From contig NZ_JASISQ010000005.1 of the NCBI RefSeq assembly GCF_030063205.1, forward strand, positions 62,001-126,000: a stretch of 64,000 nucleotides of DNA, written 5' to 3'. The notes under the pieces are model-generated. The model was not told the origin of the DNA. It did no database searches and saw only the letters and a list, made by a program, of their open reading frames with translations. Position 1 is the stretch's first letter. The number at the start of each line of letters is the position of its first letter. Below are positions 1-64,000 of this stretch, one piece after another. Made by a program: the position numbers and the translations under genes. This stretch comes from Arthrobacter antibioticus (GTDB lineage: Bacteria; Actinomycetota; Actinomycetes; Actinomycetales; Micrococcaceae).

Positions 1-174
1 TATTAGCGGAAACGCAGCTTACATCCGGTCTCTGGACAGAAACGAAGCACCTGCCTCAGGCACGTAACGCCGAGCAATCAAGTAACCGGTCATCGGCATA
101 AAGGAATCTGCATAAGTTTGTTGGTGCCAGGTAGCGCCAGGATGACAGAAATAGATCTTCAGGAAGGCAGCATC

Positions 175-723
175 ATGTGGAATGAATTTGGCTTGACTTG
201 GGGCGATGCTGGCCGGGTAGTGCTCTCCGCAGTGGGGTTGTACGCTCTTGTGCTGCTTCTGATTCGGTTCATGGGCCAGCGCACTATGGCGAACTTGTCC
301 AGCTTTGATCTCGCGGCCGCGGTTGCCCTCGGCGCTGTTGTGGGACGGGCAATACTGGGTTACACCCCTACGTTGGTGGCCGGAGCCTTGGGCTTGGTGA
401 CGTTGCTGGTTCTGCAGGCGCTCACGGGGCAGCTGCGCCGCTTTCCCGGAGGCCTAGCCGCGGTCAATAACCGCGCGTATCTGCTCATGGCTGGAAGCGA
501 GATCGTTGTCTCAAACCTTCGCAGAACGCACGTCTCGGAGGCGGAAATTACCGCGCGGCTACGCGTGGCCGGTATCCGCAGCCGCAAGGAAGTCGCCTGT
601 GTGATCCTTGAATCGACAGGAGAAATCAGTGTGTTGCGAGCAGGTTTCCCTATTGAACCGGAGTTTCTTGCCAATGTGAAGGGTGCGGAGCTAATTCCAG
701 CATCATATCTAGCCGTCCCCTAG
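175..723 (+). CDS. DUF421 (YetF-like) membrane protein
   Basis: Small integral membrane protein of 182 residues. The N-terminal half holds three hydrophobic segments (about residues 12-30, 42-58 and 62-80) with the family-like stretch RFMGQRTMANLSSFDLA between the first two. The C-terminal half is a soluble domain containing NNRAYLLMAGSEIV and a final ILESTGEISVLRAG strand region. This arrangement is typical of DUF421/YetF proteins, whose biochemical role is unsettled. I chose the ATG at 175 because AGGAAGG lies 7 nt upstream; a TTG at 118 would add 19 polar residues with no ribosome-binding site. The gene stands alone, followed by a convergent regulator gene. Confidence 0.8.
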   Translation: MWNEFGLTWGDAGRVVLSAVGLYALVLLLIRFMGQRTMANLSSFDLAAAVALGAVVGRAILGYTPTLVAGALGLVTLLVLQALTGQLRRFPGGLAAVNNRAYLLMAGSEIVVSNLRRTHVSEAEITARLRVAGIRSRKEVACVILESTGEISVLRAGFPIEPEFLANVKGAELIPASYLAVP

Positions 724-783
724 TCCTCCCCCGGCTACTGCTTGCCCGAGCGCAACCTGTGTGAACGCCGAAAAAAGACAGCG

Positions 784-1764
784 TCAACCCTCCTGCTGAG
801 CCTGCGGACGCCCTGCTGGATTAGGGTCGTATAAGTGAACCAACTCCGCCCCTAGAGCGGCCAAATGAGTTTTGACCGCTTCAGGTTCCAGTACTTCCAC
901 GCCACCTCCCCAACCCGCGAGCTGTTCTGCGATCGAGCGGGCCATTGGCGCCGCGACTTGCAACCGAACCCGTCCGTCAGCATCGAGGCCGAGCTCCTGG
1001 CAGTGACGGCCAAAATGTTCGCGAAGTGGCAGAACCAGGCCAGGATCGGTAAGTATTGTGGCTTGGACCAGGGAGCGTCGCTGCTCGAGGTCCTCAACTA
1101 TAAGCCCCCATTCACGCGTCAGCTCGAAGTTGCTGGGACGGGTAGAGGCAAGGTCGCTAACTACTGTCTCAATGATCCGCTCTATACGGAACGTGCGCTG
1201 CCCCGCCTCGGTTCCGGCGATGAGGTACCAGATATTGTTTTTGCTAACTACGCCCCACGGGTCAACCAAGCGTCGGGTTAATTCATGGGCATGATTTTCA
1301 TATTCGAGCGTGACCTTGCGGCCAGCAACAATGGCGTCCTGAAGTGCAGCAACCGGTTCGGGGCGGAGGTGCTCATGCTCACCCCACGGCGTGGGATCCA
1401 GAGCCATGGCAGTGGCCGCCGTTTGAGCCTGAGCGCGAAAGGTCTGGGGCAGGGCCTGCACAAGCTTCGACAGAGCAGAACGCGCCGTGGAATCCAATGT
1501 TGCGGCAGAACCTGTGAGCAAAAACAGGGCCCTTACTTCACCCAAAGTCAGGCCCGTCAGATCCGTGCGAGCACCACCGAGCAATGTCCAGCCGCCACCA
1601 CGCCCTGGTTGCGCGTACACAGGAATGCCCGCCGTGGACAGCGCCACGAAATCACGCCGGCTGGTCGCCAGAGACACCTCGAGCTCTGCTGCGACTTCGG
1701 CGGCGGTAACCCGGCCGCGGGCCTGCATTTGCAACAACGTGGCAAGCAGCCTGTCCGCTCTCAT
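784..1764 (-). CDS. WYL-domain transcriptional regulator (YafY/DeoR-like)
   Basis: Predicted DNA-binding regulator of 326 residues. Residues 1-60 form a winged helix-turn-helix (RADRLLATLLQMQARG then a recognition region LEVSLATSRRDFVAL). The remainder is the WYL effector domain, with NNIWYLIAG as the family signature and a WCX-like C-terminal region. Such proteins usually sense a small ligand or nucleic acid and act on neighbouring genes. I chose the ATG at 1764, which gives the usual N-terminus; the longer frame to 1845 reads through the palindrome at 1780-1812. The gene is divergent from the VOC gene at 1885, which is its most likely target, with autoregulation through the shared palindrome. 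Confidence 0.85.
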   Translation of the reverse strand: MRADRLLATLLQMQARGRVTAAEVAAELEVSLATSRRDFVALSTAGIPVYAQPGRGGGWTLLGGARTDLTGLTLGEVRALFLLTGSAATLDSTARSALSKLVQALPQTFRAQAQTAATAMALDPTPWGEHEHLRPEPVAALQDAIVAGRKVTLEYENHAHELTRRLVDPWGVVSKNNIWYLIAGTEAGQRTFRIERIIETVVSDLASTRPSNFELTREWGLIVEDLEQRRSLVQATILTDPGLVLPLREHFGRHCQELGLDADGRVRLQVAAPMARSIAEQLAGWGGGVEVLEPEAVKTHLAALGAELVHLYDPNPAGRPQAQQEG

Positions 1765-1779
1765 GGCATAAGTTTGACA

Positions 1780-1812
1780 GATGAAAGTGCTCACCAGGTG
1801 AGCACTTTCATC
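1780..1812. promoter_or_regulatory. Perfect 16-bp inverted repeat, candidate operator
   Basis: GATGAAAGTGCTCACC at 1780-1795 is followed by one A and its exact reverse complement at 1797-1812. The palindrome sits in the 120-nt gap between the WYL regulator (leftward from 1764) and the VOC gene (rightward from 1885). A TTGACA hexamer at 1774-1779 abuts it. Position and perfect symmetry suggest the binding site of the adjacent regulator; there is no T tract to make it a terminator. Confidence 0.6.
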
Positions 1813-1884
1813 CGTCATGCTGATGGATATCAAGTGAGCAGCCACACACCTGCTCAGATAACCGCATCAGCAAAGGGAGCAACG

Positions 1885-2304
1885 ATGTTTCAAGGACTAG
1901 CCACTATAAGTTTCTACGCGGACGACCTGGTCGCGGCAGCACACTGGTACACCGAGTTGCTCGGGGTCGAACCTTATTACGTGTTTCCTGCGCAGCCTGC
2001 GCCCGCGGCGTACATCGAGTTTAGAGTTGGCGGGGACCAAGCCGAGCTTGGTTTCATCGATCGCAAGTATGCACCGTCCGCAGCCTCCAGCGGTTCGGGC
2101 GGTGCCGTGGCATTTTGGCATGTGGATGACCTGTCCGCGACTGTGAATGAACTGGTGGCAATGGGAGCCAGCGAATATGAGCCGTTGACGGAGCGCGAAT
2201 CCGGGTTCGCCACTGCATCGTTCATTGACCCCTTCGGCAACATTTTGGGTGTGATGACAAACCCGCACTTCCTAGAAATGCGGACGCGCCGCAACAGCGT
2301 CTAA
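1885..2304 (+). CDS. VOC family (glyoxalase/bleomycin-resistance-like) protein
   Basis: A 139-residue single-module protein of the vicinal oxygen chelate superfamily. It begins with LATISFYADDLVAAAHWYTE, the usual first beta-alpha unit, and ends with SFIDPFGNILGVMTNP, the usual last strand pair (DPFGN). VOC proteins include glyoxalases, dioxygenases and drug-binding proteins, so the substrate cannot be named. The start is the ATG at 1885 with AAAGGGAG about 6 nt upstream; a longer in-frame reading from 1285 is only the shadow of the WYL gene. Divergent placement from a WYL regulator suggests inducible expression. Confidence 0.8.
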   Translation: MFQGLATISFYADDLVAAAHWYTELLGVEPYYVFPAQPAPAAYIEFRVGGDQAELGFIDRKYAPSAASSGSGGAVAFWHVDDLSATVNELVAMGASEYEPLTERESGFATASFIDPFGNILGVMTNPHFLEMRTRRNSV

Positions 2305-2333
2305 GCGCCTGAAAGAGTCGTTAAGCTTGGTGT

Positions 2334-3983
2334 ATGACTGACTTCTCCACAGTGCCAGATGCCCCGCGCAGCGACAACCCTGACCTGCTAGCCGCCCTGG
2401 CTGCCGATTTGCTCGCCCTTGATTACACGGTCGACGGCGTGGCGGAGCTCCTGGGTGAGGAAGCTCACCAAGCCTTGGGCAGGGACCAGACAGTGCCCGC
2501 CGTTCTGGTGTTGCGTGAGAGTACGGAGCCACTGGCAACTGTGTGCAAGCTTTGGCTGTTGGCCCAAGACATCCAGAACAAGGAGCTGAGCGTGGTACTG
2601 CCCAGCTTGAGCATCGAGACGCTTTCATTGCTTGGGCTCATTGAAGCGGTTCCGGGTGCGGACAGGGTGCGCGCTGCCATCGATCTGCGTCCTTATGGCT
2701 GGCCGGCTGACGGGAAAGGTGGAAATGATACAAATCTGTGGGTGGCTAGCGATCTCGGCGCACACCAGCGTCCCGGGGTTCTGCGTCATGATCATGTTTT
2801 GGGCATCGGGCAGGCTTCACTGACTTTGGCTCAGGGCACCATCCGCCGTGAAGTAAATAAGGCATTGGATGTGGGAACGGGCTGTGGCATCCAGCTTTTC
2901 CATCTACTCCAGCACGCCAAAACCGTTGTAGCCACCGATATTTCCGTCCGCGCGCTAGCGTTCACCCGTTTCAATCTGCTCCTGAACGCTCCCGCACTGG
3001 GCCTCAACGTTGGTGACTTGGAGCCCAATGATGTGAACCCTGCCGGGAACCCAGAGCGGGTTGCCCCGCGCGTTTCTCTGCGCCTTGGCAGCTTGCTGGA
3101 GCCCGTCGCCGGGGAGAGCTTCGATCTCATTGTTTCCAACCCGCCCTTCGTCATCACTCCTCGTCACTTCGGTGAAGATGCGGGCCAACAGTTCACCTAC
3201 CGGGACGGCGGCCTGGCCGGGGATGCAATAGTGGAGAGGCTGGTTCGGGAACTACCTGCAGTTCTTGCTCCCGGTGGTACGGCGCAAATGTTGGGCAACT
3301 GGGAGATCAAGACCACCGCGAACGACGCCGGCGCCCCAGTTGAGTGGTCCGACCGCCCCCGTCTGTGGATACCAGAGGGGGTACAGGCCTGGTTTATCCA
3401 GCGAGAGCAGGTCAGTCCCGGCGGCTACGCCGAAACGTGGCTGCAGGATGCTTCCCAAGGGCGGGAGTCCCAGGCTTATGTGACCGCCTACGAGAACTAT
3501 GTGCTGGACTTTGCCTCCCGTGCCGTGGCTGGAATTGGATTCGGCTACATCTTGCTGCGCACACCCGCTGCAGGGGAGGGTGTGCCAGAAGCGCGCTTTG
3601 AGGAAATTCTGTACCCCATTGAACAACCCGTAGGTCCCCACCTGGCCGCCGCGTTGGACCGGGAAAGGTGGCTGGAGCACCGAGAGTCCATCCATGATGA
3701 ACTCCTTGTGGCGGCTGAGGATGTCACCGAGGAACGCCATCAACGCCCGGGCGCCGAACATCCCGGAGTCATCCTGCTGCGGCAGGGCGCTGGGCTGCGC
3801 CGCACCAACTTGCTCAGCACCGAACTCGCCGGGTTCGTCTCCGCCAGCGACGGCGATCTCACCGTAGCAGCGCTGATTGGTGCGCTCGCGGATCTCCTGG
3901 ATCGGCCTGACGCCGAATTTTCCCGGAACCTCTACTCCGAGGTGTGCAACCTGGTGCGCGATGGCTTTCTCCTCCCCGCATGA
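2334..3983 (+). CDS. SAM-dependent methyltransferase with NPPF motif
   Basis: A 549-residue class I methyltransferase. The SAM-binding motif I is ALDVGTGCGIQLFHLL (about residues 177-192), followed by an acidic strand end VVATDIS near 198-204. The catalytic SNPPFV motif at about 268-273 is that of N6-adenine and glutamine-N5 methyltransferases. A long N-terminal region (1-170) and a C-terminal region (about 400-549) flank it, an arrangement I recall from actinobacterial proteins of this type, and the substrate is not known to me. It could modify RNA, DNA or protein. It lies 29 nt after the VOC gene and before an MgtC-like gene. Confidence 0.75.
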   Translation: MTDFSTVPDAPRSDNPDLLAALAADLLALDYTVDGVAELLGEEAHQALGRDQTVPAVLVLRESTEPLATVCKLWLLAQDIQNKELSVVLPSLSIETLSLLGLIEAVPGADRVRAAIDLRPYGWPADGKGGNDTNLWVASDLGAHQRPGVLRHDHVLGIGQASLTLAQGTIRREVNKALDVGTGCGIQLFHLLQHAKTVVATDISVRALAFTRFNLLLNAPALGLNVGDLEPNDVNPAGNPERVAPRVSLRLGSLLEPVAGESFDLIVSNPPFVITPRHFGEDAGQQFTYRDGGLAGDAIVERLVRELPAVLAPGGTAQMLGNWEIKTTANDAGAPVEWSDRPRLWIPEGVQAWFIQREQVSPGGYAETWLQDASQGRESQAYVTAYENYVLDFASRAVAGIGFGYILLRTPAAGEGVPEARFEEILYPIEQPVGPHLAAALDRERWLEHRESIHDELLVAAEDVTEERHQRPGAEHPGVILLRQGAGLRRTNLLSTELAGFVSASDGDLTVAALIGALADLLDRPDAEFSRNLYSEVCNLVRDGFLLPA

Positions 3984-4070
3984 CAGCAGTGGGCCCGCAG
4001 GACGGCAGTGGAGTAGTACGGTGAGGGCACGGCACGAGGACAATAAGGGAACCTGAATGAGGCAGTCGAT

Positions 4071-4820
4071 ATGATGTTGGCCAGCAATGCTCCTTGGTGG
4101 GCCATTTTGCTGTGCTTGCTTGCCGCCGTCGTGCTTCCCACGCTGATTGGGCTGGAACGGCAGATCAACAACAAGTCAGCAGGCATGCGTACTCACGCCC
4201 TCGTTGGGTTGGGTGCGGCGCTTTTTGTGGTGGTCAGCAAATACGGATTTTCTGATGTGCTTGAGGTTGATCTGGTCCGGTTGGATCCGTCTCGGGTGGC
4301 TTCACAGATTGTGACAGGTATTGGTTTCATTGGCGCAGGGCTGGTGTTTGTGCGCAGAAACAAGGTGCGGGGGCTGACCACGGCGTCCTCAGTTTGGCTC
4401 ACGGCCGCCGTGGGTTCGGCAGCCGGGGCCGGGCTCGTGTTGCCAGCAGTCTTCGCCACCGGTGCATATTTCCTGGTGGTAGTGGTGTATGCCAAGGTCA
4501 TTGCGCGGTTGCGGGTATCCGGACGGCGTTACCACGCGCTGCAGGTTACGTATGTGGACGGGACAGGTGCCCTGCGAGAAATCCTGCAACATTGTACGAG
4601 TCTTGGCTTTCAGGTCCAGGGATTCACCACACGGCCGTTGGAACATTCAGGCAGCGGGGTACTAGGCCGGGTGCTCAATGACGAAACTGATGCCAACGGA
4701 ACTGACTTTATCGAAGTTGAGCTGGAAATTGAGGGACTGGCGCCACGTGGGACGCTCCTCCAAGAGCTTTCGGCGCTACCCGGTATTAAGGCTATTTCCT
4801 TTGACGATGAGAACGAATAG
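4071..4820 (+). CDS. MgtC/SapB family membrane protein
   Basis: A 249-residue protein with an MgtC-like N-terminal membrane domain: ERQINNKSAGMRTHALVGLG at about residues 26-45 and GIGFIGAGLVFVRR at about 82-95 are the recognisable family motifs. About four hydrophobic segments cover residues 5-150. The soluble C-terminal domain (about 155-249) ends very acidic and resembles the ACT-like tail of many MgtC homologues. MgtC proteins affect magnesium limitation responses and ATP synthase activity in some pathogens; most environmental homologues are uncharacterised. A second ATG at 4074 is an equally possible start. Confidence 0.8.
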   Translation: MMLASNAPWWAILLCLLAAVVLPTLIGLERQINNKSAGMRTHALVGLGAALFVVVSKYGFSDVLEVDLVRLDPSRVASQIVTGIGFIGAGLVFVRRNKVRGLTTASSVWLTAAVGSAAGAGLVLPAVFATGAYFLVVVVYAKVIARLRVSGRRYHALQVTYVDGTGALREILQHCTSLGFQVQGFTTRPLEHSGSGVLGRVLNDETDANGTDFIEVELEIEGLAPRGTLLQELSALPGIKAISFDDENE

Positions 4821-4945
4821 CGACGGTGTGTGGGGCCTAGATTTTGCGTTCAGATTTGGGTCCAATACGCGTTCGTGACAAAAATATGGTGAACTAGGCT
4901 CTTGGGGACGCCGTTCGTCCACCTTTCATTCCCCGTAGGAGTACA

Positions 4946-7711
4946 GTGCCCAGCAAGGCAGCAGCCAGCAAGCCCAAGACCGGCAAAAAGCTCGTAATTG
5001 TAGAGTCCCCGGCCAAAAGCAAGACCATCGCCAAGTACCTGGGCGAGGGTTTCGTCGTCGAAGCCTCCATTGGTCACATCCGTGACCTGCCGCAGCCTTC
5101 CGAGCTGCCCGCGGAGCTGAAGAAGTCTTCAATCGGTAAGTTTGCCGTGGATCTTGAGAACGATTTCAAGCCCTACTACGTCATCTCTTCCGACAAGAAA
5201 AAGAAGGTGGCGGAGCTCAAAGCACAGCTCAAAGACGCCGACGAACTTTACCTCGCAACTGATGGGGATCGCGAAGGCGAAGCCATCGCGTGGCATTTAC
5301 TTGAGGTGCTCAAGCCCAAGGTGCCGGTGCACCGGATGACATTTGCGGAAATCACCAAGGAATCACTGCAGCGCGCTCTCGGGAACCTGCGGGAGCTGGA
5401 CACTGACTTGGTGGATGCGCAGGAAACGCGCCGTGTGGTTGACCGCTTGTTTGGTTACGAACTGTCCCCGGTGCTGTGGCGCAAGGTGGCACCAAAACTC
5501 TCGGCGGGTCGAGTTCAGTCCGTGGTAACCCGCATGGTGGTTGAGCGTGAGCGTGAGCGTATGGCGTTCCGTACCGCCAACTATTGGGACCTAGCTGGTA
5601 CGTTCGCTCCAGTGGACGGTCAAGAGCCGTTCAACGCCAAACTGGCCGCTTTGGATGGCAAACGGGTGGCTTCAGGACGGGACTTTAACGACAAGGGTGA
5701 GTTGACGGGCAAGAACGTTGCCCACCTGGACGAGGTTGCCGCCAAGGCTCTCGCCTCAGCCCTGCAAGATGCGCCCTTCGCCGTCCGCTCAGTTGAGCAC
5801 AAGCCGTACACCCGCCGTCCCGCTGCGCCGTTTACGACCTCGACCCTGCAGCAGGAGGCCGGGCGCAAGTTGCGCTTCTCCTCAAAATCCACCATGCAGA
5901 CAGCCCAGCGTCTGTATGAAAACGGTTACATCACGTATATGCGTACCGATTCATCCTCGCTCAGCGATGAGGCAGTGAACGCAGCACGCCGCCAGGCCTC
6001 GGAGCTGTACGGCCCCGAATTTGTGCCCGCCGCCAAGCGGGTTTACGCCAGCAAGAGCGCGAACGCCCAAGAAGCGCACGAGGCCATCCGCCCCGCCGGT
6101 GACTCATTCCGCACCCCGGCACAAGTGGCAAGCGCCTTGGGCAAGGATGAGTTCAAACTGTACGAGCTGATTTGGAAGCGCACAGTTGCCTCCCAGATGG
6201 CTGATGCGAAAGGTTCCACGGCCACCATTAAGTTGGGCGCCACCGCTTCCGGCGGTGCTGCAGATGGTCAGGATGCGGAGTTCTCTGCCTCCGGTACTGT
6301 CATCACCTTCCGCGGCTTCCTGGCTGCCTACGAGGAAGGCCGTGACGAGTCCCGCAACGACTCCGAGGATTCGGACCGCCGCCTGCCCAACGTCAAGGAA
6401 AAGGACACTCTCAGCGCCACCGAAGTCAAGGCCAACGGCCATGACACCTCACCACCGCCACGCTTTACCGAAGCGTCGCTGACGAAGGAAATGGAAGAAC
6501 GCGGCATTGGCCGCCCATCCACCTACGCCTCGACCCTGTCCACCATCATGGACCGCGGCTACGTGAGCAAACAGGGCTCGGCTCTGGTTCCGAGCTGGAT
6601 TGCGTTCTCTGTGGTGCGCCTGCTGGAACTGCACTTCACTGACTACGTGGACTACGAGTTCACCGCCGGCATGGAAAAAGGCTTGGACAGGATTGCCAAC
6701 GGCCAAGAGCAGGGCTCCGACTGGCTCAAGCACTTCTACTTTGGTGATGACGGCAACCGTGGACTGCAAGACATTGTCAATAACTTGGGCGAGATTGACG
6801 CACGGGACATCAACTCCATGCCCATCACCGACACCCTGGTACTGCGGGTGGGCAAATTTGGTCCGTATCTGGAGAGCACCGTCCCCACCCTGGATGCCAA
6901 AACCGGCGAGATCATTGAGGCCGCACGCGCCAACGTGCCCGAGGACCTGGCCCCGGATGAGCTCACGCCTGATAAAGCGCAAGAACTCATGGATACAGCC
7001 GCCCCCGAAGAGCGTGTTCTTGGTATTGACGACGTTTCCGGGCACACGATTGTTGCCAAGAACGGCCGCTACGGTCCTTACGTCACCGAACTGATCCCGG
7101 AGATGACAGAAGAAGAGATCGCCAATCAGCCGGTGGAGTACTACAAGAACGGGAAACCAAAGCCCGCGAAGAAGCCAGTCAAGGCCAAACCGCGTACTGG
7201 TTCGTTGTTTAAAACCATGAGCGTTGACAGTGTCACTTTGGAGGAGGCGCTGGCGATTATGAGCCTGCCTCGAGTCCTAGGAACCGATGCTGAAGAGAAT
7301 GAAATCACGGTTCAAAACGGCCGTTTCGGACCCTATCTGAAGAAGGGCTCAGACTCACGTTCCATCGGCACTGAGGAGGAGATCTTCAGCATCACCTTGG
7401 AGGCCGCGCTGGAGATCTACTCGCAGCCCAAGCAGCGCGGAGCTCGTGCAGCAGTGGCTCCGCTGGCTGAGTTCGGTGAAGATCCCGTCTCAGGGAAAAA
7501 TATTGTGGTCAAGGAAGGCCGCTTCGGCGCCTACATCACCGACGGCATCACCAACATTACTGTGCCTCGCGGTACTGATGTTGAGGAGCTGACCCGGGAA
7601 ACCGCCGTTGAACTTTTGGCCGATAAACGTGAGCGTGGACCTGTTAAGCGGGCCACAAAAGCGCCAGCCAAGAAAGCTGCACCCAAGAAAAAAGCAGCCG
7701 CTAAGAAGTAA
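4946..7711 (+). CDS. topA: DNA topoisomerase I (type IA)
   Basis: Relaxes negatively supercoiled DNA by transient single-strand cleavage. The protein has 921 residues. The Toprim domain opens with KLVIVESPAKSKTIAKYLG (about 15-33) and holds the acidic triad region ATDGDREGEA (104-113). The catalytic tyrosine is Tyr331 in YITYMRTDS. The C-terminal region carries repeated topoisomerase modules with GKFGPYLES, NGRYGPYVT, NGRFGPYLK and EGRFGAYIT, then a Lys/Ala-rich tail typical of actinobacterial TopA. The start is GTG at 4946 with AGGAG 4 nt upstream. A strong intrinsic terminator follows at 7732-7777. Confidence 0.97.
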   Translation: MPSKAAASKPKTGKKLVIVESPAKSKTIAKYLGEGFVVEASIGHIRDLPQPSELPAELKKSSIGKFAVDLENDFKPYYVISSDKKKKVAELKAQLKDADELYLATDGDREGEAIAWHLLEVLKPKVPVHRMTFAEITKESLQRALGNLRELDTDLVDAQETRRVVDRLFGYELSPVLWRKVAPKLSAGRVQSVVTRMVVERERERMAFRTANYWDLAGTFAPVDGQEPFNAKLAALDGKRVASGRDFNDKGELTGKNVAHLDEVAAKALASALQDAPFAVRSVEHKPYTRRPAAPFTTSTLQQEAGRKLRFSSKSTMQTAQRLYENGYITYMRTDSSSLSDEAVNAARRQASELYGPEFVPAAKRVYASKSANAQEAHEAIRPAGDSFRTPAQVASALGKDEFKLYELIWKRTVASQMADAKGSTATIKLGATASGGAADGQDAEFSASGTVITFRGFLAAYEEGRDESRNDSEDSDRRLPNVKEKDTLSATEVKANGHDTSPPPRFTEASLTKEMEERGIGRPSTYASTLSTIMDRGYVSKQGSALVPSWIAFSVVRLLELHFTDYVDYEFTAGMEKGLDRIANGQEQGSDWLKHFYFGDDGNRGLQDIVNNLGEIDARDINSMPITDTLVLRVGKFGPYLESTVPTLDAKTGEIIEAARANVPEDLAPDELTPDKAQELMDTAAPEERVLGIDDVSGHTIVAKNGRYGPYVTELIPEMTEEEIANQPVEYYKNGKPKPAKKPVKAKPRTGSLFKTMSVDSVTLEEALAIMSLPRVLGTDAEENEITVQNGRFGPYLKKGSDSRSIGTEEEIFSITLEAALEIYSQPKQRGARAAVAPLAEFGEDPVSGKNIVVKEGRFGAYITDGITNITVPRGTDVEELTRETAVELLADKRERGPVKRATKAPAKKAAPKKKAAAKK

Positions 7712-7731
7712 TCAAGAGAAAAGCGCTCCGC

Positions 7732-7777
7732 AAAAAGCAGCCCCGCATTCCCGAAAGGGAGCGCGGGGCTGCTTTTT
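7732..7777. terminator. Bidirectional-type intrinsic terminator after topA
   Basis: A 15-bp perfect stem (AAAAAGCAGCCCCGC at 7732-7746 with its complement at 7763-7777) encloses a 16-nt loop and ends in five T residues. It begins 20 nt after the topA stop. Because the left arm starts with five A residues it could also work on the opposite strand. Confidence 0.9.
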
Positions 7778-7869
7778 CATGGTGCATATCCTGACACAAA
7801 CCCACCTCGGGTGGGAGGAGCGGTGCGGCCATTGGCGTGGAAAGGGGGTGGAGGGGGAATAATGGCCTC

Positions 7870-8892
7870 ATGAGATTAGGCGTGCTCGATATCGGCTCAA
7901 ATACTGTCCACCTGCTCCTTGTTGATGCCCGCCCGGGGGCTAATCCTGTGCCATACGCCTCGCACAAGCGGCCGTTGAGCCTGGTGAAATACTTGGATGC
8001 CGAGGGCAACATCAGTGATGAAGGCCAACATGAACTGATTGAGTTCATTCTTGAAGCGTGGGAATTCGCGGCCAAGCACAAGGCCAAGGACCTGTTGGCG
8101 TTTTGTACCTCCGCCATCCGGGAGTCAACCAACGGGGCCGCAGTGCTGGAGCGGGTGCAACATGAAACCACCATCCGGCTGACCGAACTCACCGGTGAAG
8201 AAGAGTCAGCTATGACCTTCTTTGCTGTGCGGCGTTGGCATGGTTGGGGTGCGGGCACGATTTTGAATCTGGACATTGGCGGCGGGTCCTTTGAAATCTC
8301 CCAAGGCAGCAACGAGTTGCCTGAGCTGGCACATTCGGTACAGCTAGGTGCGGGCCGGTTGACCCGGGAATGGCTGGAGGAGGATCCTCCCACGGCCAAG
8401 AGTGTGAAACGGCTGCGCAAGCACATCAAAGAGACACTGAAGGATCCTGTGGCCGCCACCAAGACTCTTGGCGCACCAAATATTGTCACTGGATCTTCCA
8501 AGACGTTCCGGGCACTGGCACGCATAACGGGAGCAGCGCCGTCGTCCATGGGACCCTATGTTCGCAGGGAACTGCACCTAAGTGACTTAGGGTTATGGTC
8601 TCAACGGTTATCGGCAATGTCCTCGGCTGACAGGCTGCACCTTCCAGGAGTGTCCGCCGCACGAGCCCCACAGGTGCTGGCCGGGGCGCTGGTGGCACAA
8701 ACCGCATTAGAAATGTTCAATGTGACGAGCATGCAGATTAGCCCGTGGGCGTTGCGTGAAGGGCTGATTTTACGCCGCCTTGATCAGTTGGTGTTTGACG
8801 GCCCGCTGGACCCGCCCGCCCACGTTGGTAAGCTGAGCAATTCGGAGACAAAACAAGGAAAAAATGACCCAAACACCCATGAATTCCACTGA
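7870..8892 (+). CDS. Ppx/GppA family phosphatase
   Basis: A 340-residue member of the exopolyphosphatase/guanosine pentaphosphatase family, which hydrolyses polyphosphate or pppGpp. The actin-like ATPase fold is shown by RLGVLDIGSNTVHLLLVD at the N-terminus (phosphate-1 loop) and NLDIGGGSFEIS near residue 135 (phosphate-2 loop). It is the short two-domain form without the C-terminal HD domain, as in mycobacterial Ppx proteins. I chose the ATG at 7870, just before the conserved VLDIGSN strand, with a G-rich ribosome-binding stretch upstream. Its 3' end overlaps the next gene by 29 nt, implying co-translation. Confidence 0.88.
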   Translation: MRLGVLDIGSNTVHLLLVDARPGANPVPYASHKRPLSLVKYLDAEGNISDEGQHELIEFILEAWEFAAKHKAKDLLAFCTSAIRESTNGAAVLERVQHETTIRLTELTGEEESAMTFFAVRRWHGWGAGTILNLDIGGGSFEISQGSNELPELAHSVQLGAGRLTREWLEEDPPTAKSVKRLRKHIKETLKDPVAATKTLGAPNIVTGSSKTFRALARITGAAPSSMGPYVRRELHLSDLGLWSQRLSAMSSADRLHLPGVSAARAPQVLAGALVAQTALEMFNVTSMQISPWALREGLILRRLDQLVFDGPLDPPAHVGKLSNSETKQGKNDPNTHEFH

Positions 8893-9715
8893 CGATCAAG
8901 GCGCTGATGATTTCGGTGTGGCCCGCGCTCACATTCCTGTGGCACTGTCCACCGCCTCGGTGTATCCGCTCTCGGTTCATGACGGCTTTGCCGTGGCTGC
9001 AGACCTCGGGTACGACGGCGTTGAGGTGCTTGTGACGCATAACGGCGACAGTCAGGATGCGTCAGCACTGATGCGGCTCTCGGAGCGCTACGAGCAACCC
9101 ATTCTCGCTATCCATGCCCCTACACTGCTTCTGACTCAACAGGTCTGGGGCAGTGCATGGAATAAAGTCCAGCGCTCCGCGCAAATGGCTGTGGATGTTG
9201 GCGCGGACGTTGTTGTGGTGCATCCGCCGTTCCGCTGGCAAAACGATTACGCGGAAACGTTCGCCCAGGGTGTGCGTGACATTGCTGATGCGTTTGGGGT
9301 CAAGATCGCTGTTGAAAACATGTACCCGTGGAGGCTGCGCGGCCGCGAGGCGTTAGCATATCTGCCGCATTGGGATCCGGTTCCGCAAGATTACAAAGAC
9401 GTCACCTGGGATTTCTCCCATGCAGCTTCTGCGGGAGCCTCCAGCCTTGACGCTGTGAAGGCCTTGGGTTCACGTTTGCGGCACATTCACCTCACTGACG
9501 GTGTCTCACCCTCCACCAAGGATCAGCATTTGATTCCAGGTCACGGCACTCAAGAGTGTGTTGAGGTGTTGGAGCACATTGCCAACAACGGGTTCGACGG
9601 CGCAGTGGTGGCGGAAATATCCACCCGCAAAGCCAAGGGAGCCGGGCAGCGCGAAGAATGGCTGGCGGAAACGTTGGAGTTTGCCCGGATGCACTTGGGC
9701 CAGAAGGCCAAATAG
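8864..9715 (+). CDS. Sugar phosphate isomerase/epimerase-like TIM-barrel protein
   Basis: A 283-residue protein of the xylose isomerase-like TIM barrel superfamily (AP endonuclease 2 family). Visible features are ALSTASVYPLSVHDGFAVAA at the start, the strand VVVHPPFRWQ near 120-129, the metal-site-like AVENMYPW near 146-153 and RHIHLTDG near 206-213. Proteins of this group bind divalent metals and include isomerases, epimerases and endonuclease IV; the substrate is unknown. It overlaps the Ppx/GppA gene by 29 nt, a pairing I recall from actinobacteria. A large stem-loop follows at 9744-9804. Confidence 0.78.
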   Translation: MTQTPMNSTDDQGADDFGVARAHIPVALSTASVYPLSVHDGFAVAADLGYDGVEVLVTHNGDSQDASALMRLSERYEQPILAIHAPTLLLTQQVWGSAWNKVQRSAQMAVDVGADVVVVHPPFRWQNDYAETFAQGVRDIADAFGVKIAVENMYPWRLRGREALAYLPHWDPVPQDYKDVTWDFSHAASAGASSLDAVKALGSRLRHIHLTDGVSPSTKDQHLIPGHGTQECVEVLEHIANNGFDGAVVAEISTRKAKGAGQREEWLAETLEFARMHLGQKAK

Positions 9716-9743
9716 GGCCGGCGCTAAACAGCGCGTTAACGTG

Positions 9744-9804
9744 AAATCGCCGGAGACGCTTCACCAGTGGAGGGGGGATTCACTGGCGAGGTCTCCGGCG
9801 ATTT
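9744..9804. terminator. Long stem-loop downstream of the ppx operon
   Basis: AAATCGCCGGAGAC (9744-9757) pairs perfectly with its complement at 9791-9804. A nested CCAGTG/CACTGG pair (9764-9769 with 9781-9786) extends the hairpin inside the loop. The right arm ends in TTT only, so it may terminate transcription weakly or protect the 3' end. The rest of the gap to proC (9805-9999) shows no gene. Confidence 0.6.
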
Positions 9805-9999
9805 GATTGACCTTCAGGACAAGGTCAATCCGATCATCACTCGCACCCTTATGAGGTAATTAAAAGAATACGTCCCCCGTTTGGGAATTGCCGGGGCACA
9901 AGCTGTGCGTTTGCCCTGAACGGCTATTTATTGGCGGGATTCGTTGGCTGCAGCAACCGCGCGTTTGCATGCCTTGGCCCAGCATAGAAGTATGGAACG

Positions 10000-10836
10000 A
10001 TGATGAAAAAGATTGTATTTCTTGGCTGTGGTTCCATGGGTGAAGCTATTCTTGCTGGTTTGTTGGCTTCCGGTGTATCTCCGCAGTCAGTGGTTGTTAC
10101 TGTTCGCAGGCCGGAGCGGGCCACTGAACTAGCCAGTCGCCACGGCGTCACCGCTATGGCCACAAATGAGGAAGCCGGGGCCAACGTCCAGGCCGTCGAG
10201 GGTGCCAGTGTAGTGATTCTGGCGGTTAAACCCATCGGGATCATGGATATGTGCTTAGAAGTTGCCCAGGCCCTGGATTCCCATACGGTAGTGGTCAGCG
10301 TCGCGGCTGCTGTTTCCTTGGCGCAGATGGAAAGCGCACTCTTACCCGGGCAGCCTGCTGTGCGCTCAATGCCCAATACGCCGCTGAAGGTGGGCCGCGG
10401 AGTGGTCGCCCTTTCTGCTGGCTCCGCCGTCAAGGAGGAGCACCTGAACGCAGTTCACGAGATCTTCAATGGCGCTGGCGTGGTCCTGGATGTACCTGAG
10501 GAGGCACAAAACGCGGTGTCGGCCATCAGTGGCTCCGGACCCGCCTACACGTTCTTCCTGGCCGAGGCCATGGCTGCCGCTGGTGAAGCCATGGGCCTTA
10601 CCCCCGAAGTCGCTCAGGTGCTGGCACGCGAAACCGTCGCAGGCGCGGGCATCATGCTGACCGAGCCCGGTGCCGATGCACAAAAGCTGCGTCGTGCTGT
10701 CACCAGCCCCAACGGCACTACCGAACAGGCCATTAAAAGCTTCGAACGGGACAATCTGGGAGAAGTTATCAAAACTGGTGCTCGGGCCGCTGCTGCCAGG
10801 GCCGCTCAGATCACCGAAGAGCTCAACTCAAAGTAG
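10000..10836 (+). CDS. proC: Pyrroline-5-carboxylate reductase
   Basis: Catalyses the last step of proline synthesis, reducing 1-pyrroline-5-carboxylate with NAD(P)H. The 278-residue length is normal. The N-terminal Rossmann motif is KIVFLGCGSMGEAIL, and the C-terminal dimerisation/substrate domain carries the conserved SGSGPAYTFFLAEAM (about residues 175-189) and a near-terminal TEQAIKSFE. ATG codons at 10000 and 10003 are both possible; neither has a strong ribosome-binding site. The gene is monocistronic and converges on the alkyltransferase operon. Confidence 0.95.
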   Translation: MMKKIVFLGCGSMGEAILAGLLASGVSPQSVVVTVRRPERATELASRHGVTAMATNEEAGANVQAVEGASVVILAVKPIGIMDMCLEVAQALDSHTVVVSVAAAVSLAQMESALLPGQPAVRSMPNTPLKVGRGVVALSAGSAVKEEHLNAVHEIFNGAGVVLDVPEEAQNAVSAISGSGPAYTFFLAEAMAAAGEAMGLTPEVAQVLARETVAGAGIMLTEPGADAQKLRRAVTSPNGTTEQAIKSFERDNLGEVIKTGARAAAARAAQITEELNSK

Positions 10837-10910
10837 GCGGCACTGCGAACGGCGCCGGTGGCAGCTGGGCCACTGGTGCGGCTGCCAGCGGACGCTGAGG
10901 CTGTCAGGGG

Positions 10911-11540
10911 CTAAGTTGTTAATTCCAGCTCCAAGGCCAGCAGGGTTGCTTTGGCTTCCGGCCCGCCCAGATAGGCTCCCTGTCCTCCATCGGTACGGAT
11001 AACTCGATGGCACGGGACCACTAGCGGGAGAGGATTGCGGGCACAGGCAGTTCCTACGGCCCGCACCGCACGCGGGCTTGAGGTCATGGCTGCCAGGGCG
11101 GCGTAGCTGGCTGTGTGGCCGTAGGCAATACGAGGCAAATATCCCAGGACCTCGCGTCGGAAGCCCTGAGTCAGCCGGAAATCCAGGGGTAGGTCAAAGG
11201 ACTGGCGCCGGTGCGCAAAGTACTCCTCAAGTTCCCTGGCGGCATCATCCAGCCGGCCAGGTGCAAATAAAACGCGGGGGCTGATAGTTGCTGCCAATGA
11301 TTCCAGCACTGCCTCGTGGCCTTCCCGCGCGAAAGCCACACGGACCAAACCGGCACTCGTCGCGGCCAGGAGTAACTCTCCAACAGGAGAGTCCACAATC
11401 CTGTAAGCAACATCGACGAGCCCAGCAGCTACAGCTGCCTGAGACAGTGCCCGGCCCAAGTGCGTCAGTTTCGTAGGCTCTGCATCGTGTAAGGACTCGA
11501 GCCGTTCAGGTACTTCATGCCTAGAGAGCATCCCTGTCAT
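10911..11540 (-). CDS. Methylated-DNA-protein cysteine methyltransferase (first copy)
   Basis: Suicide repair enzyme that removes O6-alkyl groups from guanine onto its own cysteine. The acceptor Cys177 lies in VVPCHRVIR; the helix-turn-helix before it contains GYLPRIAYGHTASYAALA. The protein has 209 residues, longer than the 169-residue paralogue at 12154, because of an N-terminal extension of roughly 40 residues (MTGMLSRHEVPERLESLHD onward). Its ATG overlaps the stop of the sigma factor gene (ATGA), so the two are probably translationally coupled. It is the last gene of a three-gene alkylation-repair unit. Confidence 0.9.
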   Translation of the reverse strand: MTGMLSRHEVPERLESLHDAEPTKLTHLGRALSQAAVAAGLVDVAYRIVDSPVGELLLAATSAGLVRVAFAREGHEAVLESLAATISPRVLFAPGRLDDAARELEEYFAHRRQSFDLPLDFRLTQGFRREVLGYLPRIAYGHTASYAALAAMTSSPRAVRAVGTACARNPLPLVVPCHRVIRTDGGQGAYLGGPEAKATLLALELELTT

Positions 11541-12157
11541 CCTTTTCTTCCGGTGGCGCTAGTTTCCGGTGGCGATAGTAGCGTGCGCAACGTCTTCATC
11601 CCATCCGCAGAGGCTCGCCGTGAAGCAGCCTCGGAGTTGCCCAAAAGTTCGGCCACCACAGCATGGCGGAGCCCGGCCAGATGATGATAAACCACCGCCT
11701 CCCGTTGTGTTGGTGGCAGCTTGGCTAGCGCCGCCCATACCTCAGTGGCAGCCTCACCGGCTTCCACTGCGCGCACCACGCTGTCACAGCCATTGTCGCC
11801 AGAAGCACCTCCTGACGGTCGTGGGGACCCGACCGGGCTGGCATCCGGTGGCCGCCCGTCCCGGGATGCGCCAGCAATGGACCCAAAGCCGTCCAGGGGG
11901 TTATTCATGGGGATGGGGAGCCTGAGAGCTTTACGGTGGTGGTCAATGGACTTGTTCCGGGCGATCGAGACCAACCAGGCCTCCCAGTTGTGCACGTTCG
12001 TTGAGCTTGGGTAGACGCGCAAGGCTGCTAGGAACGTTTCCTGCCAAATATCGTCGGCGTCAACAACTCCCACCAGTCCCCGGGCCACCCGCAATACGCA
12101 GGCGCCGTGGGCGCTCACAAGAGTTTCAAAGGGTGGCAACGCGGCAGCGGTGCTCAA
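11537..12157 (-). CDS. ECF-type RNA polymerase sigma factor
   Basis: A 206-residue sigma factor with only regions 2 and 4. Region 2 contains DDIWQETFLAALRVY and NWEAWLVSIARNKSIDHHR (about residues 33-78). A Gly/Pro/Ser-rich linker (about 82-125) leads to region 4, LPPTQREAVVYHHLAGLRHAVVAELL cut here into its two helices (about 143-170). The start is TTG at 12157, overlapping the stop of the upstream alkyltransferase gene; its own stop overlaps the downstream alkyltransferase start. No anti-sigma gene is adjacent. Sandwiching between two O6-alkylguanine repair genes suggests control of an alkylation response. Confidence 0.85.
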   Translation of the reverse strand: MSTAAALPPFETLVSAHGACVLRVARGLVGVVDADDIWQETFLAALRVYPSSTNVHNWEAWLVSIARNKSIDHHRKALRLPIPMNNPLDGFGSIAGASRDGRPPDASPVGSPRPSGGASGDNGCDSVVRAVEAGEAATEVWAALAKLPPTQREAVVYHHLAGLRHAVVAELLGNSEAASRRASADGMKTLRTLLSPPETSATGRKG

Positions 12158-12663
12158 AAGAGCGCTTCTGTGTGGAACCTCAACGGGTTTTCCAACTCAA
12201 GCAGGAACTGTTTGCGTTCAAGTCCACCTGCGTAGCCAACGAGGGAGCCGTTGGCCCCCACCACCCGGTGACACGGCACGATGATGCTGATGGGGTTGCG
12301 GCCGTTGGCTGATCCCACCGCTTGGGCCATAGATTTATCGCCCAACAACGCGGCGAGCTCACCGTAACTGCGTAGCTCACCGAAAGGAATTTCACTAAGC
12401 GCAGCCCAGACACGATGCTGGAATTCACTGCCCTGCGGCGCCAACGGAATGGAAAATGTACGCCGGTCACTTCCAAAGTACTCGCCCAATTGTGCCTCCG
12501 TCGCAGCCAGAACGGGCCAGGCAGAGCCAGCCACCCGTTCACCAAACGTAGCCAATGCCGGGCGGCGCACATGTTCCGCCATGTACACAGCTGCCAGTAC
12601 GCCGTCGTTCGCCACTGCCGTCAACAGGCCCAAAGGCGAGTCAAAAATTGAGTGCCTGAGCAT
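12154..12663 (-). CDS. Methylated-DNA-protein cysteine methyltransferase (second copy)
   Basis: O6-alkylguanine-DNA alkyltransferase of 169 residues, the standard Ogt length. The acceptor is Cys131 in IIVPCHRVVG, preceded by FQHRVWAALSEIPFGELRSY, the usual DNA-binding segment. The ATG at 12663 has AGGAGGT 7 nt upstream, the strongest ribosome-binding site in the operon, marking it as the first gene; a TTG at 12666 is less well spaced. It overlaps the sigma factor gene. The sequence is clearly divergent from the copy at 10911, so this is not a recent duplication. Confidence 0.9.
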   Translation of the reverse strand: MLRHSIFDSPLGLLTAVANDGVLAAVYMAEHVRRPALATFGERVAGSAWPVLAATEAQLGEYFGSDRRTFSIPLAPQGSEFQHRVWAALSEIPFGELRSYGELAALLGDKSMAQAVGSANGRNPISIIVPCHRVVGANGSLVGYAGGLERKQFLLELENPLRFHTEALF

Positions 12664-12714
12664 CAAAATTACCTCCTTGTCCTGTAGACGCGGCGCGATG
12701 GGAAAACGTGAGTT

Positions 12715-13401
12715 TTAGGGTCGGGAGGCGAAGCGCTCAAGGAGGTCAACATAGCCGGAGACAATGAGCATGTCCCGGCTGGAAACCCGGGTGTTCGGCT
12801 GTGCGTAGGTAAAATCTTCACCCGGGGACTTCACTCCCACCACCGTCACCCCGTACTTGGAGCGCACCTTGGACTCCTCGAGAGTGAAGCCCTGGGTTTC
12901 CTTGGGTGGGTACATTTTTACGATGGCGAAATCGTCATCGAACTCAATGAAGTCAAGCATTCGCCCGCCCACCAAGTGTGCGGCACGGACGCCAGCGTCA
13001 GCCTCAGGATAAATGACGTGATTGGCACCAATTCGGGTGAGGATTTTCCCGTGCGACTGTGTGATGGCTTTAACCCACAGGTGTGCGATGCCCAGGTCCA
13101 CTAGATTCACCGTGATGAGCACGCTGGATTCAATGGAGGTACCCACTCCGACGACGGCGGAGCTGAAGTCCTGTGCGCCGAGCTGGCGGAGGGCATCAAT
13201 ATTTGTGGCGTCCGCCTCAACCACGTGGGTGAGTACGCCGGCCCACTTCTGCACAAGGGCGGGGTCACGCTCAATAGCCAGCACTTCACGTCCCTGTTTG
13301 ACAAGTTGGTGAGCGGTGGCTGCCCCAAAGCGGCCCAGCCCAATGACGAGTACCGGCGCGTTGTGCGGGGGACGATTGCTGGAGTCTATTTTCTCAGCCA
13401 A
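12715..13401 (-). CDS. Potassium uptake regulatory subunit KtrA/TrkA-like
   Basis: Cytoplasmic RCK protein of 228 residues that gates the KtrB channel in response to nucleotides. The RCK-N domain has VLVIGLGRFGAATAHQLV (Rossmann GxGxxG) and ends its nucleotide pocket at LAIERDP; the RCK-C domain covers roughly residues 140-225. I chose the TTG at 13401 with AAAGG 7 nt upstream: it overlaps the ktrB stop by 8 nt and gives the normal length. A longer reading to 13491 runs inside ktrB and adds non-homologous residues. Confidence 0.88.
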   Translation of the reverse strand: MAEKIDSSNRPPHNAPVLVIGLGRFGAATAHQLVKQGREVLAIERDPALVQKWAGVLTHVVEADATNIDALRQLGAQDFSSAVVGVGTSIESSVLITVNLVDLGIAHLWVKAITQSHGKILTRIGANHVIYPEADAGVRAAHLVGGRMLDFIEFDDDFAIVKMYPPKETQGFTLEESKVRSKYGVTVVGVKSPGEDFTYAQPNTRVSSRDMLIVSGYVDLLERFASRP

Positions 13402-14800
13402 TGATTGGCCTTTCTTCCGGGTAGTGGAACAGCTGACGACGCTGACGCAAGGCCAAAGCGGCTGCCAGAGTGATGGAACCGACGCGACCAAAGAACATCA
13501 TGGCACTAAGCACATACTTGCCCGAGGGCGGCAGCTCACCGCTGAGCCCCGTGCTCAAGCCCACCGTGGCAAATGCCGAAATGGTTTCAAAAAGTACCCT
13601 GTCAAGGCTTTCCCCAGAGATTGCCAACAGCAAACCGCAGGCGATCATTACGAACGTTGCGCCCATCATGATCACTGAAATGGCGACCCGCATGGTGCCT
13701 TGGGGAATGGTACGGCCATAGATTTTTACATCATTATCCCCTCGCGCCTCGGCGACGATCGCTAAGAACATCACGGCCAGTGTAGTGACTTTGATACCGC
13801 CGGCCGTTGAGGCGGAACCACCTCCCACAAACATCAGGGCATCGGTGAGCAACATGGTGGAGGAGTGCATGGAATTCATATCCACCAAGTTGAAACCAAG
13901 GGAGCGTGTCATCACCGAAGCAAACAGAGAGTGCGTGATTTTATCTCCCACGCTTAACCCGCCAATGGTGTCCGGATTAGTCCACTCCATGGCACCCCAC
14001 AGGATGGTGCCAGTGAGAAGAAGCATCAAAGAGACCTGAATGGTGAGCTTGGCGTGCAGGGTCCACTTTTTGAAGCGGAATCCGGTGGCCAGCAGAACCA
14101 TCAACACTGGGAAACCGAGGCTGCCGATGAACCCGCCAATCATCAGCGGGGTCAGGATCCACAGGTCCGCCTCGTAGGGGACAACTCCGTCTGAGTGTGG
14201 TGTGAAACCAGCATTGTTGAAAGCGGAGATGGAGTAGAAGGCCGCATGCCAGATTGCCTCCGGCAAGGACTCTCCCAAGATGAGAAAGCGTGGTGCCAGT
14301 GCAAGGGCAAGCACCAGTTCAATGGCTACGGAGGTGCTGATAACAATGCGCAGCAGGGTACCAACTTCACCTAGCCGCCCGGCATTCATGGCTTCTTGGG
14401 CAATAAGTTTCCCACGCACACCGAGGCGCTTGCTCACCATGAGTGACATCAGGGAGGCCAGCGTGAGGATGCCCAGACCACCAACAAAAATACCAATCAA
14501 AATGACGAGCTGACCAAAAAAAGACCAGTGCAAGGCAGTTGAAACAGTTGTCAGCCCCGTCACGCAGACAGCTGAAGCGGCTGTGAACAATGCGTCATGA
14601 AAAGCCGTTGGCTGGCCGTCACGGGACGCTGCGGGCAGGCACAACGTTAGGGTGAAGGCAAGGATGACCAGGGCAAAAACAATAAGCGCCAATCTGGCAG
14701 GTGAGCTGTTGGCAACCTTGTCAACAAAGTCGCGGACGCTCACCACAACTCTTAAAGGCCATTGTGGCAGCCGCTGGGAAAGTGTCGAATTAGCGCTCAA
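13394..14800 (-). CDS. TrkH/KtrB family potassium channel subunit
   Basis: Membrane subunit of a Ktr-type potassium uptake system, 468 residues with about ten hydrophobic segments. The four-fold pore repeats are visible as stretches such as AVCVTGLTT (near 75), FNNAGFTPHSDG (near 190), TRSLGFN (near 300) and ISAFATVGLSTG (near 410), each with the selectivity-filter glycine. The start is TTG at 14800 behind GGAGGGG. It overlaps ktrA, forming a two-gene operon divergent from acuC. Confidence 0.9.
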   Translation of the reverse strand: MSANSTLSQRLPQWPLRVVVSVRDFVDKVANSSPARLALIVFALVILAFTLTLCLPAASRDGQPTAFHDALFTAASAVCVTGLTTVSTALHWSFFGQLVILIGIFVGGLGILTLASLMSLMVSKRLGVRGKLIAQEAMNAGRLGEVGTLLRIVISTSVAIELVLALALAPRFLILGESLPEAIWHAAFYSISAFNNAGFTPHSDGVVPYEADLWILTPLMIGGFIGSLGFPVLMVLLATGFRFKKWTLHAKLTIQVSLMLLLTGTILWGAMEWTNPDTIGGLSVGDKITHSLFASVMTRSLGFNLVDMNSMHSSTMLLTDALMFVGGGSASTAGGIKVTTLAVMFLAIVAEARGDNDVKIYGRTIPQGTMRVAISVIMMGATFVMIACGLLLAISGESLDRVLFETISAFATVGLSTGLSGELPPSGKYVLSAMMFFGRVGSITLAAALALRQRRQLFHYPEERPIIG

Positions 14801-14882
14801 CGCTCTATTGCCCCTCCTGCCAGAAACTATTTAGATGCCGCGGATACGGCAATTGTGGCCAGACTTCGGTAGCCTGTGAGGA

Positions 14883-16094
14883 ATGTCATCCTTTGTCAGC
14901 TCAGGGCCAGTGGCCGTCCCGACAAGCATAGTCTGCGATGCAGCTATGTCTGCGTACAACTTCGGCCCAAATCATCCCATGTCGCCCAAGCGCCTTGACC
15001 TTACTGCCTCGCTGGCGCGAGAGCTGGGGATCTTCGATATGCCACAGGTGGATGTTGTTGAGTCTTACGTGGCCTCTGACGACGAACTGGCCACCGTACA
15101 TACCCCTGACTACATTGCGGCGGTGCGCCGGGTTGGAGATGACCCCACACTGACCGATCCTGATCACGGGCTAGGCACCGAAGACGACCCGGCGTTTGCT
15201 GGAATTCATGAAGCCAGTGCACGGCTTGGCGGTGGATCAATAGTGTGCGCCAACGCCCTCATCAGTGGTGCAGTCCCGCGGGCGGTAAATTTCGGCGGTG
15301 GTATGCACCACGCTTTTCCGGAAAAGGCCAGTGGATTCTGCATTTACAACGACACGGCGTTATCCATCAAGAAGTTGCTGGACTCCGGTGTTTCTAAAGT
15401 TGCCTACATCGACATAGACGCGCACCACGGGGATGGCACCGAACGCATCTTTTGGGATGATCCGCGCGTGCTAACAATTTCACTACATGAAACAGGCCTG
15501 ACGCTGTTTCCCGGCACGGGCTTCGCCAACGATCTAGGCGGCCCGCAGGCTGTGGGCTCAGCCGTGAACGTCGCCCTGCCAGCGGGCACCTCGGATGCCG
15601 GCTGGTTGCGAGCCTTCCACGCCGTGGTACCTCAACTCGTTGAAGCCTTCGGCCCCGAAGTTATAGTCAGCCAGCACGGCTGTGACTCCCACCGAGACGA
15701 TGAGCTGACCCACCTAAACACATCGGTAGACGGTCAACGAGAGGCAGCCCTGAGCATCGCCGCCTTGGCCGATAAGGTGTGCGGTGGTCGCTGGATCGCC
15801 ACCGGAGGCGGTGGATACAACATTGTCTCCGTGGTGCCAAGGGTCTGGTCACATCTGATGGCGATAGTGGCCGGAAAACCGGTACCGCTGCGCACCCCCG
15901 TACCCGACTCGTGGCGAAACTACGTGGCCGAAAAATACGGCAAAGTCGCTCCGCTGCTGATGGGTGAAGACGCTGATACGTGGTGGCGCTCATGGGAAGT
16001 TGGGTACAACCCATCGGATGCGTTGGATCGCACAGTCATGGCCACCAGAAAAGCCGTTTTTCCCTTGTACGGGCTTGACCCGTGGTTTGACTAG
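14883..16094 (+). CDS. acuC: AcuC-like histone deacetylase family protein
   Basis: Zinc-dependent deacetylase fold protein of 403 residues. In Bacillus AcuC is linked to reversible acetylation of acetyl-CoA synthetase. The catalytic His pair is in GGGMHHAFP (142-143), and the zinc site is in YIDIDAHHGDGTE (177-185); a further conserved GGGGYN lies near residue 312. The N-terminal YNFGPNHPMSPKR substrate-lid motif is intact. The ATG at 14883 gives the family N-terminus. It stands alone, divergent from ktrBA and followed by an ArsR regulator gene. Confidence 0.88.
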   Translation: MSSFVSSGPVAVPTSIVCDAAMSAYNFGPNHPMSPKRLDLTASLARELGIFDMPQVDVVESYVASDDELATVHTPDYIAAVRRVGDDPTLTDPDHGLGTEDDPAFAGIHEASARLGGGSIVCANALISGAVPRAVNFGGGMHHAFPEKASGFCIYNDTALSIKKLLDSGVSKVAYIDIDAHHGDGTERIFWDDPRVLTISLHETGLTLFPGTGFANDLGGPQAVGSAVNVALPAGTSDAGWLRAFHAVVPQLVEAFGPEVIVSQHGCDSHRDDELTHLNTSVDGQREAALSIAALADKVCGGRWIATGGGGYNIVSVVPRVWSHLMAIVAGKPVPLRTPVPDSWRNYVAEKYGKVAPLLMGEDADTWWRSWEVGYNPSDALDRTVMATRKAVFPLYGLDPWFD

Positions 16095-16230
16095 TGCCCG
16101 CCAGCCTGCGGAATAAATCGCCGAAGTAATCTCTGCAGAACCTAACCAGTCCGGATCATTTTGCACATAGGCACCGGCGGATCTTATCTTTCAAGATGCT
16201 GTGCCGGACATATGTCGTTAGGGTAGTGGA

Positions 16231-17007
16231 ATGGTTGCAGAAAAAGTCTTCGCGGTAATTGCCGAAAGCACCCGCCGGGACATCTTGGCAGCGCTGGCCC
16301 AGGAGAGCAAAGCTGTGGGCCAGCTGGTGGATGAACTCGGGGTTTCGCAGCCAACAGTGTCCAAACACTTGCGTGTTCTGCGTGAGGCCGGAGTGGTGAC
16401 TATGCGAGCCCAGGGGCAGAAACGCTTCTACGGCATTAACACCGAGCCCTTGACATTGGTCTCGCTCTGGCTGGAATCGCTCGGCGCAGGCGCCCCTGAC
16501 GGCGCCAGCACGAGTTCAGCGGCTGCTCGCGTTTCCGCTTCTGGTGCGCAGCCCGGAAAAGTCGATTACGGCGTTGAGACGGCCCTACCTGCGGCCCTAT
16601 CTGAGCTGGTGCCCAAGGCGGCACTCCTTCCGGAGCGAGAAGAGAGGGGGCAGCAGATAGTTAGGCCATCTGTCAGTGCAGCGGCTGTGAATCGCCTGCC
16701 TTCTCATGCCGCTAATGTTCTAGCCGCTGAGGCAGCCGCCGGAGCAGACATAGCCGCCGGAGCAGACATAGCCGCCGGAGCGCAGACTGCAAAAAATACT
16801 GTCAACGGCACTGGTGCAACCCCCCGTCAGTCTTCGCTTATTGCCGTCCCCAGCTCTTCAGCGCAGGTGGGCGTTGTGCAATCGAGCGAGGCCGACGGAG
16901 GTGTGCAGGGGCAAATTAGCCGCAGCGTGGGCCGAGCGGCGAACAAGGCTGCTGATTTACTGGCGAACCTCCCAGCTTTACCTACATTCAGGCGACGAAA
17001 AGACTGA
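16231..17007 (+). CDS. ArsR-family regulator with long low-complexity tail
   Basis: A 258-residue protein. Residues 1-85 form a winged helix-turn-helix: STRRDILAALAQ, then the recognition helix GVSQPTVSKHLRVLREAG and a wing MRAQGQKRFYGIN. No metal-binding cysteines are present in this domain. The rest, about 170 residues, is Ala/Ser/Gly-rich, includes two and a half copies of an 18-nt repeat (16735-16781) encoding AAGADI, and ends in a basic amphipathic segment LPTFRRRKD. ArsR proteins of this non-metal type are often about 100-120 residues, so the tail is unusual. Target unknown; gdhA lies downstream. Confidence 0.75.
   Translation: MVAEKVFAVIAESTRRDILAALAQESKAVGQLVDELGVSQPTVSKHLRVLREAGVVTMRAQGQKRFYGINTEPLTLVSLWLESLGAGAPDGASTSSAAARVSASGAQPGKVDYGVETALPAALSELVPKAALLPEREERGQQIVRPSVSAAAVNRLPSHAANVLAAEAAAGADIAAGADIAAGAQTAKNTVNGTGATPRQSSLIAVPSSSAQVGVVQSSEADGGVQGQISRSVGRAANKAADLLANLPALPTFRRRKD
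16735..16781 (+). repeat. 18-bp in-frame tandem repeat in the ArsR gene
   Basis: GCCGCCGGAGCAGACATA occurs at 16735-16752 and 16753-16770, followed by an 11-nt partial copy to 16781. The period is a multiple of three, so copy-number change would only lengthen or shorten the AAGADI stretch of the tail without shifting the frame. Confidence 0.9.
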
Positions 17008-17052
17008 AAAGTACCACAGAATGTTCGTCCTGAACTAATAATATACGCATGA

Positions 17053-18510
<1,458 letters not shown>

Positions 18511-18543
18511 GGGCTTTTCTGTACAAAGTCTCTGAACACTCGA

Positions 18544-18575
18544 CGGCGCGTCCCGGATCATCCCGGGGCGCGCCG
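18544..18575. terminator. GC-rich hairpin after gdhA
   Basis: CGGCGCGTCCCGG (18544-18556) pairs with CCGGGGCGCGCCG (18563-18575) with a single T-G wobble and a 6-nt loop. There is no clear T tract, so it may be a terminator of the high-GC type or a 3'-protecting hairpin. Confidence 0.6.
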
Positions 18576-18625
18576 TAGCAGCATTTATTGCGGAACTATA
18601 TATGTATGCCAGAACACCGCACATG

Positions 18626-18667
18626 GAAACTGAAACTGAAACTGAAACTGAAACTGAAACTGAAACT
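18626..18667. repeat. Hexanucleotide microsatellite (GAAACT)7
   Basis: Seven exact copies of GAAACT run without interruption from 18626 to 18667; the next unit, GAGAGT, is degenerate. It lies about 147 nt before the YesU-like gene. In one plus-strand frame it encodes a Glu-Thr dipeptide repeat inside a 71-codon reading frame (18602-18817) whose TGA stop overlaps the ATG of the next gene. The repeat unit is divisible by three and so would not cause frame-shifting phase variation. Confidence 0.95.
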
Positions 18668-18813
18668 GAGAGTCGGAGAATGAGAACCCTGCTGAGCGGC
18701 GAGAGTAGTGGCACCGGTGGCCCCGGTGACGGGGTAGTGGGAGACGGAGCCACCTGTGGCTACTTCGGGACCGAGCCGCTCCGGTGCAGGATTCTGCGTC
18801 TCCGGGGACACAA

Positions 18814-19494
18814 ATGAGTGCCTCCAGCCAACCAGAACGCATCCTGTACAGCAATAAGATGTCGGCTGATTCGTTGGCGGACTGGGTGGGGGAGGGGCCG
18901 GTCTCCGTCGCTGATGGCGAGGGTGGTGCTGTGCTGAGCAGCTCTGCGGGCGCGGAGGAACTCGGCAAACAGGCCCACTTCCTCTTGTGGTGTCCGGAAA
19001 AATTCCCCGATCGCATCCGGATTTCCTGGGAATACTACCCTCTGGAGGGCCAGGGTCTTGCCATGTTGTTCTTTAGTGCAGAAGGCGGGGAGAATTTGGA
19101 TTTATTCTCCCCGGAACTTGCCTCGCGCAAGGGCGTTTATCCGCAGTATCATTCCTCGGATATCAATACGTTGCATGTCTCTTACCATCGGCGAAAATTT
19201 GCCTCTGAACGGGCCTTTCGGACCTGTAATTTGCGCAAAAGTCCCGGCGCGCACCTGGTTGCCCAAGGGGCAGATCCGCTGCCGCCACCTGAAGAAGCGG
19301 ACGGTTTTTACCGGATGGAAGTGTGTAAGGACGGTGCCCGGGTGCGTTTGCGCATCAATAATCTTGTCATTTTTGACTGGATGGACGACGATCCCTCCAC
19401 AGGGCCGCAGTTAGGCGGCGGTTATATAGGGTTTCGGCAGATGGCACCGTTGCGGGCAGCCTATAGAAATCTTGTGGTCACTGAGCTGGATTGA
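18814..19494 (+). CDS. DUF1961 family protein, YesU-like
   Basis: A 226-residue protein that I recognise as close to Bacillus subtilis YesU, a concanavalin A-like beta-sandwich protein encoded in a rhamnogalacturonan-utilisation cluster; its activity is unproven. Shared stretches include FLLWCPEKFPDRIRISWEYY, YPQYHSSDINTLHVSYHRRK, SERAFRTCNLRKSPGAHL and GYIGFRQMAPLRAAYRNL. No signal peptide is visible, so it should be cytoplasmic. I chose ATG 18814; a GTG at 18784 would add ten residues. No pectin or rhamnose genes are adjacent, but a decayed Gfo/Idh/MocA gene lies 1.4 kb downstream, which may point to an eroded sugar-use locus. Confidence 0.8.
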   Translation: MSASSQPERILYSNKMSADSLADWVGEGPVSVADGEGGAVLSSSAGAEELGKQAHFLLWCPEKFPDRIRISWEYYPLEGQGLAMLFFSAEGGENLDLFSPELASRKGVYPQYHSSDINTLHVSYHRRKFASERAFRTCNLRKSPGAHLVAQGADPLPPPEEADGFYRMEVCKDGARVRLRINNLVIFDWMDDDPSTGPQLGGGYIGFRQMAPLRAAYRNLVVTELD

Positions 19495-19605
19495 GGGTGC
19501 AATCCTTGGATCCGCGTGAGTGCGAGAACCTCCAACCCAAACGCGGTTAGGCTGGTGCTAGTACCGGCAGTAAAGTGGCCGGCCAACGCGCGAGGAGAGT
19601 GAATC

Positions 19606-20865
19606 GTGGTCAGTGCAAAGGCGCCTGAGCATGTGGTTATTGTTGGTGCAGGAATCATTGGGCTGTCCACTGCGTGGTATCTGCAGGAGCACGGCATTAA
19701 AGTCACCATCGTTGACCGTGGCGGTGTGGCCGCAGGTTCCTCGTGGGGAAACGCAGGCTGGATCACTCCGGCACTAACATTGCCGCTGAGCGAGCCAGCC
19801 GTGCTGAAATATGGGCTCAAGGCCATGTTGGATCCGGCATCCCCGCTGTATATTCCGTTTTCCACTGACCCCTCGCTATTGAAATTCCTTCTTGGCTTTG
19901 CCCGGAACTGCACTCCAGCGAGATGGCGGGCGGCCATGGCAGTCTTTGCCGAAATCGGCCGCACTGGGATCGATGCCTTCGACGAGCTTGCCGCCGGGAC
20001 GCCTCCGCTGACTGAAACGACTCATCCAGCCGAACCGTTCCTGACTGGATTCGCTTCACTGAAGGACCGTGACGCCCTCGTCAAAGAGTTCCACGTGATC
20101 CGCGAAACGGGCGGCCAGGTCGATTTCAACCTCATCACCGGGGATGAGATCCGGCAGCTGGAACCCACCCTGGGTGCTGGTGTTGTTGCCGGAATAGAAA
20201 TCCGCAATCAAAAGTTCATTAACCCACCTGCGTTTATGGACTCCCTGGCGCAGACTGTGGTGGCCAGAGGCGCCACGCTGGTGAATTCCTTCAACGTTCT
20301 TGACGTCCGTGACACCGGCACCGCAGTGGAAGTGATTGGCTCGGAAGGACGCTCACTTACGGCCGACGCCGTCGTCCTCGCCACAGGTGCGTGGCTGGGT
20401 GCCCTTGCGCGTAAATTTGGTGTGAAAGCCGTGGTTCAGGCTGGTCGCGGCTACAGTTTCACGGTGGTTCCCGAAGCCATGCCCAGTCACCCCATCTACT
20501 TTCCGGCGCAGCGTGTTGCTTGCACACCCTTGGGGGACAGGTTCAGGGTTGCGGGGATGATGGAGTTTCGCAACGTTGATGCAACCTTGGATCCGCGGCG
20601 CATCAAGGCGATCGTGGAGGCCGCATCTCCCATGTTCACAGGCATTGACTGGGAGAACCGTGCCGAAGAATGGGTGGGGGCGCGGCCGTGCACCACCGAC
20701 GGTTTCCCATTGGTAGGGGCCACAAGGTCTCCGCGCGTCCACGTTGCCGGCGGCCACGGTATGTGGGGAATCGCGCTAGGTCCGCTGACGGGCAAAATGA
20801 TTGCCGCACAAATGACGGCAAACACCCCGCCACCGAGCATGCGCCACTTCAACCCCCTGCGCTAG
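19606..20865 (+). CDS. FAD-dependent D-amino acid dehydrogenase-like oxidoreductase
   Basis: A 419-residue DadA-like flavoprotein of the DAO superfamily. The FAD-binding motif HVVIVGAGIIGLSTAWYL is at residues 6-23, followed by the acidic strand end VTIVDRG and GSSWGNAGWITPAL, the usual DadA active-site entry. The C-terminal FAD segment is GGHGMWGIALGPLTGKM (about residues 382-398). Such enzymes deaminate D-amino acids or related amines to oxo acids, passing electrons to the respiratory chain or oxygen. The start is GTG 19606 with GAGGAGAG upstream. No alanine racemase gene is adjacent, so the substrate is uncertain. Confidence 0.82.
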   Translation: MVSAKAPEHVVIVGAGIIGLSTAWYLQEHGIKVTIVDRGGVAAGSSWGNAGWITPALTLPLSEPAVLKYGLKAMLDPASPLYIPFSTDPSLLKFLLGFARNCTPARWRAAMAVFAEIGRTGIDAFDELAAGTPPLTETTHPAEPFLTGFASLKDRDALVKEFHVIRETGGQVDFNLITGDEIRQLEPTLGAGVVAGIEIRNQKFINPPAFMDSLAQTVVARGATLVNSFNVLDVRDTGTAVEVIGSEGRSLTADAVVLATGAWLGALARKFGVKAVVQAGRGYSFTVVPEAMPSHPIYFPAQRVACTPLGDRFRVAGMMEFRNVDATLDPRRIKAIVEAASPMFTGIDWENRAEEWVGARPCTTDGFPLVGATRSPRVHVAGGHGMWGIALGPLTGKMIAAQMTANTPPPSMRHFNPLR

Positions 20866-20870
20866 TACGC

Positions 20871-21570
20871 TCAGTGGGTCCGCACTACCATTTCAGTTCT
20901 TGTGGTGGCGGGCCCACGGGCGCCCAGTTCGGCAAAAGTGGCTTGCGCCCACATCGCGCGCCCTATCCACGCCTCAGCATCGGCGATGACTGGGTATGCA
21001 TCCTGCCCCTCTCCCACGCAGTTGATGTACGTGGCGGGGATGATTTGGGGAGCCTCGGCCGTGCGCACTGCCTCCAGTACGCGCACAAAGGCGCCGCTGT
21101 TCTCCAGCGAGCCCAGCACAGCAGTGCCGTGAACGCTCACGAATCGTTCCATCTGAGCAGGTGCACAGAGCGTCAAGGCGCTTACAACTGTGGCCCCACC
21201 CTGGGCGTGATGCTCACTGTGGAAGTGTCATCGCCTTCGATGTCGTGGGCGCCGTGCAGATCGGTCTCTACGGATTCAACGGCATCCCCGGAGTGAATCC
21301 CGGCAATGCTAGGGAACCTCGTGAGTGGAAGCCAACTTAAACCGCTCCGCGTGTGAGCTCTGCGACGGCGCGTAGCTCCTGGAATTGTGGCATGGAGGCA
21401 GCTGTTGGCTCTTTGCATATATACACCGGCGCCGGCGGCCAGGACAGCGACCCCTAGGGCAGCATGAGTGTGGATAGATATGGCGATGATGAGGCGATCC
21501 GGGGCTACCACCGCTGCGAGCAATTCAGGTCGGGCAAGATCTGCACATTTGCTGACAGGCTGAGGGCTGC
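20871..21570 (-). pseudogene. Decayed Gfo/Idh/MocA oxidoreductase gene
   Basis: Remnants of one oxidoreductase are spread over at least two frames. Reading leftward, PDRLIIAISIHTHAALGVAV (about 21450-21510) resembles the end of the NAD domain. GDAVESVETDLHGAHDIEGD (about 21220-21290) resembles the strand before the substrate sheet. After a frameshift near 21195-21205 the sequence continues as GGATVVSALTLCAPAQMERF and ends with SGAFVRVLEAVRTAEAP and EAWIGRAMWAQATFAELGA (to 20871). Intact members have about 380 residues (1.15 kb), so internal and N-terminal sequence is also missing. The family match is from memory. Confidence 0.72.
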
Positions 21571-21587
21571 TTTGTGACGAAACAGAT

Positions 21588-21617
21588 TTGTTGACCGAAT
21601 AAATTCGGGAGTATGGT
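21588..21617 (+). promoter_or_regulatory. Candidate promoter for the leader peptide and DAHP synthase
   Basis: A TATGGT -10-like hexamer lies at 21612-21617, with TTGTTG at 21588-21593 (18-nt spacer) or TTGACC at 21591-21596 (15-nt spacer) as possible -35 elements. The predicted transcription start falls at or next to the ATG at 21624, which would make the leader peptide leaderless, a common arrangement in actinobacteria. Confidence 0.5.
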
Positions 21618-21623
21618 GTGTGC

Positions 21624-21683
21624 ATGACAAACCGTTGGTATGCGTATTTTTCGTTGGCTCTGGAGGGGCCTGCGTCTAACTGA
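21624..21683 (+). CDS. Candidate 19-residue aromatic leader peptide (attenuator)
   Basis: The frame MTNRWYAYFSLALEGPASN, ending in TGA, lies 121 nt before the DAHP synthase start. Residues 5-9 are Trp-Tyr-Ala-Tyr-Phe, so all three aromatic amino acids made by the pathway are read in five consecutive codons. Two stem-loops follow. A comparable aromatic-rich leader controlling a DAHP synthase gene by ribosome-mediated attenuation is known in Corynebacterium glutamicum. There is no ribosome-binding site, but a -10-like element 7 nt upstream suggests leaderless translation. Confidence 0.72.
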   Translation: MTNRWYAYFSLALEGPASN

Positions 21684-21711
21684 CACGCATCCAATCACCT
21701 TCAGAGCCAAC
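21653..21711 (+). promoter_or_regulatory. Attenuator stem A overlapping leader codons
   Basis: GTTGGCTCTG at 21653-21662, inside leader codons 10-13, is perfectly complementary to CAGAGCCAAC at 21702-21711. A ribosome stalled on the Trp/Tyr/Phe codons (21636-21650) would cover the left arm. The CTCTG/CAGAG core of this stem also occurs in the next stem, so alternative pairings are possible. Confidence 0.6.
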
Positions 21712-21712
21712 A

Positions 21713-21736
21713 GGACAGAGAAATCTTTCTCTGTCC
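21713..21736 (+). terminator. Attenuator stem B, terminator-like hairpin
   Basis: GGACAGAGAAA (21713-21723) and its exact complement (21726-21736) form an 11-bp stem with a two-base TC between the arms, followed by TTCGCTATTTTC. It starts one base after stem A and ends 68 nt before the DAHP synthase ATG. Its arms contain the same CAGAG/CTCTG core as stem A. Confidence 0.6.
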
Positions 21737-21804
21737 TTCGCTATTTTCAAGCGGGTTCCGAAGTGGGGGCTCGCTGCCAGCTCCCACCAAAGGAAATTCT
21801 TTCC

Positions 21805-22932
21805 ATGAGCCTTACAGCAGCCAAAAAAATCCCGGCCACGCCGCACACCACAGCCAACCTGCGTGTCAGCCAATTCACCGCGTTGGTGTCTCCTGCGGAG
21901 TTGGCCGCTAAGCTACCGATCGACGACTACGCCAGCACCGTCGTCGAACGCGGCCGTGATCAGGTTCGGGCCATCATGAACGGGCTCGATGACAGACTGC
22001 TGGTGGTGGTTGGTCCTTGCTCAATTCACGACACCGAAGCCGGGCTGGAATACGCTCGCCGGCTCGCCGAAGTGGCTACGGAGCATCAAGCGGACCTGTT
22101 GATAGTGATGCGTGCGTACTTTGAGAAGCCCCGAACCACTGTGGGCTGGAAGGGGCTGATCAACGATCCAGGACTTGATGGCAGCCACGATGTGGCCAGG
22201 GGACTTGAGCTGGCGCGTAGTTTCTTGCTGGAGGTTGCCCGACTGGGCGTGCCTACCGGCACCGAATTCCTTGAACCGATCAGCCCGCAGTACACGGCAG
22301 ATCTTATCTCCTGGGGCGCCATAGGGGCCAGGACTGCCGAAAGTCAGATTCACCGCCAACTCTCTTCGGGGCTGTCCATGCCGGTGGGTTTCAAGAACGG
22401 GACCGACGGCGGACTTCAAGTGGCCCTTGACGCGTGCAACGCCGCGTTGGCTGCCCAGTCGTTCTTAGGGATCGACGCCGATGGCCGGGCCGCCCTTGTC
22501 AGCACCTCCGGGAACTTGGATGCGCACATCATCCTGCGTGGTGGGCGCGACGCACCGAATTACCGAAGCGCTGACGTCGCCCAGGCCACGGCGGCTGCGA
22601 CAACGGCTGGAGTCAATCCACGCCTGATCATTGATGCCAGTCACGCAAATTCTGGGAAAAGTCACCACCGTCAGGCCCAGGTTGCGTTGGAAATTGGTGC
22701 CCAGCTGGAAGCGGGTGACGCCTCGGCGCACACCATTGCCGGGGTCATGTTGGAGAGCTTTCTTGTAGGCGGAGCCCAGAACCTCAACGTGGAGCAGATT
22801 GCCGCCGGCGGTTCAGAGCTGGTCTACGGGCAGAGCGTCACGGACGCCTGCATGGACTGGGAAGTAACGGCAGAGGTGCTGGCAAAGTTGGCTTACGCCT
22901 CCAGTGCACGCCGTACAGAGAAGAGGGGCTAG
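21805..22932 (+). CDS. Class I 3-deoxy-7-phosphoheptulonate (DAHP) synthase
   Basis: Condenses phosphoenolpyruvate and erythrose 4-phosphate in the first step of aromatic amino acid synthesis. The 375-residue protein is the class I alpha type (AroF/AroG/AroH-like), not the plant-like class II type also found in actinobacteria. Conserved blocks are VVGPCSIHD, MRAYFEKPRTTVGWKGLIND, GARTAESQIHR, GFKNGTDG, ILRGGRDAPNY and DASHANSGK, with the metal ligands expected in these motifs. The ATG at 21805 has AAGGAAA 9-10 nt upstream; the longer frame from 21640 reads through the attenuator. Expression is probably controlled by the leader at 21624. Confidence 0.95.
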   Translation: MSLTAAKKIPATPHTTANLRVSQFTALVSPAELAAKLPIDDYASTVVERGRDQVRAIMNGLDDRLLVVVGPCSIHDTEAGLEYARRLAEVATEHQADLLIVMRAYFEKPRTTVGWKGLINDPGLDGSHDVARGLELARSFLLEVARLGVPTGTEFLEPISPQYTADLISWGAIGARTAESQIHRQLSSGLSMPVGFKNGTDGGLQVALDACNAALAAQSFLGIDADGRAALVSTSGNLDAHIILRGGRDAPNYRSADVAQATAAATTAGVNPRLIIDASHANSGKSHHRQAQVALEIGAQLEAGDASAHTIAGVMLESFLVGGAQNLNVEQIAAGGSELVYGQSVTDACMDWEVTAEVLAKLAYASSARRTEKRG

Positions 22933-22973
22933 CACGCTCTCAGGTCGTCATTCGAGGGAACAGCTTTCACATA

Positions 22974-23017
22974 AGCACCTTCAGCACCTACAGTTAGCTC
23001 TAGGAGCGGAAGGTGCT
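22974..23017. terminator. Stem-loop after the DAHP synthase gene
   Basis: AGCACCTTC (22974-22982) and GAAGGTGCT (23009-23017) form a perfect 9-bp stem around a 26-nt loop, 41 nt after the stop codon. There is no T run, so function as a terminator is uncertain. Confidence 0.4.
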
Positions 23018-23068
23018 GTGCTCCGGCAGCTAGATCTTTTCTAATGGAAATGGATACCGAGGACAGCG

Positions 23069-23305
23069 ATGACGCAGGAGCAGAATTTCTCCAATGTGAC
23101 CTTTTTGACGGTTCAGGAAGTGGCCGAGCTCATGCGCGTGTCCAAAATGACCGTCTACCGCATGGTTCATGCTGGAGAACTGCCTGCCGTACGTTTTGGC
23201 CGGTCATATCGGGTGCCTGCCAACGCAGTTGAGAGCTATTTGCGCTCGGCCGTGGTGGATGGCACAGAGACTCACGGCCCCTCCGGTTCGGCGCATACAG
23301 GGTAA
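23069..23305 (+). CDS. BldC-like MerR-type helix-turn-helix DNA-binding protein
   Basis: A 78-residue excisionase/BldC family protein consisting almost entirely of a MerR-like helix-turn-helix. FLTVQEVAELMRVSKMTVYR (about residues 12-31) is the recognition unit and RFGRSYRVPANAVESYL (about 43-59) the wing region. BldC of Streptomyces is a developmental repressor; in non-sporulating relatives the protein is conserved next to the tiny bS22 gene, as here (23419), and its role is less defined. A short Gly/Ser/His tail follows the domain. Confidence 0.88.
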   Translation: MTQEQNFSNVTFLTVQEVAELMRVSKMTVYRMVHAGELPAVRFGRSYRVPANAVESYLRSAVVDGTETHGPSGSAHTG

Positions 23306-23418
23306 AGGCGGTACCCTAGGAAAGATCCATTTTCGGCTAGACCGATTCCTGCGATCGGTCAACCTAATCGTTTACGGCCTCATTCGAGGTTGTTCTATGC
23401 AGTTTGTGAGGAACTTTC

Positions 23419-23517
23419 ATGGGTTCAGTAGTTAAGAAGCGCCGCAAGCGGATGTCCAAGAAGAAGCACCGTAAGCAGCTTCGTAAGACGCGTCACCAGC
23501 GTCGTAACAAGAAGTAA
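23419..23517 (+). CDS. 32-residue basic ribosomal protein bS22-type (AURKAIP1/COX24 domain)
   Basis: Tiny gene starting MGSVVKKRRKRMSKKKHRKQ and ending QRRNKK; 19 of 32 residues are Lys or Arg. It matches the actinobacterial small-subunit protein first annotated as AURKAIP1/COX24 domain-containing and later seen in mycobacterial 30S structures as bS22. TGAGGAAC places a good ribosome-binding site 6-7 nt before the ATG. It follows the bldC-like gene and is closed by an intrinsic terminator. It is missed by gene callers with a length cut-off. Confidence 0.93.
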   Translation: MGSVVKKRRKRMSKKKHRKQLRKTRHQRRNKK

Positions 23518-23531
23518 AGCTTCGTCTTCAC

Positions 23532-23570
23532 AAAAATACCCGTTCACCGTTGTGGTGTGCGGGTGTTTTT
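23532..23570 (+). terminator. Intrinsic terminator after the bS22 gene
   Basis: AAAAATACCCG (23532-23542) pairs with CGGGTGTTTTT (23560-23570) with one T-G wobble, leaving five T residues on the plus strand and five A residues at the other end. It starts 14 nt after the stop codon. Confidence 0.85.
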
Positions 23571-23632
23571 ATGTCCAAGCAAACTTAGCGTGTGAGATTT
23601 CTGCTTCCGGTTTAGTACGTGGCCAGCATCAT

Positions 23633-24445
23633 TTAGCGCTTACGCACCATCGCGATGCCTTTCCACAATCCGTAGACCACTCCGGCACCCGTTGCGGCTT
23701 GTAGGCCCAGAGTTGCGGCCCGACGGCCTGAACGGTAATCGTAAACGGGCCAATTATTTTCCCGTGCATGCTTTCGCAACTTGGCGTCGGGATTGATGGC
23801 AACCGGATTACCTACGGCTGTTAGCAGCGGGATGTCGTTGTAAGAGTCGCTGTAGGCCCAGCTGCGCGAAAGATCCACACCTTCTCTGTGTGCCAGTTCA
23901 CGCACGGCACGTGACTTTGCTGCGCCGTGGAGGATCTCACCCACCAGGCGGCCGGTGTAGATGCCGTCTTCTATCTCGGCCACAGTGCCAAGGGCGCCCG
24001 TAAGGTTCAGCCGAGTCGCAATGACAGCAGCAACCTCAACAGGGGTGGCTGTCACGAGCCACACTTGCCGCCCAGATTTGAGGTGTTCTTTCGTCAGGGC
24101 TTTGGTGCCGGGCCAAATCTTAGATTCGATCATCTCGTCATAGACTTCTTCGCCGAGTTGGCGGATAAAATCGGCACTGATTCCAGCGGCCAACTTCTGT
24201 GCTGAGTCCTGAACGGAATGAACGTCGTTCATGTTCTCGCCGCGCATGATGAATTTGGTTTGTTTCCACGCGAAGCCAGCGACATCAGTCAACGTGAATG
24301 CCTTTTTTTGATACATTTTTCGTGCCACGTGGAACAAGCTGGCACCCTTCATCAATGTGTTATCCACATCAAAGAAAGCGGCCTCACCCTGGTGTTGCGC
24401 AGTGGTCGAGGCGGCCTCGGCACTGTTGGTAATCACGTCGGGCAT
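23633..24445 (-). CDS. HAD-IB family hydrolase (SerB-like phosphatase)
   Basis: A 270-residue haloacid dehalogenase superfamily phosphatase. Motif I is AAFFDVDNTLMKG (nucleophile Asp26, acid/base Asp28), motif II lies in WLVTATPVEV (about 139-148), and motif III/IV in WAYSDSYNDIPLL (about 206-218). The C-terminus (about 240-270) is hydrophobic then basic and could be a membrane anchor. Subfamily IB includes phosphoserine phosphatase and mycobacterial phospholipid-related enzymes, so the substrate is open. It diverges from the glutaredoxin gene at 24631. Confidence 0.83.
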   Translation of the reverse strand: MPDVITNSAEAASTTAQHQGEAAFFDVDNTLMKGASLFHVARKMYQKKAFTLTDVAGFAWKQTKFIMRGENMNDVHSVQDSAQKLAAGISADFIRQLGEEVYDEMIESKIWPGTKALTKEHLKSGRQVWLVTATPVEVAAVIATRLNLTGALGTVAEIEDGIYTGRLVGEILHGAAKSRAVRELAHREGVDLSRSWAYSDSYNDIPLLTAVGNPVAINPDAKLRKHARENNWPVYDYRSGRRAATLGLQAATGAGVVYGLWKGIAMVRKR

Positions 24446-24630
24446 GGAATGAGTCTAGTCAATCCAGACACGCTCTGCCCGCTCCGCCACCGGAGGCAGC
24501 GGTTAACTGTGGTGAAACTTTCATTTACCGTTTGGTGGAGAAACCCGCTCTTTACGCAGCAGAGCCCGTCCTGACGCTGCCAAAGGAACAGATGCGGCAC
24601 CACACACTTTGACTAGGTACCGTTATAGAC

Positions 24631-24924
24631 ATGGAATATGCTGCCAACCATCCGGCCACAAGTGATGTCTCTACCGCAGGTAATGCTCACGTTCCATTAC
24701 TGGAGCTGGTCACCAAGTCCAATTGCCACTTGTGTGAGGCTGCCCGCACAGTCGTCGCCGAAGTGACGGGCAGTCTTGGCTTGACCTGGTCCGAGCTGAG
24801 CATTGATAACAACCCCGAGCTCATAGCGCGTTACGGGGAAGAAATCCCGGTGGTGCTTGTGGACGGGATCCAGAGAGACTTCTGGCATATAGACCCTGCC
24901 CGTCTCCGGCGCCTCCTGAGCTAG
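24631..24924 (+). CDS. Glutaredoxin-like thioredoxin-fold protein
   Basis: A 97-residue thioredoxin-fold protein with redox motif Cys32-His-Leu-Cys35 in KSNCHLCEAAR and the cis-proline region EEIPVVLVDG (about 70-79). This CxxC glutaredoxin-like form is common next to rex in actinobacteria. It probably reduces protein or low-molecular thiol disulfides; the partner is unknown. The N-terminal 20 residues are polar and variable. The next gene, rex, begins about 160 nt downstream in the same direction. Confidence 0.82.
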   Translation: MEYAANHPATSDVSTAGNAHVPLLELVTKSNCHLCEAARTVVAEVTGSLGLTWSELSIDNNPELIARYGEEIPVVLVDGIQRDFWHIDPARLRRLLS

Positions 24925-25082
24925 CCGCTTGCCCTGATGCTCTGCCTTGATGCTTGGTCTGGGCTGCGTATTTTTGGCTATGGCCGTGCCACGACTTACA
25001 GTGGGTGAAGGTCGGTGCGGACCTCACGGACACGTGTTCAGCATCTGGGCGCGGCCTTAGTTTGAGAATGTGGAGTGAAGTC

Positions 25083-25781
25083 TTGACCTCAGCGCAGACC
25101 TCGGATGGTCAGCCGGACGAGCCAGCCCGGCAGTTACCCTCTGCCACCGTTTCGCGCTTGACGCTGTACCTTCGTACGCTCAACGCGCTCCTTGCTGAAG
25201 GTGCCGAAAGTGTATCGTCTGAGGCTCTCGCGGAGTCGGCCGGCGTGGGCTCATCAAATGTCAGGAAAGATCTTTCTTACCTCGGGACCTACGGGACACG
25301 TGGGGTTGGCTACGATGTGGCCAATCTGAGCCGCAAAATCTCCCAAGCGCTTGGCTTAACCAACGAATGGCGGGTAGCCATTGTCGGTGCGGGAAACCTG
25401 GGCCGGGCTCTTGCACGGTACGCCGGGTTTGAATCGCGTGGATTCGACGTTGTGGCACTACTGGATGCAGACCAGATGATCATTGGCAATGAAATCGGTT
25501 GGTTGCGTGTCAGCGATGTGGCAAATCTGGAAGATGTGGTTGAGAGCGCCAGGGTGAACATGGTTGTTTTAGCACTCCCTGCTTCCGTGGCTCAAGCGGT
25601 ATGCGACAGGGTTGTGGCAGCCGGGGTGCGCAGCGTGCTGAGCTTTGCTCCCATTGCACTGACGGTGGCGGATCACGTGAATCTGCGCAAAGTGGACATG
25701 GCTACCGAGCTGCAGATTCTGGCTTATCACGCCCAACGTCTGCAAGAACCCTCCCTCATACAGGATCTGCCGGGAGCATAA
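25083..25781 (+). CDS. rex: Redox-sensing transcriptional repressor Rex
   Basis: Represses respiration and fermentation genes and leaves DNA when NADH/NAD+ rises. The winged helix domain contains SRLTLYLRTLNALLAEG and SSNVRKDLSYLGTYGTRGVGY, the highly conserved recognition and wing region. The Rossmann domain has VAIVGAGNLGRALARYAGF, and a C-terminal helix KVDMATELQILAYH swaps between subunits. I took the TTG at 25083 (232 residues) because GGAG lies 7 nt upstream; ATG 25068 is an alternative. No clear Rex operator was found in the intergenic regions I checked. Confidence 0.93.
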   Translation: MTSAQTSDGQPDEPARQLPSATVSRLTLYLRTLNALLAEGAESVSSEALAESAGVGSSNVRKDLSYLGTYGTRGVGYDVANLSRKISQALGLTNEWRVAIVGAGNLGRALARYAGFESRGFDVVALLDADQMIIGNEIGWLRVSDVANLEDVVESARVNMVVLALPASVAQAVCDRVVAAGVRSVLSFAPIALTVADHVNLRKVDMATELQILAYHAQRLQEPSLIQDLPGA

Positions 25782-25814
25782 ACCCCTACGGGTGCTATTT
25801 TTGTGGCCGATCCT

Positions 25815-25877
25815 TCGCCAGTTGCCACTTATGGCGCCCAAAACGTGTGTTTGGGCGCCATAAGTGGCAACTGGCGA
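25815..25877. terminator. 28-bp perfect palindrome between rex and a convergent gene
   Basis: A 28-nt arm (25815-25842, containing AGTTGCCACTTATGGCGCCC) is exactly complementary to 25850-25877 around a 7-nt loop. It lies between the rex stop (25781) and the stop of the convergent gene (25902), so it can terminate both. The arms are much longer than a usual intrinsic terminator and there is no T tract; see also 43975-44042 and 46411-46476. Confidence 0.75.
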
Positions 25878-25901
25878 CGCGCAGCGCCGGGTTTGAACGG
25901 A

Positions 25902-26612
25902 TTACCGCTTCAATGCGTTCCGTTTGGCCTTGTGTGCCAAGAAGAATTCCTTCGCCGGGGACCTGAACAGCATGAATACGGCGACTAACCCCAAAATGAT
26001 GCGGGCACCGGAATAAAACGCATATGATCCACCTTCCGGGACAAGAACAATCGAGACGATGGCGAAGACTAGCGCGGTGGTCCGGGCCCAATTACGGCCT
26101 CGGCGCAGCTTGGCGGCAATCCAAAAATAGCCGGCAGCGCAGGTGAGCTGAATGATGCCCATAAAGATGGCCACTGTAATGAAAAGCTGCTGGGCGCTGA
26201 CGGTGGCCGCCGCTTCCGGGTTCGTAGCCATGGCTTGCCCGACGGCGGATCTCAGGACCTCTTGTCCGCCCGGTGTCGTTAGGGCAAACGCCCAAATTAG
26301 CAGTGCAATGAGTTGCAAGATTCCGGCAGCCATAATGAACTTGGTAGCCAGCAGCACCCTCTTTGGCGCTTCCGTAGGTGCCCCAGAGTCCTCCCGAGCG
26401 CCAGGCTGTAGGCCCGTAAATCCGGGATATGCCGACGATGGGGTGATTGAGCCTGGCTGCGAGGTGCCCTTCTGTGCGTCTATAACGTCCTGAGGCGGTT
26501 CCCACCCGACCGGAGCGTACTGGCCGTAGCGCGGCACGCCTGGGGCGATCTCACCGTAGCTTCCCGGGCGGGAAGCAGGTTGCTCTTGGGGTTCTTCACC
26601 ATGGGTGCTCAT
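25902..26612 (-). CDS. Pro-rich membrane protein of unknown function (first of pair)
   Basis: A 236-residue protein I do not recognise by name. The first 85 residues are a disordered, Pro/Gly/Ser-rich cytosolic-type tail (MSTHGEEPQEQP onward). Four hydrophobic segments follow: FIMAAGILQLIALLIWAFAL, a second around LFITVAIFMGIIQLTCAAGY, a third around TTALVFAIVSIVLVP, and a fourth around ARIILGLVAVFMLF, ending in a basic tail HKAKRNALKR. The layout parallels the neighbour at 26799, also starting MST. I chose ATG 26612, after which the homologous-looking tail begins. Confidence 0.65.
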   Translation of the reverse strand: MSTHGEEPQEQPASRPGSYGEIAPGVPRYGQYAPVGWEPPQDVIDAQKGTSQPGSITPSSAYPGFTGLQPGAREDSGAPTEAPKRVLLATKFIMAAGILQLIALLIWAFALTTPGGQEVLRSAVGQAMATNPEAAATVSAQQLFITVAIFMGIIQLTCAAGYFWIAAKLRRGRNWARTTALVFAIVSIVLVPEGGSYAFYSGARIILGLVAVFMLFRSPAKEFFLAHKAKRNALKR

Positions 26613-26798
26613 GACAGCTGCTCTTTCAGTGTGGCCGATTTCGGTATTGCTGAGGATTTGGCCGAAAGTGCGGGCCAAATGATTACGCCGGAACGTGGCA
26701 CCAGAAGAAGGAAGGCCGCGTCGGGTTTATTACAAACCCTACGCGACCTCCTCCAACTCAACCACCTGATCAAGTTGACTTAGAACTGTGTGCTCAAA

Positions 26799-27581
26799 CT
26801 ACTGTCTAACTCCCTTGGACCTGGAATTCAGCCATGCAGTGGATTCTGGCAGCCACATCAACACGGCGGCCACTACGCTCAACAAACCGCCACCACGGCT
26901 GCTGGTCACGAACAAGAAGATGCTGATCAGTGCGATGATCGAAAGGGCTATCCTCGCCCACTGCATTCCTTCCTTGAGTTTCATGGCACAGACGACGATC
27001 GCAGCGATCAGCGCCAAGGAAATGATGGAGATGACGATTCCCCGCACACCTGAACCGCGGTAGTAAGAAGAGCTCAACAGGAACAGCGAACCGATAAACG
27101 CGAAGAAAGTGAAAAACAGCCAAAGGGCCGCTGTCACCAGCCAGATGATGTAAGAGATCTTCAGTAGCTGAGGTAAATCACCCATTTTAAAAATGCCGGT
27201 GAAGCCACCCGCTGGCATGACATCTTTGATTGACCGGGGCATGTCCGCTGGCATCTCAAACTTCCCGCTGCCCGCAGGTGCTCCAGGCTGCTGGTATCGA
27301 GGCTGCTGGTATTGAGGCTGCTGGTATGTGCCAGGGGCTTGCTGGTAACCCGGCGGAGGCTGATTGCCAGCTGGCGGCTGATTATTCGGAGGTGGCTGGT
27401 AGCCCGCAGGAGGCTGTTGCCCCGGGGCGCCCTGGTAGCCAGGGGGAGGCTGCGTAGCACCAGTGGGCGTAGCGCCAGTGGGTGCTGGTGGCGTATTTGG
27501 ATCACGCTGGGATCCATAACCGGGAGCAGATGGCTCGGAGGCGGGCTGCTCGGGACCTGGGAACTCATTTGATGTGCTCAT
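26799..27581 (-). CDS. Pro/Gln-rich membrane protein of unknown function (second of pair)
   Basis: A 260-residue protein. Residues 1-105 are low-complexity, with repeats of the type QPPPGYQ and QQPQYQQPRYQQP. Four hydrophobic segments follow: ISYIIWLVTAALWLFFTFFA with its continuation IGSLFLL, then GIVISIISLALIAAIVVCAM, IALSIIALISIFLFV and LLSVVAAVLMWLP. Similar tail-plus-four-helix proteins are widespread in Actinobacteria and unassigned. The organisation matches the gene at 25902, and both are on the minus strand 186 nt apart, suggesting an old duplication. Confidence 0.65.
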   Translation of the reverse strand: MSTSNEFPGPEQPASEPSAPGYGSQRDPNTPPAPTGATPTGATQPPPGYQGAPGQQPPAGYQPPPNNQPPAGNQPPPGYQQAPGTYQQPQYQQPRYQQPGAPAGSGKFEMPADMPRSIKDVMPAGGFTGIFKMGDLPQLLKISYIIWLVTAALWLFFTFFAFIGSLFLLSSSYYRGSGVRGIVISIISLALIAAIVVCAMKLKEGMQWARIALSIIALISIFLFVTSSRGGGLLSVVAAVLMWLPESTAWLNSRSKGVRQ

Positions 27582-27637
27582 AGCATGAACCCTAGTCGGG
27601 GGAAGAACGGTTGTATAGGCACGCAAACAGCACGTAA

Positions 27638-27670
27638 AAGGCCGGTCCACCACGCTGACGGACCGGCCTT
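27638..27670 (-). terminator. Intrinsic terminator downstream of the yceI-like gene
   Basis: AAGGCCGGTCC (27638-27648) pairs perfectly with GGACCGGCCTT (27660-27670), loop 11 nt. Read on the minus strand it follows the YceI gene stop by 40 nt and runs into CTTTTA. Confidence 0.75.
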
Positions 27671-27710
27671 GAGGTGCGTGTGCTAAAGATCTGGACTTTA
27701 GCGCAACGGC

Positions 27711-28268
27711 CTAGGCGCTCCTCACAAATGCCACATCCAGTGAAATTGTGACTTTATCTGAAACTAGGACTCCGCCGGCTTCCAGGGCTGCATTCCACGT
27801 CAAACCGAACTCCTTGCGACTGATGACGGTTTTAGCTTCAAAGCCGGCACGAGTTGCGCCGAAGGGGTCTACTGCGACGCCGTTAAACTCGCCCTTAAAC
27901 GTGACAGGGACTGTAATTCCGTGGATCGTCAGCTCGCCTGTGAGCGCAAAGTCCTGTGCATCCCCAGTCACGGCGGAAGATACAAATGTCAGGGTGGGGT
28001 GCTCCTGAACGTCCAGGAAGTCGGCGCCGCGGACATGCCCGTCGCGGTTTTCATCGCCGGAGTTGAAGCTCGCGGCCTGAATAGTGGCCGTGACAACGGA
28101 TTGTGCCAATGTTTCCCCGAGTGTCAGTGAGGCGCTGAGGTCGGTGAATTTTCCGCGAACTTTAGAGATGCCTGCGTGGCGAACCGTGAAACCCACCTCC
28201 GAGTGCGAGGCGTCGAAGTTCCAGTTGCCTTGGGTGAGGCCGGTTGACTCAATGGTGGTGACTGACAT
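27711..28268 (-). CDS. YceI family protein
   Basis: A 185-residue lipocalin-like beta-barrel protein; family members bind isoprenoid quinones or other amphiphiles. The start GNWNFDASHSEVGFTVRHAG and the segments FTDLSASLTL, DEHRGH-like NRDGHVRGADFLDVQEHPTL and GELTIHGITVPV are the family landmarks. There is no signal peptide, so this is the cytoplasmic type common in Actinobacteria. The ATG at 28268 has AAGGAG 7 nt upstream. It diverges from the histidine phosphatase gene at 28431. Confidence 0.88.
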   Translation of the reverse strand: MSVTTIESTGLTQGNWNFDASHSEVGFTVRHAGISKVRGKFTDLSASLTLGETLAQSVVTATIQAASFNSGDENRDGHVRGADFLDVQEHPTLTFVSSAVTGDAQDFALTGELTIHGITVPVTFKGEFNGVAVDPFGATRAGFEAKTVISRKEFGLTWNAALEAGGVLVSDKVTISLDVAFVRSA

Positions 28269-28430
28269 GTGGAGCTCCTTTTAATTTTGTCCGCACATGG
28301 GCGCAATGGCCCGTGTCCTTGACTTCCACCCCGTATAAGCATGCGTTTGCATATACTATTCCCGTGCCCTGAAAAAACTTTCCAGAGCCGGATTAACCTC
28401 TTGGTCACTAACTTTGAGAAACTGGCAGAC

Positions 28431-29093
28431 ATGTCCCGAGTAACAGTTCATCTTCTGCGCCACGGCGAGGTATTCAATCCCGATGGCGTCCTTTACGGTC
28501 GACTCCCTGAATTTCATCTTTCCGAGCGTGGCCGCGCCATGGCCGTTATGGTCAGTGAGCACTTCGCAGCTATGGCGAACGACGGCGGCGCACCGGTTTA
28601 TCTTGTTGCCTCACCACTGACGCGTGCCCAAGAAACCGCACAGCCCACGGCTGAGGCGTTGGGTCTGGAGATTGTGACCGATCCGCGGATCATAGAAGCG
28701 GAGAATCATTTCGAGGGCCTGCGCATGAGCAAGACTGAGTTAGGCAAGCCCAAACATTGGCCATATTTCCTCAATCCGTTCCGCCCCTCCTGGGGCGAGG
28801 CGTACGCGGCGCAGGCTCAGCGCATGATTGAAGCGGCGCGGGATGCTGCCAGATGTGCACTGGAGATTGGTGGTGATGGCGCTCAGGCCGTTATGGTGAG
28901 CCACCAGTTGCCGATCTGGTCCACACGGCGCAGTGCAGAGGGGAAGCGGCTGTGGCATGACCCGCGGAACCGAGAGTGCACACTTGCCTCCCTGACTTCT
29001 TTGACATTTGACGGCGATGACATTGTGGATGTCCACTACAGCGAACCCGCTGCCGCGCTGCTCCCCGGTGCGGCCACCACCCCAGGGGCCTAG
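28431..29093 (+). CDS. Histidine phosphatase (phosphoglycerate mutase-like) family protein
   Basis: A 220-residue phosphatase of the RHG superfamily. The catalytic histidine is His10 in VHLLRHGEV, the second conserved Arg lies in SPLTRAQETA (about 62-71), and the C-terminal His in AVMVSHQLPIW (about 152-162). The substrate is not predictable from sequence. I chose the ATG at 28431; the frame extends to 28341 without a better start. It precedes resA by about 110 nt and I recall it beside the cytochrome c maturation genes in related genomes. Confidence 0.85.
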   Translation: MSRVTVHLLRHGEVFNPDGVLYGRLPEFHLSERGRAMAVMVSEHFAAMANDGGAPVYLVASPLTRAQETAQPTAEALGLEIVTDPRIIEAENHFEGLRMSKTELGKPKHWPYFLNPFRPSWGEAYAAQAQRMIEAARDAARCALEIGGDGAQAVMVSHQLPIWSTRRSAEGKRLWHDPRNRECTLASLTSLTFDGDDIVDVHYSEPAAALLPGAATTPGA

Positions 29094-29203
29094 CGCCGAA
29101 GGCGTTACACTCAGCTGACAGTCAGCTTTTCGACGTAGCGTAGAAGAATGTGTCATGTCTGCGTCAGTGACGTGGCTTCCCAATGAAATGAAAGACTTGC
29201 GCC

Positions 29204-29803
29204 GTGACTTCTTCGATGAGCCGTAGATCGCTTTTGGCGGCTGGTGGCGCCGTGCTCACTATGGCACTAGCCGCCTGCACCAGCAACGACCCGCTGGCAC
29301 AGCAGGCTAACGCCGGTGATAATAAAAATTATATTGCCGGAGACGGCTCAGTAACCGAGTACGGGGCAGCGGACCGCAAGGAACCCGTCACATTCACAGG
29401 CACACTTTTCGATGGTGGAAAGATTGATGCCGCCGATTTTCCTGGCCGAGTCACTGTTATGAATTTTTGGTATGCAGCTTGTGCACCGTGTCGTCTGGAG
29501 GCTCCGGATTTGCAGGCACTCCATGCGGAGATGGGACCCCAGGGTGTTGCTTTCTTAGGAGTCAACGTCAGGGATGAAAAAGCCACCGCAGAAGCGTTTG
29601 AACGCAATTTCTCCCTGACTTACCCGAGCATCGCTGACAAAGATGGCGGGGTGCTGTTGGCGCTGACAAAGTTTGTTCCTCCGGCAGCCGTTCCCACCAC
29701 CCTGATTCTGGACAAGAAGGGCAGGGTCTCCGCCCGCATCCTGGGCGTCGCCGACAAGGGCACTTTGAAAGCCCTTATCACCACCGCGCTGGCAGAAAAA
29801 TAG
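29204..29803 (+). CDS. resA: TlpA/ResA-type thiol-disulfide oxidoreductase lipoprotein
   Basis: Reduces apocytochrome c haem-site cysteines on the outer face of the membrane. The 199-residue precursor has a lipoprotein signal (SRRSLLAAGGAVLTMALAAC) with lipobox cysteine Cys25. The thioredoxin-fold redox pair is Cys93/Cys96 in NFWYAACAPCRLEAP, and VPTTLILDKKG carries the cis-proline. The start is GTG 29204; an ATG at 29216 would drop four residues. It leads the resA-ccdA-resB-ccsB group, 16 nt before ccdA. Confidence 0.88.
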   Translation: MTSSMSRRSLLAAGGAVLTMALAACTSNDPLAQQANAGDNKNYIAGDGSVTEYGAADRKEPVTFTGTLFDGGKIDAADFPGRVTVMNFWYAACAPCRLEAPDLQALHAEMGPQGVAFLGVNVRDEKATAEAFERNFSLTYPSIADKDGGVLLALTKFVPPAAVPTTLILDKKGRVSARILGVADKGTLKALITTALAEK

Positions 29804-29819
29804 CAGCCGCCCCCACCCT

Positions 29820-30575
29820 ATGAACAATCCATTTGCCGAAACAATCCTCAGCGGGTCAATGCTGCTGGCCATCCCCGTTGCCCTGCTCGCCGGGCTAGTC
29901 TCCTTCCTGTCACCCTGCGTACTACCGCTGGTTCCAGGGTATTTAGGCTATGTGAGCGGGCTCAGTGGTGCTGATCTTCAGGACCAGCGGCGTGGGCGGA
30001 TGTTTGCCGGAATCGGCCTTTTCGTGCTGGGCTTCTCAGTTGTCTTTATGCTCATCGGCGCCGTATTCGGCCAGTTGGGTGCGTGGCTGATGGGGCCCGA
30101 CGCCGCGTGGGTCACGCAAGTGCTTGGTGTTGTTGTGATCCTGATGGGTGTTGTCTTCCTTGGTGGCATGGGTTGGTTTCAGTCAGAAGCCAAAATTCAT
30201 GCGAAACCACCTGCTGGACTGTGGGGTGCGCCTGTTTTGGGGCTAACCTTTGGATTGGGCTGGGCGCCTTGTATAGGCCCCACCTTCAGCGCCGTACAGT
30301 TGTTGGCGGTCTCGGACGGACCAAATGCAATTAAGGGCGCGTTCCTAACGTTTATTTACTGCCTGGGGCTGGGTTTGCCCTTCCTGCTGATTGCGCTGGG
30401 CGCACGCAGGGGATTGGGTGCTTTAGCTTTCTTCCGCAAACACCGCCGCGGGTTGCAGTACTTTGGCGGTGGCATGTTGATTGTGTTGGGTCTGCTGATG
30501 GTTTCTGGGTTGTGGGGAATATGGATCAATCAACTGCAGTTCTGGTTTGCCAATGATGTGAGATTGCCAATCTAA
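29820..30575 (+). CDS. ccdA: Cytochrome c biogenesis protein CcdA
   Basis: Membrane thiol-disulfide transporter that passes reducing power from cytoplasmic thioredoxin to ResA. The 251 residues form about six transmembrane helices. The redox cysteines lie in SFLSPCVLPLVPGYLGY (about residue 34) and LGWAPCIGPTFSA (about residue 147), the two signature motifs of the family. Its stop codon overlaps the resB start (TAATG), indicating translational coupling in the system II cytochrome c maturation operon. Confidence 0.93.
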   Translation: MNNPFAETILSGSMLLAIPVALLAGLVSFLSPCVLPLVPGYLGYVSGLSGADLQDQRRGRMFAGIGLFVLGFSVVFMLIGAVFGQLGAWLMGPDAAWVTQVLGVVVILMGVVFLGGMGWFQSEAKIHAKPPAGLWGAPVLGLTFGLGWAPCIGPTFSAVQLLAVSDGPNAIKGAFLTFIYCLGLGLPFLLIALGARRGLGALAFFRKHRRGLQYFGGGMLIVLGLLMVSGLWGIWINQLQFWFANDVRLPI

Positions 30576-32284
30576 TGAAAGAGACAGTGGTGAAAGAAGC
30601 CAAGAGCAAAAAGCCGAAGACGAGTGGCCAGGAAGCCGTCCTGCCGCAACTCGGGTTTGTCGGTATGCTCCGCTGGGCTTGGCGGCAGTTGACAAGCATG
30701 CGCACGGCCTTGTTCCTGCTGCTGATGCTTGCCGTGGCTGCAGTGCCCGGTTCACTCTTCCCGCAACGCCCGTCAGCACCGGCGGAAGTTGCTCAGTACC
30801 TGAAGGACAATCCTGGTTCCGGGCCCGTCATGGACTGGTTCAAACTCTTCGATGTTTACTCATCGCCCTGGTTCGCAGCCATTTACCTGTTGTTATTCAC
30901 TTCCCTGGTTGGCTGTGTATTGCCGCGAGCCAAAATTCACTGGAAGGCTATGCGTTCGGCACCGCCGCGTACGCCCAAACGTCTCTCGCGCCTGGCCGAA
31001 TACGGCACAGTGGAGATCCCCGCTGGTAGTGGCATTGACGCAGAGACGGCAGTAAAAGATGCCGCAGATATTTTAAAGAGCCGCCGCTACCGGGTTGATG
31101 TGCGCGATCTTGATACAGACCGTCCCTCAGTGGGCGCTGAGGTGGGCTTCCTCAAAGAAGTAGGCAACCTGCTCTTTCATACGGCCATGATTGGTGTCCT
31201 TGCGGCGATCGCGTTCAGCGGGCTCTTTGGCTACAGCGGTCAGCGAGTTTTGGTGGAGGGGGAGACATTCGTGAATACTCTTACGGGCTATGACACGTTC
31301 ACGCCCGGAGCCAATTTCAGTGACGAGAGCTTGAGCCCCTACTCTGTTCAGTTAGACCGGTTGGTAGTTAAATATGATCGCTCAACAGAAGCTCATTATG
31401 GGCAGCCGCTGGACTTCAACGCCACGCTCACGCTCAAAGACAAGCCCGGAGCGGCGCCGGAAAAAAAGACGCTTAAAGTCAACGAACCGGTAGCTGTGGG
31501 CGGAACGAACGTGTATTTGGTGGGTAATGGTTATGCCCCGATCATCACTGTCAAGGACGGACAGGGCAAGGTTGCTTTTCAGGGCCCCGTCATCACCATC
31601 CCCACTGATGGTGCTTACACCTCTTTGATGGTTGTCAAGGTCCCTGACGCCAAGCCGAAGCAGCTTGGCTTTGTTGGATTTTTTCTGCCTACGGCACTCA
31701 TTGATGAAAAAGGTGTTGCTTTCGGCTCCGACCCTGATCCGTTCAATCCCCAGCTGAACCTGAACGCTTATACAGGCGATCTGGGTTTGGATAATGGCGT
31801 ACCGCGCAACGTGTACACGCTGGATACCTCAGAGCTGAAGGAGATCAACTCCAGGAGCCTTGACTCGGGAGGCATTGTGCTGGTGCCGGGCCAAAGCTAC
31901 ACATTGCCTGAAGGTAGCGGCACCATTAGCTTTGACGGAATCAAACGATTTGCTGCTCTGGACATCAGGCACGACCCGGGACAGGTATATGTTCTGGTGT
32001 TCGCACTTATAGCGCTGGCCGGGCTCATGGGTTCACTGTTCCTGAACCGACGTCGTGTATGGGTACGCACAGGAAATCACCCTGATGGACGCACCATGGT
32101 CGAGTTCGGCCTACTCGCTCGAGGTGAGGACCACCGGCTGGCTGGCGAATATGCTGCAATCAACAAAGCTCTGCATGCCAAATGGCTGGTGCCATTTGAT
32201 GTTGCAGGGCAAAATGGTGAGCAGGCACAACCAATAATCAACGACTCCGCACAAAGCGTCACCGCGGCAAGTAAGGATCAGTAA
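30575..32284 (+). CDS. resB: Cytochrome c biogenesis protein ResB
   Basis: One half of the ResBC/CcsBA cytochrome c synthetase, which carries haem across the membrane and attaches it to apocytochrome. The protein has 569 residues: a basic cytoplasmic N-terminus, membrane segments at about 45-65 and 95-115, then about 200-220, a large extracytoplasmic domain (about 225-465) and a last helix (QVYVLVFALIALAGLMGSLFL). WRQLTSMRTALFLLLMLAVAAVPGS cut into its parts is the familiar start of the domain. It overlaps ccdA and ccsB by one base each. Confidence 0.92.
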   Translation: MKETVVKEAKSKKPKTSGQEAVLPQLGFVGMLRWAWRQLTSMRTALFLLLMLAVAAVPGSLFPQRPSAPAEVAQYLKDNPGSGPVMDWFKLFDVYSSPWFAAIYLLLFTSLVGCVLPRAKIHWKAMRSAPPRTPKRLSRLAEYGTVEIPAGSGIDAETAVKDAADILKSRRYRVDVRDLDTDRPSVGAEVGFLKEVGNLLFHTAMIGVLAAIAFSGLFGYSGQRVLVEGETFVNTLTGYDTFTPGANFSDESLSPYSVQLDRLVVKYDRSTEAHYGQPLDFNATLTLKDKPGAAPEKKTLKVNEPVAVGGTNVYLVGNGYAPIITVKDGQGKVAFQGPVITIPTDGAYTSLMVVKVPDAKPKQLGFVGFFLPTALIDEKGVAFGSDPDPFNPQLNLNAYTGDLGLDNGVPRNVYTLDTSELKEINSRSLDSGGIVLVPGQSYTLPEGSGTISFDGIKRFAALDIRHDPGQVYVLVFALIALAGLMGSLFLNRRRVWVRTGNHPDGRTMVEFGLLARGEDHRLAGEYAAINKALHAKWLVPFDVAGQNGEQAQPIINDSAQSVTAASKDQ

Positions 32285-33384
32285 TGCCAGAGATCAATGA
32301 AAGCTTTGCCCAGCTCAGCGAGCAGCTCATGCTGGTTGCCGGGCTGGCGTATGCTGTCGCGTTTTGTGCCTACGCGTGGGACCTGGTGACATTTAACCAA
32401 GCGGTTAAGAAAGGTTTGGCAGGCCAAGAAACAGCAGGCAAGGCTGCTGGTCAGGGCGCCGAGGCTAGAGAACTGGCGCTTAGTGGTGTTGGCGCGCGCA
32501 GCTCCGAGGGACAGGATCTAGGCTCAGGCCCGTTGGACCGCGCCACGCGTCCCAGCAGTAAGACCCATACCGTCTCCGACGGTGTTACCGCCGGAGACTC
32601 CATGCTTTACGGCAAGGAACGCCGGGTTGTTGCCCGCGTGGCCGTGGCACTGACAGTTGTGGCCGCCGTCGTACAAGGTTTTGCGGTGCTTTTCCGCGGA
32701 CTGGCTGCAGGGCGTGTTCCGTGGGGCAACATGTACGAATTTTGCACGACGGGCAGCTTCGTTGTCGCGATAGTGTTCCTGCTGGTCCTCACCCGCCGGG
32801 ACCTGCGGTTCCTTGGGACGTTCGTCATTGGCCTGGTGCTGGTGATGATTGTTGCCGCGTCCGTCTCGTTCTGGACGCCTGTGGGCCACCTGGTGCCCGC
32901 TCTGCAAAGCTACTGGCTGATCATCCACGTCTCCATTGCCGTGCTGTCCTCAGCATTCTTCACTATTACCTTTGCCATGTCGGTTCTGCAGCTTATTCAG
33001 GGCCGCCGCGAGGCCTCGATCGCTCTGGGCAAAAAAGACAAGGCACCTGTTTTGCGTCTTGTGCCCAACGCCCTAAGCCTTGAAAATCTCTCCTACCGGA
33101 TCAACGGTATTGCGTTTGTGGGCTGGACATTGACGCTCATGTTCGGTGCCATCTGGGCTGAAAAGGCGTGGGGACGTTTCTGGGGCTGGGATACCAAGGA
33201 AGTTTGGACGTTCGTAATCTGGGTGGTTTACGCCGGCTACCTGCACGCCCGGGCTACCAAGGGCTGGACAGGGACGCGCGCTGCTTGGCTTTCCATAGTT
33301 GGCTACCTTTGCGTTGTCTTTAACTTCACCATCGTGAACGTGTACTTCTCCGGATTGCACTCATACGCAGGAGTTGGCAGCTAA
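32284..33384 (+). CDS. Cytochrome c biogenesis protein CcsB/ResC
   Basis: Haem-handling partner of ResB, 366 residues with about eight membrane helices. The haem-binding WWD-type segment is WGRFWGWDTKEVWTFVIW (about residues 298-315). Conserved histidines occur in the helix SYWLIIHVSIAVLSSAFF (His near 218) and HARATKGW. An extended hydrophilic segment of about 65 residues (about 40-110, rich in Gly, Ala, Ser) separates the first helix from the rest and seems longer than in the Bacillus protein. It starts on the resB stop (TAATG). Confidence 0.92.
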   Translation: MPEINESFAQLSEQLMLVAGLAYAVAFCAYAWDLVTFNQAVKKGLAGQETAGKAAGQGAEARELALSGVGARSSEGQDLGSGPLDRATRPSSKTHTVSDGVTAGDSMLYGKERRVVARVAVALTVVAAVVQGFAVLFRGLAAGRVPWGNMYEFCTTGSFVVAIVFLLVLTRRDLRFLGTFVIGLVLVMIVAASVSFWTPVGHLVPALQSYWLIIHVSIAVLSSAFFTITFAMSVLQLIQGRREASIALGKKDKAPVLRLVPNALSLENLSYRINGIAFVGWTLTLMFGAIWAEKAWGRFWGWDTKEVWTFVIWVVYAGYLHARATKGWTGTRAAWLSIVGYLCVVFNFTIVNVYFSGLHSYAGVGS

Positions 33385-33399
33385 CCCCCGTTAGGCGCC

Positions 33400-33435
33400 A
33401 ACGCCCCGGAACGCATTTTCGCGTTTTGGGGCGTT
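33400..33435. terminator. Hairpin after the cytochrome c maturation operon
   Basis: AACGCCCC (33400-33407) pairs with GGGGCGTT (33428-33435), and an inner ACGC/GCGT pair (33411-33414 with 33421-33424) extends it. It lies 16 nt after the ccsB stop and before the convergent DoxX-like gene, so it may serve both strands. Confidence 0.65.
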
Positions 33436-33461
33436 GCTGTTTGTGCACCCAATAGGCCTGA

Positions 33462-33923
33462 TCAGCGCTTTTGTGGTGAGCGCAGACCTGGCTTGGTGTA
33501 TGTGCGCGCAAGAAGGGCCAGGGCGATGGCTGCCACCATCAGGCCAAAGTCACGCAGCGCCACATCGTAGAACCCGGAGTAGGTGAGCAGGTTCATGATG
33601 ATCCCCGCCAGCCACAGGGCCACCACATAGGCTGCATACCGCGGCCGCAAGGCAACAGAGATAGCTGCGATGATCTCAACAACGCCAATGGCCATCATGG
33701 TGCCCTGGGCGCTCAAGGGTGAAATATTCGCGATCCACGGAGCCAAGTAGCTTTCCCAATTGGCGAGGACGTTGAAGAACTTATCCAGTCCCATGATCAA
33801 GGGGATTGCGATAAAGCCAACCCACAGCAGCAAGAATGCGCCGTAGGCTGGCTCGGACCTGGCCCGCGTCAGTGCCTGTGATCTCCATCCACTGGATGGG
33901 GCGGGGATTGAATGCGTTGTCAT
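33462..33923 (-). CDS. DoxX-like small membrane protein
   Basis: A 153-residue protein with four predicted helices: LLWVGFIAIPLIMGLDKFF, a region around GTMMAIGVVEIIAAISVAL, AYVVALWLAGIIMNLL, and FGLMVAAIALALLA. The helix arrangement and the KFFNVLANWESYLAPW loop resemble the DoxX/DoxD-like group. Some DoxX proteins act in thiosulfate oxidation or oxidative stress, but most have no assigned function. It is monocistronic; the stop of the FMO gene lies 160 nt upstream. Confidence 0.65.
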   Translation of the reverse strand: MTTHSIPAPSSGWRSQALTRARSEPAYGAFLLLWVGFIAIPLIMGLDKFFNVLANWESYLAPWIANISPLSAQGTMMAIGVVEIIAAISVALRPRYAAYVVALWLAGIIMNLLTYSGFYDVALRDFGLMVAAIALALLARTYTKPGLRSPQKR

Positions 33924-34003
33924 GACTCCTCCATCTAAAAACTGTTCTTATGTTTTTAGAATGCGCCTGATGCGATTGCATGTCAATGCCCCGAAGAGAC
34001 TTA

Positions 34004-34081
34004 TTTTTTTTGCAGCTTGGGGCTTGTCGGAATCAACCTCCCGGCTAGCCCCAAGCCACGCTGCTCCCCGGTGCAAAAAAA
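34004..34081. terminator. Nested inverted repeat at the 3' end of the FMO gene
   Basis: An outer AT-rich stem (TTTTTTTGCA at 34005-34014 with TGCAAAAAAA at 34072-34081) encloses a perfect inner stem GCTTGGGGCT (34015-34024) with AGCCCCAAGC (34047-34056). The right outer arm ends 1 nt before the FMO stop codon. The runs of T and A fit a terminator for the minus-strand gene in a nonstandard order. Confidence 0.55.
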
Positions 34082-34082
34082 G

Positions 34083-35483
34083 CTACTTGGCGGGCATTTC
34101 CTCTGTGACAGCTTTTAGCGTGCCAGTATCAATATCCTGCGATGGGCCGTTGAGGTAGCGTCCTAGGGAATCATCCATAGCGTTGATCCAGCGCGTGTGG
34201 TGTTTTTTGGCCATCGTTCCGGTAATTACCGAGCGGTGGATAGTGTCGCGGTAACCCAGAATGTCCGTTTCCTTCTGTCTCATCCAATCCTTAAACAGCT
34301 GCGAAACGGCGTCAAGATCGAAGGTTGGATAGTCGGTGGCTGCGATGAGCTCGCGCAGGTACTCCGACTGGAAATCGGCTTGGGCGTTGTGATCGGGCAG
34401 TGCCGCTTGGCGTTCCAACCAGAGCTGAATATTTGTTTCGCGCTCAGCCGGGGCTGGTAGCTCGATGGCGCCACTGATGACGTCCCTGGCAAACCATGCC
34501 TGTGCGTCAAACATGTTGAAGGTGTAATACTGGTCCTGCGCGCCCAAGTAAAACAGGTTGGTGTTTTCTTGCCACACCACGCCCTTGTACAGGTTGGCAG
34601 GGTAGAGCACATTTTTGGATTTCAGGCTCAGCTCACTGGGTAGGAACGGGTATTTGTGCTGGTACCCGGTGCAAAGTACCACGGCGTCAAATTCCCCGCA
34701 GGTGCCATCACTGAAGTGCGCGGTGCTGCCCTGGAAGTGGCTGACGAGGGGGCGTTCAACTGTGTTTTCTGGCCAGTCAAAGCCCATCGGAGCTGTGCGG
34801 TAGCTGAAAGTAATGGAGGCCGCACCCATTTTATGGGCTTGCATGCCAATGTCTTCGGCCGAGTAACTGCTGCCGATCATGAGTAGATTTTTGGTTGCGA
34901 AGCGTTCTGCACCGCGGAAGTCATGAGCGTGGAGGACTTCGCCGGGGAAGGTGTTGATACCAGTGAATTCCGGCACGGCAGGAGTGGAGAAGTGGCCCGT
35001 AGCGACTACCAGTTTATCGAAGACGTGATCAGTAGTGGTGGCCGTGGTTAGATCCTCCACTGTCACGGTGAATTCTTCCGTGTCCGGGTTGTAGCTGGTG
35101 TGGCGGGCCACAGTGTTGAACTGGACATATTTGCGAACATCGGAGCTTTCAACGCGGCCCTTGATGTAATCAAAAAGGACTTCACGGGGCGGGAATGATG
35201 AGATGGCGCGGCCAAAGTGCTCATCAAAGGAGTAGTCGGCGAATTCCAGGCACTCTTTGGGGCCGTTGGACCACAGGTGGCGGTACATGCTGGAGTGCAC
35301 AGGCTCGCCATGCTCATCCAAACCGGTGCGCCAACTACTATTCCATTGGCCACCCCAGTTGTTCTGCTTTTCAAAACACAAAATCTCAGGGATATCCGCG
35401 CCGTTTTGCCGGGCAGACTCAAACGCCCGCAACTGAGCCATACCGCTGGGCCCGGCACCAATGATTCCAACTCGTAATCTCAT
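34083..35483 (-). CDS. Flavin-containing monooxygenase, trimethylamine monooxygenase-like
   Basis: A 466-residue FMO that would N-oxygenate trimethylamine or a similar amine using NADPH and FAD. The FAD site is RVGIIGAGPSGMAQL at the N-terminus; CFEKQNNWGGQWN follows. The FMO fingerprint region is FPGEVLHAHDFRG (about residues 165-177), and the NADPH site is LMIGSSYSAEDIG. The overall pattern resembles bacterial Tmm. I chose ATG 35483 with GAGGAGAG 7 nt upstream; the frame continues to 35723 with an 80-codon extension lacking similarity. Genes for trimethylamine transport or demethylation are not nearby. Confidence 0.8.
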   Translation of the reverse strand: MRLRVGIIGAGPSGMAQLRAFESARQNGADIPEILCFEKQNNWGGQWNSSWRTGLDEHGEPVHSSMYRHLWSNGPKECLEFADYSFDEHFGRAISSFPPREVLFDYIKGRVESSDVRKYVQFNTVARHTSYNPDTEEFTVTVEDLTTATTTDHVFDKLVVATGHFSTPAVPEFTGINTFPGEVLHAHDFRGAERFATKNLLMIGSSYSAEDIGMQAHKMGAASITFSYRTAPMGFDWPENTVERPLVSHFQGSTAHFSDGTCGEFDAVVLCTGYQHKYPFLPSELSLKSKNVLYPANLYKGVVWQENTNLFYLGAQDQYYTFNMFDAQAWFARDVISGAIELPAPAERETNIQLWLERQAALPDHNAQADFQSEYLRELIAATDYPTFDLDAVSQLFKDWMRQKETDILGYRDTIHRSVITGTMAKKHHTRWINAMDDSLGRYLNGPSQDIDTGTLKAVTEEMPAK

Positions 35484-35846
35484 GCTGCTCTCCTCATCAC
35501 TTGGATCCTCTGTGTCTTCATGAATCGACGCTTCGAATCCACGCTCAGTGGCTATGTTGCGAGGTGCCGTGATCGGTTCCTCAAGGTAGAGCGTCAAAGG
35601 CGCGTAATGCGCGGCGGCAGATAAAGACTGCGGCAAATGTTCGGGCGGTTGATCGCCTGCGGTTATGCCGAACTCAAGCGCCAGTGGCACTGTCCGGAAC
35701 CGGGGTTGGGTGTTTGTGGGCACCCGGATTCGTTAAGCGGTTTGCCGCAGATCCAAGAAGCAGCAAACCTGTAACCATTGCAACATTTTAGTAAAAATAA
35801 GTCAAAATCAACAAATAGTTTATTTCTGCTTACTGATCAAGGCGTT
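35484..35846. other. Intergenic region with an AT-rich block
   Basis: This 363-nt gap separates the FMO start from the ABC-F stop, both on the minus strand. An in-frame extension of the FMO frame covers 35484-35723 but has no ribosome-binding site or recognisable similarity. 35765-35845 is markedly AT-rich compared with the surroundings and may hold the FMO promoter. I see no gene or RNA that I can name. Confidence 0.5.
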
Positions 35847-37484
35847 TTAAAGCTCTGTGACCTGACCGCCATCGACAGCCCACCTGGTGTCAAGGGAAAC
35901 GTTCTCCAATAGCCGCCTGTCATGGGTGACAAGTAGCAGTGTGCCTTCGTAACTATCCAGAGCCTGCTCCAGTTGCTCGATCGCAGGCAGATCCAGATGG
36001 TTGGTTGGTTCATCCAGCACCAGGACGTTCACTCCGCGTGCCTGCAGAAGCGCCAAGGATGCACGGGTGCGCTCCCCGGGGGAGAGGGCGCCCACGACGC
36101 TACTCACTTGGTCAGCCTTCAAGCCAAACTTGGCCAAGAGCGTCCTGACCTCACCTTGGTTTAGCTCCGGCACAAGCTCTTCAAAAGCAGCACCCAGGGG
36201 CTGGTCTTCGGGGAACTGGCTGCGAGTTTGGTCTACTTCTCCGATTGAGACATTTGCCCCCAGAGACGCTGTTCCGCTGTCCGGGGCGCGCTGGCCAAGC
36301 AGCAATCGCAGCAGGGTCGACTTGCCTGCGCCATTGGGGCCTGTGATGCCAATCCGTTCGCCCGCGTTGACTTGCAACGAGACCGGGCCCATGGTGAAGC
36401 TGCCTTGAGTGAGAACGGCGGCATTTAATGTGCAAACTACAGTACTGGAACGCGGTGCCTCACCAATACGAAATTGCAGTGCCCATTCTTTGCGTGGTTC
36501 TTCTACTTCATCGAGCCGGGCAATGCGGGACTCCATTTGGCGTACCTTTTGGGCCTGCTTCTCGGAGGACTCAGCGCTGGCGCGACGACGGATTTTGTCA
36601 TTGTCCGGGCTCTTCTTCATGGCGTTGCGTACACCCTGAGAGCTCCACTCACGCTGGGTCCGTGCACGCCCTACGAGGTCAGCCTTTTTATCGGAAAATT
36701 CGTCATAAGCTTCGCGGGCGTGCCGTTTGGCGATGGCGCGCTCCTCCAGAAACGAGTCATAGCCACCTTCATAAACAGCTACCTTGTTTTGTGCCTGGTC
36801 CAGCTCCACCACCGAAGTTATGCACCTCGAAAGAAATTCCCGGTCGTGAGAAACAAGAACCACACCACCGCGTAGTCCCTTTACGAAATCTTCGAGCCGG
36901 GCAAGTCCGGCCAAATCGAGGTCGTTGGTGGGCTCGTCCAGCAGGACGATGTCAAAACGGCTCAGCAGCAGCGCGGCAAGCGCTACGCGAGCGGCCTGAC
37001 CGCCGGAAAGTCCTGTCATGGCGCCATGGGGATCAACGGTGAGTCCCAGTTCTGCCAGTATCGCAGGGATGCGCTCCGCAAGATCAACGGCGCCAGAGGC
37101 CAGCCAGCGATCAAGCGAGGCAGCATACCTGTCATTATCCGCAGAGGTGCCCGTGCCCAACGCCTCAGCCGAGGTCTCCATCTCAACCGTTGCTTGGGTG
37201 CAGCCGGTACGTCGGCCAATGTAGGAGGCAATTGATTCGCCCTCAATCCGTTCATGTTCCTGTGGCAGCCAGCCGATAAAGGCATCCTGCGGGGCCGTGC
37301 TGACGGAGCCGCCCTGCGGTATCGATGCACCCGCTAAGAGACTGAGCAGCGTTGATTTCCCGGCACCATTAGCGCCCACAACGCCAATCACATCGCCTGG
37401 GGCCACGGTGAAAGAAAGGTTATTGAACAAGGTGCGGTGTGCGTGGCCGCCGGCAAGGTCCTTTGCCACAAGTGTTGCGCTCAT
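35847..37484 (-). CDS. ABC-F family ATP-binding protein
   Basis: A 545-residue soluble protein with two ABC ATPase domains and no membrane domain, acting on ribosomes (translation factor or antibiotic target protection). Walker A motifs are GANGAGKSTLLSLLAG (about 36-51) and GPNGAGKSTLLRLLLG (about 374-389). Signatures are LSGGQAARVALA and LSPGERTRASLA, with Walker B/EPT motifs LLDEPTNDLDL and VLDEPTNHLDL. The linker between domains is charged and helical (about 240-310), typical of ABC-F. Whether it confers resistance cannot be judged here. Confidence 0.9.
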   Translation of the reverse strand: MSATLVAKDLAGGHAHRTLFNNLSFTVAPGDVIGVVGANGAGKSTLLSLLAGASIPQGGSVSTAPQDAFIGWLPQEHERIEGESIASYIGRRTGCTQATVEMETSAEALGTGTSADNDRYAASLDRWLASGAVDLAERIPAILAELGLTVDPHGAMTGLSGGQAARVALAALLLSRFDIVLLDEPTNDLDLAGLARLEDFVKGLRGGVVLVSHDREFLSRCITSVVELDQAQNKVAVYEGGYDSFLEERAIAKRHAREAYDEFSDKKADLVGRARTQREWSSQGVRNAMKKSPDNDKIRRRASAESSEKQAQKVRQMESRIARLDEVEEPRKEWALQFRIGEAPRSSTVVCTLNAAVLTQGSFTMGPVSLQVNAGERIGITGPNGAGKSTLLRLLLGQRAPDSGTASLGANVSIGEVDQTRSQFPEDQPLGAAFEELVPELNQGEVRTLLAKFGLKADQVSSVVGALSPGERTRASLALLQARGVNVLVLDEPTNHLDLPAIEQLEQALDSYEGTLLLVTHDRRLLENVSLDTRWAVDGGQVTEL

Positions 37485-37742
37485 GACTCCATCTTAAGTT
37501 GCTTCGGAGCACTCTCTGAACCTCAGCGAAGTGTGCCCTCTCACTCCTTGGCATCTGTTGACCCGCAAGGGGGTGGCCCGGTGCTGGAAGATGATTCCCG
37601 GCGTCGTACTGGGCAAGGGGCCACAGCCGCCCAAGTATTGCAAGATGTGACGAACGGTTTGAAGCCGCCAGTGGTGGGTGGTCACACTGAAGAATCAAGA
37701 ATTTCAACCACAGGCACTGGCCCGCAATCAAAGGAAACGCAG

Positions 37743-38291
37743 ATGAGCGAAGCAACTCTTACCGAAAACAGCAACGACGCGGCACAGCGTTCGGCCCGGT
37801 TGGGTGAGGCCGGGGCAGCCTGGGCGCAGCGGATCGATCTCAACGCCGAGAATGCCAAGCTGACGTACAAGGTGGCTGGTGTGGGTGTCGGCTCGGTAGC
37901 CACGCGACTCAACGCTGGCAAGCACCAATTCACTGTGGATGAGCCGGCAGCGCTGGCCGGGGACGACGCGGCGGCCAGTCCGGTGGAGTACGTGCTGGGC
38001 GCTGTCATCGCCTGCCAGGTGGTGGTGTACCGGCTATATGCCGAACAACTCGGGATCCAGATCGATGACATCACCATTAACGCCGAAGGGGATTTGGACG
38101 TGCGCGGCCTGTTTGGGATCGACCCCGCCGTGCGGCCTGGATTCAGTGATATCCGGTTGGCTGTTTCGATCTCCGGCCCCGAAACGCAGGAACGCTATGA
38201 GGAACTTGCCCGTACAGTGGAGGCGCGCTGTCCCGTGCAGGACATGCTCAGCAACTCCACACCCGTGAGCGCTGTGGTTAGGAAAAGCTAG
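37743..38291 (+). CDS. OsmC family protein
   Basis: A 182-residue OsmC/Ohr-fold protein. The first conserved cysteine lies in GAVIACQVVVYRLYAEQLGI (about residue 88) and the second in RCPVQDMLSN (about residue 164), the pair used in thiol peroxidase chemistry of the family. OsmC-type proteins reduce organic hydroperoxides. I chose the ATG at 37743 with AAAGGAAA 5-6 nt upstream; the longer frame from 37437 is not supported. The preceding 250 nt, after the divergent ABC-F gene, show no gene. Confidence 0.85.
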   Translation: MSEATLTENSNDAAQRSARLGEAGAAWAQRIDLNAENAKLTYKVAGVGVGSVATRLNAGKHQFTVDEPAALAGDDAAASPVEYVLGAVIACQVVVYRLYAEQLGIQIDDITINAEGDLDVRGLFGIDPAVRPGFSDIRLAVSISGPETQERYEELARTVEARCPVQDMLSNSTPVSAVVRKS

Positions 38292-38315
38292 TCGCCGCTG
38301 GCACTTCAGGTGCAC

Positions 38316-38969
38316 TTAGTTTTGTATCTGAGTATCCAGTGACAACCAGTTGTCCCGGGTAGCCAGCGAGGCGGCTTCGGTGTCCCCAAGGCTGGCCAGT
38401 TTAATGATCTGCGCATGTGCCGTGACCGAATGCCGTGCCTGATCGGAACTAAAGCGCTGATACTCCATCCGCCGCAGCACAGGCATGCTCTGCTCAAGCA
38501 CCAGCGGAATCATTGCGTTGGCGCAGGCTGCAACCATTTCGGCATGAAACTGATCGTCGGCAGCTAAGGCGGCATCGACGTCGTCGGTCTTCAGCGCGGC
38601 GGAGAACTTGGCGTTGGCCGCGACCATATTGGCAAGATGTTCTTCGGTCAGGACCGGGACAGCCAATCTGGTTGCCAGCTCATGCATCGCCGCCACCACC
38701 TGCCGGGCATCCTTTGTGGCGGCAGGGTCCAAGGACGCCACCATCGTGGCCCTGCCCGGCTGGGAAACAATCAGCCCGGCCCGTTCCAAACGCAGCAAAG
38801 CTTCCCGAATCGGGGTCCTGCTCACGCCCAGCCACGCTTCCAGTTCAGGATCACGCAGCCGCTCGCCGGGGGCGAAGGTGCCATCAATGATGGCGTCGCG
38901 AATGGATTCATAGACATCATTGCGCAGCAGAGACCGTTTGTGGATTCCGTGGGGCAAGGGAGTGGGCAT
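38316..38969 (-). CDS. GntR family regulator (FCD type)
   Basis: A 217-residue regulator. Residues 12-75 form the GntR winged helix: LLRNDVYESIRDAIIDG, LEAWLGVSRTPIREALLRLE, then the wing IVSQPGRATMVA. The C-terminal all-helical FCD domain (about 85-210) carries the metal/ligand histidines in DDQFHAEMVAAC and SVTAHAQII. It is divergent from the ACC deaminase gene at 39131, which is its likely target, with a 16-bp perfect palindrome in the shared promoter region. I chose ATG 38969 as the start. Confidence 0.88.
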   Translation of the reverse strand: MPTPLPHGIHKRSLLRNDVYESIRDAIIDGTFAPGERLRDPELEAWLGVSRTPIREALLRLERAGLIVSQPGRATMVASLDPAATKDARQVVAAMHELATRLAVPVLTEEHLANMVAANAKFSAALKTDDVDAALAADDQFHAEMVAACANAMIPLVLEQSMPVLRRMEYQRFSSDQARHSVTAHAQIIKLASLGDTEAASLATRDNWLSLDTQIQN

Positions 38970-39057
38970 GCAACATAGGATATATCGCCAAGCCGCGTGG
39001 TGGGCGCACGTGGGACGGTATGAATGCTGAAGGCGTGCCAACACCTGAACGGCGCCC

Positions 39058-39095
39058 TTGACAAGAGTGTATTAATGGAATGCAATATATTGCAT
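39058..39095 (+). promoter_or_regulatory. acdS promoter with palindromic operator
   Basis: A consensus TTGACA lies at 39058-39063. The perfect 16-bp palindrome ATGCAATATATTGCAT at 39080-39095 begins 17 nt after it and so covers the expected -10 position. It is centred about 43 nt before the acdS start and 118 nt from the GntR start. AT-rich palindromes of this size are usual sites for FCD-type GntR repressors. Confidence 0.65.
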
Positions 39096-39130
39096 ACCTA
39101 GTGTGTTTTACTCTAAAGTTCAAGGACGTC

Positions 39131-40138
39131 ATGGCAATCTCAGATTTCGAGCGTTATCCCCTGACTTTTGGCCCCAGTCCCATCCATGACCTGCCACGCT
39201 TAAGTGAGCACCTGGGCGGGGCAAAAATCTGGGCAAAACGCGAGGATGTGAACAGTGGCCTGGCTTTTGGCGGCAACAAAACACGCAAACTGGAATACAT
39301 CGTCCCGGACGCCATCGCCCAAGGCGCTGACACTTTGGTGTCCATTGGCGGCTACCAGTCCAACCACACCCGCCAAGTAGCTGCCGTTGCCGCCAAACTC
39401 GGGATGAAAGCCCGGCTCGTGCAGGAAAACTGGGTGGACTGGCCTGACCCACTCAGTGATCGTGTGGGCAATATCCAGCTAAGCCGCATCATGGGTGCTG
39501 AGGTCCACCTCGACTCCGCGGGCTTTGACATTGGCATTCGCAACAGCTGGGAGCAGGCCATCAAAGATGTGCAAGACGCTGGCGGCAAGCCCTATCCCAT
39601 TCCCGCTGGAGCCTCGGAGCACCACCTAGGCGGACTTGGTTTCGCGAACTGGGCCTACGAGGTTGAAAAACAGGAACAGGAACTTGGCATCTTTTTCGAC
39701 ACCATCGTGGTCTGTACAGTGACAGGATCCACCCACGCAGGGATGATCGCGGGGTTCGCCGGACAGGACCGCCCGCGGCGAGTCATTGGCATTGACGCCT
39801 CCGCAACGATCGAAAAAACTCGTGCTCAGGTGGCAAGGATCGCCCGCCATACCGCGGCACTGATTGGCTTGGAGCGCGACATTCGCGATGATGAGATCAC
39901 CGTCCTGGAAGGCTGGGCCGGTGACTACTACGGGATTCCCGTGGATTCCACCCTGGAAGCTATCCGCCTCTCCGGCACACTCGAGGGAATGATTATTGAT
40001 CCCGTCTATGAGGGCAAGTCCATGGCCGGACTTATTGATCTGGTCAGTTCCAAGGACATCCCGACTACTAGCAACGTCCTCTACGCGCACCTCGGCGGAC
40101 AACTGGCGCTCAACGCCTACAGCGGGCTGTTTCGCTAG
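39131..40138 (+). CDS. acdS: 1-Aminocyclopropane-1-carboxylate deaminase
   Basis: PLP enzyme that opens the ethylene precursor ACC to 2-oxobutyrate and ammonia, a plant-association trait. The 335-residue protein aligns from the start ([17 protein letters not shown]) with Pseudomonas AcdS. Lys50 in [10 protein letters not shown] is the PLP lysine (Lys51 there). The residues said to separate true ACC deaminases from D-cysteine desulfhydrases are present: Glu294 in PVYEGKSM and Leu321 in AHLGG (Glu295 and Leu322 there). The ATG at 39131 has AAGGA 4 nt upstream. Control by the divergent GntR gene is likely. Confidence 0.92.
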
Positions 40139-40398
40139 GATTTTTTACTAGCGGTTGGTTAGGGCGCTTTGTTAGGGAGCTCCCCAACAGCCAGCCAGTC
40201 ACCGGACGCGGTCAGCCAGCCAATGAATTTGTGGTGGCCCGCTCTTTGGTGAACAATCTCAACCCGATGTGCACTAGAGTAAATACTTGTGAGATAGATA
40301 ACGCAGCCTCCGCCCCACGCCGATCGCTCCGCATTGCCTGCGGACTGCTGGATCGCGTCAGAAATGCCTGCCAATCCGCAATGTGTTAGAAGGCCGTA
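40139..40398. other. Intergenic region without recognised features
   Basis: 260 nt between acdS and the ABC exporter. A short T run follows the acdS stop but I found no convincing hairpin, and no conserved open frame. A promoter for the exporter operon is expected here. Confidence 0.4.
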
Positions 40399-42180
40399 GT
40401 GCGCTCTTTTCCTTACAAATCCGCTAAAAAACCGAATCTGAGCTCCCCTGGCCGTTATCTTCTGTGGTTGGCTGGCGCTCAGCGTGGGACCCTCTTGATT
40501 GGCATCGTGTACGGCTCCATTTGGACTGTTTGCCAAGCGCTGACTCCCTATGTACTGGGTCAGGCGATTGACCAGGGCATTCTGCCCGGCAACTTCGCCC
40601 GCCTCTCTACCTGGGTGGGCGTATTGGTTGCGTTGACAATCGTGCAGTCCATCTCCGCTACCTTGCGTCACCGCGCAGCCGTGAGCAATTGGTTGCAGGC
40701 CGCGTACCGTTCCGCCCAAGTGGTGGGTTACAAGGTGACCCGCAGTGGAGATGCGTTGCCGCAAAAATTCTCCACGGGGGAAGTGGTCTCCACTTGTGCC
40801 TCCGATGCCATGCGCATTGGGGAAATCTTTGACGTGGCCGCGCGCTTGGCCGGTTCCGTGGTGGGCTACCTGCTGGTCTCCTATTTAGTCTTCCAATCAT
40901 CGTGGCAGTTGGGCCTGGTGGTGTTATTTGGTGTGCCGCTATGCGGTGCCGCACTGATGTTCGTGATCCGGCCTTTGCAAAGGCGTCAAAAGGAACAGCG
41001 CGAGGCCGCCGGGCAGATGACTGCCCTGGGCGCGGACACCGTGACGGGTCTGCGCGTGCTGCGTGGCATTGGCGGGGAGCACATCTTCGTTCAGCGTTAC
41101 AGGGAGCGTTCACGTACTACGCAGCTTGCGGGTAATAAGGTGGCGTATTCGCTGGCCGATTTGGATGCTGCGCAGGTCCTGGTGGTTGGCGTGTTCAGCG
41201 TGGCTTTCACCTGGATCGGCGCCCTGCAGGCTTTATCCGGACAAATCGACACCGGCCAGCTCGTGGCACTTTATGGATACGCGGTATTCCTGGTGTCCCC
41301 CATCCGCACCGCAGCCGATGCTGTCTCACGTTTTATTCGCGCCCAAGTGGGAGCCCGGCGAATCATTGATGTTTTGGCCACCCCTTCTGCCGTGCACGAC
41401 GTCGAGACTACAGTGCCGGCCCCCTTCGCACCGAGCGCTTTGCTCGACTCGGCAACGGGGGTGGTGATTGCGCCAGGTACGCTAACCGCCGTCGTCTCCG
41501 GCGATCCTGCCCAGTCAGCGAACCTGGCCCGGCGGCTTGGCCGGTTTGAGGATGCTGTATTGCGTGAGGCGGAGGTGCGCTGGGGTGCCGAGGCGCTGCA
41601 CCTGATGCCGCTGCGTGAGGTGCGCTCACGGATCGTCGTCTCTGATGCTGAGCCGCAGTTGTTCACCGGAACACTGCGGGAGGAACTGGATCCCACGGGA
41701 AAGCACACCGATGCCCAGATCATGGATGCCATTGAGGTAGCTAGTGCCCATGACGTATTTGATGGTCTGGACCACGGACTAGATGACGAAGTAACGGAGA
41801 AAGGGCGCGGTTTCTCCGGCGGGCAGCGCCAACGTTTAACTTTGGCGCGCGCAGTGCTGACGGAAGCGGAAGTGTTGGTGCTAATTGAACCGACCAGTGC
41901 TGTTGATGCGCACACCGAATCACGGATCGCCACGGCCCTGCAACGCACTCGCGGGGTACCTGAGAACACCACAGTGGTGGTCAGTGTTAGCCCGCTGCTA
42001 CTGGGCGCCATGGATACTGTGGTGTTCCTGCAGGACGGGAAAATTTTAGCGCAGGGTACGCACCGGGAGCTCCTGGACACCGTTCCGGACTACCGCAAAG
42101 TGGTGATCCGCGGCGAAGGTATGGATGGCCACAGCGCCGAAGTTATGAACAATACCGGCACAAACGGTGGGGGAAACTGA
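40399..42180 (+). CDS. ABC exporter subunit with degenerate ATPase motifs
   Basis: A 593-residue half-transporter: six membrane helices (about 30-310) and a nucleotide-binding domain (about 340-580). The signature FSGGQRQRLTLARA (472-485) is intact. However, the Walker A position reads SGDPAQSA (about 367-374) with no lysine, the Walker B aspartate is replaced (VLVLIEPTS, Ile496), and the switch histidine is absent (VVVSVSP). It should pair with the next gene product, supplying the signature for that protein's intact Walker A. Start is GTG 40399; the stop overlaps the partner start (TGATG). Substrate unknown. Confidence 0.88.
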   Translation: MRSFPYKSAKKPNLSSPGRYLLWLAGAQRGTLLIGIVYGSIWTVCQALTPYVLGQAIDQGILPGNFARLSTWVGVLVALTIVQSISATLRHRAAVSNWLQAAYRSAQVVGYKVTRSGDALPQKFSTGEVVSTCASDAMRIGEIFDVAARLAGSVVGYLLVSYLVFQSSWQLGLVVLFGVPLCGAALMFVIRPLQRRQKEQREAAGQMTALGADTVTGLRVLRGIGGEHIFVQRYRERSRTTQLAGNKVAYSLADLDAAQVLVVGVFSVAFTWIGALQALSGQIDTGQLVALYGYAVFLVSPIRTAADAVSRFIRAQVGARRIIDVLATPSAVHDVETTVPAPFAPSALLDSATGVVIAPGTLTAVVSGDPAQSANLARRLGRFEDAVLREAEVRWGAEALHLMPLREVRSRIVVSDAEPQLFTGTLREELDPTGKHTDAQIMDAIEVASAHDVFDGLDHGLDDEVTEKGRGFSGGQRQRLTLARAVLTEAEVLVLIEPTSAVDAHTESRIATALQRTRGVPENTTVVVSVSPLLLGAMDTVVFLQDGKILAQGTHRELLDTVPDYRKVVIRGEGMDGHSAEVMNNTGTNGGGN

Positions 42181-43925
42181 TGGCTGATAACAAGCTTCCT
42201 GTGGCGGATTCCGCTCAGGTCAAGGCAGAGGGTCTGCGTTTGATGAGCGCACACAAAAAGCCACTGGCCGGTGTGGTTGGGCTCTATGTTGTGTCTGCTG
42301 CGGCAGGTCTGGCCGGACCGTTCCTCTTGGGCAGGCTGGTAGACGCCATCAGCGTTGGCACAACGGCCGGGTTTATTGCCACTGTGGCGATGAGCTTGGC
42401 TGGCTTTGTGATTGTGCAGACCATACTGGCGCGATGGGCCAGGCGTAAAGGCATGGTGTTGGGGGAGAAAGTATTTGCCCAACTCCGTGAGGAATTCATG
42501 GAGCAGGTCACCTCGCTTCCGCTATCTACCGTGGAAAAGGCGGGGACCGGTGACCTTGTGTCCCGCACAACCAACGACGTTGACTCGGTCTCACACACCG
42601 TCCGCTTTGGTGTTCCACAGGTGCTGGTTTCAGTAGCAACCATTGCGCTGACGGCCACCGCAGCACTCTTGACCAGTCCACTTGTGGCCGTGGCCCTGCT
42701 GGTGGGTACACCATTGCTGATTCCCGTCACACGCTGGTACCTCAAGCGCGCCACCGCCGGATACTTGGCGGAGCGCGAAAGCTACGCGGTGCTCAATGGC
42801 GCCATCACCGAGACCATCGAGGGTGCCCGCACAGTTGACGCGCTGAGTCTTGGGCCGCACCGGCGCAACAGGATCGATGCGGCTCTAAAAAACTGCTTTG
42901 AACGTGAAAAGTACACGCTGGGATTGCGCACAATACTGTTCCCGGTGACCGAACTCGCTTTCTGGCTCCCGGTGGCTGCCGTGCTGTTGTGGGGCGGCTG
43001 GCTGTCATCCCAAGACCTTGTCACCACTGGCATGGTGGCCACGGTTGCGCTGTATGCCATGCAACTCATCGACCCCGTGGACACGCTGATCATGTGGATC
43101 GACGAGATCCAGGTGGGCGCCTCATCGTTGGCCCGCATTGTGGGCATCCGCAACGTTTCTCCGGACAGGATCGCCACGGATGCGGTGCCCACAGATGAGC
43201 AAATTATTCTCAACAACGCCCGTTACGCCTACCGTGAAGGCCACAACGTTTTGCACGGGATCGATCTCACGCTCCGTCCCGGCGAGCGTCTGGCCATGGT
43301 GGGTCCTTCTGGGGCGGGTAAGTCCACCCTTGGCCGGTTGCTGGCCGGAATCCATGGACCTACTTCCGGTTCCGTCACGGTGGGCGGGGTGCCGTTGGTT
43401 GACCGCCCGCTGGATGAATTACGTGGAGAGGTCGCCTTGGTCACCCAAGAACACCACGTGTTCGTGGGAACGCTGGCAGACAACGTCCGCTTGGGGAAGG
43501 CCGATGCAACTGACGCGCAGATCGAAAAGGCCCTCTCCGACGTCGGATCCTTATCTTGGGTGCGTGCCCTCCCCGAAGGTATTGCCACTGAAGTGGGTTC
43601 GGGATCACACACGCTGACCCCCGCTCAGGCGCAGGAACTGGCGTTGGCCCGGCTAGTGCTGGCGGATCCGCACACACTGGTGCTGGACGAGGCGACCTCG
43701 TTGATCGATCCGCAGGCCGCCCGCGATCTGGAGTTTTCACTCAGCGCCGTTTTGGCCGGACGGACTGTTGTGGCGATTGCGCACCGCCTGCATACCGCGC
43801 ACGACGCCGATCGTGTGGCGGTGGTGGAAAAGGGACGAATTTCCGAGCTGGGTTCCCACGATGAACTGCTGGCGCAAGGCGGATCCTACGCTGCGTTGTG
43901 GAACTCGTGGCGGCAAGACGCGTAA
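42180..43925 (+). CDS. ABC exporter subunit, catalytic Walker A partner
   Basis: A 581-residue half-transporter with six membrane helices (about 30-300). Its nucleotide-binding domain has intact Walker A GPSGAGKS (375-382), Walker B TLVLDE (499-504) and switch His535 in AIAHRL, but the signature is altered to LTPAQAQE (479 on) in place of LSGGQ. Together with the upstream subunit this gives one canonical and one dead ATP site, an asymmetric heterodimer. It overlaps the upstream gene by one base and is followed by a large palindrome at 43975-44042. Confidence 0.9.
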   Translation: MADNKLPVADSAQVKAEGLRLMSAHKKPLAGVVGLYVVSAAAGLAGPFLLGRLVDAISVGTTAGFIATVAMSLAGFVIVQTILARWARRKGMVLGEKVFAQLREEFMEQVTSLPLSTVEKAGTGDLVSRTTNDVDSVSHTVRFGVPQVLVSVATIALTATAALLTSPLVAVALLVGTPLLIPVTRWYLKRATAGYLAERESYAVLNGAITETIEGARTVDALSLGPHRRNRIDAALKNCFEREKYTLGLRTILFPVTELAFWLPVAAVLLWGGWLSSQDLVTTGMVATVALYAMQLIDPVDTLIMWIDEIQVGASSLARIVGIRNVSPDRIATDAVPTDEQIILNNARYAYREGHNVLHGIDLTLRPGERLAMVGPSGAGKSTLGRLLAGIHGPTSGSVTVGGVPLVDRPLDELRGEVALVTQEHHVFVGTLADNVRLGKADATDAQIEKALSDVGSLSWVRALPEGIATEVGSGSHTLTPAQAQELALARLVLADPHTLVLDEATSLIDPQAARDLEFSLSAVLAGRTVVAIAHRLHTAHDADRVAVVEKGRISELGSHDELLAQGGSYAALWNSWRQDA

Positions 43926-43974
43926 GCCTGCACGTGTTGTGGGTGGGTGCGTAGTCGAGACCCATTTTTCGTCT

Positions 43975-44042
43975 ACGCGGGGGTAGTTGATACTTTTTGC
44001 ACGTGGTCTACCGGGTGCAAAAAGTATCAACTACCCCCGCGT
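43975..44042. terminator. 28-bp perfect palindrome after the ABC exporter operon
   Basis: A 28-nt arm at 43975-44002 (containing GTAGTTGATACTTTTTGCAC) is exactly complementary to 44015-44042, with a 12-nt loop. It lies 49 nt after the exporter stop and 185 nt before RNase J. There is no T tract after the right arm. The rest of the 300-nt gap shows no gene. Confidence 0.75.
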
Positions 44043-44226
44043 TTGGTCGAAGTGATGCATGCTCTTCGTGGATGCGGGAAATCAAGTGCGGTGGCGGTGG
44101 TAAAATCAGCTAAGCAACCCCAAAATTTTTAGCGATACCGGTCTGAAACTTGACCGAAAGAATCGCAACAAACGGCGGCGCAACCTCGCCAGCCTGTCGC
44201 CCACTACAGCATAAAGTCTGGAATCC

Positions 44227-45900
44227 ATGAGAAGAACTGCCCGCCAAACCCCGCCCGCCCTTGCCGATGGTGCCATGCGCATTGTTGCCCTTGGTGGTTT
44301 GGGGGAGATTGGCCGTAATATGACCGTCTTCGAATTCGCAGGAAAACTGCTGATCGTTGACTGCGGAGTTTTGTTCCCTGAAGAGCACCACCCCGGCGTC
44401 GATTTGATCCTGCCTGACTTCTCCTACTTGAAGGACAGATGGCAGGACGTGGTTGGCTTGGTGCTAACTCACGGCCACGAGGATCACATTGGCGGAGTGC
44501 CGTACCTGCTCAAGCACCGCGGGGACATCCCCGTGATCTCAGCCAAACTGACGCTGGCGTTCCTGAAGACCAAGCTGGATGAGCACCGGATCAAGGGCAA
44601 GATGATCCAGGTCAAGGAAGGCGACCGCCGCAAGTTCGGCCCGTTCGACGTTGAATTCCTGGCAGTAAACCACTCCATCCCGGACGGCCTTGCAGTTGCC
44701 ATCCGCACGCCCGCCGGTTTGGTGCTGGAAACTGGTGACTTCAAGATGGACCAGTTCCCGTTGGATAAGCGCATCACTGACCTGGCCGGCTTTGCCCGCT
44801 TGGGAGAAGAAGGCGTTGACTTGTTCATGCCTGATTCCACCAACGCCGAAGTCCCTGGATTTTTGGCAGCTGAGGCTGACCTGATTCCAGCGATTGACCA
44901 GGTTATGCGCACCGCCCCGCGCCGCGTAGTGGTCTCCAGCTTCGCCAGCCACGTGCACCGCATCCAGCAGATCATCGATTCTGCGCACAAATACAACCGC
45001 AAGATAGCGTTCGTTGGCCGCTCCATGGTCCGGAACATGACCACTGCGCGCGAACTGGGATACCTGAAAATCCCGCGCGGCATGCTGGTAGAAGCCAGGG
45101 AACTGGAGAAGATGGCGCCGAACAAGGCTGTTCTGATCTGCACCGGTTCTCAGGGTGAGCCGATGGCTGCTCTGGCGCGTATGGCCAACGGCGACCACCA
45201 GATCAACCTGACAGAGGGTGACACCGTCCTGTTGGCCAGCTCATTGGTCCCGGGTAACGAATCCTCTATTTACCGGTTGATCAACGATCTCACCAAGCAG
45301 GGCGCAAATGTTATTCACAAGGGCAACGCGAAGGTTCACGTCTCTGGCCACGCCAGCGCCGGTGAACTCGTCTACTGCTACAACCTGGTCCGCCCGCGCA
45401 ATGTGATGCCGGTCCACGGTGAGTACAGGCACTTGAAGGCCAACGCCGAACTTGCCATCCGCACCGGTGTTGATCCCAAGCACACTTTGATCGTTGAAGA
45501 TGGCACCACGATCGACCTCAAGGACGGCGTGGCACGGGTGAGCGGTAGTGTTCCCGCCGCGTACGTCTACGTAGAAAATATGGTTGCCGGTGCCGCCACG
45601 GAGGAGTCCTTGCAGGACCGTCTCCGCTTGGGTGCAGACGGCGCTGTGACCTTATTGCTGATCGTCAATCCTGACACCGGCAGCATTGAAGAAGACCCGG
45701 AATTCTTCCCGGTTGGCTTCAACCTCACTGAGAAGGACCTGGAAAAGGCCACCGGCGTTGTGGAGAAGGCAATCTCCGGTCTCCGTGGCGAGAAGACGGG
45801 TCCAGTCGCAGAAAAGGCTATTGCCGATTCCTTGCTGCGCTGGTCGGACAGGGCGTTGCGCCGCAAGCCGGTCTACACAGTCATCATCGTGGAAGCGTAA
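44227..45900 (+). CDS. rnj: Ribonuclease J
   Basis: Metallo-beta-lactamase/beta-CASP ribonuclease with endo- and 5'-exonuclease activity in mRNA turnover and rRNA maturation; 557 residues. The zinc motif is LTHGHEDHIGG (His82, His84, Asp86, His87). The beta-CASP part contains SSFASHVHRIQQ and FVGRSMVRN; HVSGHASAGE and MPVHGEYRHLKAN are later conserved motifs. I recall the gene following dapA in many Actinobacteria, but here it stands alone. The ATG at 44227 has only a weak ribosome-binding site. A 17-bp hairpin follows. Confidence 0.95.
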   Translation: MRRTARQTPPALADGAMRIVALGGLGEIGRNMTVFEFAGKLLIVDCGVLFPEEHHPGVDLILPDFSYLKDRWQDVVGLVLTHGHEDHIGGVPYLLKHRGDIPVISAKLTLAFLKTKLDEHRIKGKMIQVKEGDRRKFGPFDVEFLAVNHSIPDGLAVAIRTPAGLVLETGDFKMDQFPLDKRITDLAGFARLGEEGVDLFMPDSTNAEVPGFLAAEADLIPAIDQVMRTAPRRVVVSSFASHVHRIQQIIDSAHKYNRKIAFVGRSMVRNMTTARELGYLKIPRGMLVEARELEKMAPNKAVLICTGSQGEPMAALARMANGDHQINLTEGDTVLLASSLVPGNESSIYRLINDLTKQGANVIHKGNAKVHVSGHASAGELVYCYNLVRPRNVMPVHGEYRHLKANAELAIRTGVDPKHTLIVEDGTTIDLKDGVARVSGSVPAAYVYVENMVAGAATEESLQDRLRLGADGAVTLLLIVNPDTGSIEEDPEFFPVGFNLTEKDLEKATGVVEKAISGLRGEKTGPVAEKAIADSLLRWSDRALRRKPVYTVIIVEA

Positions 45901-45920
45901 TCCGCACCACTGCAAGTTGC

Positions 45921-45955
45921 GTGCCGCCGTCGTTCTTCAAGAACGACGGCGGCAC
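45921..45955. terminator. Intrinsic terminator after RNase J
   Basis: GTGCCGCCGTCGTTCTT (45921-45937) and its exact complement (45939-45955) form a 17-bp palindrome with a single base between the arms, 20 nt after the stop, followed by TTTGCTTTGC. It lies between convergent genes. Confidence 0.85.
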
Positions 45956-45991
45956 TTTGCTTTGCGCTGCAAACTTTGCCCTGGGTGCGGG

Positions 45992-46375
45992 CTAGTCTTC
46001 TGTGCGCAATTTGTCCATGTCTCTACGGTCCTTCTTAGTGGGCCGGCCGGTGCCGCGATCACGCTGCGGCAGACCAAGCGCCGGAAGGGCGGGGCGTGCG
46101 GGAGTGTGGTCGGTGAAGCAGTGCGAGGCGGCCTCGGCCCCGACGCGCTTGTTGATGAGCCTGCGGACCTCAAGGATTCTGTCGTAACCGGGTTGACGGA
46201 CTCGAATAGTGTCCCCGGGAACAACTGTGTGCGCGGCCTTGGCGTTGGCGTCGTTGAGTTTTACGTGACCGGCGCGGCAGGCTGCGGTGGCCATGGAACG
46301 AGTCTTGTACGCGCGAATTGACCACAACCACGCGTCGATGCGCACCGAAGCGGGCGCGTTCTTGGGGATGCTCAT
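45992..46375 (-). CDS. S4-domain RNA-binding protein, HslR/Hsp15-like
   Basis: A 127-residue protein with an S4 RNA-binding domain: SVRIDAWLWSIRAYKTRSMA then GHVKLNDANAKAAHTVVPGD (about residues 10-56). The C-terminus is basic (PTKKDRRDMDKLR). Hsp15 of Escherichia coli binds free 50S subunits carrying nascent chains; this homologue may act similarly in ribosome rescue. A 29-bp palindrome separates it from the upstream dsbA-like gene. Confidence 0.85.
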   Translation of the reverse strand: MSIPKNAPASVRIDAWLWSIRAYKTRSMATAACRAGHVKLNDANAKAAHTVVPGDTIRVRQPGYDRILEVRRLINKRVGAEAASHCFTDHTPARPALPALGLPQRDRGTGRPTKKDRRDMDKLRTED

Positions 46376-46410
46376 AGTTCAACCACTCTATCGCGGGCAC
46401 AGAATACGAA

Positions 46411-46476
46411 AAAAGCCGCCGTTTGGGAGATAAGCCACCCCGCGCGCGGTGGCTTATCTCCCAAACGGCGGCTTTT
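46411..46476. terminator. 29-bp perfect palindrome between dsbA-like and hslR-like genes
   Basis: A 29-nt arm at 46411-46439 (containing GTTTGGGAGATAAGCCACC) is exactly complementary to 46448-46476, loop 8 nt. The minus-strand dsbA-like gene ends 42 nt to the right, so the hairpin can stop its transcript; the arm ends in four T residues on either strand. Confidence 0.8.
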
Positions 46477-46518
46477 GCGAAAAAAGTTCAGTCCTTGTTG
46501 CTAAATGCCAAGGGACTC

Positions 46519-47223
46519 TCAAGGGGTGCAGCCCTGGGGACCGCAGGACTCGGCGGTTTCAGATCCTGAGTCAACCATTGTCAGCGGGTTGGCTTCCTGC
46601 CACGCCTCCTCGAGTGCTTGGCTGAACAATTCCGCCGGTTGGGCGCCGGAAATTCCGTACTTCCGATCGATCACAAAGAACGGCACACCGGTAACACCAA
46701 TGGCACGTGCCTCGGCGAAGTCGTTGCGGACCTCATCGGCATACTTGCCGGTGTCCAGCGCCTCATTGATATCAACGGCGGAAAGACCCGCACGGGTGCC
46801 AATGCTCACCAGCGCCTCGCGGTCTCCGATGTCCGCACCGTGCTCAAAGTGCGCTGAGAGCAACGCTTCTTTAACAGCATCCGCCTTGCCGTGTGCGGCA
46901 GCCAAATGGAGCAGTTCGTGGGCGGAGAAACTGTTCGCCACCACAATCTCTTCAAATTTGTAGTGCAGCCCCTCGCCCTCAGCCGCATCCTTGACCTGGC
47001 CGAGCATGCCCATGAGCTGCTCGCGATCCATGCCCTTGCGCTCCACAAGGTAGTCCATCTCGGTGCCGTCATAGTGCTGAGGAAGTGTGGGGTCCAGTTG
47101 ATAACTGCGCCACAGCACCTCCACCGAATCCTTGTGCGGGAATGCGTTCAGGGCGGTTTCAAAACGGCGCTTGCCAATATAGCACCACGGGCAGGCCACG
47201 TCGGAGAAAATTTCGATCTTCAT
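46519..47223 (-). CDS. DsbA family oxidoreductase, FrnE-like
   Basis: A 234-residue thioredoxin-fold protein with helical insertion. The redox pair is Cys11/Cys14 in SDVACPWCYIGKRRFE, typical of the FrnE subgroup, and the cis-proline lies in GVTGVPFFVIDRKYGISGAQ (about 182-201). There is no signal peptide, so it is cytoplasmic. FrnE of Deinococcus is a disulfide isomerase in oxidative stress. The C-terminus carries an extra cysteine pair, SCGPQGC. I chose ATG 47223; ATG 47238 would add five residues. Confidence 0.85.
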   Translation of the reverse strand: MKIEIFSDVACPWCYIGKRRFETALNAFPHKDSVEVLWRSYQLDPTLPQHYDGTEMDYLVERKGMDREQLMGMLGQVKDAAEGEGLHYKFEEIVVANSFSAHELLHLAAAHGKADAVKEALLSAHFEHGADIGDREALVSIGTRAGLSAVDINEALDTGKYADEVRNDFAEARAIGVTGVPFFVIDRKYGISGAQPAELFSQALEEAWQEANPLTMVDSGSETAESCGPQGCTP

Positions 47224-47399
47224 ATCTGCCAGAACCATGGCAGCACGCCCGTTATTCCAGCCCAAGCACGACGGCGCTTGCCGGGTTCCATGTGAACCCG
47301 CCAAACGCCGTCGTACTTATGGATACTCACTATTAAGGTTGCTTCACCGGGACCCGACGATCGGGCCTGCAGTGGCTAGCGTCCGGGAAACAACCAAAC

Positions 47400-49064
47400 T
47401 TATGCTGCCGCCAGCTGGCGTGTTCCGCTGGAGGCCTGCTCTGGTGTTGCGTGGAGGTAGTTGGCGTAGGCGGATGTGGTCAAGAAGGCCGGAAATTCCT
47501 CGCCCATGGCAACATCGGTGAAGATTTCCAGGGCATCGTCAAAACGGTCCGCATCGAATCGGGGAAGTTTGGCGAACTCCTCTTGAACCATCTCGTGGAC
47601 CCAGTCGTAGGTAATCAGTTCCCCTGTGTCTGTGATGGCCTGGCTGTTGATCCACTGCCAGATCTGAGAGCGGGAGATCTCCGCGGTGGCGGCATCCTCC
47701 ATGAGGTTGTTCAGTGCAACGGCACCGTGCCCGCGCAACCAAGACTCGATGTATTGGACACCAACCCAAATGTTGTCTCGGATCCCCTGTTCGGTGATAT
47801 TGCCCTGGGTGCCGGCAACGTTCAGCAGTGCCCTGTCATCAAGCTCCACATCCTCACGCAGCCGGCTGATCTGATTGGGATTCCAGCCAAGTACCTCGTC
47901 GAAGACCTCCATGGCAACAGGAACCAGGTCAGGGTGGGCAACCCAAGAGCCGTCAAAGCCGTCATTGGCTTCACGGGTCTTATCAGCGCGAACCTTGTCC
48001 ATCGCGTTGGCGTTGGCTTCCGGATCGCGACGGTTGGGCACAAATGCTGCCATCCCACCGATAGCCATGGCGCCACGACGGTGGCAGGCCCTTACCAGCT
48101 GTTCGGTGTAGGCGCGCATGAACGGTGCTGTCATGGTGATTTGGTTGCGGTCAGGGAGTACAAAACGAGGCCCGCGGGTACGGAAGTTCTTGATCACTGA
48201 GAACAGGTAATCCCAGCGTCCGGCGTTCAACCCGGCAGCGTGATCACGGAGTTCGTAGAGGATCTCTTCCATTTCGAAAGCGGCCGTAATGGTCTCGATT
48301 AAAACCGTGGCACGGATGGTGCCCTGCGGGATGCCCAACAGGTCCTGGGCGTGGATGAAGATGTCATTCCACAGGCGGGCTTCCAAATGGTTTTCAATCT
48401 TTGGAAGGTAGAAGTACGGTCCCTTGCCCTGGGCGATCAAACGGTGGGCGTTGTGGAAAAAGTACAGCCCGAAGTCCACAACTCCACCAGCCATCGGCTT
48501 GGAATTGATCAGCAGGTGCTTCTCTGGCAGGTGCCATCCGCGCGGACGGACAACAATAGTGGGCAGGTCCTCCTGCGGGGCCAAACGGTATTCTTTGCCC
48601 TCGGGGCTGGTGAAATCAATGCGGCGTTCCAGCGCATCAATCAAGTTCAGCTGTCCACGGATTACGTTGCCCCAGGTAGGGGTTGAGGAGTCTTCCATGT
48701 CAGCCAGCCACACTTTAGCCCCCGAGTTCAGGGCGTTGATGGTCATCTTTTTATCAACCGGACCCGTAATCTCTACACGACGGTCTTCCAGCCCGGGTGC
48801 CGGCGGAGCTACTCGCCAGTTAGGATCTTCCCGGATAGTGGAGGTTTCGCGCAGGTAGCGAGGATCGGTGCCGCTGAGAATCTGGCGACGTCGAGTCTGG
48901 CGGGCTGCGAGCAGCTCGTGCCTGCGTGCAGTTGTTTTGCGGTTCAGTGCCGCAATGAAATCCAGAGCCTCCGGAGTCAGGATTTCATCCTGGCGGTGAA
49001 TCGGCGGGGCTGTCAGTGTGATGCCGTTGAACGTAATTCCGTTCAGGCTGTTAGTCGAGTTCAT
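47400..49064 (-). CDS. aceB: Malate synthase A
   Basis: Condenses glyoxylate with acetyl-CoA in the glyoxylate shunt. The 554-residue length and the blocks [68 protein letters not shown] and GRWDYLFS identify the A-type enzyme. The shared downstream sequence is [12 protein letters not shown] chose ATG 49064, with GGAG 8 nt upstream. It lies 110 nt downstream of aceA on the same strand, with a stem-loop in between, and both are probably controlled by the RamB-like regulator. Confidence 0.96.
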
Positions 49065-49089
49065 GGGAATTCTCCAAGTCTGGTTCACC

Positions 49090-49153
49090 TATGAGGCAGC
49101 TGGGGAACAAAGCAGACCGGGTTGGACCTCTTTGCACCATCAACTGCCTCATA
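49090..49153. promoter_or_regulatory. Stem-loop between aceA and aceB
   Basis: TATGAGGCAG (49090-49099) and CTGCCTCATA (49144-49153) form a perfect 10-bp stem around a 44-nt loop. It fills most of the aceA-aceB intergenic region. It could stabilise the aceA message or reduce read-through into aceB; there is no T tract. Confidence 0.5.
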
Positions 49154-49173
49154 AATGAGAAAGGTGAAAGCTG

Positions 49174-50496
49174 TTAGTGGAACTGCTGGGCTTCGGTGGA
49201 ACCAGCCAATGCGAGGGTGCCGCTGTTTGGGTTCAGGGCTGTCGCGACCAGATCGAAGTAGCCTGTGCCCACTTCGCGCTGGTGCTTGGTAGCGGTGTAG
49301 CCGCGTGCTTCGGAGTCGAATTCTCGCTCCTGCAGTTCGACGTATGAACTCATGCCTTCTCGGGCGTAGCCATGGGCAAGATCAAACATCGAGTAATTCA
49401 GGGAGTGGAAACCAGCCAGTGTGATGAACTGGAAGGTGTATCCCATGGCGCCAAGCTCCCGTTGGAACTTTGCGATTGTTGAGTCATCCAGGTGTTTTTT
49501 CCAGTTGAATGACGGTGAGCAGTTGTAGGCGAGCATCTGGTCAGGGAATTCGGATTTGACGGCTTCGGCAAACTTTTTCGCATGCTCCAGATCGGGGGTT
49601 CCCGTCTCCATCCAGATGAGGTCGGAGTACGGGGCGTAGGCGCGGGCCCTGGCAATGGAGGGCTCCAGACCGTTCTTGATGTGGTAGAAACCTTCTGCTG
49701 TGCGCTCGCCGGTTACGAACTGCTGATCGCGTTCATCCACATCTGAGGTGATGAGGGTGGCGGCTTCGGCATCAGTACGGGCAATGATGACTGAAGGTAC
49801 GCCGGCAACGTCGGCTGCCAGGCGTGCAGCGTTCAGTGTCCGCACATGTTGGGAGGTGGGAATGAGAACCTTGCCGCCCAAATGGCCGCACTTCTTCTCG
49901 CTGGCCAACTGGTCTTCCCAGTGCACACCGGATGCGCCGGCAACGATCATGGATTTCATGAGCTCGTAGGCGTTCAACGGACCACCAAAGCCGGCTTCGG
50001 CGTCGGCCACGATCGGCACTAGCCAATCATCAACACTTTTCAGACCCTCGGAGAATTCGATCTGATCCGAGCGAAGCAACGCATTGTTGATGCGGCGCAC
50101 AACCTTGGGCACCGAGTCCACCGGGTACAGGGACTGATCAGGGTAGGTATTGCCGTTTGAGTTGGCGTCAGCAGCAACCTGCCAGCCGGAGAGGTAAACG
50201 GCCTTCAGGCCAGCCTTGACCTGCTGGACTGCCTGATTTCCTGTCAGGGCACCCAGTGCGTTGGTGTAGCCACCCGGGGCGGCGTTGCGCAGCTGATCCC
50301 ACAATTTTTCGGAGCCGCGACGGGCCAGGGTGTGCTCTTCTTGGACCCGGCCGCGGAGCTTAATCACATCGGCGGCAGGGTACGAGCGTTCGAGGCCGGA
50401 CCAACGGGGGTTGGCTGCCCACTCGAGTTCGAGGGCTGTGGCCGCCTGTGCATTGGTCTGCTCGGGCGTCGTTGCGGGTTCGAATGCTGCAGTCAT
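49174..50496 (-). CDS. aceA: Isocitrate lyase
   Basis: Splits isocitrate into succinate and glyoxylate. The 440-residue protein has the catalytic cysteine in [14 protein letters not shown], with WEDQLASEK just before, [17 protein letters not shown] for magnesium binding and [13 protein letters not shown] later, all typical of the short bacterial form. AAGGAGCC lies 7 nt before the ATG at 50496. Transcription diverges from the ramB-like gene at 50668; aceB follows. Confidence 0.97.
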
Positions 50497-50639
50497 GGTG
50501 ATGGCTCCTTGTTGGGGGTGTCCTTTGCCGAAGTCACGGGCTCAAACTCGTCTCTGAGGTTGTAGAACCACGTTCTTTCTTCGTGATTTCAACTATTCAG
50601 GTGTTTTCGGCCCAAAGCTAGTGGTCTTTAGTGGAAAGA

Positions 50640-50667
50640 TTCGCATTTCTTCGCATATACTCAAGAA
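50640..50667 (+). promoter_or_regulatory. ramB-like promoter with TTCGCAT direct repeats
   Basis: TTCGCAT occurs at 50640-50646 and again at 50650-50656 in the aceA/ramB divergent region. TATACT at 50656-50661 is a good -10 element whose expected start point coincides with the ATG at 50668, so the transcript is probably leaderless; no ribosome-binding site is visible. The repeats resemble half of the TTTGCAA-type RamB box of corynebacteria, which is only an analogy. Confidence 0.5.
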
Positions 50668-52155
50668 ATGGCTAATACTGGTTGGTATGTGGGCAAAACA
50701 CCGGCGCTGCGAGGCGAGGGTGCGGGTGAATTGGATATCATCTCGCTGGGCAGGAGGGTCCGCCATCTGCGCAAGAATCTGGGCATGACACTGGATGATT
50801 TGGGTGCGAAAGTAGGGACCGCCCCGTCACAACTTTCTCTCATTGAGAACGGCAAGCGGGAGCCCAAGCTAACCCTGCTGCAGCAACTAGCGGTGGCACT
50901 GGGAGTTGGGCTTGAACAGCTGCTGGGAGCGGAGCCGCCAAACCGACGGGCGGCTCTTGAAATTGAGCTGGAGCGGGCGCAGCGTGGGCCGCTCTATCAG
51001 TCGCTGGGATTACCCACAGTGCGCGTGGGTTCGCGGCTTTCCACGGAAGTTTTGGAGTCGCTTGTTGGTTTGCAGCACGAGCTGGAACGCCGCCTTGATG
51101 AGCAGTCGGCCACGCCGGAAGAAGCGCGGCGGGCCAACAATGAGTTGCGGATGGAAATGCGTGAACGCAACAACTACTACCCGGAGATTGAACGTCAAGC
51201 TCAAGACCTGTTGAAAGCTGTGGGGCACGACAGGGGCCCGTTGTCCCACCACGTGGCTGCAGACGTGGCGGAGCACCTTGGCTTTGACCTGCATTATGTG
51301 GGGGATTTGCCACATTCAACCCGGTCAGTGACGGACTTGAAGAATCGCCGAATTTATCTCACCCAGGGTCAGCGATCGGATCATGACCCCCGTTCGGTGC
51401 TGCTGCAGGCGCTGGGGCACTACGTTTTGGGGCATAAGACTCCCCGTAACTACGCAGACTTTTTACGCCAGCGCGTTTACACCAATTATTTTGCCGCTTC
51501 ACTGCTAATGCCAGAACGTGCCACTGTCAGCTTCCTTAAAGAAGCCAAGGCAGCTAAAGAGTTGGCCATCGAGGACATTCGTGATGCCTTCGCTGTTTCA
51601 TATGAGACGGCAGCTCACCGGTTCACTAATCTAGCCACCGAACATTTAGGCATCACCACACATTTTCAAAAAGTGCATGAATCCGGGATTATCCACAAAG
51701 CGTATGAGAATGACGACGTGAACTTCCCCGCCGATCACACAGGTGCCATCGAAGGGCAGGCGGTGTGCAGATTCTGGACCTCACGAGCCGTTTTTGACGT
51801 GCCAGATAAGTTCAGGGCCTTTAATCAGTACACCGACACAGAGGTGGGAACGTTCTGGTGCACCGCCCGGACGGAAAAGCACTCCTCGGGTGACTATTCA
51901 CTGAGCATCGGGGTGCCTTATGCGCATGTGAAGTGGTTCCGTGGCCGGGAAACCACTGAGCGCTCGGCATCCAAATGCCCTGATCCTTCATGCTGCCGTC
52001 GCCCGCCGGAGGAGCTTTCGGCTGAATGGGCGGGGCTTGCTTGGCCGTCAACGCGCGCCAACTCACACTTGCTGGCAGCCATGCCCCAGGGAGCGTTTCC
52101 AGGCGTTGATGAGACTGAAGTGTACAAATTTCTGCAGGCCCACCAAGGGAGGTAA
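50668..52155 (+). CDS. ramB: RamB-like transcriptional regulator (XRE plus ImmA/IrrE-type domain)
   Basis: A 495-residue regulator of acetate and short-chain fatty acid metabolism. The XRE helix-turn-helix is at about 25-85 (GRRVRHLRKNLGMTLDDLG, GTAPSQLSLIENGKREPKL). A middle domain of the ImmA/IrrE type follows; its zinc-site position reads ALGHYVLGH rather than a clear HExxH. The C-terminal domain contains a cysteine cluster CPDPSCC (about 437-443). RamB in corynebacteria and mycobacteria controls aceA and aceB, which are divergent here, supporting the name. Confidence 0.88.
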   Translation: MANTGWYVGKTPALRGEGAGELDIISLGRRVRHLRKNLGMTLDDLGAKVGTAPSQLSLIENGKREPKLTLLQQLAVALGVGLEQLLGAEPPNRRAALEIELERAQRGPLYQSLGLPTVRVGSRLSTEVLESLVGLQHELERRLDEQSATPEEARRANNELRMEMRERNNYYPEIERQAQDLLKAVGHDRGPLSHHVAADVAEHLGFDLHYVGDLPHSTRSVTDLKNRRIYLTQGQRSDHDPRSVLLQALGHYVLGHKTPRNYADFLRQRVYTNYFAASLLMPERATVSFLKEAKAAKELAIEDIRDAFAVSYETAAHRFTNLATEHLGITTHFQKVHESGIIHKAYENDDVNFPADHTGAIEGQAVCRFWTSRAVFDVPDKFRAFNQYTDTEVGTFWCTARTEKHSSGDYSLSIGVPYAHVKWFRGRETTERSASKCPDPSCCRRPPEELSAEWAGLAWPSTRANSHLLAAMPQGAFPGVDETEVYKFLQAHQGR

Positions 52156-52296
52156 AACGGGCTAGCTAAGGGGCAAGGCGCAATATGTTCCACTGATTTT
52201 CCTCTGACGTTCACTTGGTCTAGGGTCCCTATCCGGCAGCGCCGCATAGCGTGAAGGTGTCAAGGGCAATAAGGCTCCCAAACGTGAGGAACTTTC

Positions 52297-53127
52297 ATGA
52301 GCACGCAACAATTCCCCGTCGTATTGACCACTGAAGGCGCCGCCGCCGATAACGAAGATGTTGTTGGCGACAACGTTTCAGTGGTGAACGAGATGTACTT
52401 GGCGCTGTTGAACGCCGATGAGATCGCACCCAATGCCTTGCGCAGCTACTTCGTAGACTTTTACCTCACCGCGGCGCTCGACGGCGGATTCGCCCAGTAT
52501 GTTTTCATGACACCAGACCGAGAAGAGCTCGATGGCTACATCCGGGAAGGGCTGGAAGGCATGGGGGCGAAAGGGCATCTGGAACTTTTCAACCGTACCG
52601 CGGCACTTTATGAACTCCTCTCCGAAGCCGATACTGCCGCTTACCTTGAAGATGAAGTAGATCAAAGCGCTGACCGCTCTGATGGTGTTGCAGCGCTTGA
52701 AGCCCTTGATAGTGAATTTGAAGAACTGCTGGAAACCGAGGACGTCACTGGTCTGAACGCGCAGTGGCTGCGCGGTCAGGATGGGCTGCTGATACTGAAC
52801 GCCGACGATCTGAGGGCTCACATCGAAGCCCGCGTTGGCACTGTGACAGACCTTGAAGAGCGTCGAATGGAAGCTGAACTAGAGGATGCCCCCGAGTTTG
52901 AGCTGATCATTCGTGAACTTTGTGAGCTGGCAGGCCACACCTTGGAGAAGATCATCATGGGAGATCCTCACTACGCCCGCAACGGCGACACCGTTTTAGC
53001 CTGGCACTTCAGGACTAACAAGGGCGATTTTATTATGCTCGACGACGACATCGAGGCTGTCATGATTGATCCTGCAACGAGGCAGACCCTTGCAACTGTT
53101 GAGTTTGACCCGGCAGACCTCGCCTAA
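52297..53127 (+). CDS. Acidic protein with DMP19/DUF4375-like region
   Basis: A 276-residue, strongly acidic protein. The segment VSVVNEMYLALLN then LRSYFVDFYLTAALDGGFAQYVF (shown in parts, about residues 27-70) resembles the DMP19-like DUF4375 domain, some members of which mimic DNA in phage-related anti-restriction roles; I am not certain of this assignment. The C-terminal part (about 195-276) contains DPHYARNGDTVLAWHFRT and a predicted beta-rich region. TGAGGAAC gives a good ribosome-binding site. The function is unknown; it precedes a GIY-YIG-like gene by 65 nt. Confidence 0.55.
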   Translation: MSTQQFPVVLTTEGAAADNEDVVGDNVSVVNEMYLALLNADEIAPNALRSYFVDFYLTAALDGGFAQYVFMTPDREELDGYIREGLEGMGAKGHLELFNRTAALYELLSEADTAAYLEDEVDQSADRSDGVAALEALDSEFEELLETEDVTGLNAQWLRGQDGLLILNADDLRAHIEARVGTVTDLEERRMEAELEDAPEFELIIRELCELAGHTLEKIIMGDPHYARNGDTVLAWHFRTNKGDFIMLDDDIEAVMIDPATRQTLATVEFDPADLA

Positions 53128-53192
53128 GGCTGGCACGCAAGGGGATTTTTTCGAAAAAAGGGAAAGCCGTCGCGATGTAATAAAGTCAACGG

Positions 53193-53711
53193 ATGGAAGA
53201 TCTCAAATTCACGCACACAACCGCCATCAAAAATGCGTGGGCGGCTATGCCCTTTGCTCCCGGCATCTACAAGTGTTATCTCACCGGTGCCATGCCGAAG
53301 GGTATGAGCTGGCCTGCTGAATTGAGCCCGCTCAAACGTGGAGACCTGATATATGTGGGACGAGCCACGAACTTGCGCAGCCGTGCCCGGCACCACAATG
53401 TGCAGACATCTAAGTCCACTTTTCGCCGTTCGTTGGCGGCGCTTCTGGGACTGCAGGCGCAATGGCATGGAAAGTCAGCGCACCCACGGCTGACAGATGC
53501 TGACGAAGAGGTCCTGAGTAATTGGATGGTGGGTAACCTGGGGATGTCATTCTGCGTTGTTGAGGACTTGGAGCGCCTCGCCAGTCTTGAGGATGCTATG
53601 CGCGTGGAGCTGTGCCCACCCTTGAATCGTGATGGCAGCACCCCGGTTCAGTTGCACGTTTCAGCCGTTGCTAGCGCCGGACAACGGGGGGCCCTTCGCG
53701 ACAAGGGCTGA
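53193..53711 (+). CDS. GIY-YIG-like nuclease-fold protein
   Basis: A 172-residue protein whose first half fits a GIY-YIG domain: PGIYKCYL (about residues 23-30) for the GIY strand and GDLIYVGRATNLRSRARHH (about 50-68) for the YIG strand with the catalytic-type arginine. FRRSLAALLG follows as in that family. The metal-binding glutamate may be Glu132 in LASLEDAMRVEL; this is inferred. It could be a DNA repair or mobile-element-derived endonuclease. A palindromic TTTTTTCGAAAAAA at 53146-53159 separates it from the preceding gene. Confidence 0.65.
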   Translation: MEDLKFTHTTAIKNAWAAMPFAPGIYKCYLTGAMPKGMSWPAELSPLKRGDLIYVGRATNLRSRARHHNVQTSKSTFRRSLAALLGLQAQWHGKSAHPRLTDADEEVLSNWMVGNLGMSFCVVEDLERLASLEDAMRVELCPPLNRDGSTPVQLHVSAVASAGQRGALRDKG

Positions 53712-54112
53712 ACCTCTTGACCCTGAATCTCTTGACCCTGGCGCCAATCTCCCGAATGCTGGCAGGTACCGGCAAGCAGCCGGTCCAGCAAGGGGCCCGC
53801 GCCGAGGATGAAACGTTCGGTGCCGCACTGAAGACGGGTGTTCCGCAGCTTCTGGAGACGGCGGCCGCCCACGCAGCACATCCTCAGCCATGGTGTGTCT
53901 CGGATAGTGGTCGGCGATCACGCCCATCCCAATGGCCAGCACGTTGATCACCCCAAACAAGGCCATCACCTCCGGAATCTTCATGTGGCAGGGTTGCGTG
54001 ATCTGTCGCACACAATTATGCTTAGTGTGCGCTATTAGAACGTTGTGTTCAAATAGTGAACATCTTGAGGGTGGTGGTGAATGAGCCGCCCCAGTGCAAC
54101 GAGGAGAACCCT
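53712..54112. other. Intergenic region upstream of the aromatic monooxygenase gene
   Basis: 401 nt without a gene I can support. A minus-strand frame from 53984 begins MKIPEVMALFGVINVLAIGM with a hydrophobic start but degenerates into low-quality Arg/Pro-rich sequence, so it may be a relic. The right part contains a promoter-like pair, TTGCGT (53994-53999) and TATGCT (54017-54022) with a 17-nt spacer, and an operator-like repeat at 54047-54061. Confidence 0.5.
54047..54061 (+). promoter_or_regulatory. GTTCA-N5-TGAAC operator-like repeat
   Basis: GTTCAAATAGTGAAC is a perfect 5-bp inverted repeat with 5-bp spacer, located just downstream of the likely transcription start of the monooxygenase gene. 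IclR-family regulators of aromatic degradation often bind GTTC/GAAC-type repeats, but no such regulator gene is present in the window. Confidence 0.45.
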
Positions 54113-56005
54113 GTGCAATTCCACCACCACGGATACGTTTCCGGTGACCCGCGCATTCACGAGGCAACAGGGACCGGGATCGACCGCCCTGAAGAGCTGC
54201 CCGAGCAAGTGGATGTTTTGATTGTCGGATCGGGTCCGGCCGGCATGCTCACCGCCGCCCAGCTTTCCCAGTTCCCCGACATCACCACGCGGATCGTGGA
54301 GCGCCGGGGAGGCCGTCTGGAGATTGGCCAGGCGGACGGCATTCAGGCTCGCAGTGTGGAAACGTTCCAGGCTTTTGGCTTTGCCGAGCGGATCATCGCC
54401 GAGGCGTACCACATCACGGAGATGGCGTTCTGGCGCCCGGACACGAAGGATGCCACACGCATTGTGCGGGGTGGCCGCGCTGTAGACGATGCAACAGGGA
54501 TCAGCGAATTCCCGCACCTGATAGTGAACCAGGCCCGCGTGCTTGACTACTTTGCCGAAGTTGCACAAAACTCACCCGCCCGCCTGACACCCGACTACGG
54601 CTGGGACTTCCAAACGCTTGAGGTTGCCGATGAGGGCGAGTACCCCGTCAAGGTTACCCTCGTCCGCAGCGCCGGCCCGAACGAAGGATCCGTTCAGGTG
54701 GTGCACGCCAAGTACGTCGTCGGCTGCGACGGGGCCCGCAGCAAGGTCCGCGCGTCGATCGGTGCCACCATGGCAGGAGACAAGTCCAACCACGCATGGG
54801 GCGTCATGGACATTTTGGCCAGCACGGACTTTCCGGACATCCGGACCAAATGCGCCATCCAGTCCCACACTGGCGGAAGCATCCTTCTGATCCCGCGCGA
54901 AGGAGGCTACCTGTTCCGTATGTACGTGGACCTCGGGGTTGTGCCCGAAGATGACAACGGTGCCGTGCGCAACACCAGCATGGAGGCGATCATCTCCAAG
55001 GCCAACGAAATCCTCCACCCCTACACCCTGGACGTGCGCCACGTTGCGTGGAACAGCGTGTACGAGGTGGGACACCGCCTGACGGACCGCTTTGATGACG
55101 TCCTCTTGGAGGACATAGGGAGGCGCACCCCGCGTGTCTTCATCACCGGAGACGGCTGCCACACGCACAGTGCCAAGGCCGGTCAGGGCATGAACGTCTC
55201 CATGCAGGACGGCTTCAACCTCGGGTGGAAACTCGCTCACGTCCTCGACGGGCGCAGCCCCGAGACCCTGCTGTCCACATACTCGGCTGAGCGTCAGGTG
55301 GTGGCCAAGAACCTCATCGACTTCGATAAGGAATGGTCAGCGCTGATGGCCAAGAAGCCCGAGGAGTTCCAGGATCCAGCGGAGTTGGAGGACTACTACG
55401 TGCGCACGGCCGAATTTCCGGCTGGGTTCATGACCGAATATGCGCCGTCGCTGATTACCGCTGATTCCGTGCACCAACATCTTGCCGTCGGTTTCCCGGT
55501 GGGCAAGCGCTTTAAATCCACATACGCTTCACGCATCTGTGACACGAACGCGATTCACCTTGGCCACCACGCCACAGCAGATGGCCGTTGGCGCATCTAC
55601 GTCTTTGCCGACCCGGCCCTGCCAGGAACCGGCTCACCGACCGACGCCCTGGCGCAATGGCTCTCCACGGCGCCGGATTCACCCCTTGCGGTAACACCGG
55701 CAGGGCTCGACGCCGATGCCTGGTTTGATGTGAAGGTCATCTACCAGCACAAACATGAAGACCTCGACATCAACGCCGTTCCAGCTGCGTTCAAACCGCT
55801 CGTGGGACCATTCCAGCTCACCGATTACGAGAAGGCCTATGGGATCATCCCCGGCAACGACATCTTTGATGTGCGCGAGATTGACCGCACCGGTGCCGTC
55901 GTCGTGGTGCGCCCGGACCAGTACGTGGCCAACATCCTGCCGTTGACCGCCACTGCCGAGTTGGGCACATTCTTCGCGCAGATCCATTCGGGCCAGCGCG
56001 TTTAG
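54113..56005 (+). CDS. FAD-dependent aromatic-ring hydroxylase (3-hydroxybenzoate 4-monooxygenase/phenol 2-monooxygenase type)
   Basis: A 630-residue class A flavoprotein monooxygenase that hydroxylates a phenolic ring with NAD(P)H and oxygen. The FAD motif is VDVLIVGSGPAGMLTAAQL (about 33-51), the DG motif VVGCDGARSKVR, and the GD motif FITGDGCHTHSAKAGQGMN. The C-terminal 170 residues form the thioredoxin-like dimerisation domain of phenol hydroxylases. The N-terminus FHHHGYVSGDPR is one I associate with actinobacterial proteins annotated 3-hydroxybenzoate 4-monooxygenase. Start is GTG 54113 with GAGGAG 6 nt upstream. A protocatechuate product would not feed the neighbouring hpa genes. Confidence 0.85.
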   Translation: MQFHHHGYVSGDPRIHEATGTGIDRPEELPEQVDVLIVGSGPAGMLTAAQLSQFPDITTRIVERRGGRLEIGQADGIQARSVETFQAFGFAERIIAEAYHITEMAFWRPDTKDATRIVRGGRAVDDATGISEFPHLIVNQARVLDYFAEVAQNSPARLTPDYGWDFQTLEVADEGEYPVKVTLVRSAGPNEGSVQVVHAKYVVGCDGARSKVRASIGATMAGDKSNHAWGVMDILASTDFPDIRTKCAIQSHTGGSILLIPREGGYLFRMYVDLGVVPEDDNGAVRNTSMEAIISKANEILHPYTLDVRHVAWNSVYEVGHRLTDRFDDVLLEDIGRRTPRVFITGDGCHTHSAKAGQGMNVSMQDGFNLGWKLAHVLDGRSPETLLSTYSAERQVVAKNLIDFDKEWSALMAKKPEEFQDPAELEDYYVRTAEFPAGFMTEYAPSLITADSVHQHLAVGFPVGKRFKSTYASRICDTNAIHLGHHATADGRWRIYVFADPALPGTGSPTDALAQWLSTAPDSPLAVTPAGLDADAWFDVKVIYQHKHEDLDINAVPAAFKPLVGPFQLTDYEKAYGIIPGNDIFDVREIDRTGAVVVVRPDQYVANILPLTATAELGTFFAQIHSGQRV

Positions 56006-56061
56006 CAGGGCGGTGTTTCGTTAAGGGCAAAAGCTGTGAAGAGGTGCTCGGGCATCCTGCA

Positions 56062-58845
56062 TCACGCCCCGCCCAGCGCCTTGGCGTCCAACCACCCGCG
56101 GAGGATGTTTTCCTCCCCGCTGCCAGTGGTGGCCAGTCGTAGAAGGGGGATGTGGTACACGGCGCAGATCGCATCCTTGTGAGCGTCCCGCGCCAGCTGG
56201 ATGGGATCGTTTTCATGGAAGGCGAACCCGTCGACTTCAATTGCGAAGGCTGGCCGGTTGGTGATTCGGTTGTAAACCACAAAGTCCAGAGTTGTTGTGC
56301 GGTGCCTGAGGTACGCTGCCTGCTCGGGAGTGAGTTTTGTGAGATCTGGAAGCAGGTTGTGCAGAACGACCTGATCCACCACCGTGAAATCGACGTACGC
56401 TCGCTCCTGAAGGATTTCATGGAGCAACGTCCAGATAATGTTCTCGGAGGCGAATTCCGTCCTGTGCTTCAACCGAGCTGCCAGCGGTGCCAGGCGTGGT
56501 GAGTATTCTTTGTACAGCAGGTCAAAAACGGACACGATGTTGCTCTCGAGCACTTCCTGGTCCGGATCTTGGTATTGGATGTAGTCAATGAGGTCCCGCA
56601 GGTTGCGGCTCTTGGGAAGCATGCCGTGATTAGTGACAAGTACGAACTGCTTCGAGGCCCGCGATACGGCTACATTGATCAAATGGGGGTCGTCGACGAA
56701 GGCTACGCCTTTCCGGCCTAGAGCCGTCTCATCCAGGACTGTGCTCATAATGACCACTTCCTTTTCGCGGCCTTGGAACTTGTGGACCGTGTCCGCCTGG
56801 ATGCTTGTAAGTTGTTCTGTGAATTTGCCAGCCTGGATCCGATAGGGCGTTGCAATGCCGATAGTTTTCTTGTCAGTGTCAGCGAACTGCCCTTCGATGA
56901 CTTCCTGAACGACTACGTCGATCTCTCGTTGATTGGACCGGCCACCGTCGAGGTGTTCCCGCATGTGATTCCCTGCGGCGGTGCGCACGATCCGCAGGGG
57001 GCGCATTTCAGGTCTGTGAGCTGTGAAAGGCACGAGCTGCCCGTCATAATACTTCTTGTTGCAGAAACCGATGATGGCCGGATCGCAGCGGTAGTGTTCT
57101 CGTAGCATTGTCCGGGGAAGGGCTTCGCCGTGAAGTGCAATTACGGAGGACAGGATGTTGTGTCGCTGGTAGTCGTAGGCGGGTGCTGGTGCCGGGCTCG
57201 CAGCATCGCCTGCAGCCTTATGGGCAATGTGCTGCAGTTGGTGCAGATCGCCCACGACGATCACGTTTCGGGCACTTTTTAGTACCAATCCGGCGGCTAG
57301 CAGGTTCACCTGGGAGGACTCGTCGATGATTAGGTAATCCAGCAGATATCCGTCAGGGAGACTGAGCCCCAGTGAGTGGCAGGTGCTGAGGATTACAGGG
57401 TAGTCATGTGTGAACGCAGAAAAATCCTGTTTGTATGTCTCCAGCGCGTATTTTTTCGGCATGGACTGGCCGTACCGCTGCTGGAGTCCGGCACGCAGCG
57501 CCTGAATTGAGAGTTGCCGGTGTTCCTTGGCAAGCTGGGCACTGCTGGCCTGCTCTAGGGTTTGTTCCAACTTTTTGATCTCGCGTTGCAGCTCGCTGAT
57601 CTTGTTGTCGTAGTAGGCGCGCTGAAGGTGCAGCAGCGTGTCCGTGTCGGTGGGGTCAAGTTTCCCAGTGGGACCGTATCGGAAGTATCCCCTGATCGCT
57701 CGCGCCCAGCGTCGGAGCGGATTCTCGCCTGCACGCCACTGTGCGGTCTCGGCCAGATAGTCCAAGATTGTTCCCGACGATGAATGCAGCAGCGGGAGAT
57801 TTTCCAGTTCGGCTGGCTCGTGGCGCTGCAGGTACTTGCTGAAATGGCGCTGTTCGAGCAGGTAGGCATCGTGCTCCTGCCGCAACTGGGCCAACTGCAA
57901 CTCCATCTGCTGCAAAAGTTGCAGACGTTCGTCGACGTTGCTGAGCTGTTCCTCGGGCGGCAGTGCCGTCACCGAACTCTCGATCAAGCCGCTGACTTTC
58001 TCATTTCTCGAGGATTGCCGGGCGAAGAACTCCACCTTTTTTTCACGGCTGCCCAACCCGGCGACCACATAGCCGAACCCTTCCTCCTCGAGTTTTTCGC
58101 GGACATTGTCCACGGCTGAGTTATTGAATGACACAATGCCGACAGTAGCGCCGGGGGTGGCAATGATATTGGCGATGAGGTTCAAAATGGTTTGAGTTTT
58201 CCCGGTGCCGGGAGGCCCATCGATCACCGAGATGGGGTGACTGAGGCACGTCGTGACGGCCTCGCGCTGGCTGAGGTTTGCTGAGAACGGGAAGATCAGG
58301 GGCTGGGTGATGGTGGAGCGTTCGATGGGCACGGCGTTGACGTATGCGGCCAAGGCGCTCTCCGCGTCCACAAACCCAAGCTTCCCGAAGGGAAACCGGA
58401 GCGGATCCTGCGCGTCCAGCCCGGACACGATGCGGCGCCAATAGTCCAGGACACCTGATGCACGGGATGACTGCGCTGCATCCTGGTGGAAACTGACCTC
58501 TTCTGCAGCGTAGTTCTGGTAGACGTCCTCTCCAGCGCTGACGAAGAAGATCCGCCACCACGGCCCGCGCGGACCTTGGAAGCGCCGCGCTTCGGTTGCA
58601 GTGCTCCGCATGGCTCCGTGAATTTGGACCCGGGTACCGGTGGTGAGCGGGACCACTTTTGGATTGTGCAAGATAACGACCCGCTCGGAGCCGTAACCGT
58701 ACTCTTTTTCCCCACCCCCGACCTGCATCGTGACGTAAGTACGGGACCGGTCCACTCGGTACGCTAGAACGTTTTGGGTTTTGTCCTGGAACAACGTCCC
58801 GTCGCGGGAATAGATCAAGATGGCTTGGCTACGCGGGTCAATCAC
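56062..58845 (-). CDS. SF1 (Upf1-like) helicase fused to a DUF2726-like nuclease domain
   Basis: A 927-residue protein. Residues 1-190 are an N-terminal region; the helicase core follows with Walker A DGPPGTGKTQTI (209-220), motif II LLDYLIIDESSQVN (501-514), GDLHQLQHIA (532-541), then TVHKFQGREKEVVIMSTV and NVAVSRASKQFVLV. A coiled-coil-like insertion lies at about 300-440. The C-terminus resembles DUF2726/PD-(D/E)XK-type nucleases: Asp854 in TTLDFVVYN, Glu870 and Asp872 in AIEVDGFAFH, then LARDAHKDAIC and HIPLLRL. Start is GTG 58845 with AAGGAG 8 nt upstream, 21 nt after the haem oxygenase-like gene. Repair or phage defence is possible. Confidence 0.8.
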   Translation of the reverse strand: MIDPRSQAILIYSRDGTLFQDKTQNVLAYRVDRSRTYVTMQVGGGEKEYGYGSERVVILHNPKVVPLTTGTRVQIHGAMRSTATEARRFQGPRGPWWRIFFVSAGEDVYQNYAAEEVSFHQDAAQSSRASGVLDYWRRIVSGLDAQDPLRFPFGKLGFVDAESALAAYVNAVPIERSTITQPLIFPFSANLSQREAVTTCLSHPISVIDGPPGTGKTQTILNLIANIIATPGATVGIVSFNNSAVDNVREKLEEEGFGYVVAGLGSREKKVEFFARQSSRNEKVSGLIESSVTALPPEEQLSNVDERLQLLQQMELQLAQLRQEHDAYLLEQRHFSKYLQRHEPAELENLPLLHSSSGTILDYLAETAQWRAGENPLRRWARAIRGYFRYGPTGKLDPTDTDTLLHLQRAYYDNKISELQREIKKLEQTLEQASSAQLAKEHRQLSIQALRAGLQQRYGQSMPKKYALETYKQDFSAFTHDYPVILSTCHSLGLSLPDGYLLDYLIIDESSQVNLLAAGLVLKSARNVIVVGDLHQLQHIAHKAAGDAASPAPAPAYDYQRHNILSSVIALHGEALPRTMLREHYRCDPAIIGFCNKKYYDGQLVPFTAHRPEMRPLRIVRTAAGNHMREHLDGGRSNQREIDVVVQEVIEGQFADTDKKTIGIATPYRIQAGKFTEQLTSIQADTVHKFQGREKEVVIMSTVLDETALGRKGVAFVDDPHLINVAVSRASKQFVLVTNHGMLPKSRNLRDLIDYIQYQDPDQEVLESNIVSVFDLLYKEYSPRLAPLAARLKHRTEFASENIIWTLLHEILQERAYVDFTVVDQVVLHNLLPDLTKLTPEQAAYLRHRTTTLDFVVYNRITNRPAFAIEVDGFAFHENDPIQLARDAHKDAICAVYHIPLLRLATTGSGEENILRGWLDAKALGGA

Positions 58846-58866
58846 GGCATGGGCTCCTTGGCTGGC

Positions 58867-59157
58867 TTAACCTAGGTCCACAACCTCAAACTCCAGCAAG
58901 TCCATGCCGCTTGCAACGGGGGATTGGGCGGCGTGGTCGTGACCGGCCCGCAGGGCACGCCAGTTCTCGAAGTCTTCTCGCGTGGCCCACTGCGTGTAGA
59001 CGAAGTAGCGGTCCTCACCGGAGACGGGGCGCAGCAGTTTGAAACCCTCGAAACCCGGGGAGCCGTCCACCGAGTGCTTGCGCGCAGCGAATCGCGCTTC
59101 CAGTTCGGATCCTGCCTCAACGGGAACCTTGAGGGCGTTAATGACAACGATGGACAC
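58867..59157 (-). CDS. MhuD-like haem-degrading monooxygenase (ABM fold)
   Basis: A 96-residue ferredoxin-like (ABM domain) protein. It resembles Mycobacterium tuberculosis MhuD over its whole length: INALKVPVEAGSELEARF, SPGFEGFKLLRPVSGEDRYF and DLLEFEVVDL. With the GTG start at 59157, the residues used by MhuD for haem (Asn7, Trp66, His75) fall at the same numbers. Such enzymes open haem and release iron. AAGGAG lies 5 nt before the start. It is placed between the hpa operon remnant and the helicase gene on the same strand, with no iron-uptake genes near. Confidence 0.85.
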   Translation of the reverse strand: MSIVVINALKVPVEAGSELEARFAARKHSVDGSPGFEGFKLLRPVSGEDRYFVYTQWATREDFENWRALRAGHDHAAQSPVASGMDLLEFEVVDLG

Positions 59158-59291
59158 TTGTGCTCCTTCCGGGCCCGGATTCACCGGGCGCCTTGACTTT
59201 CCACGCTACCGCAATAAGACCCTCGGCATACACGCCGGAGGCTTCTTTGGCTGACTCTTACATAACCTTTTTTGAACTGTATGTTGTTGGC

Positions 59292-59480
59292 TCATGCGTA
59301 GGCGGCCGGGGTGGTGGTGTATTCCGCGATGCCCTCGCTGCCGCTCTCCCGGCCCCGGCCCGAGTGCTTGACGCCACCAAAGGGCGCGGAAGCGTTGGAG
59401 ATCAAGGCGGCGTTGCGCCATTGCCTGCTGATGAGTAAGCCAGTGGGGACGGAGGCGAGCAGTTCCGCTTCGCGGCCAAT
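59292..59480 (-). pseudogene. 3' remnant of a succinic semialdehyde dehydrogenase-like gene
   Basis: The minus-strand frame ends with LLISRQWRNAALISNASAPFGGVKHSGRGRES and GIAEYTTTPAAYA (quoted in parts would be 20 or fewer per run: NAALISNASAPFGGVKHSG, then GIAEYTTTPAAYA), the typical last 50 residues of GabD/aldehyde dehydrogenases. The upstream 430 residues are absent; sequence to the left of about 59480 is unrelated and soon meets the hpaI 3' end. Because succinic semialdehyde is a product of HpaI, the intact gene was probably the last member of the hpa operon. Confidence 0.75.
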
Positions 59481-59518
59481 TGCTGGTTGTCGTAAAAACC
59501 CCTTTTGGGCCCACGCGC

Positions 59519-59550
59519 CCGAGGGACCCGCCGCGAGCTTGCGAGCGGGT
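59519..59550. repeat. Intergenic repeat copy 1 (CCGCGAGCTTGCGAGCG)
   Basis: CCGCGAGCTTGCGAGCG at 59531-59547 recurs exactly at 61264-61280, and similarity extends about ten bases leftward (GAGGGACC versus GAGGGGACC). Here the element forms a hairpin, ACCCGC (59526-59531) with GCGGGT (59545-59550) plus an inner CGC/GCG pair, right after hpaI. It may be a REP-like element working as a terminator. Confidence 0.7.
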
Positions 59551-59557
59551 GTGGAGA

Positions 59558-60367
59558 TTAGTAGCTCGTGGCCGGGCCGGAGTCGACGGCCGGTACGTAT
59601 TTGCTGGCCAGGGCTTCGCTGCCGCGGGCCAGCAGGGCTACATCGGCGCCGGTGAGGATGAAATCCACCCCGGCATCCAAATATCGGCTGGCAGTGGCTT
59701 CGCCGAAGGCATTCACGCCAACCGGCTTTCCGGCCGCCTTGGCCAGGGTGATGCAATGTTCCACGGCGGCCACCACGTCAGGGTGTTCCTGCTGCCCCAG
59801 CACCCCCATCGAAGCTGCGAGATCGGATGGGCCGATGAACACGGCGTCGACCCCGTCCACGGCCATGATCGACTCGATATTCCCCACGGCCTCGGAGGAC
59901 TCGATCTGGACCAAGACGGTGACGGTGTCCGATGCCCGAGCCAGATAGTCCGGGACGCGGTTCCACCGTGCCGAACGGGCCAGGGCCGAGCCGACACCGC
60001 GCACACCTTGCGGGGGGTAGCGGGTAGCGGCAACCGCAGCCCGGGCGTCGTCGGCCGTGTGGACCATGGGGATCAGCAGCGACTGGGCGCCCAAATCCAG
60101 ATACTGCTTGATGATCACGGTGTCATTGACGGGCGGACGCACCACGGCCGTGACCGGATACCCGCTGACGGCCTGGAGTTGAGCCAGGATGCCCTCGAGC
60201 CCGTTGGGGCTGTGCTCGGCGTCCACCAACAGCCAATCAAGGCCGGCACCGGCGCAAATTTCCGCCACGAGCGGGCTGCCGGAGCACACCCACATGCCCG
60301 CCAGCGGCCGGCCGGCTGCTGCCAGAGCGTCCTTGAAAGACGGGGTAAGGCTCACTCGAAGCGGCAT
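59558..60367 (-). CDS. hpaI: 4-Hydroxy-2-oxoheptanedioate aldolase
   Basis: Metal-dependent class II aldolase that splits 4-hydroxy-2-oxoheptanedioate to pyruvate and succinic semialdehyde in homoprotocatechuate degradation; 269 residues. Recognisable blocks are LAGMWVCSGSPLVAEI, LDWLLVDAEHSPN, RPPVNDTVIIKQYLDLGAQ, LLIPMVHTADDAR, PPQGVRGVGSALARS, VQIESSEAVGNIESI and VFIGPSDLAASMG. The ATG at 60367 lies inside the hpaH 3' end (16-nt overlap), indicating translational coupling. The enzyme is the last intact member of the hpa operon here. Confidence 0.92.
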   Translation of the reverse strand: MPLRVSLTPSFKDALAAAGRPLAGMWVCSGSPLVAEICAGAGLDWLLVDAEHSPNGLEGILAQLQAVSGYPVTAVVRPPVNDTVIIKQYLDLGAQSLLIPMVHTADDARAAVAATRYPPQGVRGVGSALARSARWNRVPDYLARASDTVTVLVQIESSEAVGNIESIMAVDGVDAVFIGPSDLAASMGVLGQQEHPDVVAAVEHCITLAKAAGKPVGVNAFGEATASRYLDAGVDFILTGADVALLARGSEALASKYVPAVDSGPATSY

Positions 60368-61137
60368 GTGATGGTCCCCAGCTTTCCGTAGTCGGCAAAA
60401 ACGGTGTCCCCGGCATTGACCCACATGGGCCGCGTGAAGGAGCCGGCGAGGATGAGCTCGCCCGCTTTGAGCCCGTCCCCGTGCGGGGCGATCTTGTTGG
60501 CCAGCCACGACACACCCTGGGCCGGATGGTTCAGCACGCCGGCCGCGACGCCTGTTTCCTCAACAGCCTGGTTTTTGTACAGGATGGCGGCTACCCAGCG
60601 CAGGTCCACGTCGTCGGGCCGCACCGGGATGCCACCCACCACCATGGCGCCCATGGCGGCGTTGTCACTGATGGTGTCCACAATGGTCCGGCCCTCCATC
60701 TCAATCCGGGAATCCAGGATCTCCAGGGCAGGCACCACGTATTCAGTGGCACGCAGCACGTCAAAGATCGTGACGTTGGGCCCCTCCACGTCTTCCTTGA
60801 GCAGGAACGCCAGCTCCACCTCAACGCGCGGGTGCGAATATTGTGACCACTCCACGGTGCAGCCGTTCTCCAGGATCATGTCCTTGAAAATGACCCCGTA
60901 GTCCGGTTCGGTGATGCCGGTGGCGTACTGCATGGCCTTGGACGTCAGGCCAATCTTGTGCCCGCCCAGCACGCGCCCGGCAGCCTCGCCGCGTTCGCGC
61001 CACAACCTTTGGACACGGTAGGAATCCTCCACCGTCATCTCCGGGTAGCGCTGGGTCAACCGGGGTACCGGGACCCGGCTTGTACCGGCCTCCACAAGTT
61101 CGTCGGCAATGCCGGCAATAGTTGCATCATCGAGCAT
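60352..61137 (-). CDS. hpaH: 2-Oxo-hept-4-ene-1,7-dioate hydratase
   Basis: Hydrates 2-oxohept-4-ene-1,7-dioate to the substrate of HpaI. The 261-residue FAH-superfamily protein contains GHKIGLTSKAMQ, EPDYGVIFKDMI, HPRVEVELAFLLKEDVEG, ALEILDSRI and DTISDNAAMGAMVVGG, the usual hydratase motifs with acidic metal ligands in VEVELAF. I chose the ATG at 61137 with TAGGAG 6-7 nt upstream; the frame extends to 61263 over a hairpin. It overlaps hpaI by 16 nt and lies 200 nt after hpaD. Confidence 0.92.
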   Translation of the reverse strand: MLDDATIAGIADELVEAGTSRVPVPRLTQRYPEMTVEDSYRVQRLWRERGEAAGRVLGGHKIGLTSKAMQYATGITEPDYGVIFKDMILENGCTVEWSQYSHPRVEVELAFLLKEDVEGPNVTIFDVLRATEYVVPALEILDSRIEMEGRTIVDTISDNAAMGAMVVGGIPVRPDDVDLRWVAAILYKNQAVEETGVAAGVLNHPAQGVSWLANKIAPHGDGLKAGELILAGSFTRPMWVNAGDTVFADYGKLGTITCRFE

Positions 61138-61242
61138 GGTGTATCTCCTAACGTTTGAAGGGCTGAACCCGAGTGTAGTGAGTCGATCGACGGGAGCCGG
61201 GTGAGGCATGGCACCGGAATCTATCGGGCGTCCGCGGGGGGC

Positions 61243-61296
61243 CCCCGGAAGCGAGGGGACCACCGCGAGCTTGCGAGCGTTGGGAGCTTCCGGGGA
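61243..61296. repeat. Hairpin carrying intergenic repeat copy 2, between hpaD and hpaH
   Basis: CCCCGGAAGC (61243-61252) and GCTTCCGGGG (61287-61296) form a perfect 10-bp stem whose loop contains the second copy of CCGCGAGCTTGCGAGCG (61264-61280). It lies in the 200-nt hpaD-hpaH gap, where it may attenuate or process the operon transcript. Confidence 0.7.
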
Positions 61297-61337
61297 CGGG
61301 CGGGGGCCATCGCCTGACCGGCAAAGGTATTTGTTTG

Positions 61338-62411
61338 TTAGAGCTGGGTGCCCAACTTGAACCCGCGTTCCTCGCCCGGTTCGCGGGTGTAAGAGAAGCC
61401 GTCAGCGCCCACCGTGACGGCCATTTCGGAAGTGTCGGTGCGCTTGATGACCGGCTGCGGATTGCCGTCCAGGTCCAGGACCAGGGAGGCTTCGGTGTAC
61501 CAGGATGGGACCACGGCGTTGCCCCACCAGTCGCGGCGCTGGTTGTCATGGACATCCCATGTGATGGTGGGGTTGTCCGGGTCACCGGTGTAGTAGTCCT
61601 GAGTGTAGATCTCCACACGGTGGTCATCCGGGTCAAGGATGTACAGGTAGAACGCGTTGGAGACGCCGTGGCGGCCGGGGCCGCGTTCGATCCGGTCGGA
61701 AATGCGCAGCGCACCCATCTTGTCGCAGATCTGGATGATGTTGTGCTTCTCATGCGTGGCGAAGGCAACGTGGTGCATGCGGGGTCCGTCGCCGCCCGTC
61801 AGGGCCGTGTCATGGACGGTCTGCTTGCGGTGCATCCAGGCGGCGTAGGTGACGCCGTCGGAGTCCTTGATGTCCTCGGAGACGCGGAAGCCCAGGTCCT
61901 CTAAGTACTTGCGCCCGCGCGGCACATCGGGGGTGACCTGGTTGAAGTGGTCCAGCCGGACCAGTTCGCCGGCGGAGTACAGGTCATAGCGTTGGGTGAG
62001 GCGCTCCACATGTTCGGTCTCGTAGAAGAACTCGTAGGGGAAGCCCAGTGGGTCCTCAACGCGGACGGAGTCGCCAATGCCCTTGGTGAAGCCGTCCTTG
62101 CGGCGCTCGGTGCGGCAGCCCATCTCCTTGTAATAGGTTTCGGCGGCGTCTACCTCGGCAGGGGACTTCACCCGGTAGGCGAAAGCGGCGACGGCGGCGA
62201 GGGGGCCCTTGCGCAACACCAGGTTGTGGTGGATGAACTCCTCCAGGGAGCGCAAGTAGATGGTGTTCTCGTCTTCTTCAGTGACGTGCAGACCCAGCAC
62301 GTCCACGTAGAACTCGCGGGACTTGGCCAGGTCGGTGACCACGAGTTCCATGTAAGCGCAGCGGACAATATCCGGTGCCGGGGCGGTGGGGGTTGGGACA
62401 AAGTTGGTCAT
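61338..62411 (-). CDS. hpaD: Homoprotocatechuate 2,3-dioxygenase
   Basis: Extradiol ring-cleavage enzyme converting 3,4-dihydroxyphenylacetate to 5-carboxymethyl-2-hydroxymuconic semialdehyde; 357 residues, two VOC-type domains. The metal ligands His155 (RLDHFNQV), His214 (RMHHVAFATH) and Glu267 (HRVEIYTQ) occupy the same numbers as in Arthrobacter globiformis MndD, a Mn enzyme, and the closely similar Brevibacterium Fe enzyme, so the metal cannot be told. GAGGAG lies 6-7 nt before the ATG. It follows hpaE by 55 nt. Confidence 0.95.
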   Translation of the reverse strand: MTNFVPTPTAPAPDIVRCAYMELVVTDLAKSREFYVDVLGLHVTEEDENTIYLRSLEEFIHHNLVLRKGPLAAVAAFAYRVKSPAEVDAAETYYKEMGCRTERRKDGFTKGIGDSVRVEDPLGFPYEFFYETEHVERLTQRYDLYSAGELVRLDHFNQVTPDVPRGRKYLEDLGFRVSEDIKDSDGVTYAAWMHRKQTVHDTALTGGDGPRMHHVAFATHEKHNIIQICDKMGALRISDRIERGPGRHGVSNAFYLYILDPDDHRVEIYTQDYYTGDPDNPTITWDVHDNQRRDWWGNAVVPSWYTEASLVLDLDGNPQPVIKRTDTSEMAVTVGADGFSYTREPGEERGFKLGTQL

Positions 62412-62466
62412 GATTTACTCCTCGTTGAGTGGGGGATGCCTGATGCGAGATGCTGGTGGGAGGTGC

Positions 62467-63972
62467 TTATTCGCTGGCGGAGGCACCGAATTTTGGGGTG
62501 TGGACAGCACCGAGCGTGATGTGCACGGCCTGCTGATCGGTGTAGAAGTCGATGGAGCGGAAGCCGCCCTCATGACCCAATCCTGATGCCTTGACCCCGC
62601 CGAACGGGGTACGCAGATCACGCACGTTGTGACTGTTCAGCCAGACCATGCCGGCCTCGACGTTCTGGGCGAAGTTGTGGGCACGGGTCAGGTTCTGCGT
62701 CCAAATGTAGGCGGCGAGCCCGTACTTGACGCCGTTGGCCAACTCCAGGGCCTCTTCGTCGGTGTCGAAGGGGGTGATGGCGACAACGGGGCCGAAGATT
62801 TCCTCCTGGAAGATCCGTGCCTCGGGTTTCACATCGGCAAAGACGGTGGGGGCCACGTAGTTGCCGTGCTCCAGCCCCTCTGGGCGCCCGCCGCCAGCCA
62901 GCAGTCGGCCCTCTGACTTGCCAATGTCAACGTAAGACATGACCTTGTTGTAGTGCTCGGGGTGGACCAGGGCGCCCACCTCGGTCTTGGGGTCGTGCGG
63001 GTCACCGACCACGATGTTCTTGGCACGTGCGGCGTATTTTTCACAGAATTCGTCGTAGATGGAACGCTCCACCAGAATGCGTGAGCCAGCCGTGCAGCGC
63101 TCGCCGTTAAGGGAGAAAACGCCGAACAGTGCGGAGTCGATCGCGGCGTCGAAGTCAGCGTCGGCAAACACCACGCACGGGCTCTTGCCGCCCAGTTCCA
63201 TGGACAGGCCTTTCAAGTTCGTGGCGGCGTTGCGGAAGATGGTTTGGCCGGTGGTGGTTTCGCCGGTGAAGGAGATCAGCGGGACGTCGGGGTGCTTGAC
63301 GAGTGCGTCTCCTGCTTCTTCGCCGAGGCCGTTGACCAGGTTGAACACACCCTGGGGGAGTCCGGCTTCGTCGAAGATTCCGGCCCACAGTGAGGCGGAG
63401 AGCGGGGTGAACTCAGCCGGCTTGAGCACCACGGTGCAACCGGAAGCCAGTGAGGGGGCCAGCTTCCAGGATTCGAGCATGAACGGCGTGTTCCAGGGGG
63501 TGATGAGCCCGGCAACACCGATCGGCTTGCGGTTCACATAGTTGATCTGGGAGCCGGGGACCTTCATGGCGTCGTCGAACTGGGCCACGATCAAGTCGGC
63601 AAAGAAGCGGAAGTTCTCTGCGGCGCGCATGGCCTGGCCGCGTGCCTGGGTGATGGGCAGGCCGGAGTCAAAGCTCTCCAGCTCGGCCAAACGAGCTTCC
63701 TGGGCTTCCACGGCGTCGGCGATCTTGTTCAGGATGCGTGAACGCTCGCGCGGCTTCATGCGCGGCCACGGCCCGTCGTTGAAGGCCCTGGTTGCGGCGG
63801 CCACGGCCAGGTCGATGTCTTCCTTCTGGCCAGCGGCAGCGGTGGCGTAGTTGGTGTTCGAGACGGGGTTCAGGACGTCAAACGTTGCACCGTTGACGGA
63901 ATCGACGAACTTTCCGTCAATGTAGTGCTGAATGCGGGTGGGAAGGTTTTCCGGGACGTAGTGATCAGCCAT
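62467..63972 (-). CDS. hpaE: 5-Carboxymethyl-2-hydroxymuconic semialdehyde dehydrogenase
   Basis: NAD-dependent aldehyde dehydrogenase oxidising the HpaD product; 501 residues, normal length. Conserved elements are ITPWNTPFMLESWKLAPSLA, FTGETTTG, the general-base segment MELGGKSPCVVFADAD, the nucleophile cysteine in LNGERCTAGSRILV, and EEIFGPVVAITPF, with the C-terminal NVRDLRTPFGGVKASGLGHEGG cut here into NVRDLRTPFGGVKASG. AAAGGA lies 7 nt before the ATG at 63972. It is the first hpa gene in the window; any further upstream members lie beyond position 64000. Confidence 0.92.
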   Translation of the reverse strand: MADHYVPENLPTRIQHYIDGKFVDSVNGATFDVLNPVSNTNYATAAAGQKEDIDLAVAAATRAFNDGPWPRMKPRERSRILNKIADAVEAQEARLAELESFDSGLPITQARGQAMRAAENFRFFADLIVAQFDDAMKVPGSQINYVNRKPIGVAGLITPWNTPFMLESWKLAPSLASGCTVVLKPAEFTPLSASLWAGIFDEAGLPQGVFNLVNGLGEEAGDALVKHPDVPLISFTGETTTGQTIFRNAATNLKGLSMELGGKSPCVVFADADFDAAIDSALFGVFSLNGERCTAGSRILVERSIYDEFCEKYAARAKNIVVGDPHDPKTEVGALVHPEHYNKVMSYVDIGKSEGRLLAGGGRPEGLEHGNYVAPTVFADVKPEARIFQEEIFGPVVAITPFDTDEEALELANGVKYGLAAYIWTQNLTRAHNFAQNVEAGMVWLNSHNVRDLRTPFGGVKASGLGHEGGFRSIDFYTDQQAVHITLGAVHTPKFGASASE

Positions 63973-64000
63973 TGAGTTGGTCCTTTTCTTCAGTGCTGGG

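Follow-up and report, generated by a model that had tools for sequence, protein, structure and literature searches.

An aromatic leader peptide with alternative RNA pairings before the class I DAHP synthase gene of Arthrobacter antibioticus and its actinobacterial relatives

Results

The locus and its parts

The window, that is the whole stretch of 64,000 nucleotides of Arthrobacter antibioticus DNA analyzed here, carries on its plus strand a class I DAHP synthase gene of the aroF type. The class assignment comes from a TIGR00034 score of 464 bits and a PF00793 match of the encoded protein. The gene's ATG at 21805 is preceded, across a gap of 121 nt, by a short leader ORF whose residues 5–9 are Trp5-Tyr6-Ala7-Tyr8-Phe9 (Table 1). 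The leader ORF, the two stems behind it, the -10 hexamer and the 121-nt gap were all marked in an initial annotation of this DNA and were all found in place.

The first stem had been drawn as 21653-21662/21702-21711. It is longer, with 14 pairs between 21653-21666 and 21698-21711, and is called stem A here with b and b' as its arms. The second one, 21713-21723/21726-21736, is confirmed as the core of hairpin B (21712-21737). Segment a covers the codons for Arg-Trp-Tyr-Ala plus one more base, the first of Tyr8, and the GGCTC of segment b begins 8 nt past the first base of the Phe9 codon. The ribosome-binding site of the DAHP synthase gene was assigned by match to what we take to be the consensus.

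The region 21618-21810 folds with a z score of -5.7, and none of 200 shuffles folds as well. No Rfam family reaches its gathering score in the window, and nothing in Rfam appears at E ≤ 1 for the window's element and six relatives. A second frame starting from ATG 21640 is open into the DAHP synthase gene (21640-22932, 430 aa). This frame is closed in several relatives, so a gene call from 21640 would be an over-extension.

Table 1. Mapped parts of the leader region and the DAHP synthase gene, in window coordinates
Feature	Position	Strand	Remarks
-10 hexamer TATGGT	21612..21617	+	6 nt before the leader ATG; transcript putatively leaderless
Leader ORF MTNRWYAYFSLALEGPASN	21624..21683	+	19 codons, ATG 21624 to TGA 21683
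Leader codons	Trp5 21636-21638; Tyr6 21639-21641; Tyr8 21645-21647; Phe9 21648-21650	+	
Segment a GTTGGTATGCGT	21634..21645	+	pairs with a'
Segment b	21653..21666	+	stem A 5' arm; +8 spacing; b:b' helix
Segment a'	21685..21695	+	directly after the leader stop codon; pairs with a
Segment b'	21698..21711	+	stem A 3' arm; alternatively pairs with d
Hairpin B	21712..21737	+	terminator-like; followed by TCGCTATTTT, a poor U-tract in the window
Small hairpin C1	21739..21753	+	21739-21742 with 21750-21753; helix in the covariation analysis
Hairpin D	21751..21774	+	21751-21759 with 21766-21774; covariation; excludes b':d
Segment d GGTTCCGAA	21754..21762	+	competes with b for b'; 8 of 9 positions paired in the window
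Local hairpin	21763..21787	+	21763-21771 with 21779-21787; adjoins the ribosome-binding site upstream; folding
Ribosome-binding site AAAGGAAA	21789..21796	+	of the DAHP synthase gene; sequence match
Class I DAHP synthase gene (aroF type)	21805..22932	+	TIGR00034, PF00793

Distribution of the enzyme and the element

The class I enzyme is encoded in 23 of 23 genomes searched of the window's genus, the window's own included. Among 104 loci read, which include relatives from the best 80 of at least 578, the WYAYF leader pattern occurs in 46, one of which reads WQAYF. A covariance model of the element was built from the 42 distinct leaders of these 46.

The family, phylum and Corynebacterium genus searches that follow are samples from larger groups. 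In the family sample, the model search, run with stricter filters, found the element in 102 of 245 genomes and in 15 of 31 genera. A protein search (E ≤ 1e-60) found the enzyme in 102 of the same 245, and the two lists of genomes, compared by eye, are identical.

The window's genome has a single copy of the element, and the model search gave besides it two weak minus-strand echoes of the same palindromes. The same genome also encodes a class II DAHP synthase. A scan of either strand over stretches of up to 1500 nt ahead of that match showed no aromatic ORF.

In the phylum sample, 23 of 216 genomes encode the enzyme. An aromatic leader precedes it in all six from the window's class, the window included, and was found in 2 of the 17 enzyme genomes outside the class, in a scan that covered no more than 190 nt before the gene in L208 and 130 nt in L214. 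In the genus of Corynebacterium amycolatum, 20 of 81 sampled genomes encode the enzyme, and 17 of these 20 loci have an RFYF leader. L235 and L236 have no TTY-TAY-TTY run within 700 nt, and no leader was found there.

The short aromatic frame that the initial annotation expected in related genomes is thus present, both as RFYF in Corynebacterium and as the Arthrobacter type in 88 distinct leaders from 96 leader loci. L141 (WQAYF) and L192 (WYANF) match the covariance model as well and stand outside the 88, since the ORF filter missed them.

Some records deserve mention for their names or identities. L025 (Arthrobacter psychrochitiniphilus) and G008, of the window's genus, have the same 165 nt from the leader start. 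The locus in L026, a record titled Sporosarcina beigongshangi, is identical over 165 nt to that of L010 from the window's genus and lies on an equally long contig, and the record name looks wrong. The L039 record is titled Avipropionibacterium.

Promoter position and leader codons

A TAnnnT hexamer ends 6 nt (55 sequences) or 7 nt (31) before the leader ATG in 86 of the 88 distinct relatives. This supports a transcript start at or beside the ATG; the initial annotation had placed it at the ATG. At such a distance, the leader transcript is probably leaderless and would be translated without a ribosome-binding site. Leaderless mRNAs are common in Corynebacterium glutamicum, where they amount to 33% of mRNAs according to the accessible part of PMC3890552.

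In the Arthrobacter-type leaders, W, Y, A and Y are nearly invariant, with Trp5 in 88 of 88 and Tyr6 in 87 of 88. Their Tyr codons are TAT in 174 of 175 and their Phe codon is TTT in 86 of 88. In the downstream DAHP synthase genes, counted at 42 of the loci, TAT accounts for 1 of 212 and TTT for 7 of 292. Seventeen more distant loci from Mycobacteriales and a Streptosporangiaceae MAG, hereafter called the Mycobacteriales set, have TTT in 17 of 17 and TAT in 16 of 17. Compared with the usage in the genes, rare codons are thus kept where stalling would be read, and RNA pairing may contribute to their retention.

The initial annotation regarded Trp as an addition to the Corynebacterium leader. 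Trp is no novelty there, as its codon occurs also in 9 of the 17 Corynebacterium RFYF leaders and in 16 of the 17 leaders of the Mycobacteriales set. Natural variants lack Tyr6 (L035 and L141), Tyr8 (L192) or Trp (L064), and all four retain the Phe codon. L192 and L141 have thereby lost one Tyr codon each and kept Trp and Phe. Single-base indels shift the leader frame of L011 and L184 just past the aromatic codons, with the RNA otherwise conserved, and could be assembly errors.

Spacing between the last Phe codon and stem A

In 85 of the 88 Arthrobacter-type leaders, GGCUC starts 8 nt past the point where the last Phe codon begins; the exceptions are L011 and L184 with their shifted frame, and L039. 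The +8 motif is also present in 19 of 30 more distant loci. The Mycobacteriales set consists of 17 of these 19, chosen for the motif and folded, with L045 and L067 excluded (b':d p above 0.6). It includes L048, though its leader frame runs without a stop for 126 nt past the Phe codon.

In the 17 Corynebacterium RFYF leaders, the last Phe codon stands at +8 to GGCUY in 15 and at +9 in 2, the +8 values of L224, L226, L230 and L232 having been read by eye. Corynebacterium L237 has a leader with Tyr-Tyr and no Phe, and its second Tyr occupies the +8 slot as judged by eye. The anatomy of a last Phe codon 8 nt before GGCUC, a b:b' stem and then hairpin B recurs in Mycobacterium, Dietzia and Corynebacterium. 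This common spacing and stem anatomy bears out the kinship with the Corynebacterium leader that had been proposed at the outset.

Covariation of stem A and the hairpins

Stem A is paired in 99.3% of cells of the 42-sequence alignment. It has two doubly changed pairs, a count matched by 6 of 500 shuffles, and its count of pair types is matched by 181 of 500. As the stem is nearly invariant, its covariation is modest. For the whole structure of b:b', B, C1 and D, 20 of 39 pairs change on both sides, which none of 500 shuffles matched and for which slid controls gave 8 to 12, in a 90-row model alignment (88 distinct) that was fitted to that structure.

Hairpin D changes on both sides in 7 of 7 pairs and is paired in 89.3% of cells, and it is absent from the minimum-energy folds of the window's own sequence. 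Hairpin B is present and covarying.

The U-tract behind hairpin B is poor in the window and in most Arthrobacter-type leaders, as 75 of 88 have at most 3 T in the following 8 nt by an automatic rule that misplaces some ends. Hairpin B is U-tailed in the Corynebacterium leaders, and U-tracts are found in mycobacteria and some family members. Its stem is changed in L157-L160 and L170 and in L161-L169, and a better U-tract follows it in L157-L160 and L170. From these clade differences, terminator strength seems to differ among genera. Inspection by eye for a conserved competitor of the 5' arm of hairpin B gave none, the matches being weak or clade-limited.

Alternative pairings a:a' and b':d

Two other pairings, a:a' and b':d, are mutually exclusive with the structure of stem A and hairpin D. 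In a:a', the codons for Arg-Trp-Tyr-Ala pair with the stretch that follows the leader stop codon. Against 100 shuffles each of the segment after the leader, its p value is at most 0.05 in 75 of 88 sequences and at most 0.2 in all 88, with 0.04 in the window.

In b':d, the 3' arm of stem A pairs with a segment that lies 48 to 59 nt further along, a range given without L041. With d chosen as the best match in a 50-nt search range, it beats scrambled b' at p ≤ 0.05 in 75 of 88. Position by position, 59 to 88 of the 88 sequences pair. Where the second position of b' is C, d has G in 8 of 8 sequences from three genus codes (Fisher p 2e-7); where it is U, d pairs in 65 of 80 and fails in 15.

Among the 19 more distant loci with the +8 motif, b':d reaches p ≤ 0.05 in 10, and it extends to 11 consecutive pairs in two Dietzia. 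Segment d is not evident in Corynebacterium. The segment is shared between b':d and hairpin D, which has no U-tract, so that a terminator role of D is only conjectural.

The conserved alternative partner of the stem A 3' arm is d (21754-21762), not hairpin B. The initial annotation had instead supposed that the two stems re-pair through a common CAGAG/CTCTG core. This supposition fails, because the two cores change independently. The second core turns into CAGGG/CCCTG, CAGGA/TCCTG or others with the first unchanged, and in L039, reversely, the first is changed and the second unchanged.

Ribosome position and RNA fold

In constrained folding, the ribosome was represented by a mask reaching from 16 nt upstream of the A-site start to 12 nt downstream of it. 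The folding covered 86 sequences, the 88 without L011 and L184 with their shifted leader frame. The mask is a crude ribosome stand-in, and its reach decides the result at Tyr8.

The b:b' helix is above 0.5 in 62 of 86 sequences without ribosome, in 83 with the ribosome at Trp5, 83 at Tyr6, 48 at Tyr8, none at Phe9 and 74 at the stop codon. The corresponding numbers for b':d are 24, 2, 2, 27, 78 and 10. The loss of b:b' at Phe9 comes from the mask itself, but the takeover by b':d is not implied by it. In the window's genus without ribosome, b:b' is preferred in 21 of 21.

In the Mycobacteriales set, b:b' is above 0.5 in 0 of 17 with the ribosome at Phe and in 15 of 17 at the stop codon. At Phe, b':d is above 0.5 in 8 of the 17 and not in the other 9. 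The window's own sequence under the Phe9 mask gives 0.27 for b:b' and 0.43 for b':d, weaker than the relatives, so the switch looks softer in the window.

In constrained folding, the ribosome position selects between mutually exclusive helices, as in the classical attenuators. The initial annotation let a ribosome stalled on the aromatic codons reach the first arm of stem A, which holds for Phe9 and partly for Tyr8 and does not hold for the other aromatic codons. Its proposal that all three aromatic amino acids are sensed is not supported by the masked folds, in which stalls at Trp5 or Tyr6 keep b:b' and that at Phe9 leads to b':d.

Discussion

The element is a real, well-conserved attenuator of the aroR type, and new in it are the RWYAYF leader, the b':d and a:a' pairings and the weak tail of hairpin B. 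What the computation itself shows is that the element is conserved, that it has two alternative pairings and that its fold changes with the ribosome position. Ribosome-mediated attenuation with an aromatic leader peptide, the core of the initial annotation, is supported by the conservation, the spacing and the mask-dependent folds. With a probability of about 0.7, we regard the element as an aroR-type ribosome-mediated attenuator of the class I DAHP synthase gene (aroF) with Phe as the main signal.

Mechanistically, transcription would start at the leader ATG, judging from the promoter position, and the leader would be translated without a ribosome-binding site. When Phe is plentiful, the ribosome would reach the stop codon and cover a' and the region behind b. 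Then b would be free to pair with b' into stem A, and this state, with hairpins B and D downstream, is taken as OFF. When Phe-tRNA is short, the ribosome would wait with Phe9, a rare UUU codon, in the A site and cover b. The released b' would pair with d to make a three-way junction around B and C1, and this state is taken as ON. Which state is ON, we infer, and Phe would be the main signal by analogy with C. glutamicum. Since d lies downstream of B, the b':d pairing cannot decide termination at B.

Some findings count against this scheme. It offers no clear role for the a:a' helix and no account of why Trp5 and Tyr6 are retained under Phe-only sensing, and in L237 the +8 slot is filled by Tyr instead of Phe. 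The weak U-tract of hairpin B, the want of a conserved competitor on inspection, the modest covariation of stem A, the softer switch in the window, the 15 of 80 failures of d where b' has U, the 9 of 17 loci of the Mycobacteriales set with b':d not above 0.5 at Phe and a segment d that is not evident in Corynebacterium speak against it as well. Tentatively, and with the odds against it, the leader may read the position of the aromatic codons: only the last Phe codon, UUU at 8 nt before stem A, would flip the RNA, the kept Trp5 and Tyr6 would hold the opposite fold, and in leaders of the Arthrobacter type and many of those from Mycobacteriales the switch would work past hairpin B by way of b':d. 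If so, the gene would stay off when Trp or Tyr is scarce and be turned on when Phe is, and in L237 the amino acid sensed would have changed naturally. A switch acting beyond hairpin B through b':d is, to our knowledge, a layout absent from the textbook attenuators.

The near invariance of W, Y, A and Y would suit a sensor of all aromatic amino acids instead. In such a sensor, a ribosome at Trp5, Tyr6, Tyr8 or Phe9 would cover a, block a:a' and favour b:b', so that b:b' is ON and a:a' together with b':d is OFF. The a:a' complementarity, kept in 75 of 88 at p ≤ 0.05 though a' is non-coding and variable, and the b:b' fold in 83 of 86 for the Trp5 and Tyr6 stalls speak for it too. However, the Phe9 fold is opposite to the Trp5 fold, so one rule cannot serve all the codons, and b:b' is preferred in the window's genus already without ribosome. 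A Tyr signal is moreover denied for C. glutamicum in the accessible part of a review (PMC11802643), and we hold pan-aromatic sensing to be improbable.

Somewhat less probable still is a translational switch, in which refolding is passed on through hairpin D to the ribosome-binding site as d' pairs with either d or that site. The covariation in all seven pairs of hairpin D fits it, and so does the complementarity of d' to the ribosome-binding site seen by eye in several genera. The accessibility of the site at equilibrium is, however, equal in both states, with means of 0.57 vs 0.59 in the window's genus (22 sequences) and 0.45 vs 0.45 in the other 66. Finally, the leader could be no more than an upstream ORF, with hairpins that terminate constitutively and stabilise the RNA, and no amino acid would be sensed. 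Hairpin B is indeed terminator-like in many relatives, but if folding did not depend on translation, it would be hard to see why rare codons, an exact codon-to-stem spacing and alternative pairings are all conserved, and we give this account hardly any weight.

The preferred reading of an attenuator with Phe as the main signal has its closest known counterpart in the aroR leader of aroF in C. glutamicum, reportedly described by Neshat et al. in 2014. That leader is listed with Phe-Tyr-Phe in the accessible part of PMC4046766, and the RFYF of the Corynebacterium relatives fits it. The accessible part of the review PMC11802643 describes aroR control as transcription attenuation, enhanced under Phe limitation, with Tyr availability having no effect, and the Phe-only prediction agrees with this statement. 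In the accessible part of PMC7356990, aroR is called a translational regulatory leader and was replaced.

Like aroR, the element places a short aromatic leader ahead of DAHP synthase. For the finer anatomy the comparison runs through the Corynebacterium relatives, which share the RFYF leader, the distance between the last Phe codon and GGCUY, the b:b' stem and a hairpin B next to it. The Arthrobacter type differs in having RWYAYF and a mostly poor U-tract at hairpin B. It differs also in segment d, which lies downstream of B and can take over b', a feature shared by part of the Mycobacteriales set and not evident in Corynebacterium.

In the enteric trpL leader, the control codons stand just before segment 1, and the pairings are 1:2, 2:3 and 3:4. 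The order of codons, b, b', d and d' here makes an equivalent scheme of b:b', b':d and d:d', where the ribosome sets the fold. Unlike in trpL, the U-tract terminator-like hairpin B is inserted between segments 2 and 3 rather than placed at 3:4, and the transcript of the Arthrobacter-type leader seems to be leaderless.

The accessible parts of PMC1262725 and PMC4046766 describe actinobacterial leader attenuators for ilvB, leuA and trpE. They resemble the present element in the phylum, in leader peptides rich in the regulated amino acid and in preceding biosynthetic genes, but the genes and the amino acids are different ones. The accessible part of PMC1262725 reports that no conserved RNA structures were seen ahead of the phenylalanine and tyrosine operons of Actinobacteria. 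PMC13236596 concerns ilvB1, with aroF, aroG and DAHP unmentioned in its accessible part. Among the titles and abstract starts listed, mostly from outside subscription journals, none dealt with this leader outside Corynebacterium, and the string WYAYF had no match in the literature searched.

DAHP synthase is the entry step to all the aromatic amino acids. The findings carry the aroR case of C. glutamicum, which matters for amino acid production, over to Arthrobacter, Mycobacterium, Dietzia and others. The fixed codon-to-stem spacing across an actinobacterial class provides a comparative handle on the codon read. In addition, the rare UAU and UUU codons of the leader make it testable that slow wobble codons sharpen the sensing.

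One more short frame was noticed outside the DAHP synthase loci. In the genome of L216, the frame VYFFFSPDSRKLYIICKI lies on the minus strand about 143 nt before a PF04715 match and runs into the beginning of the anthranilate synthase gene there. It is either a chance occurrence or a second aromatic leader.
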